A stretch of 64,000 bases of DNA from Cladochytrium replicatum (lineage: Eukaryota > Chytridiomycota > Chytridiomycetes > Cladochytriales > Cladochytriaceae): NCBI GenBank assembly GCA_025526935.1, contig JAHLKD010000074.1, forward strand, positions 186,001 through 250,000. Direction: 5' to 3'. The number at the start of each line of letters is the position of its first letter. The first letter of the stretch is position 1. Position numbers and translations under genes: made by a program. Under the pieces are notes generated by a model. The model saw only the letters and a list, made by a program, of their open reading frames with translations, searched no databases and was not told where the DNA came from. This document shows positions 1 through 64,000 of this stretch, in pieces.

Positions 1-862
1 CGGCGTTAAAACGCTGACGTGAGAGGGAGCTGAGTCGCAGTGACTTTCGGTACATAACGGAGATAAGCGAGCTGCGGAGTGAGAATCCGACGGTCATGGT
101 TGCGCGAAGATGCCGATTCTGGCCCAGCGTGAGAGTGAGCTGAAAGAAAATCAATCAGCTTCACAATCAAACCCCTGGTTTCTGAATTAGCATCACCTGA
201 AGAAGTAAAAGGATGATGGCCAGGATATAGCCCCACCACCCATTGTCAACAAAGTCCGGCTAGATGTTTGAAGTCATTATCCGATAGCTTTCAAAGAAAA
301 ATCATCTGCGAAATACCTTGCGGACATTTTGAAGATAGCTCACGAGCTGCGACAAAACCATCGGACTCACCACCGCCGAAGTATCGGAAAAGAATCTGGG
401 CAGAGCTGCCCAAAAATACTGCGTCCCGTAGGTCTTCCACACCGCCCGAAACAACGGATGCGCCGCCAACCACGGCCTTCGCTTCTTCTTCGTCTTATTC
501 TTCTCCTTCTCACCACTCGCTCCACCATTCAACGCGGCCGCTTCCTCTTCCTCCTCCTTCTCGTCTTCCATGTCCATCACACGCTGCGTGGCCATTTCTT
601 GGTCCCAGATGGTCTGCAGACGGTGGTAGAGCACATCTGCGCGGCGGGAAGGGTCTACTTCAGGAAGATCGGAGAATGAGAGGGGGTTCCTGTAGCCCTT
701 GAGGAACAGCGGGTTCAGATCGTTAAAGGTGAAAGCGTCAGTCCACGACGGACAGAGCCTGCGCTTGTGCTTTGGACTGGGGCTTGAGCTGGCCTTATCA
801 GGAGACGCGTCATGGACGGGCTCAGCGTCCGGCACAGGCGAGTGAGCGTGCGACGAAGACAT
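1..862 (-). CDS. ABC transporter subfamily C (MRP/YOR1-like), N-terminal part, cut by window edge
   Basis: Full-size ABCC exporters pump conjugates or drugs across membranes using ATP. Only the start is here. Exon 1 runs 862-317, exon 2 259-197 and exon 3 139 to beyond base 1; all junctions are GT-AG and keep frame. The first about 75 residues are a hydrophilic tail followed by the family hallmark FNDLNPLFLKGY and the LPEVDP motif. An acidic and lysine-rich insert (about residues 105-135) follows, then the segment that enters the first transmembrane domain. Exon 2 encodes the hydrophobic stretch WWGYILAIILLLLQ, and exon 3 encodes the cytosolic-loop signature GFSLRSSLISVMYRKSLRLS, typical of MRP TMD1. 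ATP-binding domains lie outside the window. An upstream in-frame ATG at 958 would add 32 residues; 862 was preferred because the extension looks non-coding. Confidence 0.85.
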
Positions 863-1619
863 TCCCAGCTTTCGAGGCGGAGGTGAAATCACAGAAATTT
901 TTATCAGTGGGGGCAAACAACCGTGGGACAAGAGGGTTCGTGGGAGAGTACGCGCCACTCAGGTTGCTATCCTAACCATGAAATCTTGACAACTGCTCGG
1001 CTCACCGCTCGGCTGCTCTTCGTTTCTTAGGACACGAAAGGGTGCACCTCCGCCTGGAGACACACTCCGCACATTGGTAATGGTAAAATTCAAGTACCGT
1101 GATCGTGCGCTGGGCTTGAACACTGATATCTTGACAAAGATTCAGTTCGAGCCCGAATCAAAACTCTAATTCATTGGAGGCGTCCACGAAACCGTACCTC
1201 CTCCAGCCTCAAGAACTGATCCTTGGCGGTATCGCCTCGGCAATCGTTTGAACACACTGCTATGGATCGTTCCGGGCATATCCAATTAGTGAATTGCGGG
1301 TTGCTCAGAGCATTCTTTACGCTCTGGAGTAGCAATATAGTTGCTGATGAACTCAAAGTTCGTTTCAGCACTCACCTTGAAGAGCATCTGCGGCGCGGCA
1401 GCTCCTATTAGGGTTACACTCATTTTTTTCATCCTATTTTTAGATAATGGCAATATTTGAGCAGAGGCATCGGGAAAAGAGATAAGCTAGTCGTGTACAC
1501 AATGACATAGCGAGAAATAAATATTAGTGTAGTCTGGGCAAAGTATTAAATTCGGTATCCAACTCTCAGTGCAGGAATCTACATCAACCACGGGCTACAA
1601 ATCGCCTCAAAGAAGGTGA

Positions 1620-2190
1620 TCATATTGCTAGTCCAAATACGCTTACGATGACGTACATCGTCTTCGAATCGTACTTATACGTGGTGCTCCCTAAAACAAT
1701 CTGAAATGTTAAAAGTTTTAACCGAGGAAGCATCGATTACCATCAGTCGTGCTGTCCCAGAATGCCGAACTTGCTGCATGCAAGCCGGCACCATTCTTTT
1801 GCATGACTGTGCACGTCACTGTTACAAAGAGATTCAGCAACATGTTTTATTTTGTCGCTGTTGCGCGAGCTGTTTCCACCACCACCAACCAATGTACTTG
1901 AACGGTTTGTTGAGTTGAGTGAGCTTCTTCAGGCACAGCTCGACGATATTTGAATTCCACTGTGCAACTTTGTTGTGGTGATATGCGGCGTTCTGGATAG
2001 TGTTCTCGATCGACTGCAACGACAAAAGGTGTTAGTCAGCAATGATCCATCAAAGTTGAACCAAAAAATACCTCTTTGATGACCGTATTTACCTCCTCCA
2101 CGACAAACGTCTTCTGCAAACCCATTAATTAACTCCAATCATCTCGTCTCTCAACAGCAGCCAAACCTCTTCTCCCCGTGCATCTTCCAT
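1620..2190 (-). CDS. DYNLT1: Tctex-type dynein light chain (DYNLT1-like)
   Basis: This small subunit binds dynein intermediate chain in cytoplasmic and axonemal dynein and helps couple cargo. Five exons on the minus strand: 2190-2167 (24 bases), 2113-2072, 2013-1890, 1818-1741 and 1690-1620, all GT-AG. The assembled protein has 112 residues, matching the usual 113. Recognisable blocks are [11 protein letters not shown], the core [25 protein letters not shown] followed by [25 protein letters not shown] and the C-terminal strand ending VSVFGLAI, all characteristic of the family. The start ATG at 2190 lies in an 8-codon microexon whose frame joins the next exon. The gene starts 41 bases from the oppositely oriented EF-hand gene. 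Confidence 0.9.
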
Positions 2191-2231
2191 CGTGAAATTT
2201 ACACGTGGCTTTTCACGATAAACGCGCTCGA
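2191..2231. promoter_or_regulatory. Shared intergenic start region of two divergent genes
   Basis: Only 41 bases separate the ATG of the dynein light chain (minus) from the ATG of the EF-hand protein (plus). Any core promoter elements must overlap this gap or the first exons and introns. No TATA box is visible. Bidirectional promoter function is inferred from the spacing only. Confidence 0.4.
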
Positions 2232-3475
2232 ATGTCGCGCTCTGCCCGCGACCGCATCATCCAGAATGCAAAATCACAACCTGTTCTTCCTCCCGAATCC
2301 TGTCGCGCTTCATCATCAAAGCTTCCCTCAAGCAGACCCCAGACTGCTGCATTCGGGAAAGGATCATGGAGCTCTCAATACACAGCACTCAACTCCTCGC
2401 TAAATTCCAGCGGAGGCTCGCGATCTATGCACAGGCTCCACTCCAGCACGATGCGTGATGCTGGTGTAACCGGATTACTTTCTTATGATATTGCCGAGGC
2501 TGTGGAGCGCTGGAAAGGCGTGCTCAGTCTCGAAGAAATCCAAATGTTCCAAGAGGTGCAAACGTTGAATGCTGGGAGTAGGATTTGTTAACATGTGCAT
2601 TAGTACAGGCCTTTGCAGTTTTTGATACCGACGCCAACGGTGTGATCGATGCGCCGGACCTTATAAAAGTATTCAAATCTGTAGATCCGACCAGGGAAGT
2701 CAACGAAGATGAAGTACGCGCTATGATTGCGAGTATAGACGGGGACAGCTCGGGTACCGTTGAATTCAGCGAATTTCTCATCCTGATGTCGAGACGACCA
2801 CCACCGCCTCCACAACGCACCTCAACGTCCTCCTCGCTGCCAAGACCGCACTCCGCCGTGTCGGAAACACCTGATCCCGGGATCACAAAAGATGTCACCG
2901 AAAAGAAAGGCTCCAAAACATTATTTCTACCCGAGATCGGTGGCCAAGGAAGCCGCTCCGCATCCGCGCAACAACGCAAACAGGTCCTGCAGCAAGAGCT
3001 CCAGCAGTCCATGGGCGCGCTTTTTGGATCACGGCCGCCGTCTGCAGCCGCAGCCGCCACGAAAGAATCGCGACCATCCACTGCGTACGGATCCGGACGC
3101 CGCGCGACACTGGTGCGTTCGTCGACCTATGCTATCCCCGAATTGATGAAGCCCATCAGAGCAGTCAAGGGGAGTTTCTTGGAGCGGCCGGGGACTGGAA
3201 GTGAAAGAAATGAGCGGGGTGGTAACTCAGCGGATTCGGGGCTCGAGCAAGTGTGGGAGGCTGAGCTGAGCGAAGCGTTTGAAGCAATGGATGTAGATGG
3301 AGACGGGCTCATAAGCGTGAGCGATCTGTCAGCGGTTTTGAGCGATGTCGGTGAAAAGAACGTGACGAACGAAGAGGTTGCGGATATGCTTAGGGAAGCT
3401 GACGCCGATGGGGATGGGTTTGTGGGCTTCGAGGACTTTTGTAAGATGCTATTGGGAACTATAATTCTTAAATGA
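2232..3475 (+). CDS. Four-EF-hand protein with a long basic/Ser-Pro linker (calmodulin/centrin-like)
   Basis: Predicted calcium-binding protein of 396 residues. Exon 1 is 2232-2555, the intron is 2556-2608, and exon 2 is 2609-3475; the splice joins FQE to AFAVFDTD in phase 0, as in the calmodulin entry helix. Residues 1-95 form a Ser/Arg-rich head. EF loops start near residues 114 (DTDANGVIDAPD), 152 (DGDSSGTVEFSE), 336 (DVDGDGLISVSD) and 373 (DADGDGFVGFED); each keeps acidic ligands at positions 1 and 12 or equivalents. A Pro/Ser/Arg-rich linker of about 165 residues separates the two EF pairs, which is unusual because calmodulin and centrin have a short helix there. Role unknown; the head-to-head neighbour suggests cytoskeletal or flagellar use, which is inference. 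Confidence 0.82.
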
Positions 3476-4857
3476 TTTCATTTGTGATATTGATGGCCAT
3501 CAGAAAACAGCATTATTGCGAAACAAAGGAAGTCAGAGACCAAATGAGCAAGCTGGTTTTATACCCTCTGAGCTTGCATACCAGCGCCGTATTGAGCGAT
3601 CGATTTACCGACCGTCAATATACACTATTGTTCGAAAAAGGTAACGAACCATGTTTGATTGAGAGGTTACAGCCGTCTTTGTTTATGCAACTGCCTAAGC
3701 TTTTCTTCCAATCACCTCTCAAGTATTTTGAAAGGCGCCAAGTATAAACAGTTCACACATTTTTGAATCAAGTGCAAGCCTTGTTCATATTTTTCTTTCG
3801 GTGCGCGACACTGCGAGCGATAAGATCTTTTCTGACGAATATACAGCAGATGTCTCCCATAGTATCCAAACCAATGTGGAGGAAACCAAAAGAAGTTCGC
3901 TATCGCTTGTTGGAAACGATATTGAAAGTCAAGCGTTACAATCTGGTGAGAGCTTCAACCATTCTTCATTGATCTCGATCCGATCAGACTGTTTTTCTGA
4001 GCGAGGTATCAAACGGACTGGACATCTCAAAACATGGAGTAATGACTGATAGTTTGATTTCTAGCATCCACAGGAAATTCGCAGAGGTACGCAGTCACAA
4101 CTGGAGGGTTTTGCTTGGATCTCTAAACCAACGGATCGAATGACTTGAAAAGCTTCATCACGATAGTGGAGAAAGAGCATACAGGTAAACAACTTACTCT
4201 TCACTGTAATCAAATATCATGATAAAACTTCTCTAGCCAAACCAATGCACAACGCTCTTGCCAATGTACTGGGTGCAATTGCGATGTTTCCCGAGTCGCC
4301 AAAGCAAGCTGGGGTACCCCCGTGACTGTGCACGACAAGACATATACATAACTGTGCACGACAAGACATAGATGTTCTTGAATCGGAAGTATAGTGGGGT
4401 TATGTGGAGGTGGTGAATGAAATGGAGGCGGTGGGGATTGTTCTGGAACATTATCAGTCGAAGATAGAATTTTATGTCATAATATACAAGGCACAATATT
4501 TCTTTTTCTTTATATTCAAGTTGTTGTGACATTACTTTATCAAATCTTGTTTGCCATGTTACCAATAGGTAGGTGATATCGCTTCCATTCAGGTGAATTC
4601 CTAATCATCGAGATATCCCACCAAGATGGAAAGCAAGTATGCCAAATATCCACATGTAATGGCTAACCATTTTGGTTGCAGTCGCAGAGTTACTGGGAAA
4701 TTCCGGTGATTTAAAAATATATTTATCTCATCTAAGACTACGAGATGTGTATGCTGGTCATGGAGGCGGCATTCTCCAATCAAAATGAGTGTGAGCAACT
4801 GAATCAGTTTGTCCAAAAAAGGTATTCGAAAAATGTTGTTTCTGAGACAACATCTTA
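3476..4857. other. Intergenic stretch without a confident gene
   Basis: No recognisable family. An open frame at 3801-4049 (+) has a codon pattern that could be an orphan exon, but there is no ATG start or homology cue. A 19-base direct repeat (ctgtgcacgacaagacata) occurs twice at about 4325-4370. The part next to 4858 is probably 3' UTR of the GTP cyclohydrolase gene. Confidence 0.3.
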
Positions 4858-5822
4858 TTAGTGGTTGATAAGCTAAGGGATGGTTAGTTTGAACCATTGA
4901 AAAGCAGTATTTCCGCTTACCCTCAGATATTCTTCCCTTGTTTTCGGGTCCTCTCGGAATACCCCAAGCATGCAGCTTGTCACAGTCTTACTTCCAGGTT
5001 TCTGGACACCCCTCATCACCATGCACATGTGACTGCACCAAAGAGATGAGAAAAATGTTCCATCAGTGTGCTGCACACTTACGAAGCTTCCATAGTGACC
5101 GCAACGCCTTGTGGTTGCAGAATTTCTTGGAGCGCGACTGCGACCTGCTTAGTCAAGCGCTCCTGGACCTGCAGACGTCTGCTAAACATTTCCGCGATGC
5201 GAGCAAGCTTGCTGAGACCCAGGACACGTTTATTTGGGATGTATCCAATGTGGATCTAAGGACAAACGTGTTAGATACGATGAAACGAATCCGCTTTCAA
5301 TCATCTCACCTTTCCTGTGAACGGGACTAAATGGTGTTCACACAGCGAGAAAATATCAATGTCCTTGACGATCACCATCTCATCGTGGTCCTCTTCAAAC
5401 ACTGCGTCGTTGATCATCTCCTTCAGACTCTCCTCGTAGCCCTTCGTGAAGAACATCAATGCTTTCGCATAGCGCTCCGGAGTCTTCAACAGTCCCTCAC
5501 GCTCCGGGTCCTCACCAATACCCTCAAGGAGCATCCGCACAGCTCCGGCGATTTTCTCGACCCTCTTCGCGCGTTCTTCGGGCGAATCTTCCTTGCGCTC
5601 GAGGGCACCTTTCGAGGGCCATGAGAGACCGTTGATGTGCACGCGGTCCTGGGCGGTAAAAGGGGAAGCAGTGCGAATTGGGACGTCGTGAGCGTGGAAC
5701 ATGTTTGCAGCGAGGCCACGGGTGTGGTGGACGACGGGGAGAGCTGTGGACGAGCTTGATGACGAGCGGGATCGTTGTTGCGAGGGCGAGGTAGCGGATG
5801 CGTGGCTCTCAGAGGTGTCCAT
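4858..5822 (-). CDS. FOL2: GTP cyclohydrolase I
   Basis: Converts GTP to 7,8-dihydroneopterin triphosphate, the first step of folate and pterin synthesis; works as a homodecamer in the cytosol. Four exons: 5822-5310, 5255-5083, 5032-4921 and a 15-base last exon 4872-4858 (L-I-N-H-stop). All introns are GT-AG and the frame closes at 270 residues, near the fungal/animal length. Catalytic motifs are intact: LCEHHLVPF carries the zinc Cys and His, LGLSKLARI and [10 protein letters not shown] follow, then [15 protein letters not shown] with the second zinc Cys. The first about 75 residues are Ser-rich and variable, as is normal. The ATG at 5822 was chosen; an in-frame ATG at 5903 would add 27 residues. 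Confidence 0.93.
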
Positions 5823-6129
5823 TGCGGAATTGGCACTGGATGGAAAAATTCCGATAATTCTATGAAGGAGAAACTCCGAACCAAATTTTGGAGGCCGTGC
5901 CACATAAGATGTGCACTGGGCATTGATGTTGGATTTGGGGTGGAGATATGGTTAACTGCTGGAAGAGAAAGGTTTCTCTTACTACTCGTCCAAACCAAAA
6001 ACCAGTAAATATGGTCGCACCTGGATCATTTGCACATAATCGCACACTCGTGTCAATCAAAAAACAGTTGCCTCGTTCGCAGCCAAATGGAGATATGGTA
6101 CCACAACCCCGTCAGTGCGCAGATGCAGA

Positions 6130-6770
6130 GATTTGATTGCTGATCCTCCTGTGCTTTCTCCGCATCGTCTTTTTTGAACTCAACGGCAGAATATTCGAAT
6201 CCTTATTGATCGAGCTTGCACATGCTGGCGAGGGATTTATCAATGATTTCGTCAGCAGTCTGAACATCTGCTGGCACCTTGAGATTTTTGCAACAATTCT
6301 TATAGTTGGACTCTGCTTGCTTCGATAATCGTTAAACAAGCTACATTTTCAGTTTAGATCTTCTGACTCACCACCACAGTTGCAGTTCACTAGACGATTG
6401 TAGATTTCGATACAAAGTCGGCAAAATCCTCCGGGGTATAGTCTCCTACCATCACCAGAAACGCCCTGATGTCGCTTGATTTTCCAGCATTGCAATTTTC
6501 TAACACAGGCCTCCCTGGAGAGGGTTTGACTTAATGCACACATGGTACCTGCCTTTTCTTCTTCTCCGCCCTGTGCAAATGTTCTTCCAAATATTTGAGC
6601 AGTATAACCTGACTAGCCCTAATAGGTCGCAGCTGCTCCTCGTGAGGGCCGGGAGAATGTACTTGCACCTTTGTGCTCAGTAAGTGCGAGCTGAAGTTAA
6701 GAAAGCACTCGACATTGAGCAGACACTCACTCAAGTTTTCACTGCTGCTGCTGCGGGGCAAAGGCTTGAG
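6130..6770 (-). CDS. Candidate small multi-exon gene, unidentified
   Basis: Several segments on the minus strand look coding and are flanked by plausible splice sites: about 6690-6570 (HEEQLRPIRASQVILLKYL, ending KKKRQ), about 6515-6395 in one frame (SSDIRAFLVMVGDYTPEDF) and about 6282-6210 (VPADVQTADEIIDKSLASM). The last two join in frame across an intron of about 118 bases. I could not link the first segment in frame or find a start ATG, and an in-frame stop follows LDQ. No family was recognised. It may be a real short gene with unresolved introns or a decaying one. Confidence 0.25.
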
Positions 6771-7256
6771 TTCTTGGTTCCAGGGTCAGGTCATGATCTG
6801 AGCTTTTTGTCATATTCTTCATTAATATACGAAATATAATTAATAAGACTCATGCCAAAAGGAAAATGAATAAGACCCATGCAAACTTCCTTTTGGCAGC
6901 AAAGATAATGAGGAGAATAGAATTGTGCACCTTTGGAACAGAGCTGTTGTCAATCGAATCCATTAAATTTCAGAAATGAGAATTTATGTCCTCACAGACA
7001 AGGCAATTTTAAAGTTTATTCACTAATGTTAAACCGGAGGGGTATTTGTCTGCAACTGCCAGTGTTTTGACAACAACAGCCCCAGACTAGTACTGATTGA
7101 CACAGTAAAGTTGCTCTCAAGATGAGATCAACCACAAAAAACAGTTTAACAATTGGAAGATCACTTGAGATCCCAATTTCTGGACTCAGTGTCAAGGCAG
7201 GGACATGTCGTAGGCTGGGTACAACAGGTCCTGCAAGACTATTGTGTGTGAGCTAT

Positions 7257-9154
7257 GTAAGGTTAGGCGGGTCTGGGTCGGGCCGGGTTTCAGTGGTGAC
7301 CCGCACCAAACCCTTTGGGTCGGGTCGTGTTTGTCTGGGGACCCGCCGGGTCACTGACGGGTACAAAGGGAATACCCGGACCCGAAGTGGTTGAAACCCG
7401 TACCCGACCCTGACCCGCCGGGTTTTTGCTGCCCAGGAGAGGATTGATTGAATTTTGAGTTATACCACGGATATTTACATGAACACTTTGTGTCTGTGTG
7501 GACAGTGTGTATTTTAGAAACACTATCGTAAAAAGAAACAAAACTCCACTGAGCAATCACAAGTTGATAGGTGGAACAGCCCAAATCAGCTTCTGTATCT
7601 GGTTCATATCGTCAGAGTCCCATCCACCACTGGTTACGTCCTTTGCCAACCCAGTCCTGATGAACCGATCAATGTCGTCATTTGAAAGCATGAAATCCTT
7701 GGCTAAACCTGTCTTCCAAGGTTTCCAATCCACCTCAGGGAGCGTTATGGACGAAAGATGCCCGATGTATGCCGTCCAGAACCTTAGCCACTCAGAAGGA
7801 TAAGCATCCACTAATGCCCTGAACATGCGATAGATAGTGGCAGACGTACTTAGCGAATTATTGTGCCGTATCCAGTTTCCGAGCAAAATGTGCACCCTAA
7901 GAAGAGTAAGGCTGCTCCGAGAACTGCTACTTGAAGTTGATATTCGGCTTGAGCGGTCGTCTGATTCAACAAATATGGGCCGTAAAAACTCATTTCGGGA
8001 GAGGACTTCGTAGTTTACGTTGACATACTTGATTGATGGTGGAAGAGACGGCAATTTAAGGTCATAAATAACCTCATTGATCTTATGCATCTGGAAGCAG
8101 ATACCCTGGATGACCTCTTTCACCAAAAGGATAGCCGTACGACGGTGCTGCTGCAGGCTAAGCAATGCAAGGGAACTTGTTGGAGAACTGGTTCGATGTA
8201 CCTTCGGAATTCTACCAATCCCCTTGATAGCCGACGATATGCTTATTAGGCCGCCTGTTGATGTTGGCGCCGCAGGTGCTGCGGCTTCTGAATGACCAGC
8301 CTGTCGTTTCAGAGCAGCAAGCTCTCCCTCCAGGGCGGTCACACGTGATTTCCATTGTGAAATCTCCTGGGAAGTTGCCTGCTTCTCCCTTTCCATTGCA
8401 GCGGTGATCTCCCTGAATCTTGCTAGCTCTTCGTGCTCGCCGTGCTGAATCAATGCACCCGCCCTGCCCAATTCATCAATGAGAGCCTTCTCTCGCACTT
8501 CTGCTGCGATGCGGGTCCTTCTCTCGTTCATTGCAGTCTCTTCAAGATCTTTTGTCATGTTCAACAGTCGTTCTGACTGTTTGAGGACCTGTTTTGTCCT
8601 TTCACGGTCCTCATCTGCTCGTTTGATGGTCGCTTGGAACTCGTCAACCTTTGCAGTGACGGGCATTCCTCTGTAAATGCCGTACTTGTGTCCCTGCCGC
8701 CTGTAAAAGTCCAGAAATGTTGTTTCCTTCTGAAAGGAAGAGCTTTTCAAGCACTCCATACGATAGGCGTTTGCTGCTGTTATGAACTCCGTTCGTCCAC
8801 TGCATTCATCGTGAATTTCGTTCAGGGCTTGACGAACTAGCTTGCTGTCAGAGTTAAGTCGGTCGATCAACCCTTGAAGAACAAATCTTGGGCCGCATTC
8901 ATCACGATTTGTTTGACAGTTGCTGATGAAGTCCTCCGAGTCGTAGCTGTGGCCGCTTGCTTTGAATTTTCGATACCAAAGTCGTATGTCTGAAGCAGGA
9001 CAGAGTCCGTCGATGAGCAAATAGTCAGCATCCCCTTTGGTACCACGTCGCGCCGGTTTCTTTGAAGGAGCTGTCGATTTGACATCTGTCGATTTGACAT
9101 CAAGGCCAACTTCTGCTTCTTCCACTTCAGAACCCGATCCCAGAGATGTTTCAG
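7257..9154 (-). mobile_element. Composite hAT element, copy A: left terminus plus accessory ORF only
   Basis: This stretch is almost identical to 11438-13338 of the full element. It starts with the same terminal sequence (taaggtt-ggcgggtc, then GGGTC-rich DNA) and contains 520-odd codons of the accessory ORF (stop at 7557). Similarity stops abruptly at 9154, inside the ORF's N-terminal region, so the first about 40 codons, the spacer array and the transposase are missing. Only a few substitutions separate it from copy B, so the duplication is recent. The remaining reading frame is uninterrupted. Confidence 0.8.
7557..9154 (-). pseudogene. Accessory ORF of composite hAT element, 5'-truncated copy
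   Basis: Same protein as the ORF at 11738-13420 but lacking its start and the first about 40 residues. It retains the conserved N-terminal region (ADYLLIDGLCPASDIRLWY), the central coiled coil and the C-terminal region ending AVPPINL. No internal stop is seen up to the breakpoint. Without its own start codon and promoter it is probably not expressed, unless a downstream ATG is used. Confidence 0.6.
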
Positions 9155-10190
9155 GTGGCTCATACGGTGGGAATGGATACGCTGCGTATGATATAAGTTT
9201 GGCTGCGCATTACTGGCAAAAAGTGAACTTTTAGCTCGTTATGTCAGGAGTATGGGGAAATGGTGAATCAGATAGGTGAACGAGGCAAACTAATGATTGT
9301 TCAGTTTGCGCTAACTTACTGTCAGTCCCAAAAGACCCCGCAGCTTTGTATCCATATGTCGAGGGCGTCACAATCATTTGTGAGCATGCGTATATTCTGT
9401 TCCAAGGCATACTCGAGGGGTTGTTGTTGGGCACGCCTGGAAGAGTGGTGGCAAGGCTCGGATGGAAACGATGGTGGAGAGGGTTGCGGGTGTCGGGGAC
9501 GTCATGGAGGTTGTTGGGGGGTTGTTGGACAAAAAGGAGGTGTTATGAGGTTGCATTGGCAACGAGAACCGGTACAGGCAATTTTGTGTTGACACGATAT
9601 TAGTGTAATACACCAATCGTTTTAAGTCTGTGTCCTTCTTGTTGTATTTTTGATATGTTTTGTAAATGTAAGTTCGGGATGCGTATGATCAGGTGATAAC
9701 ATCTAGTTGACCTCATCTTGTAAGGCAACAGCAACAGCCGGAAAACGTTGTTATGCCTGGAATGCGGCGACCAGCTCCCATTCCGTATGTTAGTTCTCTG
9801 AACATACCCCGAAAGCGGTGTTTGATGCTGGCGTTTTCCCTGAGGTATAGCTGGACCTTGATATTTTGAGCCATATTGGGGAAGCAGCTCATGTTTTGTA
9901 TAAACCTAAAATTGGAAGGAGCAAAAAAAGGCACGATGAGCAAAGACTACTTGGCTGGGATTCAATATGAAGTGCCAGGTGCAAAAGTGTGTTAGGAATC
10001 GGTTGCCTAATTCAAAATCCTAAGCTTCAATATCAACCAATCTGCTGCTTGCTCCAATATCAACCAATCTGCTGCTCTTGGTGTGGTCACTCGTTCATTT
10101 CTCAAATATGATCAGCAATTCCAATAAAACAACATAGGCTTTTACTATCACGGTGCAATTATTATTGAATATGTACACCCAAGTTTGATC
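9155..10190. other. Gap between mobile copy A and the acidic-tailed gene; no confident gene
   Basis: On the plus strand 9334-9500 a stretch reads LYPYVEGVTIICEHAYILFQ with a hydrophobic, gene-like composition after a possible acceptor (ctgtcag), but it has no start and no recognised family. On the minus strand 9940-9713 a short open frame shows nothing familiar. At 10027-10075 a 24-base unit (caatatcaaccaatctgctgct) occurs twice in tandem. Confidence 0.25.
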
Positions 10191-10198
10191 CAGCATAG

Positions 10199-10804
10199 TC
10201 AAGGTACCATTGCACTGCCATCGTCCATATCCAATCCGGCATCTTCATCCTCAAATTCCTCATCGTCGTCTTCTCCGCCTTGTATCGTGTCACCGTCATG
10301 CTGTTCCGCGTCCAGTGGTCCAGTTGCTTCATCTATATCTACACCGTCGCCATCGTCCTCCGGATCCACGTCTGCGTCTGCGTCCGCATCCTGTTCCGCA
10401 ACTTCCTCAGATTCCTCATCGACGACATCCACATCCTATCACCGTAATCGTTGTCAACTGAAGATTGGGACAGTGGCACCAAAAAATAGTACCTCGTCTT
10501 GGAGGGACACAACAAAGTCTCCTCTACGGATATTCTCGTGCTGTCAGTTGTAGAGGGCTCGTTAATTATTTAGCGAGAGCGTCAGTCGGGTGTTGAATAC
10601 CAATCGAGCTGTCGCACGTTCGTGAGCGTCGAGAGCTCTAAGCATCAAGACTGGCTCATCGTCGTCGGTGTTGAACCAGCCTCGGGAAAGATGGAGGTCG
10701 TCTTCCGAAAGGGCTTCTGAAGATCCACGCACCCTTTTGGGGATCGGTATGCTGGATCCCCACACTGATACTGGAGCTAGAAGAAGGGATGGAGCAAACG
10801 CCAT
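10199..10804 (-). CDS. Small protein with an extremely acidic C-terminal half
   Basis: Three exons on the minus strand: 10804-10601, 10540-10493 and 10435-10199. Both introns (58 and 57 bases) are GT-AG, the first has a good branch site (ctgac), and all joins are phase 0. The product has 162 residues. The N-terminal 84 residues carry SVWGSSIPIPKRVRG, SRGWFNTDDDEP and LDAHERATARLHENIRRGDF; the last 78 residues are about half Asp/Glu. The layout (short N-terminal motif, a LxxHxxATARL helix, acidic tail) is reminiscent of the APC/C subunit Apc15/Mnd2, but sequence evidence is too thin to assign it. It is a surviving gene between two transposon copies. Confidence 0.6.
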
Positions 10805-11125
10805 ACGCCACGAGAGCTCAACTTTGATGCTCGGCCACTTACTTTTGCTGGGAGAACTGACCGACTATTTCCCAGCGGATCTAGTAAGTCTCCGAAATTC
10901 TTTGATCCAAAACACTTGAGATGGAATCTTTAGATGTTTTCCGTTTTTCGTTTTTGGCAAAGTTGCTAGAACTGTGTGTGGCGTGTGCGTGGCGCATGTC
11001 TCTTGCTATAAATACGGGTCCACCCCATTTGGGAAGGCATCTTTGTGCAGGGAGGTTCAGATTCCAAGTGAGGTGAAAACCGATGGGTCTGCAACGCTGG
11101 TTGAAAACTAACTTCCAAACCATCT

Positions 11126-11435
11126 GTCACGGCTCGGTCTTAGGATTCGGGCCGGGGCGGAATTTTTGGCCTCTTTCTCTCTTGCCTAGTACTAGGGTCC
11201 AGCTAGGTCAAGAAGAAAAAGATAGAAAGAAACAAGAATGAATATGATTGCGTCAATCAAGTGCGAACGGTAGTTAGTAAATTAGGCAGGCATCCTGCAG
11301 TGGCTCTGACGCCACTTGATGGTCAAAGAAAGACTTGGGCTATAGTCAAGAATCAGCACTTGATCTTGGTTCCACGTATTTAAATGCCGAAATGGTATCT
11401 TGTAGGTAGGTGGCTGCAGAGTTAAGAACCCTTCA
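11126..11435. repeat. Possible LTR-derived fragment next to hAT copy B
   Basis: The stretch starts TGTCACGGCTCGG, a form common at the ends of fungal LTRs, followed by GC-rich then purine-rich sequence. No matching end (CCGTGACA) or second copy is found in the window, so this is a weak call. Confidence 0.18.
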
Positions 11436-11600
11436 CCTAAGGTTCGGCGGGTCCGGGTCGGGTCCGGGTTTCAGTGGCGACCCGCACCAAACCCTTTGGG
11501 TCGGGTCGTGTTTGTCTGGGGACCCGCCGGGTCACTGACGGGTACAAAGGGAATACCCGGACCCGAAGTGGTTGAAACCCGTACCCGACCCTGACCCGCC
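11436..11600. repeat. Left terminal inverted repeat and GGGTC-rich subterminal DNA
   Basis: Begins cctaaggttcggcgggt and continues with multiple gggtc/gggtcc pentamers, then the complementary gacccg clusters to about 11600, so the region can fold on itself. The same design is seen at 7257-7425 and, decayed, at 57594-57765. Confidence 0.6.
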
Positions 11601-11737
11601 GGGTTTTTGCTGCCCAGGAGAGGATTGATTGAATTTTGAGTTAGACCACGGATATTTACATGAACACTTTGTGTCTGTGTGGACAGTGTGTATTTTAGAA
11701 ACACTATCGTAAAAAGAAACAAAACTCCACTGAGCAA

Positions 11738-13420
11738 TCACAAGTTGATAGGTGGAACAGCCCAAATCAGCTTCTGTATCTGGTTCATATCGTCAGAGTC
11801 CCATCCACCACTGGTTACGTCCTTCGCCAACCCAGTCCTGATGAACCGATCAATGTCGTCATTTGAAAGCATGAAATCCTTGGCTAAACCTGTCTTCCAA
11901 GGTTTCCAATCCACCTCAGGGAGCGTTATGGACGAAAGATGCCCGATGTATGCCGTCCAGAACCTTAGCCACTCAGAAGGATAAGCATCCACTAATGCCC
12001 TGAACATGCGATAGATAGTGGCAGACGTACTTAGCGAATTATTGTGCTGTATCCAGTTTCCGAGCAAAATGTGCACCCTAAGAAGAGTAAGGCTGCTCTG
12101 AGAACTGCTACTTGAAGTTGATATTCGGCTTGAGCGGTCGTCTGATTCAACAAATATGGGCCGTAAAAACTCATTTCGGGAGAGGACTTCGTAGTTTACA
12201 TTGACGTACTTGATTGCTGGTGGAAGAGACGGCAATTTAAGGTCATAAATAACCTCATTGATCTTATGCATCTGGAAGCAGATACCCTGGATGACCTCTT
12301 TCACCAAAAGGATAGCCGTACGACGATGCTGCTGCAGGCTAAGCAATGCAAGGGAACTCGTTGGAGAACTGGTTCGATGTACCTTCGGAATTCTACCAAT
12401 CCCCTTGATAGCCGACGATATGCTTATTAGGCCGCCTGTTGATGTTGGCGCCGCAGGTGCTGCAGCTTCTGAATGACCAGCCTGTCGTTTCAGAGCAGCA
12501 AGCTCTCCCTCCAGGGCGGTCACACGTGATTTCCATTGTGAAATCTCCTGGGAAGTTGCCTGCTTCTCCCTTTCCATTGCAGCGGTGATCTCCCTGAATC
12601 TTGCTAGCTCTTCGTGCTCGCCGTGCTGAATCAATGCACCCGCCCTGCCCAATTCATCAATGAGAGCCTTCTCTCGCACTTCTGCTGCGATGCGGGTCCT
12701 TCTCTCGTTCATTGCAGTCTCTTCAAGATCTTTTGTCATGTTCAACAGTCGTTCTGACTGTTTGAGGACCTGTTTTGTCCTTTCACGGTCCTCATCTGCT
12801 CGTTTGATGGTCGCTTGGAACTCGTCAACCTTTGCAGTGACGGGCATTCCTCTGTAAATGCCGTACTTGTGTCCCTGCCGCCTGTAAAAGTCCAGAAATG
12901 TTGTTTCCTTCTGAAAGGAAGAGCTTTTCAAGCACTCCATACGATAGGCGTTTGCTGCTGTTATGAACTCCGTTCGTCCACTGCATTCATCGTGAATTTC
13001 GTTCAGGGCTTGACGAACTAGCTTGCTGTCAGAGTTAAGTCGGTCGATCAACCCTTGAAGAACAAATCTTGGGCCGCATTCATCACGATTTGTTTGACAG
13101 TTGCTGATGAAGGCCTCCGAGTCGTAGCTGTGGCCGCTCGCTTTGAATTTTCGATACCAAAGTCGTATGTCTGAAGCAGGACAGAGTCCGTCGATGAGCA
13201 AATAGTCAGCATCCCCTTTAGTACCACGTCGCGCCGGTTTCTTTGAAGGAGCTGTCGATTTGACATCTGTCGATTTGACATCAAGGCCAACTTCTTCTGC
13301 TTCCACTTCAGAACCCGATGCCAGAGATGTTTCAGGTGCAGTCACAGGTTCTGCACTTGATTCTCTTTCAGATGATGGTCTGGATTGTTTTAACGCTCGC
13401 TTCTTTGTAGTTCGAGGCAT
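11738..13420 (-). CDS. Accessory ORF of composite hAT element, unknown function, coiled coil
   Basis: Intact 560-codon ORF downstream of the transposase on the same strand. Residues 1-70 are basic/Ser-rich with a repeated VKSTDVKST. Residues about 75-190 form a conserved-looking domain (ADYLLIDGLCPASDIRLWY, FISNCQTNRDECGPRFVLQ) with spaced Cys residues, then TFLDFYRRQGHKYGIYRGMP. About 200-310 is a charged heptad-rich coiled coil (MTKDLEETAMNERRTRIAAE). A Ser-rich linker follows, then a C-terminal helical domain with aromatic residues (WLRFWTAYIGHL, VDWKPWKTGLAKDFM) ending AVPPINL. I do not recognise the family. The ATG at 13420 was chosen because upstream sequence resembles an untranslated leader. 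It is the only unbroken ORF in the element and recurs in three other copies. Confidence 0.7.
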   Translation of the reverse strand: MPRTTKKRALKQSRPSSERESSAEPVTAPETSLASGSEVEAEEVGLDVKSTDVKSTAPSKKPARRGTKGDADYLLIDGLCPASDIRLWYRKFKASGHSYDSEAFISNCQTNRDECGPRFVLQGLIDRLNSDSKLVRQALNEIHDECSGRTEFITAANAYRMECLKSSSFQKETTFLDFYRRQGHKYGIYRGMPVTAKVDEFQATIKRADEDRERTKQVLKQSERLLNMTKDLEETAMNERRTRIAAEVREKALIDELGRAGALIQHGEHEELARFREITAAMEREKQATSQEISQWKSRVTALEGELAALKRQAGHSEAAAPAAPTSTGGLISISSAIKGIGRIPKVHRTSSPTSSLALLSLQQHRRTAILLVKEVIQGICFQMHKINEVIYDLKLPSLPPAIKYVNVNYEVLSRNEFLRPIFVESDDRSSRISTSSSSSQSSLTLLRVHILLGNWIQHNNSLSTSATIYRMFRALVDAYPSEWLRFWTAYIGHLSSITLPEVDWKPWKTGLAKDFMLSNDDIDRFIRTGLAKDVTSGGWDSDDMNQIQKLIWAVPPINL

Positions 13421-13570
13421 GGTGTTTGTACTGTTTGTCGTGGGAAGATACTGGCCCGGTGTTCTTAGCCGGAATGTTACAGGAATGTATGCTATAATAC
13501 TTCCCTGGACACTATAGTTTTCTATCCGATCTGAAAATAATAATAAGCTAGGGAAGAAACTGGCTAGTAA

Positions 13571-13990
13571 CATTGATAGAGAGGATTCTGTCCGGGTGGA
13601 CAGAATCTTATTGCTAGTAAAATTGATAGAGAGGTTAGCTGTACTTGATAGAGATCACTGAAGTACCGTCAATGAGTTGAGAAAGTGTCCGGGTGGACAG
13701 AATCTTATTGCTAGTAACATTAATAAAGAGGTTAGCTGTACCTGATAGAAATTACTGAAGTACCGTCAATGAGTTGAGAAAGTGTCCGGGGGGACAGAAT
13801 CCTATTCTACCCAGACAGACACAGTGACACTCAGTCTCCCAGATTTCTGTCCACCCGGACACTTTCTCAACTCATTGACGGTACTTCACTGATACTTCAC
13901 TGATCTCGATCAAGTACAACCAACCTCTCTACAAATACTACTTGTAATAGGATTCTGTCCAGGCGGTCGCTTTCTCAACTCCTGGACGGT
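13571..13990. repeat. 98-base repeat array between transposase and accessory ORF, with an inverted copy
   Basis: Two and a bit direct units starting tgtccgggtggacagaatc, containing the attgctagtaacattgatag core and ending gtaccgtcaatgagttgaga, are followed at about 13848-13985 by copies in the opposite orientation. Each unit contains the perfect inverted repeat TGTCC-GGGT-GGACA. Confidence 0.75.
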
Positions 13991-14027
13991 ACTTCAACAG
14001 ATGAACAGTCTAAACAACAATTTATAT

Positions 14028-16462
14028 TTAAAAGAGTGGGTTATCATCAGTTGCTTCCAACTCTAATACCACATCAAAATCCTCGCCAAAATTATGCACC
14101 TTTACAAAATCCTCACTAACATCACTTTTTGAATCTAGGGAATCATTTTTGAACGGTTCTTCAGCACTCAATTGATGCAACCAGTCATGACGGCACATCA
14201 ACGCATTTATTGTTCTTGGAGCAAGGCGGTTGCGAGTTGCAGGTACCAAATCAACCCCGGCTGAAAACTTTCGTTCGACTGGAGCGCTTGTTGCTGGTAT
14301 TCCTAAATAGTCCATTGCCATCTGGCTTAGGGCTGGAAAGTTCACACTTCCAACAGTCTTCCACCAGTCCATAATATTGATTGGCTTCCCATCAGAATCA
14401 ATACCGCGGAGTACCTGATCGCCAAGATAGCGATCCAGCTCATCTTTTTCCTCAGGAATCTCTTCTTGCCAGATGAAAACGGATCTAATGGCTCTCAAGC
14501 GTTCAGCGTCCGTTTTTTTCTGTCTATCACTGGAAGCTCCGCTCGAATCGTGTCGACGTTCTGGCGTGTTTCCAAAAACATCGGCACCACTGTTCTTGAT
14601 TTTCCGTGACTTATACGATTCCTCCCAGACTTTCCGCACTAGGGTGACCTGATCCCTTCCTACATCTTTCTCCCAAGCCTTTGAAAATCGATAATATTGA
14701 TCCTTAAAACGAGGATCGAGTACCGTAGCAACTGCTAAACACGGGCTCTTAGCGATTGAGTAATATATTCTCAGCTTATCTAGTGCATTTCGAAATGCTT
14801 TGGTGAAAGTTTCATCTAATTCTGCATCCTCTAGGTCCTCCAGTTGATCGATAAGATCGTTGTAAAATGGAATAACAAGCGGAAGTGTTGGATATCTAGA
14901 CCCTTCGATTGCCTTTGATATAACCTCGAAAACACTCAAACCATCCCGGATCTTCTGTAGGACCTCCCATTGCTTTGGATTTATTGACCAATCTTTCAAA
15001 GAATCTTCAATCCAGCATATTTTGTCCATTGCCTCTCGTAGCTGTAAGGCTCGTTTGACCATATAGAACGTGCTATTCCAGCGAGTTGTCACATCGATAA
15101 TTGGTAATAGAGGAACCAGTTTCACAAATCGGCACGAATCAATAAATGAGCTTCGTCGTTTTGGGGAAGACCGGATTCCTCTGACTAGCCGTCGAAGAAG
15201 GTTTATGACATTAACGCCGGAGTTATCGTCATTTGCGACTGTGTCCCCTGCGGGCGCGAATGTATCGATAAAATCCTTTGCTGCAAGATTGATAATGTGT
15301 GCCATACACCGCATGTGTTGAGTTTCTGCAGACCACGCAATATCCCTATCTTCCAAGAGCGTCTCCAGCTTAGCACTCATGGTAAAGTTGTTTGAACCGT
15401 TGTCGGTTGTAATGCACAATAAGCGTCACCCGATAGCATGCCAAATTCATCCAGACACTTGACAAGCTGACTAGCCATGGCGACGCCTTCATGCTTTCCA
15501 ACCATCGGAATCATCTGCAGCAGCAAGTCCTGCGGCTCCCATTCTTTCGTGATGAAGTGGGCAGTAATTCCAAGAAAAGAAATCTGGTTCTTCGATGTCC
15601 AACAGTCAGCTGTTATTGATACTTTTGAAGGCGAACCAACAATCAGACCTTTAATGAGCTCCTTCTGCCTATCGTAAAGATCCATCTCCTTTTGCTTCAC
15701 TGCTTTTGCCGTCTTTGGTGTATAGTTTGGCTGAAAAGTCTTCAGCATGCTGACAAAGAACTCGTTCTCCACAACAGTAAAAGCCTGATTGTCTGCAGCA
15801 ATCCAGTCCAAAATCGACCGCCACGCTACGTCTGGATTGAACACAAAGTTTTGCTCCTTCTCCTGCGAGCCAAAATTCAATGTCTGTTGTCCCTTGGGGA
15901 CGATGTCCAACAGTCCAAGCGACCTGGCAATACTTCCATGGTGGTTTTTCAGATGCCGGAGGAAGTTTTTTGTTGATCCCGTCTTATTGACCTTCTGGCT
16001 CCACTTGCATTTCGCAACCAAACATGTTCTCAGACCATTATCAACCTTATAGTAATCCTTCGCTATGCCGCCTCGACTACCTCTACAGTCCGACATGCTA
16101 TCAACATCTGCGTCTGATGAAAGCATTGATGGTTGAACTGATCCAGCTGCAGGCTCCTGTCGCACTGAAGAGTCAGCAAAACTAACGTCGGCAGGAAGCT
16201 GTGGTGCATGCTGAGAAGCCGGGCCCAACTCGCTGGAGTCATTGGAAGAAGATGTGGAGCTCGGCTCTCAAGCGCTGTTGTTGCCACCGTGTCCTGATAC
16301 ACGTCTGCGTTTGTCCTGCATGATGTTCCCCTCGCTGGACGCCTCTGAAATTTGGGGGGCTGGCAGACTTCGCTTCCGTGTGTCAAGCGGATGACTGTCC
16401 ACCAGTCTTTGGCTTGCGTCGGACGCTGCCTTACGCTTTGGTTTAACAAAGGCGGCGTCCAT
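14028..16462 (-). pseudogene. hAT transposase with BED-type zinc finger, disrupted
   Basis: A DDE/RNase H-like transposase of about 800 codons. Its parts are an N-terminal basic region (16462-16271), a BED-like zinc finger near 16060-15940 (CKWSQKVNKTGSTKNFLRHL, then KNHH), the segment SITADCWTSKNQISFLGITA near 15610, TTDNGSNNF with the following HMRCMAHIINLA near 15400-15300, VTTRWNSTFYMVKRAL near 15080, and the C-terminal hAT dimerisation domain (YLGIPATSAPVERKFSAG) near 14270. Two lesions are seen: an in-frame TGA at 16270-16268, and a 4-base loss near 15423 compared with the copy at 61000, which shifts the frame between LSG and LLCITTDNG. The copy is therefore probably inactive, although the protein halves are otherwise well preserved. 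Confidence 0.88.
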
Positions 16463-16577
16463 TTTTGCTGTGGTGTGGCTGGAACGTTACCGACTCTAAT
16501 GTCCAGGTGCACAGAAAGCACAGCTCTCGAGGTCTGTCGTGGTAGAAATTGTTTGTTACAGAACTTCCGTTGTGACT

Positions 16578-17095
16578 TCTTGGAAAGTGTCCGGGTGGAC
16601 AGAATCGTATTGCTAGTAACATTGATAGAGGTTAGTTGTACTGGGTAGAGATAACTGAAGTACGTCAATGAGTTGAGAAAGTGTCCGGGTGGACAGAATC
16701 TTATTGCTAGTAACATTGATAGAGATGTTAATTTGTACTTGATAGAGATCACTCAAGTACCGTCAATGAGTTAAGAAAGTGTCCGGGTGGACAGAATCTT
16801 ATTGCTAGTAACATTGATAGAGAGGTTAGCTGTACTTGATAGAGATCACTGAAAGTACCGTCAATGAGTTGAGAAAGTGTCCGGGTGGACAGAATTTTAT
16901 TGCTAGTAACATTGATAGAGATGTTAGTTGTACTTGATAGAGATCACTCAAGTACCGTCAATGAGTTAAGAAAGTGTCCGGGTGGACAGAATCTTATTGC
17001 TAGTAACATTGATAGAGAGGTTAGTTGTATTGGGTAGAGATAACTGAAGTACGTCAATGAGTTGAGAAAATGTCCAGGTGGACAGAAAATACATG
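16578..17095. repeat. 98-base tandem array upstream of the transposase
   Basis: Units begin at about 16582, 16680, 16779, 16877, 16976 and 17069, a period of 93-99 bases. Each starts gtgtccgggtggacagaat and ends gtcaatgagttgagaaa. The repeated TGTCC-N4-GGACA palindrome makes these plausible protein-binding sites. The array may include the transposase promoter. Confidence 0.8.
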
Positions 17096-17214
17096 CCTCG
17101 ATGTCCGTTGTGATGCAAAATTGTTTGATACATACAAAACTTATATTGCGTCTTCTTGGAAAGTGTCCGCGTGGACAGAAAGAACAATAGCTTCATTTTA
17201 GATTCTCTATCACA

Positions 17215-17389
17215 TCGGGTTTTACTCGGGTCTGACTTTTGACCCGAGAAGGGTTTTCCTACTGGACCCAATACCCGACCCGGATCCGACCCGAAAATTT
17301 TCCATGAAAACCCGGCACTCGGGTCTGGTACATTTAGTCAATGGACCCGGACCCGACCCGAAAGCCCCTAAAACCCGCCGATCCTTAGG
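17215..17389. repeat. Right terminal inverted repeat and GACCC-rich subterminal DNA
   Basis: The last 17 bases are the inverse of the left end with one or two mismatches. Inside it, gacccg/cgggtc clusters occur from about 17215, including several gacccgacccg runs, mirroring the left side. These are likely transposase binding or structural sites, by analogy with other hAT subterminal repeats. Confidence 0.6.
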
Positions 17390-17394
17390 CACGG

Positions 17395-18066
17395 CAGAGA
17401 CAGCAGCAGGAGGGCAGCTGATAGTTTCAACCAACGGAACTACAGCAATAGTCAATGCAGCAAAGAAGGCAGCCTGAGTTTCTGGTTCCAATACTGGGAG
17501 AAATTGCATTGCACGAGTGAAAGCAGACATCACTAAGGATGAGATCCAGAAGTTTGAGCAGGGGCCAGCATATGCAGAGCATCCAAGAATCGGTCACGAG
17601 GAGTAGGCAAGGGAGAGGTAGCATGATCAGCTGCAGAGGCATTCTTCTCGACCCTAGCACGAGAGGCAGGTCGGCGAGTCGGGGGTGATTTTGAGGCTCG
17701 ACGTTTCCCTTTGGGATCAGCATCAGCAATGGTAAGTGACATTTCGACTGTATCATTCATGTGAACATCAACGACACTTGCGGGGGATCTTCCTCTAATT
17801 CGAGCCGGTTCTGAAGTGGATGATGCTTGGTCACGTGATCGGTGGTCACGTGATTCGGGAGGAGAATTCACTTCATCTGCCCACAGAAAATTTTCTCCAT
17901 CAAAGTTGCTGGGCTGAGAGTCAGGAATATTTTCCTGAGGGGCGCGAGGGTGGGACACAGAGGGAGCACGGGAGCGAGCACGGCCAGAAGCGATGAAAAT
18001 TTTGGAGGGGGGTGCGGCGGGCGTCAGGCGGCTGCGCAGGCGGAGCGCTGGGAGGTGGCATTGATT

Positions 18067-18115
<49 letters not shown>

Positions 18116-18116
18116 A
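17395..18116 (-). mobile_element. LINE 5' fragment (copy beta): GA-repeat leader and start of ORF1
   Basis: Read leftwards from the GA/CT microsatellite at 18069-18116, the sequence encodes a basic, Ser/Pro-rich ORF1 N-terminus (to 17533, then continuing after a frame break to about 17400). It resembles the ORF1 start of the LINE at 18758-21712: the same GC-rich leader preceding the microsatellite, and similar ENFLWADEVN/ESRDHRSRD-type blocks. It ends where the hAT copy B terminus begins (17389), which suggests the hAT element inserted into it or next to it. Confidence 0.55.
18069..18116. repeat. GA microsatellite
   Basis: About 48 bases of (GA)n at the 5' end of LINE copy beta, 11 bases before a tRNA-like sequence. 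Short coding frames across it are artefacts of the repeat. Confidence 0.9.
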
Positions 18117-18126
18117 GTAACAAATA

Positions 18127-18199
18127 GCTCTAGTAGTTCAGTCGGTTACAGCGACAGCCTTCACTCAAGAGATTGCAGGTTCGAAACCTGCGTGGAGCA
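18127..18199 (+). other. tRNA-like sequence (degenerate tRNA or SINE head)
   Basis: It has an acceptor-like pair gctctag/gtggagc, an A-box-like tagttcagtcggtt, a perfect T arm gcagg-ttcgaaa-cctgc and a B box. The anticodon stem (gcctt/gagat) pairs poorly and the base before the candidate anticodon is A instead of U, so it is unlikely to be a working tRNA. It could be the promoter head of a tRNA-derived SINE whose body is the duplicated sequence that follows. Confidence 0.5.
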
Positions 18200-18512
18200 T
18201 TAAAGTTACAAATGTATTGGGTGCCAGCTGGGGGTGTGGGTTGGGTAGGAGATCAACTCACAACTTCGAGATGTACGGCCTCAAAAAGTCAGTCACGTGA
18301 CTGCCATGGTTGGATCAAGTACGCATCCGCACCAGCTCGTCAGACTCGATATTCCAATAGCGGTGTATGACTTCCATTAGCCTTGTATGGGGTGCCAGTC
18401 GCGCGCGGGTGTGGTTGAGCAGGAAACCAACTCATAAGTTTGCGATGTACGGACCTCAAAAAGTCAGTCACATGACTGCCACAGTAGGATGAAGTACGCA
18501 TCCTTGGCAAAT
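18200..18512. repeat. Two-copy tandem duplication after the tRNA-like head
   Basis: A unit of about 115-120 bases occurs twice (about 18211-18330 and 18388-18503). It begins gggtgccag, contains aactca, the run cctcaaaaagtcagtcacgt and ends gaagtacgcatcc; the copies have diverged. Together with the tRNA-like head it may be a SINE. Confidence 0.5.
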
Positions 18513-18757
18513 AGTTATCATTTGGCAAATATTTGACAAATCGAATAGGCAAATATCTATTTGTCAAATATATTTGGGCAAATCAAATATTTGTAAGGCA
18601 TTTGACGAGTGGTCCAACAGAATAGTATATCAAATATTTGGCGAGTCAAATGGGGCGTCTGGCATTTGACTGGCAAGTCAAATCAAAGGAAGCCACAAAT
18701 GGTCACAAGTCAAATATAGCAAAATATTTGACTCGATTTGACTCGTGGCAGACCCTG
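18505..18757. mobile_element. Candidate small non-autonomous DNA element (MITE-like)
   Basis: An AT-rich stretch dominated by repeats of caaatatttg and tttgactcg in both orientations. The right end reads gtggcagaccctg, whose complement, cagggtctgccac, has the CAGGG form typical of hAT tips. The left end is not clearly matched. It lies exactly where the LINE at 18758-21712 loses its 3' part. Confidence 0.4.
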
Positions 18758-19068
18758 AGCTGAGCGCCGTTGATGACACCTACGCGCGGTGGAAAGAACT
18801 TTGCTAACCTCAGTTAAAGAACTAGGAGAAGAACTAAACATATTGTCGCCAGAAGCCTCTCGAGCTCGCTGAGAAAGAGACCAAGTACGAAAAGCTTTGA
18901 CACGCTCACGCGATAGCCGGTCACGCTCCAAGCGGCAATACTCAACTAAACCAGGATCAGGATCATCACAGGAAGAAACAGCTAAATAGTGCTTATGAGC
19001 AAGTAAGTAGCTCCGTTGCAAGGCCACTAAATGCGGCGGCAACAATGGCAGGGCAGGGCGACGGCGAA

Positions 19069-20063
19069 CTAAACTGGGGGTCCAATGACACAAGCAGCAC
19101 ACGAAGTAACAAAGGACAAAATAATATCCAATGCAGAGTCAATACATCCCTGTGCAACATCCACAGACATTTGGGCAAAGGCGGGAGCTTCTAAAATTGG
19201 ACTGAGTGCAGCATTGACATCAGCAAGGGTGGGATCAAAAAACAAATGTCCCACATCCTCCATTGCTTGAAAGACAGCAGGTTCACGGAACAGATGAGCA
19301 GCCCAGCGCTTGTAGGGGGGTGCAGCAGAGGGAGCGCTGGCATTGGGAGGAGCAAAAGAAAAAACAGCTGTAACCGGAAAATGGTCAGAAGCCCAAGGCA
19401 TAAACTCGCCGTCGGCTAGACGACTATGAACTATGTAAGAAATAGGATCACATTGAAGCAGAGGATTGACAAACAACAAATCGATAATGGAGTCACCATT
19501 GCGAGAAGAAAATGTGGGGCTATGACAGGAAGGGTGCTTAACTAAAGAGAAACTAGCGGCACAAATAAATTGCTCAAACAACCTACCCCTACGATTTGAA
19601 GAATGATCACCAGTAGCTAAAAAACGGGCATTGAAATCGCCCAACAAAAGAACAGGGCACGGAGACGACGGGACATGATGAGGAAGTGAAGCAATAAATT
19701 CTTCAAGGAAGGGGTCCTGAGCAATACCACACGGAGGCAAATAATACCCTCCAACCAAAAGCCCACGAAATGTAAACCATAGAGAGGTGCCACCATAACT
19801 AGAAACGAGACGGAAATCAGGAGCTCTACAAAGACTGCGATTGATCAAGACTCCCACACCAGCCCGTCGTGTACCCGATGACCCAGGAGAAAAACGAGTG
19901 TCAAAAATCAAATCTGGAGAAGGCAGCGGGTTAAAGGAAAAAGGTGTGTTTCAGTCAGGAGCAGAAAAACAATGTGATTTGCGCGCATAAAACGAAACAG
20001 TGAATCAAGAACTCCAAAGCTCAAATTGCGACAATTGAAGGTACCAACTCGAACATTAATCAT
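19069..20063 (-). pseudogene. LINE ORF2 endonuclease domain, frameshifted
   Basis: Exonuclease-endonuclease-phosphatase fold. ATG at 20063 gives VGTFNCRNLSF and LLLTETHL (the catalytic Glu motif); then a frame break near 19925. The main frame (19911-19069) keeps LLLGDFNARF, SIIDLLFVNP and ASDHFPVTA, corresponding to the GDFN, Ser/Thr-x-x-Asp and SDH catalytic motifs. The frame shift and the missing reverse transcriptase mark it as inactive. Confidence 0.8.
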
Positions 20064-21245
20064 TGACGAAGATGGGTTGAGCGAGGCTGACGCGCAATCC
20101 CGCGGGCACTGTCCAGCACAGTTTCCTGAGCATCCATGGGGAGCTGACCACGGACATACAGGAAAATAGCAGGATCAGTAACTGAACTGAGGATATGTGC
20201 ATATCTCTTGTGGACAACTTCCCTGACCGCAGCCTCCCGCTGCTCCAAAGGCAGAGGAGAGGCTTGGCGAAGAAAGTCAGGGTTTGATTTGTCAGTGGAA
20301 GCTTCCTGGGTGGAGAAGTGCGCACGGAGAGCAATTGCGGTTGAGCGAATACAGATAAAGGAAGCAATGTTGCGACCAACGAAACTGATGTGGCGGATAC
20401 CACGCACCACCTCATCCCAAGAGAGCCCTCAGCATGGTCTGCACAAAGCTGAGCCGCTGTCTCATGATGTCCTTGATGTACACAGTGGTCAAATCATCCA
20501 CACGGGCCTGAAGATCAGCAGGTGGGGAGACCAGCAGCGGAGAGGTCGGAGGATAGAATACGACAGGCCGAGGGCCACGAAGGCTGACATTTGAAGTGGG
20601 GTCACGACCAGCAAGGGCAGTCCTGACAGCTTCTGTACGAGATTCAGCACTCAGTGTGGGGAGACTCTCAAGCACACGGGCACGGGCATTGGCAGCAGCA
20701 GCGGCATAAGTGCGTGGACCACGAGGTCCACGTGGGGCATGTCGACTAGACGGGGGGCGAGGGCCAGGAGCACCAGAGTTCCCAAGATTGTCCTGAATTG
20801 AAGGATTACCATGCAGTTGTCTAGGGGGAAGGCACACAGGCGCAGCCACATCATCATGGCGGGAGACAGGGGCAACTGGAGGTGAAGGCGAAGGCAGCGG
20901 TCTCCCAAAGCGACCCACCAGATCCTCGGCCATATCACGACAAACACTAAAAAATTCAGCAGGAGTGTCCCTCGGCAAATGTGCAAGCATAGGATCCAGC
21001 ATCGCCAACGGATCAAAGGTTGCACAAACAGATCGCATCTGAGTGAGAACGACACGGAGATCGGCCAGAGATGCAACACTCGAGGGAGCAGCCACAGCAG
21101 CAAGAACCCGGACACCCGGCAGATGTGATCGGGAACGAGAACGGGAGCGACCACGGGGCAATTCATGTTCAGCAGGTCTTTTGGCGCGTCGGTCACGTGA
21201 TAGGAAGTCACGTGATTTGGCATTTTCATCCTCCCCCATATTCAC
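20060..21245 (-). pseudogene. LINE ORF1 protein, one frameshift
   Basis: Arg/Ser/Pro-rich protein of about 390 codons with HELPRGRSRSRSRSHLPG near the start, a central Pro-rich region and a C-terminal helical part. A single-base shift near 20412 (between MLRALLG and VVRGIRHISFVGR) separates the last about 115 codons. No zinc knuckle or RRM was recognised. Identified as ORF1 by position upstream of the endonuclease. Confidence 0.55.
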
Positions 21246-21460
21246 ATCATCGGCCCAGTGAATTGGAGAGGCAGGAGCGGAGAATGGAAGCTGTGGAGCG
21301 GAATTTTCAACAGAGGAGGCACGGGGGTGCGAACGGGCCTCAAAATCACGGTGCCACCAGAAAGTCCATCAGGGGGCACAGCGGGGGGTGCGGCGGGCGG
21401 CGCGGCATGCGGCGCATCAGGCGGCTGCGCATGCGGAGCGCTGGGAGGCGGCATTGATTT

Positions 21461-21712
<252 letters not shown>

Positions 21713-21720
21713 GCATATAG

Positions 21721-21802
21721 GTCGGTGTGTCCGAGTGGTTAAGGAGTGTGACTAGAAATCACATGGGGTTTCCCCGCCTAGGTTCAAGTCCTAGCGCCGA
21801 CG
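21721..21802 (+). tRNA. tRNA-Ser (anticodon AGA)
   Basis: An 82-base class II tRNA. The acceptor stem gtcggtg pairs with cgccgac (one G-U). The A box is tgtccgagtggttaagga; the anticodon stem tgtga/tcaca holds loop ctAGAaa; the long variable arm tgggg/cccc is serine-specific; the T arm is ctagg-ttcaagt-cctag. No intron and no encoded CCA. It sits 8 bases downstream of the GA repeat that heads the LINE transcribed in the opposite direction. Confidence 0.93.
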
Positions 21803-21837
21803 ATTCCCATAATTACTGTTCGGGAAAATTTCAAAGG

Positions 21838-22076
21838 TGGCCTTTTTTTCAGTACAGTTTTCCTACGTGAAGTATGGTTTCGGGTGATGGAGATAACTTT
21901 TGAACCTGTCATGACCACAGGCAAAGCTTTTCTGATAGAGTTGAACAAGGTTCCTTTTTTATTTACAGTTTTTCCTACGTGAAGTATGGTTTCGGGTGAT
22001 GGAGATAACTTTTGAAGCTGTCATGACCGCAGGCAAAGCTTTTCTGATAGAGTTGAACAAGGTTCTGAAGGTTAGA
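21838..22076. repeat. Two-copy tandem duplication downstream of tRNA-Ser
   Basis: A unit of about 118 bases (tacagttttcctacgtgaag ... gagttgaacaaggttc) occurs twice at about 21851-21952 and 21964-22066 with three or four differences. The copies are separated by a T-rich spacer. No coding potential was recognised. Confidence 0.85.
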
Positions 22077-22781
22077 AACAGCAAGGAGAGGGTGCTGTTT
22101 TGCTATGCTATGGTGACACATTGGTCTTCTCTACACATGTTTCACAATTGTATCTCCCTTGTCGTCTGAGTCCACATCTTCTGAGTAGAGCAGTGAACGT
22201 AACACTGCCCAAACGTTTGAGTATAGCTGGTCCAAAGCCCAGATGACTACTTGCATGTTGAACAACACATGGAAGCAGATGTAGAAGTAGATGACTACAT
22301 CTTCATGGTTCATTTCCTTCTTCCCACTCACCAGTCCTTGACTGCTTCTTCTGAAGGGTCCTGGTTTTGGGCTGGGAACTCGACCCTTGTTGGAAACCAT
22401 TCCGCTTCTTGGACGGATCAAGTCCAGGGATGCTTCAATGACTTCCAGTTTTGCAGTGTGTCCCCAGCATTGGTGTGGGTAGCAAACAATTTACAAATCT
22501 GTCCACCAAAACCCCTTGTGACATGGTCTAAATAATTTAATATATCCAAATTTGGTACCAAAACAATCCCATGCAGTTCATCATATGGGCAACTGTGTTG
22601 GAGGAGGAGGAACATCAAGAACGGTTGAAGCTGGCCTACACAACCCTCCTTCTTTACCAAGTGCAACCATCTTTACGGAATTGAAATCGCCTTCTGTCTC
22701 AGGCGCTTTCCCTCTCCTTTGGTGCAGTTTGAGGCAATTTTACCTGCTAATTTTTGGAGGTACAAAAGCCATCAGCACCTC
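22077..22781. other. Stretch without a recognised gene
   Basis: Short open frames on both strands show no known family. The region lies between a tRNA-linked duplication and a hAT-derived fragment, so it is probably repeat-derived. Confidence 0.3.
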
Positions 22782-23334
22782 CTCTCCTTTCACCAAAAGG
22801 ATAGCCATACAACGGTGCTCTGCAGGCTAAGCAATACAAGGGAACTGGTTGGAGAACTGGTTTGATGTACCTTCGGAATTCTACCAATCCCCTTGATAGC
22901 CAGCGATATGCTTATTGGGCCGCCTGTTGATGTTGGCGCCGCAGGTGCTGCAGCTTCTGAATGACCAGCCTGTCGTTTCAGAGCAGCAAGCTCTCCCTCC
23001 AGGGCAGTCACACGTGATTTCCATTGTGAAATCTCCTGGGAAGCCGCCTGCTTCTCCCTTTCCATTGCAGCAGTGATCTCCCTGAATCTTGCTAGCTCTT
23101 CGTGCTCGCCGTGCTGAATCAATGCACCCGCCCTGCCCAATTCATCAATGAGAGCCTTCTCTCGCACTTCTGCTGTGATGCAGGTCCTTCTCTCGTTCAT
23201 TGCTTTTTCTTCAAGATCTTTTGTCATGTTCAACAGTCGTTCTGACTGTTTGAGGACCTGTTTTGTCCTTTCACGGTCCTCATCTGCTCGTTTGATGGTC
23301 GCTTGGAACTGGCCAACCTTTGCAGTGACAGGCT
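22782..23334 (-). mobile_element. Composite hAT element, copy C: internal fragment of the accessory ORF
   Basis: A 550-base piece closely matching the coiled-coil and linker region of the accessory ORF (MTKDLEEKAMNERRTCITAE to the Ser-rich linker), with substitutions at roughly one base in 25. It carries neither terminus nor transposase. Both ends break into unrelated sequence. Confidence 0.8.
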
Positions 23335-23339
23335 GGATT

Positions 23340-24130
23340 TAGTCACGACGCTCGGGAATGGAATGTGTTTTTGGTCTTCAGGCATGTATCTCCTGTGCGT
23401 CTAATGCCAAAGTTCCTTGGGGTGCTGGTTTTGAAGATATTCAAGCTGCTTATGACACTACCAATCGTGCAATTCTTTGGGCCGAGCTCCTTTCTAGGGG
23501 AGTGCCACTGCATTTTATTTTGTTTTGAATATTCAAGCCGCCTTTGGGCTGAGCTTCTTTCTAGGGAGTACCACTGCTATTTTGTGTTTGTTTTGAAATC
23601 TCTGTTCGATTTTCGCCCTTCCAGGAGTGGTTGTTGCAAATTGTTTCTCAGATGCTTTGCATTGATTAGAGGCGTTTCAAGGTTCTGTTCTAAGTCCACT
23701 TCTCTATATCACTTTTCTTGATGCCTGGGCTCCTCTGACTGTTTGCTCCTCCCCTGACACTCTTTCATCCTGCCAAACCACGATACAATTCATTTGTATT
23801 TGCAGATAACGTGGCTTTTTTGCACTTTGGATGCTATTCAGGTTCTTCTCTGTTTCCCATCAACTTGCTAAAGCGTGTGCAGCTTCTTTTGCTTTGCTTC
23901 CTTTTTCAAGGATGTTTGGTTCTTATTCTCTGGTTGTGGTTCGTCTTTTTTTTGTCTTTTATTCGACCTATGCTTGAATTTGGTTTATATGTTATTCTTC
24001 CCTCTGTTGCTGTTTGCAAACCAGGTCTATTCACCAAAGTTTGTGCCGATTTCTCGCCTTTCATCTTCCACTCCTATTGCTGGGGTTGTGCCATCACTCC
24101 ACACAGAACCTGCCAAGCATGGAAGTAAAT
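23340..24130 (+). mobile_element. Degenerate LINE reverse-transcriptase fragment
   Basis: Near 23678 one frame reads QGSVLSPLLYITFLDAWAP, the RT block that precedes the active site. Near 23801 FADNVAFLH corresponds to the YADD box, with Asn replacing the second catalytic Asp. Frame breaks between the blocks make it non-functional. A similar sequence occurs on the minus strand at 51400-52437. Confidence 0.65.
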
Positions 24131-24660
24131 ACATGAAATACAAGTCCATAAATAAGAATGAAGAGGGATTGACAAAAAAACTCTCAGGTCAAAGAGAAAA
24201 AGACAACCCAAAGGATAACCCATGTAGCAAACAGTCTGATATGCTAGTTTTTAACAGATGCCGCCTCAAAGACGATACACCGGGTCACTGTGTATCGCTC
24301 GTCAAACAAGACAGATTTGGTTTCACTATTGGGTCTGCCATTAGAGATTTCTCCTGCAGACTCCCTCTTTGGTCCTGCTTTATGGATATCTTCCTCCATT
24401 TTTCTTTGTCGTTTTCCCTTATGCTGCGTGCTTCCCTATGTGCAAAATAGATAAATGATATTCAAAAAATGTAAAATTTGCGATGTTAATTATATTAGTA
24501 ATGTGCCTCTTGTAAGGCTCTCTGCAGTTCTCCTCAGTAAACAAGCGCTTCAGAATTTTTAGAGCAATAGATATTTAATCATCATATCAGGAACAGATGT
24601 AGCAAATACAAAATTGAACATAGTAAAAGTTCGACCAACGACCTGCCCCTCTCAAACAAA
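24131..24660. other. AT-rich stretch, no gene seen
   Basis: Nothing recognisable apart from the probable 3' UTR of the gene ending at 24662. Several A/T homopolymers are present. Confidence 0.3.
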
Positions 24661-24661
24661 T

Positions 24662-26895
24662 CTACTCCTTTTGGGCTCCTGTATCCTTCGGCACAAAATT
24701 AGCGATAGATCGACTCAGCAACTCTGGCGCCCCGTCCCAATCGATCGTCACTCTCGGCACACCCAGTTTTGCTTCACTCTCGGATGCAGACTCCGTCCCA
24801 GTCTCCCGCCCGTCGTCCGTCGAAGACCGACCGCGCTTGCTGTCCTCGGGCCGCACTTCGTCGGCCCACCGGAACTTTTGAAAGAATAACTTGACGAGCT
24901 GTTTGTAGGCTCGGGAGTCAAAGTAGGTTTGTGCGGTCTTGGAAGTCGGAAGGAGTTGATCTTGGGTAGTCCACCTGAATTGAAAGGGATGAGCGATCAA
25001 TGAGCAGGAAAGTAGTGAGTTATAGTACGTACACTTCGGTGACACCAAACTGGTCCTTGACTAGACCGAAAAGGAAAGCGAAGGAGACGGCGGGAACACC
25101 ATGCTTTTTTATATCTTCATGGAGATTATCTAACCACCAGAGAGCCTCAGCCAGGTAAAGTGGTTTGAGGGATCTGAATATGCTCACCAACGAGGGCCTC
25201 GACGTAGCCCTGGAACGCAGGGTTGATAAACTTCCACCCTTTGCTCGAGTTGAGTAGTGCATTATGGAAGTTTTCAGGTGTGTTCAACAAGCCGTCACGA
25301 GCTATCCATGCAAATCAGTCACCGTCAGAACCGGGGTGCTAATTTCCAATCTCACCTTTCTTCTTTGCAAGCAGAACCAGCCCCGTGATAAACTTGTTCG
25401 CAACACCGAGTCCCGGAAACTTTTGCCCCGGCGCCGCCGGTCTCTCAAACCTCGCCTTCGGATTCTGCATGCACAACCACTCCACACACGTCACCGTCAG
25501 CCGCTTCGGAAGCGGCACGTCCACCGCGATGCCGGTCTTCCCAAGCTTCCCGCCCGGCGAACCCAACCCCGTCGTCGTGCGGTCAAGATAATCTAGCACT
25601 AAATGCGCGTCCTCGCTCGTCAACCTGAACTTTCTCTTCGTCTCCGATCTCAGCTGCTCGGGTTTAGTTTCCGTAGATGAGATCCGGCGGTCGTGGAGGG
25701 CAAGCTGGCCCGGTGAGAGCTGTTCCTCGTCGGGCTGTGGGTGTGACCACAATAGTGGTCCTGGGGAGATCGACCGTGCACGTCGGTCGAGTTCGGTAGG
25801 AGTTGGCTCGGCGGCCCAGCGGACGAGATCTTGGTAGCCTTTGATCTCGTGGTGCTCCATTTGATCGCGCCGGCGCACAAACATGTCGATGAGAAACATG
25901 GATTCGCTTAGGTGTACAATGTTGTGGATAGGACGTCCGTGTTGAGGGTGCGCAATGGCGTGTCGAAGCTTCTCAGCCTTTTCGGGACTTAGGAGAGAGT
26001 AATCTGTGACGGTCATGCGATGGACGAACGGGTCAGTTGTGTCTAAAACTATTTCCAAGTCCCTGATTACCAAGAAATTCAGTTGATGGAAAGAAATACA
26101 GATAACGGCTTACTTGTAACCGAGTTTTTCGAGTTGTTCCAGTACACCCACTTTGCCCATATACATCCTAATGTCGTCCACCGAGTACTCTGCAAACAGA
26201 CCATGCGATTTCGCGCGATGTCGCAAGGCTTCTTCCTCGGTCTCACTCAAATTCATGCTATCGAGACCGAGATCGAGTCCCAAATCCAGTCCCCAAAGCC
26301 CAGTTAGCCCGCTCGCGCTTCTCATCTTTCGGGGTCGAGATAGTGTAGGTGAGGGGGACCTTGCCGCATAAAGGAATTCAAAGAATGATGACACATAGCT
26401 ACTCGAGTGCGGCTGATGGAATTCGCCCTCGGTACGCGAGTCAGCTCCGGACTCCAAATCTTCGGAACCGGAAGACGAGAACCCCTCCATGGATCGTCGG
26501 CCACGATGTTTACCGTGGTGGGATTCACGCTTGTGGTGAGTGAACCCATCCAACGGGCCAACGACGTCCACTTTCGAACTCTTATCGTCCTCGGACCCAG
26601 TTTTCCCAAGATCGTCATGCGAGCCGCGTCGGCTCTGCCACGTTGGGGAAAGCAAGTTGGTGGCCGAGGCCCCGCGATCACCAGCTGGCTCTTCCCGCGC
26701 GCTCTCGTTCCCGCTGCTCTTCTCGCCGGGCAGTATGCCGAAGGGGCCCTCTGCCTTTTCGGCATTGTGAGATGATCGATCCCCACCAGCGTTGGTGTTC
26801 TCATTTGTAGCGGGCTCTTGTGTCGTAGGTCCAGCGCGATTTGGCGAGCTCTTCGCTCTGAACGCCCTCGAAATGATTGCCCCCAGAATGCCCAT
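24662..26895 (-). CDS. Conserved protein of unknown function, five exons
   Basis: Exons on the minus strand: 26895-26114, 26062-25356, 25301-25188, 25173-25033 and 24974-24662. The first, second and fourth introns are clean GT-AG and in frame. The protein has about 685 residues: a Ser/Glu-rich head to about residue 180, then a conserved domain. Recognisable blocks are PLPKRLTVTCVEWLCMQNPK, FPGLGVANKFITGLVLLAKK, RDGLLNTPENFHNALLNSSK, GWKFINPAFQGYVEAL, YLAEALWWLD and YFDSRAYKQLVKLFFQKFRW. I recall bacterial and fungal hypothetical proteins with this RDGLLN-PE-FHNA, FLDP-EG, LSLAEA pattern, but no function. The exon 3/4 junction is odd: the gap is only 14 bases (gtgagcatattcag) and the frame is off by one, so there is an indel, an unseen splice or early decay. 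The start lies 92 bases from the divergent ankyrin-like gene. Confidence 0.6.
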
Positions 26896-26987
26896 GATGC
26901 TGCACTGATTAGAGCGTGCCGTTTACCCACACAAATTCGATTTAAACTTTCGACCAAGCCACAGCCACAAATGCTGCGCCAGCCGTA

Positions 26988-27660
26988 ATGATGAGGTCAT
27001 GGAGTATGCAGAATAAAAAAGTGCATGGGCGGAAGAAAGCTACGCTTGAAGAAGTCGGGTCACTCGTCGGTGATCTCACAGTGCTGGAAGATCTGATATG
27101 GTTATCCAATGGCGATGATGATGATAATGATGATGATGATGATGCAGGTATGACTCATCTGCACATCTGCACCCGCAACAGCACGAGCCAATTTATGACT
27201 GTCGTATTGAAGGTTGGTCGCAAATTACTCTGCCAAAGAACATATGTCATGACTCCATCCTTGTGCTAGTATGTCAAGTGACAACTGTACGACAATTTCT
27301 TTACATTCCCAGAAAATCAGTTTCCGCATACAATTTTGACTTTATAGGATACTAGGCACCTCTTAAACCTCCTCCTCGAAACCGCAGACCCAAAGAATCT
27401 CGAATACTCAACGAAGGCGATCCACAAGGCCAGTGATAACGGGTACGTCGATGTGCTCGAGTGGTGGAAAACATGCGGGCTCGAGTTGCGATACAGCGAC
27501 AGAGCGTTGGATTCCGCTTGCTGTGCTGGACACACGGACGTCTTGAAATGGTGGAAATCGAGCGGCCTGGAGTTGAAATACAGTGAACAAGCGATAGATG
27601 GCGCGAGCTGGGAAAGGCTGGATGGGACCATGTTTATACGAGGTACAGTCGCAGTGGGAG
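26988..27660 (+). CDS. Ankyrin-like repeat protein (W-W-K-S-S-G type), short or decaying
   Basis: A first segment (26988-27210) has SLVGDLTVLEDLIWL and an Asp run encoded by GAT repeats. After a probable intron ending tttatag at about 27348, exon 2 reads HLLNLLLETADPKNLEYSTK, then two repeat units VDVLEWWKTCGLELRYSDRAL and TDVLKWWKSSGLELKYSEQA (each quoted in part), followed by AIDGAS. After this the repeat pattern stops and the frame runs on to a stop at 27827 without similarity, so the gene is probably truncated. Such repeats form helical protein-binding scaffolds. Confidence 0.5.
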
Positions 27661-27829
27661 GATTCTGTCCCAAATCAGCGGCCATCGAGCAAACCTTGAC
27701 AAATTTCCGTTCGCTCAATGAGGTGAACGCCGTCAATTCTTCATCCCCAAAAGGCGTGATCCGATCGTCTTCCCATCATTCCCCTAAACGTTACTGCAAA
27801 CTCGTTATTCGAAACGTTACGTCATGATT

Positions 27830-28890
27830 GATTTCCGAGCTGGACTGGTCAGTAATGAAAAACCGCTTCTCCGACTCCCGATAAACCGCATGATACAGTA
27901 ATCTTTGAGGCCTTCGCCGTGAGCGATCATGTTGACATGAGCAAAAACATGTTTTGAGCTGCTGAATGAATGTTTGCCACTTCTTCTACGCCACTTGTTC
28001 GAAGCTCTACATCTGCGGATCGTGATCTCAAAGTGATGGCAAACTGGTATTTGTTCTGATTCAGCTGCAAATTTGAGCCGCAGTCTGGCTCGCGGATGAC
28101 CACAGAGTCCTTTGGTTCAATGCAGCGTCCGACGTTTTGAAGGTCAGCGTCTTGTTCACAAGAACAAGTTGAAAGGCACTGATGAGGCGAAGATGAGCAA
28201 CTTCTCGCACAGTTAGTTAGGAAGAAGAGCTTGTTTCTGGGTCATTTTTAGAGAACCCTCCGAAATAGCATTTCATCGCGAACGGATTAGTGATGCTGTT
28301 GGCGAAGGCGACCTGAGTTTGGAACGATGCCCACCAAGGTATTAGCTTCATCGTCGTGAGTTTCGTTGTGCGGTTATGTTCGTTTTCAATGAGCTGCAGG
28401 CTGTGTCAACTTGTTCATCCTCGGGAGAGTTCTCGATCTGACCAGAATTTGCCAAGTTTGGTTTGTGATATCACGTTGAATCGGTTATCGAAAGTTTCGA
28501 GGTAGACTTCGCGATCCTCTTGATTCAACGTCTCAGTCAAGCATTCGATAACCACTTGAAACGTTTCCGTAAAGGGGTTTACGAATACAGGCGGACATCA
28601 TGATGGGGCGTCGAAAACAAGGTTGCGGATGGATTGCTTATTTGGGAGTTCGTAGCACTCATCATCGTTTCAACAACATTCCTTACTGCTAGAATGGTTG
28701 TACAAAATTGATAAACTGTCTCGGATATGCACAATCACAAAACTCCTTGACATAAAAGCTAATGGACCGTTCCACGAACCTGACGATGCTTCCCTCCAAA
28801 AACACACCAAACACTTGGTCAAAGTCCCGTGACCTCAAGCACAATACATGACTGTATTTGTCTACAGCATTGATCTCAAAACACAACCAC
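27830..28890. other. Long intergenic stretch
   Basis: No gene family recognised on either strand. Short frames only. It includes the 3' flank of the ankyrin-like gene and of HIS4. Confidence 0.3.
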
Positions 28891-28897
28891 CTTCTCA

Positions 28898-31817
28898 CTA
28901 CGCTCTGATGTCCTTCAACCTGACCAAAACCGCATTCCTGTGCGCATCAAGCCCCTCCACAGCCGCAAGCGTCGCAACCGTGTCTCCCAACCCATCCAAC
29001 CCTGCCCTTGTCAACCTCTGCGACGTCACATGCTTCACAAACGTGTGCGTGTTTACGCCAGAATACATCCTCGCAAACCCATACGTCGGCAAAGTGTGGT
29101 TTGTCCCCGAAGCATAGTCTCCGCAACTGAAATAGAAATCAATAAATAAATTTGGAGAAGGGCGGAGTGTATCGTTTACCTTTCGGGCGACCAGGGGCCA
29201 ACAAACACGCTCCCGGCGTTCTGCACGTCCTTTACGACACCCTCGGCGTCCCCAAGGTGCAAAATCAAATGCTCGGGCGCCCACTCGTTCGAGAACGCCA
29301 TAGCTTCAGCGACGGTGTCCACAACGACTGTGAACGAGCTCGAGATCGCGGCGCGGGCGATCTCAGCGCGTGGGAGCGCCTCGCCCTGGACTTTGACTTG
29401 TTGCTCGATGGCGGAGAGCTGGGATTGCGAGAGTCCGACGGCGATGAGAACGACTTGGGAGTCAACGCCGTGCTCAGCTTGCGAGAGGAGGTCCGCGGCG
29501 ACGTAGGCGGGGTTCGCGGAAGGGTCGGCGATGACGAGGACTTCGGACGGACCTGCGGGCATGTCGATCGAGACAAGGGCCGAAGTGTCGTTCTTAAGAA
29601 AACAGTAACTCATGAGCATGCGGATGAGGAGTACAAACGTGGGGGTTGTACCTGGATCATCATCTTTGCCGCTGTCACGTACTGGTTACCTGGACCGCAG
29701 ATTTTGTCAACCTTGGGTACCGTCTGCGTCCCGTACGCCATCGCAGCAACGGCTTGCGCACCTCCCGCTAGCACAACGGTACTTGCACCAATCTTATCCG
29801 CGACATACAAAACCTCGGGACACACAGACCCGTCCTTTCTCGGCGGTGTAGCGACCACAATCTCCTTGCATCCCGCCACTTTCGCAGGCACACCCAGCAT
29901 CAGCGTCGTCGAGGGCAGCACCGCCGTGCCGCCGGGGACATATATCCCAACCTTTTCAATCGGTCTCACGAATCGCTCGCAGACCACTCCGGGCATCGTC
30001 TCGACCCGAAGCACCTCGTCGGAATCCAGCTGGGCTGCATGGAACGCGTGGATGTTGTGGTACGCAAGGTCGATAGCCTTCTGCACTCCGGGTTCGAGAC
30101 GCATTAGGGACGGGTCGAAGGGCGCGCGGAGGGTCGGTGTTGGAAGAGTGACCTGGTCGAACTTGGAAGTAAACTCCAGCACCGCGGCGTCACCCTCCGC
30201 GCGGACTTTCTGCAGAATCGGAGAGACCCGGTTCATGATCTCGGAGGTGTTCATGATGGGTCGCTGGAGGAGCTTCTTCCGCTGCTCGGGCGACACCTCG
30301 CTGAGCCTGTACGTGGTCAGACTGAAGTCCTGCACTTTCGTGATCGGTTTCACCACGTCGGAAGGTTTAGGCACCACAACGCTTTTCTGCGGGGCAGAAA
30401 AAGCACCGCCATTGACGTACTTGGGTTTCGCGTCCCCAGCACGCCTCGTCACCTTTTTGTTCCTTCTCTCCAACTGTTTCTCGACATCCGCAAGCGTTAC
30501 ACCGGAAACGACGCATCGCACAAGTGCAAAGTAGATCAGATCAGCGGCTTCCCATGCGACCTCCTCCTGCGTCTTCGCGTCGCAAAGCTCTTCGGCCTCC
30601 TCGATGATCTTGGCGCGGAGGAGGGATGGGTCGTCGAATAGCCGTTTGGTGTAGGATCCCGCGGGAGCAGACGACTTGCGTGCGGCGAGGAGTTCGGCGA
30701 GGGCGGAGATGCCGGCATCGGAGCCGAAACAGGTGCGGGTGTTCAAATGGCAGAATCCTGAAAAGTAAAATGGAAGAGTAAGAGGAAAGGAGTTCAGACG
30801 AGTGTCAGATCAATAAATGGTGTTTGAACACTTCATTGCTGTGGTGACGAATTAGAATCGGACTTCCCGCCAATGTTCGCACACCACCACTCCAGGTTCA
30901 AGGGATCAGCTGCCCACAAGCGTATCACACGGATGATCACCTGGTGACTTTTGCTCAACGACAAAGCGCAACGAGTCGCGGTCGCAGTCCGCGCGGATCT
31001 GTACAAGTTTCTGCGTCGCCCCCGACGTCGCGCCTTTGTACCACAGTCCACGGGTGCGAGACTGGTACACTCCGGCTTGAGTCCTAATGCTCTCAGCGAT
31101 ACTCTGTCGAGAGGAGTATACCAGCCCCAGCGCAACGCCGACTTTATCCACGACCACGGTCGCATACAATCCGTCCGGACGATCCGTTTCCAAGCACGCA
31201 GTGAAGGCGTCCGCGAAGAACACAAGGGAGGTGTCGGTTGATCCCGAAAGAGCGATGTTGACGCTATCGAGAACGACGGAAATGTTTCTGGCGTCGAGCT
31301 CAGCGATGAGTTCCACGGCTGGGGAGGTGTCGAACTGAACGAGAACGGCGCCGGTGTCGCCGAGGGGTTTGGAGAGATTGGAAGCTGTCGAGAGCCAGGA
31401 TGCATTTGTTGCGCGGAACCACACGGTCGACGCGTAGGCCTTCGCAGAGTCAATGAACGCTACGGTATCTGATTCGGATGCGATGGGTTTGGCGAGGTAA
31501 GCGAAGACGAGTCGATCTGCTGGAACACCTTCGAATTGGGAAGGGTTGACTAGTTGCGGAACGGAGAGGGGAATGACAACCTTTGCAGCGCCAGCATCAA
31601 GGACGTCGATGATTTCAGAGGAGGTGGAATCAGATGAGAAGTTGGGTAGTACGACTAATGAATTGGTGAGGTTGAGATTTGCGTTGAGCAATGCAGACAG
31701 AGCATCTTGCGAGTCGGGTTGAATGATGGCATCGGAAACGATATTGTATGCGGAGAGCAAAGACGAGAGAGCGTCTTTCTGCGAAGAAGTCGAGAAGGTG
31801 AGAGACGGCACGAGCAT
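28898..31817 (-). CDS. HIS4: Trifunctional histidine biosynthesis protein (PRA-CH / PRA-PH / histidinol dehydrogenase)
   Basis: Catalyses steps 2, 3, 9 and 10 of histidine synthesis in the cytosol. Four exons: 31817-30941, 30757-29652, 29592-29180 and 29126-28898, joined in phases 1, 0 and 2, giving 874 residues (yeast HIS4 has 799). After a fungal-type N-terminal domain, the HisI part shows [20 protein letters not shown] and the CDRDSLRF zinc motif (about residues 200-290). The HisE part follows ([20 protein letters not shown], with EEAEEL and WEAADLIYF; about 300-385). The HisD part carries [61 protein letters not shown] and [20 protein letters not shown]. All three activities look intact. 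The ATG at 31817 begins the open frame. Confidence 0.96.
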
Positions 31818-31989
31818 TTTGGTTTCGGTAAGGGATGTGTGATGATCAACGGGATTTTAACGCGCTAAAAATTTGTTTGCACGTATGTTACCCATGGTAG
31901 AGATGGAATCGGGGGAAAAAAGAAGTGATTCACAGGGGAAAGACTACAGTTTGGGGGGTGGATGTACTGGGACTGCAGCACAAGCTGAA

Positions 31990-33115
31990 TCAGTGCTTTG
32001 TACGTTATTTACGGTGCTACTGGAATATTCAAACGCTTGGAGTGAGAAGCTTGGATCGCCAAGCTACTCTAGAGTACACAGTTTATTCGGTCGTATTCTG
32101 GTACCATGCTCCGAGCATTTTCATGGCATTCTCTTCCCATTCCTGCTCAAGCCGCCCACTTGATCTCCACCGCTCCAGGATGTCGACTCTCCCGTTTGCA
32201 CACGCATAGTAGATGGCTGTCGTTCTCCACTTCAACTACAATCCACTTGATTTCCACCGGTCGAGCACATCGATCCTGCCGTTGATACCAAGGTTATCCA
32301 TCGCGCTCTCGCTTCAATTCATCTCCAGTCCACTGGACTTCCACCAATCGAGCACCTCTATCCGGCCAGTCGAACTTGCCCAATCGATTGCATAGCTGCT
32401 GATTTTTATCTCCGGCCCACTCGATTTCCACCATTCGCGCACATCGAGGTTTCCGTTCACTGGCGCAGGAGAGTGCATGTATTTCAAATCAAGACCGATT
32501 GAACTTCCACCAGTCCAACACATCTACAGGCCCTCATCCACTGGCGTAATCCATCCCCTCTTCGGTGTAGCGCAATTCGAGCCCGACTGCTAGAATACCA
32601 CCTCTCCAGTATGTCGACGTGCCCGTTTGCCCTGGCTTTGTCCAGTGCACTGTGATGCGGACTCTTAAATTCTATGTGTCCGCAATGTATTACAACATGC
32701 TACATGAATATGTCCATCTTTCCCAACGTACCTACGTGTCCATAATGTAAGATCACATAGCCAAGTCCCGCCTCTTATAATGCGAGGGTTCACACCACTC
32801 CAACATGTATGGTAGGTTGTTCGGATCTTTGTTTTTGAGAACGAGGTTTAGAAGATGGACGCGGCCAATTTTGCTTGCGTGACCCAGGGATGAGTGCTTT
32901 CTGGACCAGCGGTCTGTGAAGTAGCGCGGCGAGGAATTAGGCTTGCTCGGGAGCATCAGAAGACCTTCCCGAACTTCAGCTGAATCTCCCGAGGCGACGT
33001 GAGTTTTCAAAACCCAGACACCAAAGTGGTTGGCGAGTAGTTTTATTACACACACCCATTCCATTTTGTGTTTCTGCATACACGGTTGTTTACCAGATAC
33101 CCTAGCACTGGACAT
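31990..33115 (-). pseudogene. Ankyrin-like repeat gene (W-W-K-S-S-G type), broken
   Basis: On the minus strand at least five repeat-like units are recognisable by translation in different frames: VREWWKSSGPEIKISSYAID, then ASSTGRIEVLDWWKSSGLEM, a unit with DVLDRWKSSGL, one with VDILERWRSSG, and an upstream region 33115-32753 with SLGHASKIGRVHLLNLVLKN. Stops and frameshifts separate them, for example after WKSSGLEMN at 32313. It is related to the gene at 26988 and to no other feature here. Confidence 0.6.
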
Positions 33116-33129
33116 TTAACATCAATACT

Positions 33130-33580
33130 TCAAAGATCCAAAGTAGTATTCTTGACTTCTTGCATCCGTTGCTTGTGCGCTTCCACTTGCCCACGCAGAT
33201 CTGCATTGCCTAGAATCTCTGTCAGGAGGAGATTGAGATCAGTAAAAGATTCATAGTCCAATAGATACCCACCGTGCGCGAACTGCTGCAGCACTCCCGG
33301 CTGATTCAGCAGGACCTGGTGCATGAAGTAGTCTAGGATGTCCTTAATTTCTGGATGCTCGCGCAGATACTTTTCGTCGTTGATCCGTGTTTGGATCTGA
33401 GGAACAACACACGAGTTTGTGAATTCGTGATGCCAAGAATTGGTGTGGATCACAGTGGAATACAGCTGTAGTGTTACAGAATAGTACCTTTTCCGTCCTC
33501 ATTCTCTCTCTCAGAATTTCCACCAGCTCCTTCTGCCCTCCCGGTGTTCCCACCTGAATTCCATTCTCGCTACTGCTCAT
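33130..33580 (-). CDS. RIIa/DPY-30-type domain protein, RIIAD1-like
   Basis: Two exons, 33580-33488 and 33396-33130, with a 91-base GT-AG intron in phase 0; 119 residues. The core RINDEKYLREHPEIKDILDY followed by FMHQVLLNQPGVLQQFA matches the RIIa-type dimerisation helices of RIIAD1 and related ciliary proteins. The C-terminus is a charged helix (LRGQVEAHKQRMQEV). Such domains anchor radial-spoke or PKA-type complexes in axonemes, so a flagellar role is likely by family. The start codon is 48 bases from that of the divergent PARG-like gene. Confidence 0.65.
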
Positions 33581-33628
33581 ATTTTCTTAAAATTTCCCAC
33601 TTTGTGGCTTCAACTAATTGTCTCCAAA

Positions 33629-35385
33629 ATGGAACTCGAACTCTCGAAAGGGACGTCCTCGTCCTCGGAAGCCCTGCGAAAGGCCTCTGCCGCTGATGCA
33701 CCAGACAGCACTACCGCTGAGCAGCTCGGCGCTCCCGTCAGAGATAACCCTGGCGCGCGATACACCTCCCTCGACGAGCTGAAAGATGTCTTCGCCGAGG
33801 CTGAGAACAACAAAGTCGCTTGGCGCCAACCTTTCGACGACTCCGAGGTCATCGACGAAGTCGAGCGCAATACCCTCTCCATTCTCTACGCAAACACGCG
33901 CTTGCTCGTCAAAAATTACACCCCTGCGTTCGAGAGTGACCTCAAGAAAATCATCTACAAGAAAATCTCGCATGGCCAGGCTCAGGTATACAGCGAAACA
34001 GACAAGATTGGCGTCGTGCGGTTCAGAGGTATCCCGCTCCCGCGTGCGGTGCCCATGGTCGATATCAACCCTGTCATATTCCATGGGTTCTACCAGTACG
34101 ACCAGGTCACTGACGAGCAGAACGTCCCTTGGTGTACGTCAAAGCGTGAATGTTAGTGTTAATGTGCCACAGTCTTATTCTTCTTGCAGGGGTGAACTTC
34201 ACGGACCGCACCATGTTTGCGTGGTTCCACAAAGCCGGTCTTGGTCTTGCCTCAGAAGAAATCCGTGCATTCGAACACCCATCCATGTGCTCCCTCCGTG
34301 AGCTTCTGAAGGATATCGCAGACACAAAAATCTACCGTGGCCAACCAAACCAGGGAAACAATAAGTGGGAGTCGGTCATCTCGGACAACGGCGTACTGAG
34401 CTGCGTCCCGAACTTGAATGATCACTACGCGCACGACCAGTTTGGGCCCATTACGACCGATGCGGCGAACAGGCCGACACCGATCTTGGTGGTTGGAGCA
34501 CACCGACTAGGTGCAGTGAAGTATGTATCAATAACAGAACAACCTCTATATCATTCCTGATGTAATTGAATTACAGCACAACTGTACCAGGTGGAGACGG
34601 CAAGAAGAAATCCATCTACGGCACAAACTTCCTCAACGCGGACGAACAGGACGTCAAAGTCGCCGCACAGCAACTGCCCCCCGAACAGCACTCCTGGAAC
34701 AACTTTATCTCCATCGAAGCCCTTGACAAGCAGTCCAACCCTGAGCTCCGCAGCGGTTTCTACACCCAACACCAGGTAAATAACCGGACCAACCAAATGC
34801 AATATTTTACCCGTCTCACTTCTACTCCCTTTTATTCAGCTCCGAACTCTCCTCCGCACTGCTCTGACCGGTTTCGCTGCCGCACGCGCCGTCTCCCGCG
34901 GCGTCGCAGACCCACACTACTCCCAGGGCGCCCGCCCGCCTCTAAACCCGACCGTCACCATCAACACCGGAAACTGGGGCTGCGGCGAGTACGGTAACAA
35001 CAAGTCCGTGATCGCCCTGATCCAGTGCGCCGCGACGGCGATCGTGGGCGCGCGCTTCAACGGCGTCAAAAACCCCACGACCACGCGCGACATACCTGTG
35101 GCCAACCTCGTCCCCTTGGTCGACAAGCTTCAGTATCACTGCCTCCCGAACGAGGAGGCGGACGTGTTGGCGGGGATCGACCTGTTCAGGAGGATCTGGA
35201 AGCGGGAGTCGATCAGGGACGAGACAAAGTTCTTTAGAGTCGAGAACGGGGTTTTGGTGCAGGTTCCGGCGCCCGAGAAGGACTCGAGGGGCGTAGTGGC
35301 GATTTACCAAGTGAATGTGGAGAATTTTTTGGTGGAGGTTACGAAGGAATGCAAGGAAAGCGGGTGGAAGTGGGCTGAAAACTGA
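33629..35385 (+). CDS. Poly(ADP-ribose) glycohydrolase-like macro-domain protein, divergent
   Basis: Four exons: 33629-34133, 34190-34520, 34577-34775 and 34840-35385, all GT-AG with matching phases; 526 residues. The C-terminal half resembles the PARG catalytic region: NNFISIEALDK (the V-A-I-D-A strand), QLRTLLRTALTGFAAARAVS, and above all TVTINTGNWGCGEYGNNKSV, the IATGNWGCGxFGGD signature, followed by ALIQCAATAI. The N-terminal half has FHGFYQYDQV and TMFAWFHKAGLGLASEEIRA. The canonical GGG-x(6-8)-QEE catalytic loop is not seen where expected (VPGGDGKKKSIYG lies there instead), so hydrolase activity is doubtful. It could be a binding-only relative. Confidence 0.55.
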
Positions 35386-35735
35386 AGGAAAGTGTGTATG
35401 ATGCTTGTTTTCTTTTAAAGTTTTTGATTTTTTGGGAGTTTTGATGCATTTTGAGGTTGATTGCTGAATCATGTCCCATGACTGGGTTTTGTTTTCTATA
35501 GATACATTAGTTCACGGACAACTTTTTGATGAAGTGGCGAAGCAGTTCAAGGAGAGGAAGTGGACACACACTAAACCAACGACAACAGGCAACAATGCAC
35601 CATCGGCTGACGATCCGTAAACTCCGACAAATGGTGCGGCTACTCAACCTTATGTGCCCGTTCTGACTTGGACTCCAAATCCTCCACAAAACTCTGAAAC
35701 GTTTAGACGTTTTCAGAGTTTGGCACAATCGTTAC
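35386..35735. other. Intergenic
   Basis: T-rich 3' flank of the PARG-like gene, then sequence without recognisable signals. Confidence 0.3.
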
Positions 35736-36559
35736 ATGACCATTTACCTCGATATTGTTTTGCAAAGCTGCGACTTGTGTTATGAGAGTTTTGTTCGCTC
35801 ATTTTTGGGTCCGTCCACATTCCCCGTCCGACATGCCCGTTCATCCCCACAAATTCTTGGCTGCCCTTGACAAGACAACCTGCTAGAACCATTACTCGCA
35901 CAAGACAGCCCCAAAAGAGTCGCTCTGCTTCGTATGCTCCAAACTCACATACACAGTTCTCTCAAATGAATTCGGCGATTTCTTCTTTGTGGTCGTTGCC
36001 GCTGCTTCGAAGTCTCGCAATGCGCTCATGTCTCGAAGTGTGTTAGCCACATAAAAGATCCAACTTTCTGCAAACCCACGGAGCACCCGACACCAGCTCC
36101 CCTTCCAGCCCCAACCCCAGCCGCCCCTGAAACCAAGAATGCGCCGGCAGCAGATAACCAAAATTCCTCCATCAGAGGTTTCTTTGGGAGTCTGCTAAAC
36201 TTTGGGAAACAAGAAGAGCCGAGAAAGGAGGATGATAATGCGAAAAGCGAGAAACAAGGTGGGAAGGCCGCCGGGGATGGTGGAAATTCAGTTGCTTCCA
36301 CCGTGGCAGCGGCCGCATCGACTATTTCAGCGACAGCGACGGCGGCTATGAACTCAATCCTGCCACCAAAAGCTCCTCAGTACGTCCTCGATAACAGGGT
36401 AGGTGACAAAGTGCAGCGGCGAAACAGAAACGTCGTTCTGATCATGCATGTCCTGTTTAGATTCGAGAGGACTTTGTGCGGAAGAAGCAGAACAAAAAGA
36501 CGGTCACTGCAGAGCTGTTCAAGTTCCCGGACGTCCCAAAAACGCGGATGCCAGGATGA
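35736..36559 (+). CDS. Unidentified protein with two C-x-x-C motifs
   Basis: Probable exons: 35736-about 35829 (MTIYLDIVLQSCDLCYESF), 35887-36037 (SLCFVCSKLTYTVLSNEFGD), 36097-36398 and 36461-36559. The last two junctions are good GT-AG and in frame; the first donor (gtccga) is weak and exon 1 is uncertain. Two Cys-x-x-Cys pairs about 35 residues apart could bind one zinc ion. The middle is Pro/Lys/Ala-rich (RGFFGSLLNFGKQEEPRK) and the C-terminus is NRIREDFVRKKQNKKTVTAE, then LFKFPDVPKTRMPG. I do not recognise the family. The reading of exons 3 and 4 is more certain than the start. Confidence 0.45.
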
Positions 36560-36849
36560 GTGAGAGTTGTGTCCGAGTACCATTTATTTTCCCGTCATCA
36601 AGTTTACTGTCGGTCATTGCGAAAATGTTTTCGTACATTGCAAATGGACTTGTTGAACGACTTGGCTGCATGAACGACCTGGCTGTAATTTCATCGCGAT
36701 GAAGATTCTCGCCCATCGGATATACACACCTTGAAACGTCTCCCCAGTCGAACAGCCAGTTCTGTGACGTCAGAGCCGCATGGCATTCTTATAGCTCCTT
36801 CACACTCCGTCCAACGTGGACAAAGCGCACTCTCAAGAACATTCCAACA

Positions 36850-37588
36850 ATGAAGTGCTTTCGATTCCTGATCCTTCTCGTGATAGCTTCCTGGGCGACG
36901 CTTTCGGTGGTTGTAGCCGGCCCTGTTCCTGATGACATCCCTGCCAACCCGTCCCCAGCACAATCTGAACCAGAGGTTTGACTCACATTGTCTGTGATCA
37001 TGGGTGCTGACAAATGTTTTACAATCTCAGCCGGTTCCCACAGAAGCTGCAGACACCCCGAAGAGTGTAGCCGACGATCCAAACCAAGGTGATCAGTTTG
37101 TTCCTCCTGGATACGGGCGTCCGCGTCCCCCGTTTTACCGACCTCCTTTCTACCGCCCCCCATTCCCACCTTCTTATCCTCCCTTCTACCGCCCTCCTTT
37201 CCCGCCCCGGTTTCCTGGCCGTACATTCTCCGAATCCGACGTAACAGCCATGGTGGCAGCCAGCCCCGACATCGCTACTCCAGCAGACACGAACGATAAG
37301 ACGGTGAACGCCGATTACTTCTTCCCTGGCCATTTCGTCGGTGGTCGGTTCTTCGGCGGGAGCCCCTTCGTCCCGTTTTCTGACGCCGCGGATGCTGAAG
37401 AGGCTTACGGAGCCGCTGCGGACGATGGAAACAACAACCAGGCTGATACATTCTTCCCGCCTTACTATCGACCGCCCTACTTCTACCGCCCGTTCCCTCC
37501 CTTTTTCCCACCGTACTACCGACCACCGTTCTTCCGCCCTCCGTACCGTCCTTTTGACAACAAAGAAACTAACGATGCACCCGCGTGA
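36850..37588 (+). CDS. Secreted Pro/Tyr/Phe-rich repeat protein
   Basis: Two exons (36850-36975, 37031-37588); 227 residues. It begins with a clear signal peptide (MKCFRFLILLVIASWATLSV) and a probable cleavage after VVAG. Two clusters of P-P-F-Y-R-P-P-F-type repeats (about residues 70-100 and 185-220) flank an acidic Ala-rich centre with FFPGHFVGGRFFGGSPF. There are almost no Cys residues. The Tyr/Pro composition suggests a structural wall, coat or adhesive protein, possibly Tyr cross-linked; this is inference. No known family was recognised. Confidence 0.7.
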
Positions 37589-37599
37589 TTGTAACGTAA

Positions 37600-38112
37600 C
37601 AATGCTCGGAATGCAGCAAATTGGTGATGTGTGTTTTGCGACGAGACTTCAATGTTTGTTAAGATTTCTTGTACGATACTTTGGCTTGTTCATAATTAAC
37701 CGTGCACAAATGGTCAATACTGCAATAGCTGTCTTTCCGAATGTGCGTGTTTGGGATGTTCACTTGACAATTGTCGAATCACATCGAAACAGACTCACTT
37801 CATATTGGTTGGTGACACACAAAATGAAAGGAAAGAAATATGACAACACTCTCCCGTTGAACGTTAACCAAAAAACAATTGAGGTACACCATGAGCCAGG
37901 AGCAAAAAGAAATAAGGAAACGAAATCAGTGTAACGGCTGTTTGCTAACAGAGAGGATAAAAGGATTTGTATGCATTAAGGGGGGTTAATACGGGCAGAA
38001 GATAAAGACCCAAAACCGTCAAAAGGAGAAAAGAAAGTACTGTACTTTTTAGCCAAAACCACCATGCTCATGTATATCCCAGACCCAATGCAATGTGAAT
38101 TTTTCTAGCGCC
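37600..38112. other. Intergenic between convergent genes
   Basis: AT-rich DNA holding the two 3' ends. No coding signal above chance. Confidence 0.35.
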
Positions 38113-41100
38113 TTATTTCTTAAGGAGGCTGATGTACCAAGACGATCGCTTAGCAGCACCATTAGAAAGGGACTCGCCTTAAAATCATCAATTAGGAACT
38201 GAAGAACATTGCAAACGGACTATGCACTTACTCAAGTCAAGGGGGCTGTCGGCGTCATCCTCCCCGGCAACGGCGGCAGCGCCTCCGCCTCCGCGAAGGG
38301 GCTTCGCGATCCTGCTCGAGTAGAACCAGGCCGAGCCGCCACCAGGAGCTGCGTGGGCTGAAAAGAAATGGTAAGTTACACAAATGAACTACCGTTGAAA
38401 TAATTGAAGCTTACATCGAGCTTCCTGAAGCTTCTCCCTCATAGCAGCAAGCTGAGCCTCGAACCTACGATTAAACGTAAATAATTGTTTGATTATTAAA
38501 TGAATGGCTCAAAATCTCACTTGGTGTTCTGGAGCTCCAACTTGCTCTGCGCGTCCTGCAACAAGCTCTCGAGAGTTCCAATGCGCTCGCTGCGAGCCAC
38601 CAACTTCCTCTCCGCAACAGCAAGCTCCTTCTTCAGCGTCGAGTTCTGCTCAACGAGCTGCTTCTGCACGTTCGTGAGCTGCTCCAGGTTGCGCTCGAGG
38701 AACGCCATCTTCTGCTGCTGTGCACGCGAGTTGCTGTTGCGGAGGATGCTGTTGTACTGCTCGCGGGTCTCGTCCAACGAGATCTCGAGCTCGACCACCT
38801 TCTCGCAACGGTTCTGGAGGTCGCGCATGAGCTTCTTCTTCATGGTGTCGAACTCGCCGAGCTGCTGGGCCATGGTCTTGCGCATCTTCTCGAGTTCCTC
38901 GTCCTTCTTGAGAAGATCGGGGGTACCGGAAGCAGCGCGCTTAAGGGTCTCCAATGAGGACTATGATGCAAATTGTGAGAAATAATTCAGCGAAAACTAC
39001 ATTGTCGTACCTTGAGCTCGCCGTTAGCGCGGGTGAGCTCAGTGACGGCGCTGACAGCCCTTTCAGCAAACAGGAATCGATCAATGCAACAAAACTTACG
39101 CCTGGAGCTTGGTAGCCTCCCCATCGCGAGAATGAAGCTTGGTCTTCGAGTCCTCGATCTCCTTCTCATACATCTCTTTTTTGGTGGCATACTGATTCTC
39201 GAGTTTGGTCTAAAATGAATCCATGTGAGCCAACCATCAACGAAAAGCGATACACAGATACAAACCTTGAGATCCTGGATAGCCGACACGATGTCAACGC
39301 TAGCGTTCTGCTCCTCTTCGGCAATGGTCTTGTCCAAGAGCTCCTCGTACTCCTTCTCGAGAGTCTCGAGCTTGCCCTCAACCTCCTCACGACGCTTGGT
39401 GGTGAGAGCCAAGTCAGAGCGAAGGCGCTCAACCTGGTTGGTGAGCTCATCCACCTCAGTCTCAGCGTGGAGAGTGCGGCCACGGAGCTCAAGTAGCTCG
39501 CGGTGCTGAGCCTCGATCTCCTCGGGGGTGGTCGGAGGCTGGGCGTTCTCCTTGAGGTAGGCAAGCTTGGAAAGCGTGTCGCGCATCTGCTTCTCCTTGT
39601 CGGTGGTGAATTCCTGCAAGATTGAGTCAAATATTGTTGGTTGCTTTTAAGGAAAATTAAACATACCGAAGGAACGAATTCGGCCATCATCTGGGCCATC
39701 TTCTCCTGCTTCTTCTTCTCACGCTCCTCCTCGCTGATTTCTGGAGGCTTGTTCTGAGCTTGAAGCTCCTGAATTTGTGCCTGTTCACCAATCGGCAATT
39801 ATTAGAGTCACCAAACATCTGAAAATTCTCGCAAGCCTGCCTTGAGCATCTCGATCTCCCTCTGAGCATCGCTGTTCGCATCCTTCATGGTGTCAAGCGA
39901 GATAGAAGCCTCCTTGTTCTCAAAGGTGACTTTCTCAAGCGAAACCTTGATCTCCGCAAGCTGGGCAGCGAGCTTCTTGTTCTCAGCGGCGGTCTCGGCA
40001 TCCTTGGCTTTCAAGAAAGAGAGTTCCTCGTTGATGCTTTCAACGATAGCCTTTTGGGCTTTGACCTCCTGATCCTTCTCCTGGAGCTGATCCGAGAGCT
40101 CGTTCTCACGCTTTAGAAACTCTTCCCTCTCGTCATCGCTGACGGGAGGCGCGGGAGTCATTGAGCGAGGAATGTCAGGAAGGGATGGCAAAGGCGTCGA
40201 AGAGCCGTCGCTATCGAAAGCGACGAGAGGCGTCCACTGGTCCTTTGGAACCGAACCCCCTGAAAAATTGGAAGGTAAGTCGAGTAAGACCAACAAAATA
40301 TTAAAAAGAACATGTTACCAGATCGCCAAACACCGAGTTCGTCCTGAAGGGACGCGATGTGTGACTGCATGCTGGCTATGTCTGCCTTCGCCTTCTTGAG
40401 CAGGTTCTTGAGTTCTGCAGAACTGAGTTCGGCGTTGACCTTCGCCTTGTTCTTGATGGTCTTGGCACTACATGAGGTATTACTACCAAGAACAGATACG
40501 TCTCTTCATTACTTACCGCATACCGAAACGAAGAGTGGAAACAGTTTCGGCTTCGTTGAATGATGATGGGGAGCAGTTGATGATGAGAGTAGTTCGGGAG
40601 TTACCTCCCAAAGACTCTTGGAGGATACGCGTGAGCTTGGAGTCTCGGTAAGGGATGTGGGACGACTACAAGTGATACAGATCTCAGTATGTTTTGCATA
40701 GCACGTAAAAGAACAAACTCACCTTTCCGTCAGTGAGTGCGTTAATGACCATGCCGAGAGCAGTCAAACTCTTGTTGATCTTCTTCGCCTCCTCAAGGGT
40801 CTGACCAGTGGCACCAGTCTTTCCGACCTTTTCGGAACCCGCAAGATCGACGAGATACAGCTTTCCGGTGCGTGAAGATCCATCGATCAAGTTCTTTTGG
40901 TGAATTTGTATGACGAAAATGGAGTGGGAACGAGAGGACTCGGCATTCATGTCTATCACGTCATCCGATCAGCAGCTGCGACGACAACAACGAAACTAAA
41001 AATACTCACTGGTGTAAGCGACAACACGAGCGGCCTGACCACGGCGCATTGCTTCGTAAACCTCCTCAACCGAACCCACGAACACCTCGAGACATCCTTT

Positions 41101-41917
41101 CACGTAAACACCTCGGCTTTTCTCCTCGTGGATTGGAAGGTTATCGTTCGTGGCTGTAGGAATGAAATGGAGATTAAATTGAATACTTATAATCACTTGC
41201 ATTTCCGAAATTCATTAACGTACGGTTGAGCAAATCACGAATTTTCTCCATGTAAATTTCCATATAGGAGACACGAACGGTGAATTCGAGGTGGGATGGT
41301 GCTCCATAGATGGTGCTGAAAATGGACTCGACCAGTCTTGGTGTAAGACCCTTCAACTCTTCGTTCTCCATATCACCCTGTGACAAATCAACACAATTAA
41401 CAAAAGTATTCAACTAATTTCAAAAAGAGAGCTACCATCATCGTAAAGGTCTTTCCACTACCAGTTTGACCATAAGCAAAAATTGTACCGTTGTATCCCC
41501 TCATAACATCTAACAATGTGCATGAAATTAGGATGGAACCCAAAAAATGAGCTGACTCCTCAAACTGGAGACTGCCGAAGATCGCTCTTGCGTCGGGGAG
41601 AGCCATTCATACCTTCGATGATGGAGGAGGCTGCATAGTCGAAGACATCTTGTTGGGTGGAGCCCCACTCGAAGATACGGTCGAAGGTGTAGTTACCAGG
41701 GTACTCTTTCGACTGAAAAAAAATGTATCTGTTATCATGCTTGCCCCCGACGTAAAATTCCAAAGCGCAAAGGGCGCAAGGAGCAACTAACATCGAAGCG
41801 GACAGTAGTCATGTCGTCATCGAAAGAGACCATCGGCACACCACCTTCTTTGATCTCACGAGAGTTCTGAGGGCGGAACCGGCACACGACACGGATGTTC
41901 GTCGCATTGTCCGTCAT
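38113..41917 (-). CDS. Conventional kinesin heavy chain (kinesin-1)
   Basis: Plus-end microtubule motor of roughly 900 residues in many exons. The motor domain starts [16 protein letters not shown] (41917), carries the P-loop [14 protein letters not shown] near 41460, switch [12 protein letters not shown] near 40940, switch [12 protein letters not shown] near 40840, [18 protein letters not shown] and [20 protein letters not shown]. The neck and stalk are long coiled coils interrupted by short introns (40300-38500). The tail has the kinesin-1 kinesin-regulatory segment [13 protein letters not shown], matching the IAK autoinhibitory motif of conventional kinesins. A 54-base last intron (38231-38178) then leads to a final exon 38177-38113 ending [10 protein letters not shown]. 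Introns are GT-AG and mostly 50-70 bases. All ATPase motifs are intact. Confidence 0.95.
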
Positions 41918-42900
41918 GTTTGAGGGTGCGGAATTTCAGTGGGGAGACGTGGAAGGTGAGATGCTGCGCGAAAGGAATGGAGCGTTAGTGCGAATCCGCA
42001 ATAAGTTTCGTAGAAGCGGATCAACTCACCGAATTTGCGATGGTTGTCTGAGGAGGTGCGAGACGCGCGCTGGGGTTGGGCGACCTTGGGAAAGCCCTTA
42101 AATTCAGCGTGGGAAAGCGGATTTGAGGGAGGCTCAATCAAAAACCCCATTGGTCGGCACCACTTCTGCTTTATCTTGCTCGACTGAAACTCCTTCTTTA
42201 TTTGGAACCATGTCTCCACAGATGACCGAATATCAAATGAAGAGTAAAATCGTGGTTACTGCCCGTGCATTTGTTACGTGATTCGACATTCAATGGTCAA
42301 GCTTTACAAAGCTTGTCAAAGGCTTCTAGATATTTTCTTTCTGAATTTATCCTCAATGACTTGCTCCATCCGCTCGCACCAGCTGCATGTTCATACAATA
42401 CGGGTATGTGATTATCCCAGACTCTCCAGTCAAAGTCGACGAGTCGGCATTCTCCTCGTTGAGAACACATAACATTCCCCAACGCAAATCACCAAACACG
42501 AATCCTGCGTTGTGAAGTTCTTGCATTGCTGTTCTTACCCACTCAGGGAGCGTTTAAGGCACACCAAACTCCCGATATTCCCTCACAATAACTCCGAAGA
42601 AGTCAAAGTGTAAAGGCGAATAGAAGTAGTGTGAACTGTTTCCACAATCTTAACTAGAGCAAGTTCCATCGTGTCGTTTGATTTCATTTCAACAACCTAA
42701 ATTGTCCGGTTGTCAATAATGTGTGTCTGAAAGTTTATGTGAGACAACTCCCAACTAATGTTCATCACCTACCAAAAAGTAGCCTGAATTCGGTGGTGTG
42801 TTCATCTACAAAAGCGCTGAAATAAGGCGGGAAGTCACGCACTGCAGAGGCTCTCTAAATTCCTCTTGATGTTTACATAGTAACCATTCTCCAGCTACTC
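41918..42900. other. Upstream region of the kinesin gene; no gene recognised
   Basis: Contains the kinesin 5' flank and short frames without similarity. Confidence 0.3.
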
Positions 42901-43620
42901 CTATCAGCCAAATTTGCCATTCTCGGGGACAAGCAAACCTGAGAGGTTTTCTATGCGTATAGAGGACGGTGAAAAGAGCATATTACGATCAGATTCCGTC
43001 ACCATTGACAATTTGTTTGAGTTACCGTTTGGGATTACTATAAGAATATCGAAGACCACGCACTCTTCGGCGTCGGGCGGCGGAGCCTTGAAGTGGAATG
43101 AGCTTACTCTCAATGCCAAGCCCATGACAACGCTTTTAAAGTTTCCGTCCAAATAGAGATTGAATTCTTCTTGCTCGAGGTAAATCCCTGGTGCATCCCT
43201 GATGCATCGGATTCGGCAATGGAGTCGATGATAGGATCCTTGAGCTTCATCAATCCTTTGATATTGACGGGGAACCCTTTGCCGTCAGTCGCTTTGATAA
43301 GGAAGAGGCTATGAGCGTCGACGGCTTGCAGATATCTTGAGGCAAGCTGCTTGATGTTTATACTGAGAATTGCGACCGTATTTGTTCCTGGAGTTACAGC
43401 AGCTAGAGCGCACCAGTTCGGCAGCACGCAGATAACCTGTAGAAAGATTTGCGGAAGTCGCAGCGCTCGATTCCATTGCTTCGAGTCGCTCCATGCCGGT
43501 GGTAGTGCGAGTGACACATGGGGGTGCTGAAAAATCGCGATCATAAAAATATAATAGAACCAATGTTTCGAAACATGTTAGGGTTAGTTTGCTGGATCGA
43601 TAGGGAGTTCTCATGATTGT
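42901..43620 (-). CDS. Cryptic coding region, unidentified and possibly decayed
   Basis: Minus-strand frames with coding-like composition overlap here. About 43545-43430 reads GMERLEAMESSAATSANLS; 43400-43190 reads AVTPGTNTVAILSINIKQLA and then KGFPVNIKGLMKLKDPI; 43215-42904 reads GIYLEQEEFNLYLDGNFKSV and EECVVFDILIVIPNGNSN to a stop. The pieces lie in different frames with no convincing splice sites between them. They may be exons of one gene or a pseudogene. No family recognised. Confidence 0.25.
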
Positions 43621-44763
43621 GTCATGATCTTGACGATATCGCTATCCTCCGTAACCAACACATATAACGTGCATTTTGCATAATACATCGGATCCAGCTC
43701 CATATTGTCGATGATGGCTTCCAGCAAGTCTGCTTTTCCCACATTTATTCACGGGAGATCGGCGAGTCCAGTCGAGCTGATATGTGTATGGAAGTGATCT
43801 GGTCAACGTAAACTGAGTCTCAACGAAACTTGTTCAATCAATGAGTGTTTAAACAGTAGGAGGGTACGCAATGGACGAACATCCGCATGTTAGACACTTT
43901 GAATCAGCGTGTTTCTCGAGGACGACACGGATGATCTTGCTTATATCGATTCCATCTCTCAATCTCCGATGGCGTTGGTTCACAACATACTTGACAGAAA
44001 GAAAGAAGTCGAAACGTTCATCGGGGATGTCAATGATCCCATCAATGGATATGTCATCCTTCCGGACATATTCACATGGGAGTATCATGTGGCTAGCCTT
44101 TGGAGCGCAGGAAATTGGACAAGCAAGGTGGTCACTTCTATTTCTTGGTCGGGAACTTCGTGGGAAAGGCTCTCTCGATTGGCTGAAATATCATCTTCCC
44201 AGCGAGCAGCAGCTTCTCGTATAACGCAGGAGTGTCCGGAACAATATGTACAACCGAGTCCGTGTGTTTTGCAATGTGCTTTGAATGCATAATTCCTTCA
44301 GTTTAGCCAACAAGCATTGATCAAATGATTACCTTTTTCCAGTTGCTGGGTATATGTATTGGATTCGCACATCTGGAGAATATGAACCTTTGACGCAGAA
44401 CAAAACGACGTGTATGGATGGTTCCTGGCCCATCTGAACTAGGCAATGACAGGAGGCGACACACGGTGATGGATCAAGGAAGCTGTCTCATTGAAATCGA
44501 AAGCGCTTTTTTCTCTGCCATAAAAAGGATGCGTGATTGCTCTGGCGCAGTATTTGGCTTTGGAATGTGTGCACAAGAAATACAATTTTCCGTGTATGCG
44601 TTCCAAAACAAACAACTAGCTTAGATTACTGTTAGTTAACAGCTCTCTATTTCCTCACGTCACCCGTTCAAACATAAAAGTCTTGAGTATTTCCAGTGGC
44701 AGCATCCACTCTGGTAATGCGCGAAATTTGCCTCCTACCACGCCACCCCCCGGACTTTTCGCC
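43621..44763. other. Intergenic with one gene-like fragment
   Basis: On the minus strand about 44260-44140 reads VVHIVPDTPALYEKLLLAGK and 44090-43860 reads DISIDGIIDIPDERFDFFLS, both plausible coding fragments without a start or linkage. Otherwise nothing is seen. The last part is the CTR gene's 5' flank. Confidence 0.25.
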
Positions 44764-45240
44764 ATGTCTCACAACCACAACCATGGCTCGTCCTCGGACT
44801 CGTCGTCGATGGCAATGTTCTTCACCCTGAACGCAAGCCCCTCTATCTTGTTCAAGGACTGGGTCCCAACCTCACGATTCGACTACTTCCTGGTCTTCTT
44901 CACGATGGCAGGCATGGGCATAATCGTCGAAGCTCTCGGCTATCTCCGCCCGCGCGTTCCGGCTAAAATTGGTGCTTCTCGACCAAAGGACTCTCTTACC
45001 GAAAAGTGGTGGTCACCAGCGACGTCACCTGACGTCTGGAAACGCTCCCTCGCCAAGTTCGCACTCAGGCTGTTGGAAGTAGGCGGCTCTTATCTCCTCA
45101 TGTTGGCGGCAATGAGCTTCGACTTAGTGGTCGTCGTCTCAGTGATCCTCGGTTTGGGCATCGGATACGCATGCTTTCTTCCGGTCACTAGAAGACCTGG
45201 CGAGATCGTCAGTGCTACAGCAGCTTCTCATGGGTGCTGA
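44764..45240 (+). CDS. CTR-type copper transporter
   Basis: Trimeric copper(I) channel of the plasma or vacuolar membrane; 158 residues, a single exon here, in the usual size range. The N-terminus starts MSHNHNHGSSSD and has a Met cluster SMAMFF for copper capture. The first membrane helix is in FDYFLVFFTMAGMGIIVEAL, followed by a cytosolic loop rich in charged residues. The second helix is LLMLAAMSFDLVVVVSVILG, holding the family M-x-x-x-M selectivity motif (MLAAM), and the third has GLGIGYACF with the conserved G-x-x-x-G. The first in-frame ATG (44764) was taken as start. Confidence 0.85.
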   Translation: MSHNHNHGSSSDSSSMAMFFTLNASPSILFKDWVPTSRFDYFLVFFTMAGMGIIVEALGYLRPRVPAKIGASRPKDSLTEKWWSPATSPDVWKRSLAKFALRLLEVGGSYLLMLAAMSFDLVVVVSVILGLGIGYACFLPVTRRPGEIVSATAASHGC

Positions 45241-45317
45241 GTGTGTCTCATTCTTTTATGTATAGTCCAGTGATTCATCTATGTAATACCACTATGCTGT
45301 GATTCTTTGGTTGAACT

Positions 45318-46058
45318 TTAATTGCCCCGATGAGCCTTAAACGCAGCTGCGATTGATACTCCAGCCCTGATGTCCACCATACACATTCCATCTGCTGCAA
45401 TCGACTTTTGACAAAGCGCAACCACTTCTTCCACCTTGTTTGCAGGAACTCTCACGACTCCGTCCCTGTCCGCAACGATCCAGTCTCCCTCGTTTATGAC
45501 CACGGGAAAATGCGTCTCCTGCGCCAAAGTAACAGGCTGACCAACTTCCGCAAGCCGAACGAAGCCCCCCGCTCCGTGCACCGACGTCGCAGAAGCAAAT
45601 ACCGGCAATGGCGGGTCCTCAGCGCCGATCTCGTCAAGCTCGTCCAGATCTCTGCATCGTCCCTCGATCACAACACCTCGTACTCCCCGAACACGTGCTC
45701 GTGCTGCCATCAGCCCGCCAAAAACAGCGTTGGGCTGAACCCTCGGTACCTGCAAGACCAGAATGGATCCTTCCGGAGCAAAATCGACATGAGGCGAAGG
45801 AGACGGTCCTTCCGTTGATACGAATGTCGGGGTAGCGGTGTCCGAAGCGGCAACGAAACGGGCAGTGTGAGCACGGCCAAGAACCCTGCGCGCAGCATCC
45901 AAGGTCTCTCGCGACGTCTTCAGCTCGACAGTCGAGATGAACGACGGGATGCCCAGTTTCTGCAGAGCATCGGCAATGTCGCAGGTGGGAAAGTCAGGGA
46001 CAACCATGGCAATGAGCGGCGCAGTAGTTTCCACACCCGGCCGTATCTTCCTTTTCAT
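45318..46058 (-). CDS. RraA-like protein (4-hydroxy-4-methyl-2-oxoglutarate/oxaloacetate aldolase type)
   Basis: 246-residue RraA-fold protein. Related fungal proteins such as yeast Yer010c are divalent-metal aldolases/decarboxylases acting on HMG-type oxo acids; in bacteria the fold regulates RNase E. The motif FGGLMAARARVRGVRGVVIE followed by GRCRDLDEL is the active-site G-x-L-x(20)-R-D signature, with Asp for the metal. GDWIVADRDGVVRVPANKVE is the second hallmark. No intron. It converges with the CTR gene, with 77 bases between stop codons. Confidence 0.85.
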   Translation of the reverse strand: MKRKIRPGVETTAPLIAMVVPDFPTCDIADALQKLGIPSFISTVELKTSRETLDAARRVLGRAHTARFVAASDTATPTFVSTEGPSPSPHVDFAPEGSILVLQVPRVQPNAVFGGLMAARARVRGVRGVVIEGRCRDLDELDEIGAEDPPLPVFASATSVHGAGGFVRLAEVGQPVTLAQETHFPVVINEGDWIVADRDGVVRVPANKVEEVVALCQKSIAADGMCMVDIRAGVSIAAAFKAHRGN

Positions 46059-46489
46059 CCTTCAATAACCCACGAAACATCAGACTCGTTCTCAAAGAGC
46101 TATCTTCCACAAACCTTCAGATCCTCTTCATTGTACACCCCAATGTCCAGATTCACCAATCGCAGCGTGATAATGAACACGAAACAGCAGGATCACAAAG
46201 CGAATTGATGATGGAGTACCAATGCACATCCGCACTCTGCGATCGCACGTACGGCTCCCAACGATTCAGCTATCCGAGAGACTTACCTTGTTAGAATACA
46301 GGCTATGCGTTCCTGTTCGTGGGTAAGCTCTTTATAATGCGCTCGAGATCGTTTCAACGATACTGCAGACAGTGACCCAATGCAGAGTACCAAGGAGTTT
46401 ATTGATAGGGAAAAACTCGTACTTAAACAAGTGCGGGTGAAACAACCCTCCAACCTTCCATGATTCAAAGTTGGAACAATAAACGATAA
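46059..46489. other. Intergenic
   Basis: Upstream flank of the RraA-like gene. No coding signal recognised. Confidence 0.3.
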
Positions 46490-46884
46490 GTAAACAAAAA
46501 CATAATAATGAATGTTCTACAGTTTGTGCTCTGGAGGTCTTGGATGACGTACGAACGGGAGCTCATCATAAGCGTACGGACCGACAATTCGATAAAGAAC
46601 GGAGTGAAACGCCGATCACGCCAGATACCGATCAATTGGGTTTTGTCCGAGAATAGTTTTTGTTCACATAAAGCGGGACCTCTCCACCTTCGGGATAGCC
46701 TCTCGGATTAATTGAGAGGTGGAATGCGCTCACTAATGATGCTGTGAAAACAAGTATATATGATCCAAATTGGCAAAACATCGCGTTTTGTTCACGTCCA
46801 AAGCGCAACAACAGCTGAATGCTCTTTTTGTTAAGGCAAAAATATTCAATACGAAACATAGCTAGCATCCTGCTGCAGCCAAGT
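46490..46884 (-). pseudogene. TM9SF/EMP70 N-terminal fragment
   Basis: The minus strand reads LVFTASLVSAFHLSINPRGY then PEGGEVPLYVNK, matching the start of nonaspanin (TM9SF) proteins: signal peptide, F-x-L-P-G-x-x-P-x-x-F-x-x-G-x-x-V-x-L-x-V-N-K. After a frame break the segment VGPYAYDELPFVRHPRPPEH follows, as in the next lumenal motif (x-Y-Y-x-L-P-F-C), then a stop. The remaining about 500 residues, including nine membrane helices, are absent. Probably a truncated gene duplicate. The flanking CAP-H remnant overlaps its upstream side. Confidence 0.45.
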
Positions 46885-48330
<1,446 letters not shown>

Positions 48331-48649
48331 TCATGAGATTACAACCCGCCGAGCAAAAGGATAAGCCGATGGTGATAAATCTGAACTGGAGTCGTCCTGT
48401 TCATGTTTACAACATCTGCAATCGATTTTAGATACTTTCCGGAAATTAGAGAGCATCCACTTATAGTTGATTAAGAAACTCAAGGAGGAGCAACACCGGT
48501 CAGAACCGAGGTATGTCAAAACAAATTAAACATACCCCTATCAAATGGACATCAGTAAATTCGGTGATAAGACCAATTAGATCAGCTTACGATGAAATGC
48601 TGAAGAGAGCAAGTTCAAGAAGAAGTGAAATATTCAAGGATCAGAGGGC

Positions 48650-49350
48650 TCCAACTTTCATTTGTCTTGTATATGTACCTTTGTCCACACATAGAACATC
48701 TTTGTCACGGCAGTCGCAATATCCATAAACTGTATGTATTTCGCCGTCTTGTTCTGTGGTTCGCAATCCTGCTGACATTTAGGCCAGAATTTGCGGATTG
48801 CGTAGGGGAAGAAGACAAATACGATTTCGATTATCGGGAAGTTGTGCACAAAAAGTCGATATCCGACCGCGGTTAGGTACAGGCACGCGAGTAGACCAAT
48901 GAGAGCAAAGAAGGAGTTCTATTGTGATGCGATTGAAGGCGAGCTTATGAGCTCTACTGTTACCACTAAACCTCAAGCACAAAATGGTACCTGACTGTCG
49001 TCTTGTCCGAATTATCCCTTTCATGATCAACATCAGAATGGATACTATGAAGGATGATCCAACACCCACCTGATCTCCATCAACGTCCTTATGCAGAAAT
49101 GTTAATGTAAGGGCTGCAGCGATCTACTGGATTAGGCCGACCATGTGGAACGACCAGGGAAGAATGGATCTCGAGACCCGCTCGTAGTCGTAAAGTACAG
49201 ATAAAGTATTGAATCAGGTAAATCAACCCAAAAAGTCGGTGAGAGATGAACTTGTACGAAAAAAAACAGAGCCAAAAGGGAATGCAATTTGTTCGATCCT
49301 TGTGGCTCGGCTTCTTTGCTGCAGCTGCTGTCGACAAGCGAGGTGTGCCA
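48650..49350 (-). CDS. Unidentified multi-pass membrane protein, exons incomplete
   Basis: Minus-strand segments with membrane-helix character sit next to plausible splice sites: 49275-49210 (NCIPFWLCFFSYKF, FGLIYLIQYFI), 49130-49010 (IAAALTLTFLHKDVDGDQVG then VGSSFIVSILMLIMKG) and 48920-48660 (SFFALIGLLACLYLTAVGYR, LFVHNFPIIEIVFVFFPYAI, then RKFWPKC and a hydrophilic end with DIATAVTKMFYVWTKVH). Four or more hydrophobic helices are likely. No start codon or family was secured, and part may be decayed. Confidence 0.35.
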
Positions 49351-49921
49351 TCTTGCGCGGATGATTAGGTTTAGGATAAGGTTGTTCGTTGCCGGACTCC
49401 CGCGAAATCGATATCCGCAGCTGGAAGAGGTGGAGGAAACATGCTTTCGGCTAAGAAAACCGAAACCAAGATGAGATCCAACGATAGGTAAGCGAAAGCA
49501 CACTAGATACAAGCCATCAGAAAAAAATTGCCTTGTTCTCTAAAAGAGAATGTTGGCTTCTTACTTTTCAAACCTCGGATGCCGTCATCTGCGTTACTTA
49601 TCAATGCCACACTAGATATTAGTTTTCATAGTGCAAATGGGCATTATTCTATTTACATTAAAAATGTCTCCTCAAATTTGTTCAACAAGAACATTCCATT
49701 TGAACACAGAAGTACTTTCCTTCCGTCACTATACCTTTTGATAGCAGCTTTTTCTATTGTTGCTGTGTGCAAAACTTCAAAGGTGTGGCTTACTCTGTTT
49801 GGTTCTGGCGGTCGGAAAGTTTCGCGGATTGACAACTGGGATCACAACTTCACCAGCTGCCATTCGTGCGCGCAGCATTGATAGTCTCAGAAGTCAGCTG
49901 GAATCAATCTACACAAAAGAA
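49351..49921. other. Intergenic upstream of the mitochondrial carrier
   Basis: No gene recognised. The open frame continues upstream of the chosen ATG at 49922, but the extra residues do not look like a carrier N-terminus. Confidence 0.3.
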
Positions 49922-51228
49922 ATGTCGCCGGCACTATCTTCCAGAGGCGGGAGGGATGTGCCATACATCCCACAAATGATCGGCTCCAGTATCTCAGGTT
50001 TCCTGGAGCTGGTTATTTTCCATCCAATCGACACCATTGGAAAGAGGTGCGTGTGTGCTGGAGCTCTGTCAACCCCGAAAGACCCAGTGATCCTCGAAAA
50101 TTCCGGCTGAACAAACTTTTCAACGATAGATTAATCAACCATAGAGGAAGCATATTTGAGCCATCGAAGCCATTCTCACAAGGAGTGGACAGTTTACTTG
50201 GAGTTATGTTCCGCGATGCATACACTAAGCGATCGGATTCGAAAGCGTGGGCAATCAGGGCTTACGCATCATTATTTCCGGGATTCCCATGGGCGGTTGT
50301 CTACAAAGTTTCTCAAAGGACATACCAGTTCGGGGGCCATCCATGTAAGACCACGAGTTATTTTTGTACCCGCTCAAATCCTGATGCACTGGGTTCAGTG
50401 GTTACTTCGCATCTCAAAAAGCAGTATGGTGGATGGTTTGCGGAGATATTTGGAGAGCGTCATTACAAAACTGTTCTGCGTGCCGCTAGCGGTGCGATCA
50501 TTGGAGCCGGAGAAGTGATGTTCCTTCCTCTGGATGCGTTAAAAGTAAAGCGGCAGCTTGGTGTCAAAACGCCTTCCCCAACAACATCCGCTCCTGCTCC
50601 GATTTCCACAGTATCAATGCCAAACTTATCACCTTCACCACTCGCCAACCATGCTGTCTCATCCACACCAAGTTCGACAACCCCACATACCCGCTTCTCA
50701 ACAATCTCCTCATCGCAACACCTCTTCGTCTCATCAACTCCAAGAACGCCTGTCGGATCATCGCTGCCATCTCATTTCTTTTCAACGTGGACCGAACCCC
50801 CGTCGCGATCTTCCAACCTCTTCGCTCTGTATCGAGGAGCCTCTTGGACCGCTATCCGTAACACCACAGGCTGCTTCGCGCTCTTCGGTGCCGCGGCTGC
50901 AACAAAAGACCTCGTGTTTCAACTTGAGGATCCCTCGCACGCAAATACGTTCGAGATTTTCGCGTCCGCGGTCGTCGGCGCAATAGCTTCCATCATTGTC
51001 GGTGGACCCTTCGACGTCATCAAGGTGCGCGCGCAGGCTGCACCGGTGGAACAGCCCGTGAAGGGAACGCATGTTTTGAGGACGCTCATTCGGAACGAAG
51101 GGTATCGAGCGGTGTACAAGGGAATGGGACCAAAGTTGTTGGTCGCCGCGCCGAAAGTCACATTCTCTATGTTTATGTCTGCGAAATTGGGTCCGCTTGT
51201 AGCTCAGTATGTGGAAGGGCGTACGTGA
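49922..51228 (+). CDS. GGC1: Mitochondrial GTP/GDP carrier (GGC1-like)
   Basis: SLC25-family exchanger of the inner mitochondrial membrane. Exons 49922-50046, 50088-50344 and 50399-51228; the second intron is a multiple of three but is called because removing it joins GGHP to LVTSHLKKQYGGWF, as in GGC1. The product has 403 residues (usually about 300). All three carrier signatures are present: FHPIDTIGK, FLPLDALKVKRQ and GPFDVIKVRAQ. GGC1-specific blocks are SLFPGFPWAVVYKVSQRTYQ, FGGHP, EIFGERHYKTVLRAASGAII and NTTGCFALFGAAAATKD. A Ser/Thr/Pro-rich insert of about 85 residues (from PSPTTSAPAPISTVS) follows the second signature in the matrix loop, which is unusual. Confidence 0.85.
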
Positions 51229-51399
51229 GTTGAGAAAGGCGATGACGAAGAATTGCGAAAGCTGCCGAATGACACCTGTTAACCTTTCTCTTAATCCGAG
51301 TTGCATTGTTCTGTTGTGGTTATCTGTTCTTACTGCTATAGACCAATTTTTGCATTTGATAGATAGATCAAACCTGATCAATTATGTATTCTGACCCCA

Positions 51400-52437
51400 C
51401 TAATACTGTAAGACAATACCACAGTGCAAGATTCGCTGGGTTGACAATGCGAAGTGGACAAAGGTCATCAATTGCAACATCAAGCAGAAGCTGTAGAACA
51501 GGAGCAGAAACAGGAGGTAACAATAGATCAAGACGCAAACATTCTGAAACATGAGATCTAGAGAGAGTGGCAGAGCCACAGCGACAACACTGCTTGCGGG
51601 GGTGATAAAACAAACTCCCAGACAAGACTGCAGAAGACTCAAGATTGATGAAATAGGGAAGTATGAGGAGCAATTGCCAGTGCATGAGGGTGGGCAGATG
51701 CAAGGAGAGCAAAGCTAGCAGCTATAGAACCATAGGCAGATGAGGCTAATTGGTGAATTTGCAATAACATCAGAAGGTTGGGAACTACAACATTTGCAGC
51801 CGGGAAGAGGAAGTGATTGTTGAAAGGAACAGGTGAACAACGAAAATGGTTTCCTTGGTGAAGATGAAAAAATGACAACATAGAGTGAGCCATATCAGGG
51901 CATCATCGTCCAACCAACGCTGAAACATCTGCAAACTGCAGATATTGAAACCAAAACTGAAGGTCAGGAAACTTAAAAAACAGCACAACCCCAGCAATAG
52001 AAGTGGAACATAAAAGGCGAAGAAATCTACACAAACTTTAGTGAATAAAAGTCCGAACTGGTTTGCAAACAGCAACAGAGGGAAGAATAACATATAAACC
52101 AAATTCAAGCATAGGTCAAACAGAAACAAATGATGAACCACAACCAGAGAATGAGAACCTCAGTGAAATATCAAATCCAGTATCTCCGAAAAAGCAACCC
52201 AAATAATGAAATGAAGGCTTGACAGGCAGGTTTGAACATGAAGAAGCAAAGGCAAATTAGCAGGAATGGGAATTCTTGTGAGAATTACAGACTTCAAAGG
52301 AGCAAAAGAAAAACCAGGAGTTTGGGCAAACTGTTCACAAACAGAGAGAAGAACCTGCATAGCATCCAAAGTAAGTGCAAACAAGCCAAATCATCTGCAA
52401 ATAAAGATGAATCGTATCGTGGTTTGGCAGTATGAAA
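51400..52437 (-). mobile_element. Degenerate LINE reverse-transcriptase fragment
   Basis: Read leftwards from 52437 it shows FADDLACLHL (YADD-type catalytic box, both Asp kept), then in a shifted frame LTLDAMQVLLSVCEQFAQTP and FSFAPLKSVILT, the segment after the active site in LINE RTs. Downstream DNA is low-complexity and frame-broken. It is clearly the same family as 23340-24130, in the opposite orientation, with the two aligned from the catalytic box onward. Confidence 0.7.
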
Positions 52438-52439
52438 GA

Positions 52440-53377
52440 GTGTTCGGGGAGACTATTTTATTGAACTTCATATTATGTTATTTTCCAACCAATACATATT
52501 GCCCACTGCTGCAAAATCCAAATACGAGTGTAAAAAAAATTCCACATTATTATTATTTTTTTGAAACTTCTTAAAATGAATTTATTGCCAGCCAATACAT
52601 ATCACCCACTGGTGCAAAATCCAAAATAAAAAGTTAAAAAAAATATTGGACAACTGGCTTTTGCTCAGTTGGCAGTAGCATTTGGCAGTAATTGGGAAAT
52701 TATCAATAGGTCCCCAGTTCAGATCTGGGAAGCCCGAATTGGCAAGTAATTTAAAATCGAAACTATTAGAGGAGTATAAAGCCGATGACTCCAACCTATC
52801 ATCTGCCGTAATTTGTTAGACTTAATTTTATATTGAATGTGGGGGGGTGTTCGCATCTTCGGTTAATGGCTTTTTGACCAATTTAAAGGAGAGTGACGAG
52901 AGAGTTGCTGGGGTTCCCCGAATCCCATTTCCACCAGGAATCTCTGCTCTTTCCCGAACACGCGCAAATCCCGGTGTACTTGGATTTGATCTCCTCTCAT
53001 ACAGTAGGTTTAATACCACGTTCTAGTCAGCAGTGGGAGGAAGACACTCGAAATTGGATCCCAATCTTCCTCTCAACCGAGCGATCGGTAGTGTTCGAAA
53101 CTTTCACAAATGGCTGTCCTACTTTCCCACTCTGATGCCTGCCCTACAGAATTTGCCCGTACCCGCCCTTTGCGCTTCAGAGCCAATTTTTTTCTTGTTT
53201 TTAGAGGGGAGAAAGCGCTTCCTGATGGGGAGGATGAGTTCTTTCAGTTTCCCAGGCTTTGCCACAAATGTCACAACGGGGTGTGTATGCCAGTGCATCG
53301 GTAGGCAGTATCATAGAGAACATTGGGACCCGGACCACTTAATGAACGGTTCGCTAATAGGGAGATACGGATTTTAG
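52440..53377. other. Repeat-derived stretch and 5' side of SNU23
   Basis: An imperfect direct repeat (ccaatacatat...cccactg...gcaaaatccaaa) occurs at about 52486-52540 and 52591-52645. A weak tRNA-like block (gctcagttggcagt ... ccagttcagatctggg) lies at 52660-52735. Nearer 53378, open frames exist, including REHWDPDH at about 53315, which recalls the R-x-T-W-D motif of SNU23 N-termini, but no in-frame splice could be found to join it. Confidence 0.3.
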
Positions 53378-54066
53378 AAAGAGAGACTACAGCTCAAAGA
53401 AGGATAAGGATGAGGAGGAGAAGGTGCGCGAACGAAAACGCGGGATGAAGCTGAACCCAGCAGAAGTCAAGCCAGAAAGAAAGTTCCTGGAGGCTCGAGA
53501 TGAAACCTTGGACCTCACATCGAACCTGAACAAGACCCAGGTGGTAACCGTGACTCCTGGTTCATCAAAACAGCCGGGATTTTGGTGTGAAGTGTGCAAG
53601 TGCACGTTGAAGGACAGTGTTAACTATGTGGATCATTTGAACGGAACACAGCGTAAGTCGGGACTTTTACAGTGATGTTGGACTTTTCAGATGTGAATCC
53701 GATCAGATCAATTGAACCTTGGAGTCTCCATGAAAGTCACACGAAGCTCGGTTGACCAGGTTAAGGCACGGTTGGAGATGCTTAAAAGGAAAGCGGATGA
53801 TCCAGCGGAGATAGGTAGGTATTGCAATTGCATACCGTTGATTGTAAGTTCCTCACATCCATGTGTTAGACATTGAAACAAGATTAGCACGTGCCAAAAA
53901 GCAGGACGAAGAGGAAAGAGAACGGAAGAAGGAGAAAAAGAGGGAAAAGAAGCGTGCGAAGAAGGAAGAAGCGGAGAAGGCCGTCGAAGAGTTTGCCGAT
54001 GATGATATTGCCGCGATGATGGGTTTTGGCGGGTTTTCGAGTTCCAATGGCAAAAACAAAAGCTAA
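53378..54066 (+). CDS. SNU23: U4/U6.U5 tri-snRNP protein SNU23 (ZMAT2), 5' end unresolved
   Basis: A pre-mRNA splicing factor of the B complex. Exons 53378-53652, 53707-53814 and 53870-54066; GT-AG and phase-consistent. The first exon here starts at acceptor attttag and encodes RDYSSKKDKDEEEKVRERKR and GMKLNPAEVKPERKFLEARD. The matrin-type C2H2 zinc finger follows: FWCEVCKCTLKDSVNYVDHL, ending NGTQHQ with the spliced His. SMKVTRSSVDQVKARLEML is a family hallmark. The lysine/glutamate helix and MMGFGGFSSS close the protein. The initial exon with the start ATG was not found, so the N-terminus is missing from this model. Confidence 0.85.
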
Positions 54067-54185
54067 TAAGCTGATTAAAAATATAGTGTTGAAAACCATG
54101 CTGCCAGTAGTCCTACCAAGCCCCCCAGAAAACCGACGGTCATTCTTCCTCGATTTGTGTGTCCAGAATCTCAAAGCCGAGTGCA

Positions 54186-56350
54186 ATGCTTAGGCTCACA
54201 CTATTCATCCTCGTCTGCGCGTCGCAATTACTTGCCGCTCCTGCCTCAAACTTCGTCAACGTGAACGTTTCTCGCACTATCGATCTTACCACCACTCCAA
54301 GCATAACCCGCGTCTCTGTCACCATCAGCGCGAACAATGCCGGATCTGAATCGGTCGGAGAGTACTATCTGGCGGTCCCTCTGTCGGTCGTCGGCAAGTT
54401 GGCTTACGTTGGTGTGGATCAAGTGAATGCCGGCAACAAGAAAGTAAAGCTTGTGGTCACGCCGGATGAAGTTGAGACTTCCAGGCAGAGTTCAATTTTT
54501 TGGTTTCATTTAGAGACGGCTCTCTAATGTTTGGATTTTTGCAGGAAAGTGCAGTACTACAAAGCCGAGCTTGCTGAGAAGGCAGCAGCCGGATCGACGA
54601 TCTCCCTTGTTGTGACGGAATCGTATTTAGCTATTGCCGCTCCGTACCCGAAGGAAGTGGAACAGATTAGGCCTCAGTCGCTCAAATTCGAAGACAACGG
54701 TCACTACTTCTCGCCCTACACCAGCGAGAAGCAGAAGACAGTCGTGAAGTGAGTTGTCGATTTTATGTTCTGTGAAAATATTTTAAATTCCAGCGTCAGA
54801 GTTCGCACCCAAGACGTGATCGATTCCACTCCATATGATTCAAAGTCGACGGATAAGTTGACCTACGAGTTCAAGAACGTTTCGCCCCTCTCGCGCAGAC
54901 CTCTTTCAGTTCACTGGACCGAGAACAAAGCGATTCTCGTCCTTGAATCTCTGCAGCGCGAATTGGTCGTCAGCCAGTGGGGAAACTTGGCCGTCGAGGA
55001 GAACTTTGAGCTTCATCATCGTGGAGCAAAGTAAGTCCTTAAGAAAATCATATCTGTACGTATTAAAAACACGTTTTTATCAGACTGCGACGACACTTCT
55101 CTCGCAACGATTATCAGTTCACCGCCCATGCACACCATATGACCAATGTGGTGAAAGAGCTTAAGTTCACGCTCCCACGACAGGCGTCGGAAGTATACTT
55201 TAAGGACCATGTCGGAAACGTGTCCACATCTCGTTTCCGCAACGAGCGCACGAAGTCGATTCTGGAACTCCGACCTCGGTACCCGTTGTACGGTGGATGG
55301 AAGTACACCTGGTTCCATGGATACAATGCGCCTTTGAAGGACTTTGTAAAGTACGACCCTGAGCAAGGGAGCTATGTTTTCCAATTCAACTTCCTAGGCG
55401 GGTTGTTGGACATCCCGGCCGAGAATGGGGTCGTGAAAATTGTTTTGCCAGAAGGGGCAACGTGAGTGGTGATTTTAGAACATGAAACCGGCGACTGATT
55501 TGGGTCTTTTATTTTCCCAGAGACATCAAGGTTCTATCTCCATTTGCAGTCAAAGAGTCTCGCACTCTGACGTTCAGCTACTTCGACACTATAGGACGTC
55601 CCACCGTCATTCTGGAGAAGTTGAATTTGGTGGACGAACACGGAGTTCCAGTTCAGGTACTTTGTAGTAGTCATATTGTGCTTGGCCGTAAATCTGATCG
55701 CGGTTTGCCAGGTTGTTTATAAATTTGACCGGACCAACCTACTTCGTAAACCTATCGCGGTTTCCATCGGCGTTCTCGCGCTGCTGATTGTGAGCATGTT
55801 CTACGCTCGTCTCGATCTCTCAATCACAGAAGTAGGTCACTGGGTATTTTCTATCGGTTATAATGTATAAATCCTTCGTTATCAGGACAAAGCTGCAGAT
55901 CTTCAGCTCAGATTGCAAACCTATCGCAGCACAGTATCCGACTTGGCCAAGAGCGCGTCTCACATCTTTAAGGGGATCGACGACGCGTTCGACTCCTTCA
56001 AAAACAGTCGGAAGGAGAAGGAACGATTCGATTTTGCTCCATTTGAGAGGCAGATTAACGATGTTGTGCGGAGTTTGAATGATGTTGCAGATGAAGTTGG
56101 ACAAACCCTTGGTGAATCGCCGGAGACGAAAAGCTTCATTTCTCATATACGTGCGCTGAGTGCCAACATTGGGGAGCGATCCGGAAAGGTGAAGAGTTTG
56201 CTGGCGCACAATATTGCGTTGCTCCTTACCTTGGATGTCGGTGATGTGGATGAGAAAACGAAGAAGGAGGTAGCGGCTGGAGTGCAGAAGACAAATACGG
56301 AAATTAAGGCTCTGGAAGCCAAGGCCAAAAAGATTGTGGATGACTTGTAA
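54186..56350 (+). CDS. OST1: Oligosaccharyltransferase subunit OST1 (ribophorin I)
   Basis: ER-membrane subunit of the N-glycosylation complex. Seven or more exons between 54186 and 56350. Start MLRLTLFILVCASQLLAAPA is a signal peptide; NVNVSRTIDLTTT begins the lumenal domain. Family blocks: YYLAVPLSVVGKLAYV, SYLAIAAPYPKEVEQ, NNGHYFSP-type GHYFSPYTSEKQKT, RTQDVIDSTPYDSK, VSQWGNLAVEENFELHHRGA, ILELRPRYPLYGGWKYTWFH, GYNAPLKDFV, YFDTIGRPTVILEKLNLVDE and the single membrane helix IAVSIGVLALLIVSMFYARL. A coiled C-terminal extension (SDLAKSASHIFKGIDDAF...) follows, as in ribophorin I. The first intron keeps frame only as GC-AG (54485-54544). No lesions seen. Confidence 0.93.
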
Positions 56351-57593
56351 TATTGCAAAACATTTTCTAAACGATATTGGATTCGTAGTCTCGTACTATT
56401 CCATATAAAATCAGTCGGTGTGATCAAAGTTCCCCGCTTTCGGTGAAACTGGTTAGCATCCACCGGAGCGTTCGCATTTGGGTTCTCGAAGTCTGAAACT
56501 TTCTATCAACACAACGTAACTCGTTCGGACCAGCAAAGAAGCCCATTTCCGCGAAGACTTCATAACTCGGCAGTCGAAGATGAAATAATCTCATGTTGCG
56601 GTTATTCCGAGTTCCAAAAGCACAAATACGGATTGAGTGGAATTTGTGTTGCGAAGTCGACATTAAATTTTACAATTTGCGGTACTTTAAAGACGCCAAA
56701 GCTGGACACTCCCCTCTGACGCTGGTCACTCGGCAATCAGAAATATGTCGAACTGAACGTGTTGCAACTACCGATGTTGAATCTCAAGGATGTGACTGTT
56801 GCAACCGACTCTGTTGTTCGGAAGGGGAGCGCTTGTTTCGAGATTCGGCAAGTCTAAGGAAATGGTGATTGTTGGCAGAGCCTTCTGGGCTTGGCGGAGC
56901 GGATGCACTCTCATTTCAGGAGAAAATTTTTGGAGGAGTCATTCAACGGAATTGAGGGGTTTCAGGGTCCAACTTCACAAGGTTTTGGAACTGTGCGAAT
57001 GCCCGCGTATTTGAGTTTACGCAAATTTGTGATAGCAGATATCAAATTTGAGTTTTGTAACCGTTGAATTCCTTAAGTAGCCGCGTTTTTGGCACATTAA
57101 AATAAATTTTAAAGCGCATTCGAATAACAGCCTAGCGCCATCCCTACCAAACATTTAAAGACTGTCACGAGGTGCTTTGAACGTGCGCGAGCGGTGTTAA
57201 GTGCGCCTAAACAGAGCACAAATCCACCCCTCCTGCCTCAGGTATGTCTGGCCAACAAGCTAGCCTACCTCTATCTGAAATATTAAGATATATTTGCAGT
57301 TCCTGACAAATCTGGAACCACTCTTAACTGCAAATATGGCTGGCCCAAAGAAGGCCAATCCTAGTGCCAAAATGGCAGTACACTCCAATTCCACAGCTGC
57401 AAGAAACGCAAAAGGAGATGAAGAGCGCTCCGAATGTTAAGACTACCCGTGAGCAACTCCAAGCCATGGTTGAATTTCTGGAGGTAGAAGAAAATTTCAA
57501 CATCGATGAGGGTCGAATGTCAAAGGACGGACCCCCGGTTGGCGGAACCTCCAAAAAAATTCAGCATACCGTCAGCTTGCCAATATGGTGTAA
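56351..57593. other. Region without a confident gene
   Basis: Plus-strand 56745-56860 reads YVELNVLQLPMLNLKDVTVA and TDSVVRKGSACFEI, and minus-strand 56610-56430 has FAEMGFFAGPNELRCVD; both look like coding remnants in unlinked frames. Nothing assignable. The last part flanks hAT copy D. Confidence 0.25.
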
Positions 57594-57899
57594 GATTCAG
57601 CGGGTCTGAGTCGGGTCTAGGTCGGGTCTGGGTTTCAGAGGCGACCCTAATAAAAACCCTTATTTTGCGTCATGTTTGTCCAGGCACCTGCTGGGTCACT
57701 GCGGGTGGGAGTGGTATACCCGGAAAGTTGTTGAAACCTGTGCCCGACCCTGACCCTCCAGGTTTTTGCTGGTCAGGAGAGGAGAAATTGAACTTGAGTT
57801 GGAACACACTTGATATTTACATAAACACGTGTCTGTGTGGACAGTGTGATATTTACAAACACTATCGCAAAGATGTACAAAACTCCACTAAACAATCAC

Positions 57900-59370
57900 A
57901 AGTTGATTGGTGGAACAGCTGATTCATATCGTCAGAGTCCCATCCACCACTGCCAACCCAATCCGGATGAGCCTATTGATGTCGTCATTTGAAAGCATGA
58001 AATCCTTGGCCAAACCTGCCTTCCAAGTTTCCAATCCAACTTAGGGAGCGTTATTGAAGACAGGTGCTTGATGTATGCCATCTAGAAGCTTAGCCACTCA
58101 GAAGGCTACGTATCCACTAATGCTGTGAACATGCAATATATAGTGGCAGACATAGTTTGCGAATTGTTGTGCCGAATTTGCACCCTAAGAAGAGTAGGGC
58201 CGCTCCAAGCACTACTACTTGAAGTTGATGTTTGGCTTTAGCGTTCGTCAGATTCAACAAACATGGGGTGTAAGAACTCATTTTGGGAGAGGATTTTGTA
58301 GTTGACATTGACAAACTTGATTGATGGTGGTAGAGACGGCAATTTAAGGTCATTAATAACTTCATTGATCTTATGCATCTGGAAGCAGATGTCCTGGATG
58401 ACCTCTTTCGCCAAAAGGATAGCCGTACAGGTGCTGCTGAAGGCTAACCAATGCAAGGGAACTGGTTAGAGAACTGGTTTGTTGGACCTTGGGAATTCTA
58501 CCAATCGCCTTGATAACTGACCAGATGCTTCTTGGGCTGCCTGTTGATGTTGGCGCTGCAGGTGTAGCTGCTTCTGAATGACCAGCCTGTTGTTTCAGAG
58601 CAGCAAGCTCTCCCTCCAGGGCAGTCACACGTGATTTCCATTTTGAAATTTCCCGGGACGCCACCTGCTCTCCCTTTCCATTGCAGCAGTGATCTTTTAT
58701 CATGTTCAACAGTTGTTCTGGCTGTTTGAGGACCTGCTTTGTCCTTTCACGGTTCTCATCTGCTCGTTTGATGGTCGCTTGGAACTCGTCAACCTTTGGA
58801 GTGACAGGCATTCCTCTGTAAATTTCGCACTTGTGTCCCTGCTGCCTGTAAAAGTCCAGGAAGGTTGTTTCCTTCTGAAAGGAAGACATTTTTTCAAGCA
58901 CTCCATGATAAGTGTTTGATGTTATGAACTCCATTTGTCCACTGCATGCATCGTGAATTTCATTCAGGGCGACAAGCTTGCTTGCTGTCAGAGTTGTGTG
59001 GGTTGATCAAACCTTGAAGAAAATATCTTGGGCTCATTCATCACGATTTGTGACAGTTGCTGATGAAGTGCTCTGAGTCGTAGCTGTGGCCGCTTGCGTT
59101 GAATTTTTGATACCATAATCGTATGTCTGAAGCAGGACAGAGTCTGTCAATATGTAAATAGTCAGCATCCCCTTTGGTACCACGTTGCACCGGTTTCTTT
59201 GAAGGAGCAGTCGATTTGACATCAAGGCCTACTTCTGCTTCTTCCACTTCATCCCAGAGTTGTTTCAGGTACAGTCACCGGTTCTGCACTTGATTCTCTT
59301 TCAGATGATGGTTTGGATTGTTTCAAAAGCTCGCTTCTTTTGTAGTTCGAGGCATGGTGTTGGTAATGTA
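57900..59370 (-). pseudogene. Accessory ORF of hAT copy D, broken
   Basis: Matches the accessory protein across its length (for example KKPVQRGTKGDADYLHIDRL near 59190, TFLDFYRQQGHK near 58850, SRVTALEGELAALKQQAGHS near 58610, NEVINDLKLPSLPP near 58350) but with frameshifts, stops and lost segments. It helps show which parts of the protein are conserved. Confidence 0.8.
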
Positions 59371-59789
59371 TGTTGTGGGAAGATACTGGCCTGGCGTCTT
59401 AGCCAGAATGTTCAAGGAATGTATGCTATAATACTTCCATACCACTATACCTATAGTTATCTACCCAACATGACAATAATAATAAGCAAGGGAAGAAACT
59501 TATCTACCCAGACACAGTGACACTCAGTCTCAATGCTCCTTTGCTGCATTTCCACTCCCAATTACTTGCTATGCTGGTCTTTGAAGAAGCAAGGCTCTTT
59601 GCTTTGGTGGGAGCGGCTCAGTTGGCGATGCCAGTGAGGTGACCTCACTGCTGCCTTCTCAACTCATTGACGGTACTTCAGTGAACTCCTACCAAATATA
59701 AGCAGCCTCTATCAATGTTACTAGAAATAGGATTCTGTCTACCTGGACACTTTCCCAACTCATTGACAGTACTTCAGCTATCTCTACCC

Positions 59790-61615
59790 AAAAATTATGC
59801 ACCTTTGCAAAATCCTCACTAACATCACTTTTTGAATCTAGGGAATCATTTTTGAACGGCTCTTCAGCACTCAATTGATGCAACCAGTCATGATGGCACA
59901 TCAAAGCATTTATTGTTCTTGGAGCAAGGTGATTGCGAGTTGCAGGTACCAAATCAACCCTGGCTAAAAACATTGGCTTCCCATCAGAATCAATAGCGCG
60001 GAGTACCTGATTGCCAAGATAGCGAGCCAGTTCATATCTTCTTGCCAGATGAAAACGGATCTGATGGCTCTCAAGCGTTCAGAGTCCGTTTTTTTCTGTC
60101 TATCACCGGAAGGTCCGCTGGAATTGTGTCGACGCTCTGGTGTGTTTCCTAAAACATAGACACCACTGTTCTTGATTTTCCGTGACTTACACGATTCCTC
60201 CCAGACTTTCTGCACTAGGGTGATCTGATCCCTTCCTACATGTTTCTTCCAAGCCTTTGAAAATCAATTATATTGATCCTTAAAAACAAGGATCGAGTAC
60301 TGTAGCAACTGCTAAACACAGGCTCTTAGCGATTGAGTATATATTCTCAGCTTGTTTAGTGCATTTCGAAATGCTTTGCTGAAAGTTTCATCCAATTCTG
60401 CCTCCTCTAGGTCCTCCAGTTGAACAATAAGATTGTTGTAAAATGGAATAACAAGCAGAAGTGTTGGATATCTAGACTCCTCGATTGCCTTTGATATAAC
60501 CTCGAAAACACTCAAACCATCCCGGATCTTCTGTCGGACCTCCCATTGCTTTGCGTTTATTGACCAATCTTTCAAAGAATCTTCAGCATATTGTGTCCAT
60601 TGCCTCCCGTAGCTGTAAGGCTCGTTTGACCATATAGAACGTGCTATTCCAGCGAGTTGTCACATCGATAATTGGTAATAGAGGAACCAGTTTCACAAAT
60701 CGGTACAAATCAATAAATGAACTTCGTTGTTTTGGGGAAGACCGGATTCCTCTGACCAGCCGTCGAAGAAGGTTTATGACATTAACGCCGGAGTAATCGA
60801 CATGTGCGACTGTGTCCCCTGCAGGCCCGAATGCATCGATAAAACGCTTTTCTGCAAGATTGATAATGTGTGCCATACACTGCATGTGTTGAGTTTCTGC
60901 AGACCACGCAATATCCCTATCTTCCAATAGTGTCTCCAGCTTAGCACTCATGGTAAAGTTGTTTGAACTTTGTCGGTTGTAATGCACAATAAGCGTTCAC
61001 CACCTGATAGCATGCCAAATTCATCCAGACACTTGACAAGCTGATTAACCATGGCGAGGCCTTCATGCTTTCCAACCATCGGAATCATCTGCAGCAGCAA
61101 GTCCCACGGCTCCCATTCTTTCATGATGAAGTGGGCAGTAATTCCAAGAAAAGAAATCTGGTTCTTTGATGTCCAACAGTCAGTTGTTATTGATACTTTT
61201 GAAGGCGAACCAACAATCAGACCTTTAAAGAGCTCCTTCTGCCTATCGTAAAGATCCATCTCATTTTGCCTCACTGAGTTTGCCGTCTTTGGTGCATAGT
61301 TTGGCTGAAAAGTCTTCGGCATGCTGACAAAGAACTCGTTTTCCACAACAGTAAAAGCCTGATTGTCTGCAGCAATCCAGTCCTAAATTGACCGCCACGC
61401 TACATCTGGATTGAACACAAAGTCTTGCTCCTTCTCCAGCAAGCCAAAATTCAATGTCTGTTCTCCCATGGGTCCGGTGTCCAACAGTCCAAGTGACCTG
61501 GCAAAACTTCCATGGTGGTTTCTGAGATGCCGGAGAAAGTGTTTTGTTGATCCTGTCTTGTCGACCTTCTGGCTCCACTTGCATTTCGCAGCCAAACACG
61601 TTCTCAGTCCATTAT
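59790..61615 (-). pseudogene. hAT transposase of copy D, broken
   Basis: It keeps the BED finger (CKWSQKVDKTGSTKHFLRHL near 61580-61530), SITTDCWTSKNQISFLGITA, the HMQCMAHIINLA block, VTTRWNSTFYMVKRAL and the NALMCHHDWLHQLS tail. It contains several stops and frameshifts and lacks the central part of the dimerisation domain. It retains the GGERLL bases that are missing from copy B near 15423. Confidence 0.85.
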
Positions 61616-61625
61616 CAACCTGTGG

Positions 61626-62760
61626 GGGTTGTGGCAGTAGATGCTGAAGACTCCATGCAGAGTATGAGGTCTCTGATCAGAAAGACATCCAGAGCATCAA
61701 CGTTAGTCAGGATAGTGTACCTGCTCTTCCTTCTACCCCTGACAATGTATTTGGCCCTCGTTTGGCGTATGGAGGATACGCAGGTGGACGTGGTTATGCT
61801 GCCGGATTTTTTGAAGAAGATGACGCGTACTGATTTTTAAAAAATATGAGCAGAAAATATTATGTTCAAAGGGGCCACAGGTCCACACTGACACTTAATT
61901 GCGAATTATTGGTTTCAGACGCCATACAGCCCCTCCCCCCTCCCCTGGCCCAAAGCGACAATGAAGCAGAGAGCCAGCCAATACAGAATGGGCTGCGTAC
62001 GGGCAATATCCTGAAAGGAAAACAGGCAGTGGCATCTCAAGGGAAGGCTTCAACTTGGAAGGCTGATTGACCTATAGTGGCATTTACCAGGCGTAGCATG
62101 ACGCTGCCTCAGGCTATTATCATGGGAATGGTATTCAATCTGGCAAGCGTGGCATGGCCAGTTCTATGTCATCCGGCAGTGTCCCTCCATCTTTGCACAT
62201 TGTCATCCTCAACAGCCAAAACTCCGACCATGGAGACAAGCAATTTGCTGTTGTCCAAAAGTGCCAAGAAGCGGAGCAGGATAGCATCCAGCATGGATAA
62301 CGTTACTGACACTCTGAGTCAGCTTAAAACAATAATGACATATCAGGCTGAGGTCCAGGGCTGCATGAATAAATCCAACCCCAGCAAAATGTGGATGTTC
62401 TTACTGCACATGGAGAACTGCAAGGCTGAACGAGACTGGGAAAGGCGAATGGAAGAACGAGAGTGGAGAGGAGCAAGAGCTGAAAGAAAGGCAGGAGCGA
62501 GAGGAGAGGGATTGGTTACGCAAGATCGAAGATAATAGGAGGGAACAACAATGCCAAATGTCTGGCAACGATGTTGAGGATAGGGGTTGCACGAATAGGA
62601 CCACTATCTGCGTCTGACAGGGAGATGAAGTCTGAGGTTCTCTTGACGGATACTTGTTGGAGAGAATGATGTTGGAGGGTCCTGGTTGCCCAAAGTGTGA
62701 CATGCTGCATAACTCTGAAACATTGACGTCATTGTTCACATGTCATCGTAACCCAAACAG
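61626..62760 (+). pseudogene. Remnant of another gene or transposon ORF
   Basis: In one frame 61655-61837 reads EVSDQKDIQSINVSQDSVPA then PRLAYGGYAGGRGYAAGFFE and an acidic end with stop, typical of a C-terminus. After an acceptor-like ggtttcag (61919), SDNEAESQPIQNGLRTGN and KASTWKAD run to a stop. A third frame (62077-62535) has SKSAKKRSRIASSMDNVTDT and a charged C-terminal helix. The order acidic tail, DNA-binding-like segment, helix recalls Myb/SANT-type transposon accessory ORFs, but no family was confirmed. Confidence 0.3.
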
Positions 62761-64000
62761 GCTTTAAGATTTATGTTCACAACTTACGAGTTACCATTAC
62801 AGAAACTGTGACATAACGTTATCTTTTATTTTACCACTTTTCAGCTCTCTCTTTTGTTCTGTCTTGCTTTGTGAGAAAATCGATTTGATTATTCTTCAAT
62901 CTCTTTGAGCCATCCAAAGCTTGATGACAACCAATAAGCACTGCTTTGAGTGCTGTGGATATGATATACTCATTGATTCTCCGCCGGTGATTAGTTGAGG
63001 TGATTGCATCTCTAAGTCCCACAGCGTTGAAGTGATTGCATCTCCAAGTCCCACAGCTATGACGATTTGTCAAACTTCCTGAACTTACATTCTCCAGTAT
63101 TCTTTGATCAATAAAATTCTAAGTATCGTCATTCTTGACGAGTTCCCAGAGAAAGGAATCACAAACTGTGCCATTTTCACAATTCTCGTGGTCAATGAAT
63201 TTGTATGGAGCTGAGTGGACCAGTGTATTTGTTACCGCAATATTCTACATGCATATCTTTCTCACATACCTGTGTGGACCAGGGTATTTGTTACTCGTAG
63301 TCATATGCGTGGGACACAAATTCTTTCCAACAACGGTGCAAAGCAGATCTCTGGATCAAGGGGGCCGCCCGCTCCAACCCCGAAGGATAGGCACGATCTC
63401 GGAGACTTCATAGTTTTAATGTATGCAGACAAATCTATCCCCTAACTGAATTTTCCTGTGTATTGGAGAAACGAGAAGTCACTGCGGATTTCCTGACTGC
63501 GTATTGGAGAAACGAGGAAGTAACTGCGGTGGACCGTCTGAGATCAAACTCAAAACGTACTTCCGAACGTTCACGAAGAAGGCAGAATTTACGAGAAAAC
63601 CATCCTGCCCAGTCCCGGCTCTTTGTCTATGTTTCATTTGTACACTAATCGGATCCGCCCAAAATGATTCAGTCCATACAATGAAACTCTTGTGCTGACA
63701 ACTCAAGCTTGCTTATATTGGCTCAGCAGAAGAAAACTATGAATTCAATTCCACATTAATTTTTATTCAAATGATTTTGCATCACTATCTTCGGTTCGCT
63801 GGTATCACTAGTTACGACTGTAGGAAGCCACGAATCTGAGAGTGTTTGTGCCCAAGCTGAAAATTATCAGCCGATCGAGATCACACATTTTCAAATTCGT
63901 TTACCAGGTATGGCGGAGGCGGGAAAGCTAATGGTGCTCATGATGGATTTGATTTGCAGTGCCTCGTCTAATCGGAGTCAAGAGCCATTCCAAAGTTCAG
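62761..64000. other. No gene recognised; short tandem duplications
   Basis: Three local duplications are visible: gtgattgcatctctaagtcc/cacagc twice at about 63000-63056, gtggaccag(t/g)gtatttgttac twice at 63215-63295, and gtattggagaaacgag twice at 63460-63515. No coding potential recognised on either strand. Confidence 0.35.

Follow-up and report, generated by a model that had tools for sequence, protein, structure and literature searches.

A two-gene hAT element of Cladochytrium replicatum with a second gene of no recognised family and two variable palindrome arrays

En/Spm encodes TNPA, a second element-encoded protein that binds a repeated subterminal motif, and MuDR likewise encodes a second protein, MURB. 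Both belong to superfamilies other than hAT, and their likeness to the element described here lies in the second element-encoded protein. In the hAT superfamily the transposase generally suffices alone, and a BED zinc finger is common but not universal. For the fungal element MarorhAT-10, 3,396 bp in length, a hAT transposase domain is reported (PMC9674265). The preliminary description of the present locus held that hAT elements are usually single-gene, a statement that needs a qualifier in view of two counter-cases: a TET/JBP gene is reported to be carried by twenty hAT7 families in six Puccinia species (PMC12730594), and ToxhAT, an element of ~14 kb in wheat-pathogenic fungi, carries the ToxA effector as cargo (PMC12506042). 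The second protein of the Harbinger-type Nuwa elements is a Myb/SANT protein (PMC12730594). VANC, encoded by the MuDR-type VANDAL elements, binds a short motif, its targets being tandem repeats that differ between copies (PMC5735166).

The element studied here (Table 1) lies in a window of 64,000 nucleotides, the whole stretch of DNA that was analysed. It resembles Hermes, Ac and MarorhAT-10 in its Dimer_Tnp_hAT domain, short terminal inverted repeats (TIRs), 8-bp target site duplication (TSD) and match to Hermes, whereas a second gene of no recognised family, here ORFx, and two arrays of 97-bp units set it apart from a typical hAT. The preliminary observation stood as a whole; its interpretation was supported in part, a role of ORFx in transposition, silencing evasion or target choice being conjecture. 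Its limits, 11436-17389, do enclose the element, whose exact TIR-bounded ends are 11438 and 17387; the label "composite" is misleading, because a single pair of ends bounds a single element. Full copies are 5.9 to 7.6 kb long and consist, in order, of a 15-bp TIR, a CGGGT-rich end, an array of 97-bp units, the transposase, a second such array, ORFx, a CGGGT-rich end and a TIR. The TIR consensus is TAAGG[A/T]TCGGCGGGT, inverted between the left and right ends. In the array between the genes, the units are mostly in inverted orientation, followed by three in the first orientation.

Table 1. Features of the hAT element and of related copies in the window
Feature	Position	Strand	Remarks
Whole hAT element	11438..17387	minus	5950 bp; from alignment to complete copies and TIRs, sequence
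Left TIR	17373..17387	minus	TAAGGATCGGCGGGT
Right TIR (inverted)	11438..11452	plus	TAAGGTTCGGCGGGT
CGGGT-rich left subterminal region	17178..17387	minus	In the L022 copy, 14 CGGGT on both strands in 210 bp
5' array, upstream of transposase	16588..17177	minus	Palindromes TGTCC-N4-GGACA, starts 16588, 16682, 16780, 16878, 16975, 17071, 17164
hAT transposase gene	14028..16462	minus	Frame broken in window copy
Array upstream of ORFx	13589..13861	minus	Shorter than in other copies; palindrome starts 13589, 13686, 13783, 13848
ORFx	11738..13420	minus	Intact, intronless, 560 codons
CGGGT-rich right subterminal region	11438..11737	minus	In the L022 copy, 15 CGGGT on both strands in 300 bp
Second copy, 5'-truncated	7258..9157	minus	ORFx from residue 25 and hAT right end; 98.9% identical
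Internal ORFx fragment	22787..23333	minus	548 bp, residues about 193-350
Old decayed copy	57602..61622	minus	Transposase then ORFx, order kept

Left end, transposase, ORFx and right end occur in that order at 18 of the 25 loci read. Seven of these 18 complete elements (L014, L015, L020, L022, L028, L030 and L036) carry identical 8-bp flanks outside both genes, and the transposase and ORFx therefore form one mobile unit, a conclusion that is virtually certain. The preliminary description had named hAT ends flanking only the transposase as the finding that would overturn it; the ends of these copies enclose both genes. Nor did its other refuting finding, a host gene family lacking hAT linkage, emerge in the one genome searched. 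Its claim that ORFx is linked to hAT is strongly supported: among the 20 top-scoring ORFx copies (the best 20 of the 78 listed), the hAT right end directly follows ORFx in all 20, and transposase sequence adjoins ORFx in 19 (17 on the same strand, two inverted), one being without it.

Assignment of the transposase to hAT, already proposed, is borne out by Dimer_Tnp_hAT (PF05699), which matches the window copy and the intact L022 copy with E values of 1e-20 and 2.2e-20 (73.7 and 72.7 bits, cut-off 21.4). The C-terminal dimerisation domain is accompanied by short TIRs and an 8-bp TSD (7/18 complete copies), and the protein matches the Hermes transposase with an E value of 2e-12 (phmmer). This alignment spans the stretches TADCWTS, RWNST and ERKFS, two of the three weakly, which may hold the DDE catalytic residues of an RNase H-like fold; the RNase-H model scores 25.1 and 23.6 bits, under its cut-off of 27. 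A BED finger, also proposed earlier, was not recovered: Pfam zf-BED reaches 12.3 bits where the cut-off is 20.6, and it is absent from the matches of the intact L022 copy listed to E 1. The gene is split over several frames in the window copy; in intact copies it is intronless, and of the first six TSD-bearing copies inspected, five have a single frame of 819 codons (811 residues from the first Met).

ORFx is open in the window copy, from an ATG at 13420 to 11741 with the stop codon at 11738-11740. The earlier remark that it belongs to no recognised family held: it has no Pfam match above cut-off and no match to PDB sequences, and no DNA-binding domain was recognised in it. A TET/JBP dioxygenase domain is not among its Pfam matches up to E 1, and neither of the VANC domains, DUF1985 and DUF287, is listed by Pfam. 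A coiled coil is predicted in its central part. AlphaFold models were unusable, with a mean pLDDT of 40.8 from a shallow alignment of 10 rows and 38.5 for the C-terminal 211 residues alone, so that fold-search matches from such models would be meaningless. In IMG/VR viral contigs, searched with single-protein queries, which can retrieve no more than close relatives, pattern matches were obtained to three stretches for ORFx and one for the transposase, none confirmed by tblastn.

The recurrence of ORFx at four places in 64 kb is real, as previously noted; linkage to a hAT end holds for three of them, the exception being the fragment at 22787-23333, where no hAT end was found. In the decayed copy, ORFx occupies 57602-59500, a decayed transposase lies upstream to 61622, the right end is degenerate (79%), and no exact TGTCC-N4-GGACA remains. 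ORFx keeps its place in this copy and thus predates the young burst described below. A shared subfamily with short ORFx was considered and rejected: the internal deletion junction of the 58-kb copy was not at the same place in other probe-found copies, and L039 was unmatched by the probe. Recurrence goes beyond chance: a first look at the genome gave 1099 ORFx candidates, of which 78 are scored copies, together with 396 left-end and 456 right-end candidates (40 of each scored).

The family is very young and high in copy number, with near-identical copies, intact frames and perfect TSDs, and is thus a plausible live system for experiment. At loci mostly picked for high ORFx score, 24 near-full ORFx copies are >99% identical (median pairwise difference 0.12%; 20 open), as are 21 near-full transposases (0.21%; 19 open). 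C-to-T changes in young copies affect 14 of 166 CpG positions versus 1 of 651 other C in ORFx, and 25 of 234 versus 3 of 898 in the transposase. This preferential decay at CpG resembles that of methylated DNA and suggests that silencing probably exists. The transposase is intact and ORFx broken at six of the 25 loci (L028 and L033-L037); a common frameshift lineage for L033 and L034 was rejected, their insertions being different. Two of the six, L028 and L036, have matching 8-bp flanks, implying that ORFx broke after insertion or is unneeded in cis.

In older ORFx copies, 179 nonsynonymous and 103 synonymous changes were counted where 198.1 and 76.7 would be expected (omega 0.67, P 0.001), which suggests modest constraint, the changes of related old copies being non-independent. 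The same test on the transposase (148 and 58 changes, omega 1.01) gives no constraint, so the test is weak. Omega ranges from 0.18 to 1.98 over 13 single older ORFx stretches and is 0.57 in young copies (P 0.11), where shared changes are too few (two nonsynonymous, three synonymous). ORFx is probably a protein useful to the element.

The 97-bp arrays upstream of both genes, variable in unit number, are new in this analysis. Each unit contains the 14-bp palindrome TGTCC-N4-GGACA, and the distance from hAT to ORFx rises among copies in ~97-bp steps. Exact palindromes number 14, 18, 24, 25, 26 and 27 in six TSD-bearing full copies, and all 11 in the window fall within the element. A 20-mer around the palindrome has 2758 genome matches with at most one mismatch, versus 0 for the reversed control. 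Among 217 units, collected by flank anchoring rather than by motif, the palindrome columns are conserved at 0.94-1.00 and the non-anchored flanks down to 0.47, with either flank as anchor; some adjoining bases are nearly as conserved: with the right anchor, values of 0.94-0.99 extend through much of the 20-base stretch on the left. This conservation may reflect recent amplification and homogenisation.

The best reading, which we hold tentatively, is that ORFx is an element-encoded regulator working via the arrays, VANC-like in logic and not in family. That it acts through them, by a binding that we infer, is a possibility held with slightly more reserve. The transposase would recognise the CGGGT-rich ends and cut and paste the element, and ORFx, as a dimer or higher oligomer formed via its predicted coiled coil, would target, directly or with a partner, the palindromes upstream of both genes. 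It would thereby keep CpG methylation and silencing from shutting down the element promoters, as a trans-acting, sequence-specific activator or anti-silencer whose logic would resemble that of VANC or TNPA; the response would be tuned as array units are gained or lost. VANDAL offers a short motif, noncoding tandem repeats of variable copy number and an extra protein besides the transposase (PMC5735166), all as here, although it is MuDR-type and the present element hAT. For VANDAL, VANC binding and hypomethylation have been shown (PMC5735166), whereas for ORFx both are proposals. Puccinia hAT7 is likewise a fungal hAT with a second gene, possibly directed against methylation, and differs in its 7-bp TSD and TET/JBP enzyme (PMC12730594); in ToxhAT, also a fungal hAT-type element, the additional gene is effector cargo (PMC12506042). 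Searches of open-licence papers turned up no hAT in which an orphan second gene is combined with arrays. If ORFx acts on the arrays, a hAT, like VANDAL, can carry its own regulator with expandable target sites, and anti-silencing would have arisen outside plants with a new protein. It is rather unlikely that a fungal hAT independently evolved anti-silencing in which ORFx would bind the expandable palindrome arrays and protect or reopen CpG-methylated copies, convergent with plant VANC and built of unrelated parts. Regardless of how ORFx acts, the family is a clean case of a fungal hAT with a second gene of no recognised family.

An unlikely alternative is that ORFx is no anti-silencer and instead joins the transposase at ends or arrays as a cofactor of transposition (synapsis, nuclear import or target choice), as the second protein may in the two-protein Nuwa families (PMC12730594). 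Its constant linkage inside hAT ends, its predicted coiled coil and the lone exact or near palindromes that L020 and L022 carry outside the arrays, ~210 bp from the left end and 247 bp from the right, fit such a role. However, the arrays lie upstream of genes and not at ends only, and L036 has matching flanks although ORFx lacks about its first 210 residues, an N-terminal deletion that may post-date insertion. The general sufficiency of hAT transposases also speaks against a cofactor.

Still less probably, the arrays are bound by the transposase itself, and ORFx, which would not bind element DNA, has another target, such as a component of host silencing or RNA interference. At the centre of the palindrome lies CGGGT, the 5-mer in which both hAT ends are enriched, so the transposase may bind the arrays; the lack of a recognised DNA-binding domain in ORFx and the CpG decay of copies agree with this. 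On the other hand, ORFx as well as the transposase is preceded by an array, and in six copies the outermost 200 bp on the left hold no full palindrome, the first site lying at 208-304.

It is improbable that ORFx was captured from the host or a foreign source and is a passenger of no benefit to the element. Gene capture by transposons happens, several copies with broken ORFx persist, and for ORFx, Pfam gives no family above cut-off, PDB no relative and IMG/VR no confirmed close relative; against this, it is open in most young copies, shows the lowered omega in older ones, keeps its place in the decayed copy, and is intronless with element arrays in front. The idea that two neighbouring transposons, or repeated nesting, mimic one element can be dismissed: the flanking 8-mers are mismatched in the window copy (CCTTCACC / GGCACGGC, hence no TSD) and in 10 of the 17 other complete copies, swapped flanks accounting for L027 and L033 only, and nesting is observed, but the seven complete copies with matching flanks already refute it.

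In 13 of 20 regions (each ≤10 kb) read around the highest-scoring copies of ORFx, the second gene of the element, the left end, transposase, ORFx and right end follow one another in a single order and on one strand; these regions include the window copy and hold the best 20 of 78 listed ORFx copies, first-look candidates numbering 1099 genome-wide. Loci L017, L024, L025 and L031 hold transposase, ORFx and right end (4/20), two loci have the transposase inverted next to ORFx (L029 and L032, the latter with an additional second ORFx in the usual order), and L023 has only ORFx and the right end (1/20). The full order was also found in all five regions picked for a transposase and a right end without a listed ORFx: the first part of ORFx is missing by deletion in L036 and L037, and its frame is disrupted in L033, L034 and L035 by three different insertions. 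Identical 8-bp flanks border 7 of the 18 complete copies (L014, L015, L020, L022, L028, L030 and L036), and the other 11, window copy included, have unmatched flanks.

On the lists alone, both of which are lower bounds, a listed hAT lies upstream on the same strand within 6 kb of 50 of the 78 ORFx copies. Six of the remaining 28 were read: L023, L029 and L032 in the fetched set, and L042, L043 and L044 upstream. L043 has most of a transposase upstream of ORFx and L044 a deleted one; L042 runs from the hAT left end through short array sequence to ORFx with the transposase deleted, and is an ORFx-bearing derivative without transposase. Viewed from the right ends, a listed ORFx directly precedes 19 of 40 scored ends, and 32 have a listed hAT within 8 kb on their own strand; one of the 8 ends with no listed hAT has a listed ORFx. 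Among the loci read and the window, ORFx was seen outside a hAT context only in L023, which lacks a transposase and still keeps the hAT right end, and in a short window fragment.

Searches with ORFx gave only weak below-cut-off matches in Pfam (E up to 1), mostly to coiled-coil families, nothing better in PDB sequences than E 0.94 (a chain named sc-apCC3-CW-2NTT), and no confirmed relative in IMG/VR. AlphaFold models, too poor to use as structures, give at low confidence a nearly all helical secondary structure, with long central helices that would be in line with a coiled coil. The preliminary description gave ORFx a Cys-containing N-terminal domain; Cys 80, 108, 115, 146 and 163 are present, and no listed zinc-finger model matched.

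Among young copies, near full length and >99% identical, the median difference is 0.12% for ORFx and 0.21% for the transposase. Frames are open in 20/24 and 19/21 of them, respectively, fractions that will be lower for the whole family because most young loci were picked by high ORFx score. CpG C-to-T is the largest class of distinct changes among the young copies (14/27 in ORFx, 25/62 in the transposase); per position, C-to-T affects 14/166 CpG versus 1/651 other C in ORFx, and 25/234 versus 3/898 in the transposase. An excess of this kind marks deamination of 5-methylcytosine rather than RIP, which acts at CpA. Older ORFx copies carry 179 nonsynonymous, 103 synonymous and 8 stop changes, against 198.1, 76.7 and 15.1 expected when the rates allow for CpG (omega 0.67; P 0.001 by binomial test), which favours ORFx being a protein under constraint. 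The same test gave 148, 58 and 8 (omega 1.01) for the transposase, where constraint was expected, so the test is blunt, and old copies share ancestry. Omega is 0.57 (P 0.11) in the young ORFx set and ranges from 0.18 to 1.98 over 13 single ORFx stretches.

Units of 97 bp, each with the palindrome TGTCC-N4-GGACA, lie between the element ends and each gene. The pre-transposase array has a single orientation; the intergenic array is mostly opposite, its last three units before ORFx returning to the first orientation, and the hAT-to-ORFx distance rises stepwise by ~97 bp. Six full copies with target duplications hold 14–27 exact palindromes each and the window copy 11, which are all (11/11) of those in the 64-kb window; none is left in the decayed copy at 57602-61622. 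When units were picked by either flank (217 each time, from 24 loci and the window), palindrome columns were 0.94–1.00 conserved and the flank opposite the anchor dropped to 0.47–0.51 at its lowest; much of the 20 bases immediately left of the palindrome stands at 0.94–0.99, nearly the palindrome level. CGGGT is enriched at both element ends (14 times in 210 bp at the left, 15 times in 300 bp at the right) and also occurs in the palindrome centre, so that end sites and array sites are not cleanly separate classes.

A dimer-type site in expandable pre-gene arrays, a second protein in which a coiled coil is predicted, and methylated-DNA-like decay lead to the reading that the element encodes its own regulator working on the arrays, with which its anatomy is compatible. 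ORFx would then act on the palindrome; the transposase could bind it instead. For a regulator acting on arrays, the closest worked example is VANC, whose targets are tandem repeats variable between related copies (PMC5735166). Fungal hAT elements with a second gene are already in print for Puccinia hAT7, with TET/JBP (PMC12730594), and ToxhAT is reported to carry ToxA (PMC12506042). A hAT with an orphan second gene and arrays was not met in the literature searched, whose coverage was partial, with Repbase outside it.

L027 and L033 lie on one contig in opposite orientation, and their flanks are unmatched because the 8-bp sequences GCCGTATC and GCCAGTAC are swapped, as recombination between two copies predicts; this is a sign of inversion or exchange between elements. 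The window copy, with flanks CCTTCACC / GGCACGGC, may have a similar history. In L029 and L032, ORFx half-elements are fused to the opposite-orientation transposase via inverted 97-bp arrays, and from these structures the arrays seem to promote rearrangement. L016, L019, L025 and L035 sit next to or within other copies, whose array, end or ORFx sequence shows in their flanks, and so form self-nesting clusters. L016 and L030, on two contigs, have a common 12-base left flank (ttaattccggtc), which suggests a duplicated segment.

In the window copy, ORFx is open over 560 codons and the transposase gene is split between reading frames. The histidine-biosynthesis fusion ORF in the window is consistent with a fungal host, such fusions being HIS4-like and fungal.

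Features of the window (G000:C74:186001-250000; assembly of 50.5 Mb in 198 contigs) and positions of three loci elsewhere
Feature	Position	Strand	Remarks
hAT element, window copy	17387 to 11438	minus	TIRs TAAGGATCGGCGGGT and TAAGGTTCGGCGGGT
LINE-type retroelement endonuclease domain	19069-19950	minus	PF14529, E 7e-13
ORFx fragment	22787-23333		548 bp; outside hAT context
Histidine-biosynthesis fusion ORF	29610-30809		PRA-PH + histidinol dehydrogenase domains
ORF with very long poly-aspartate run	47326-48252	minus	source is a 9-bp minisatellite
L027	G000:C101:187948-197827		
L033	G000:C101:172300-179450		
L042:1-3501	G000:C79:130500-134000
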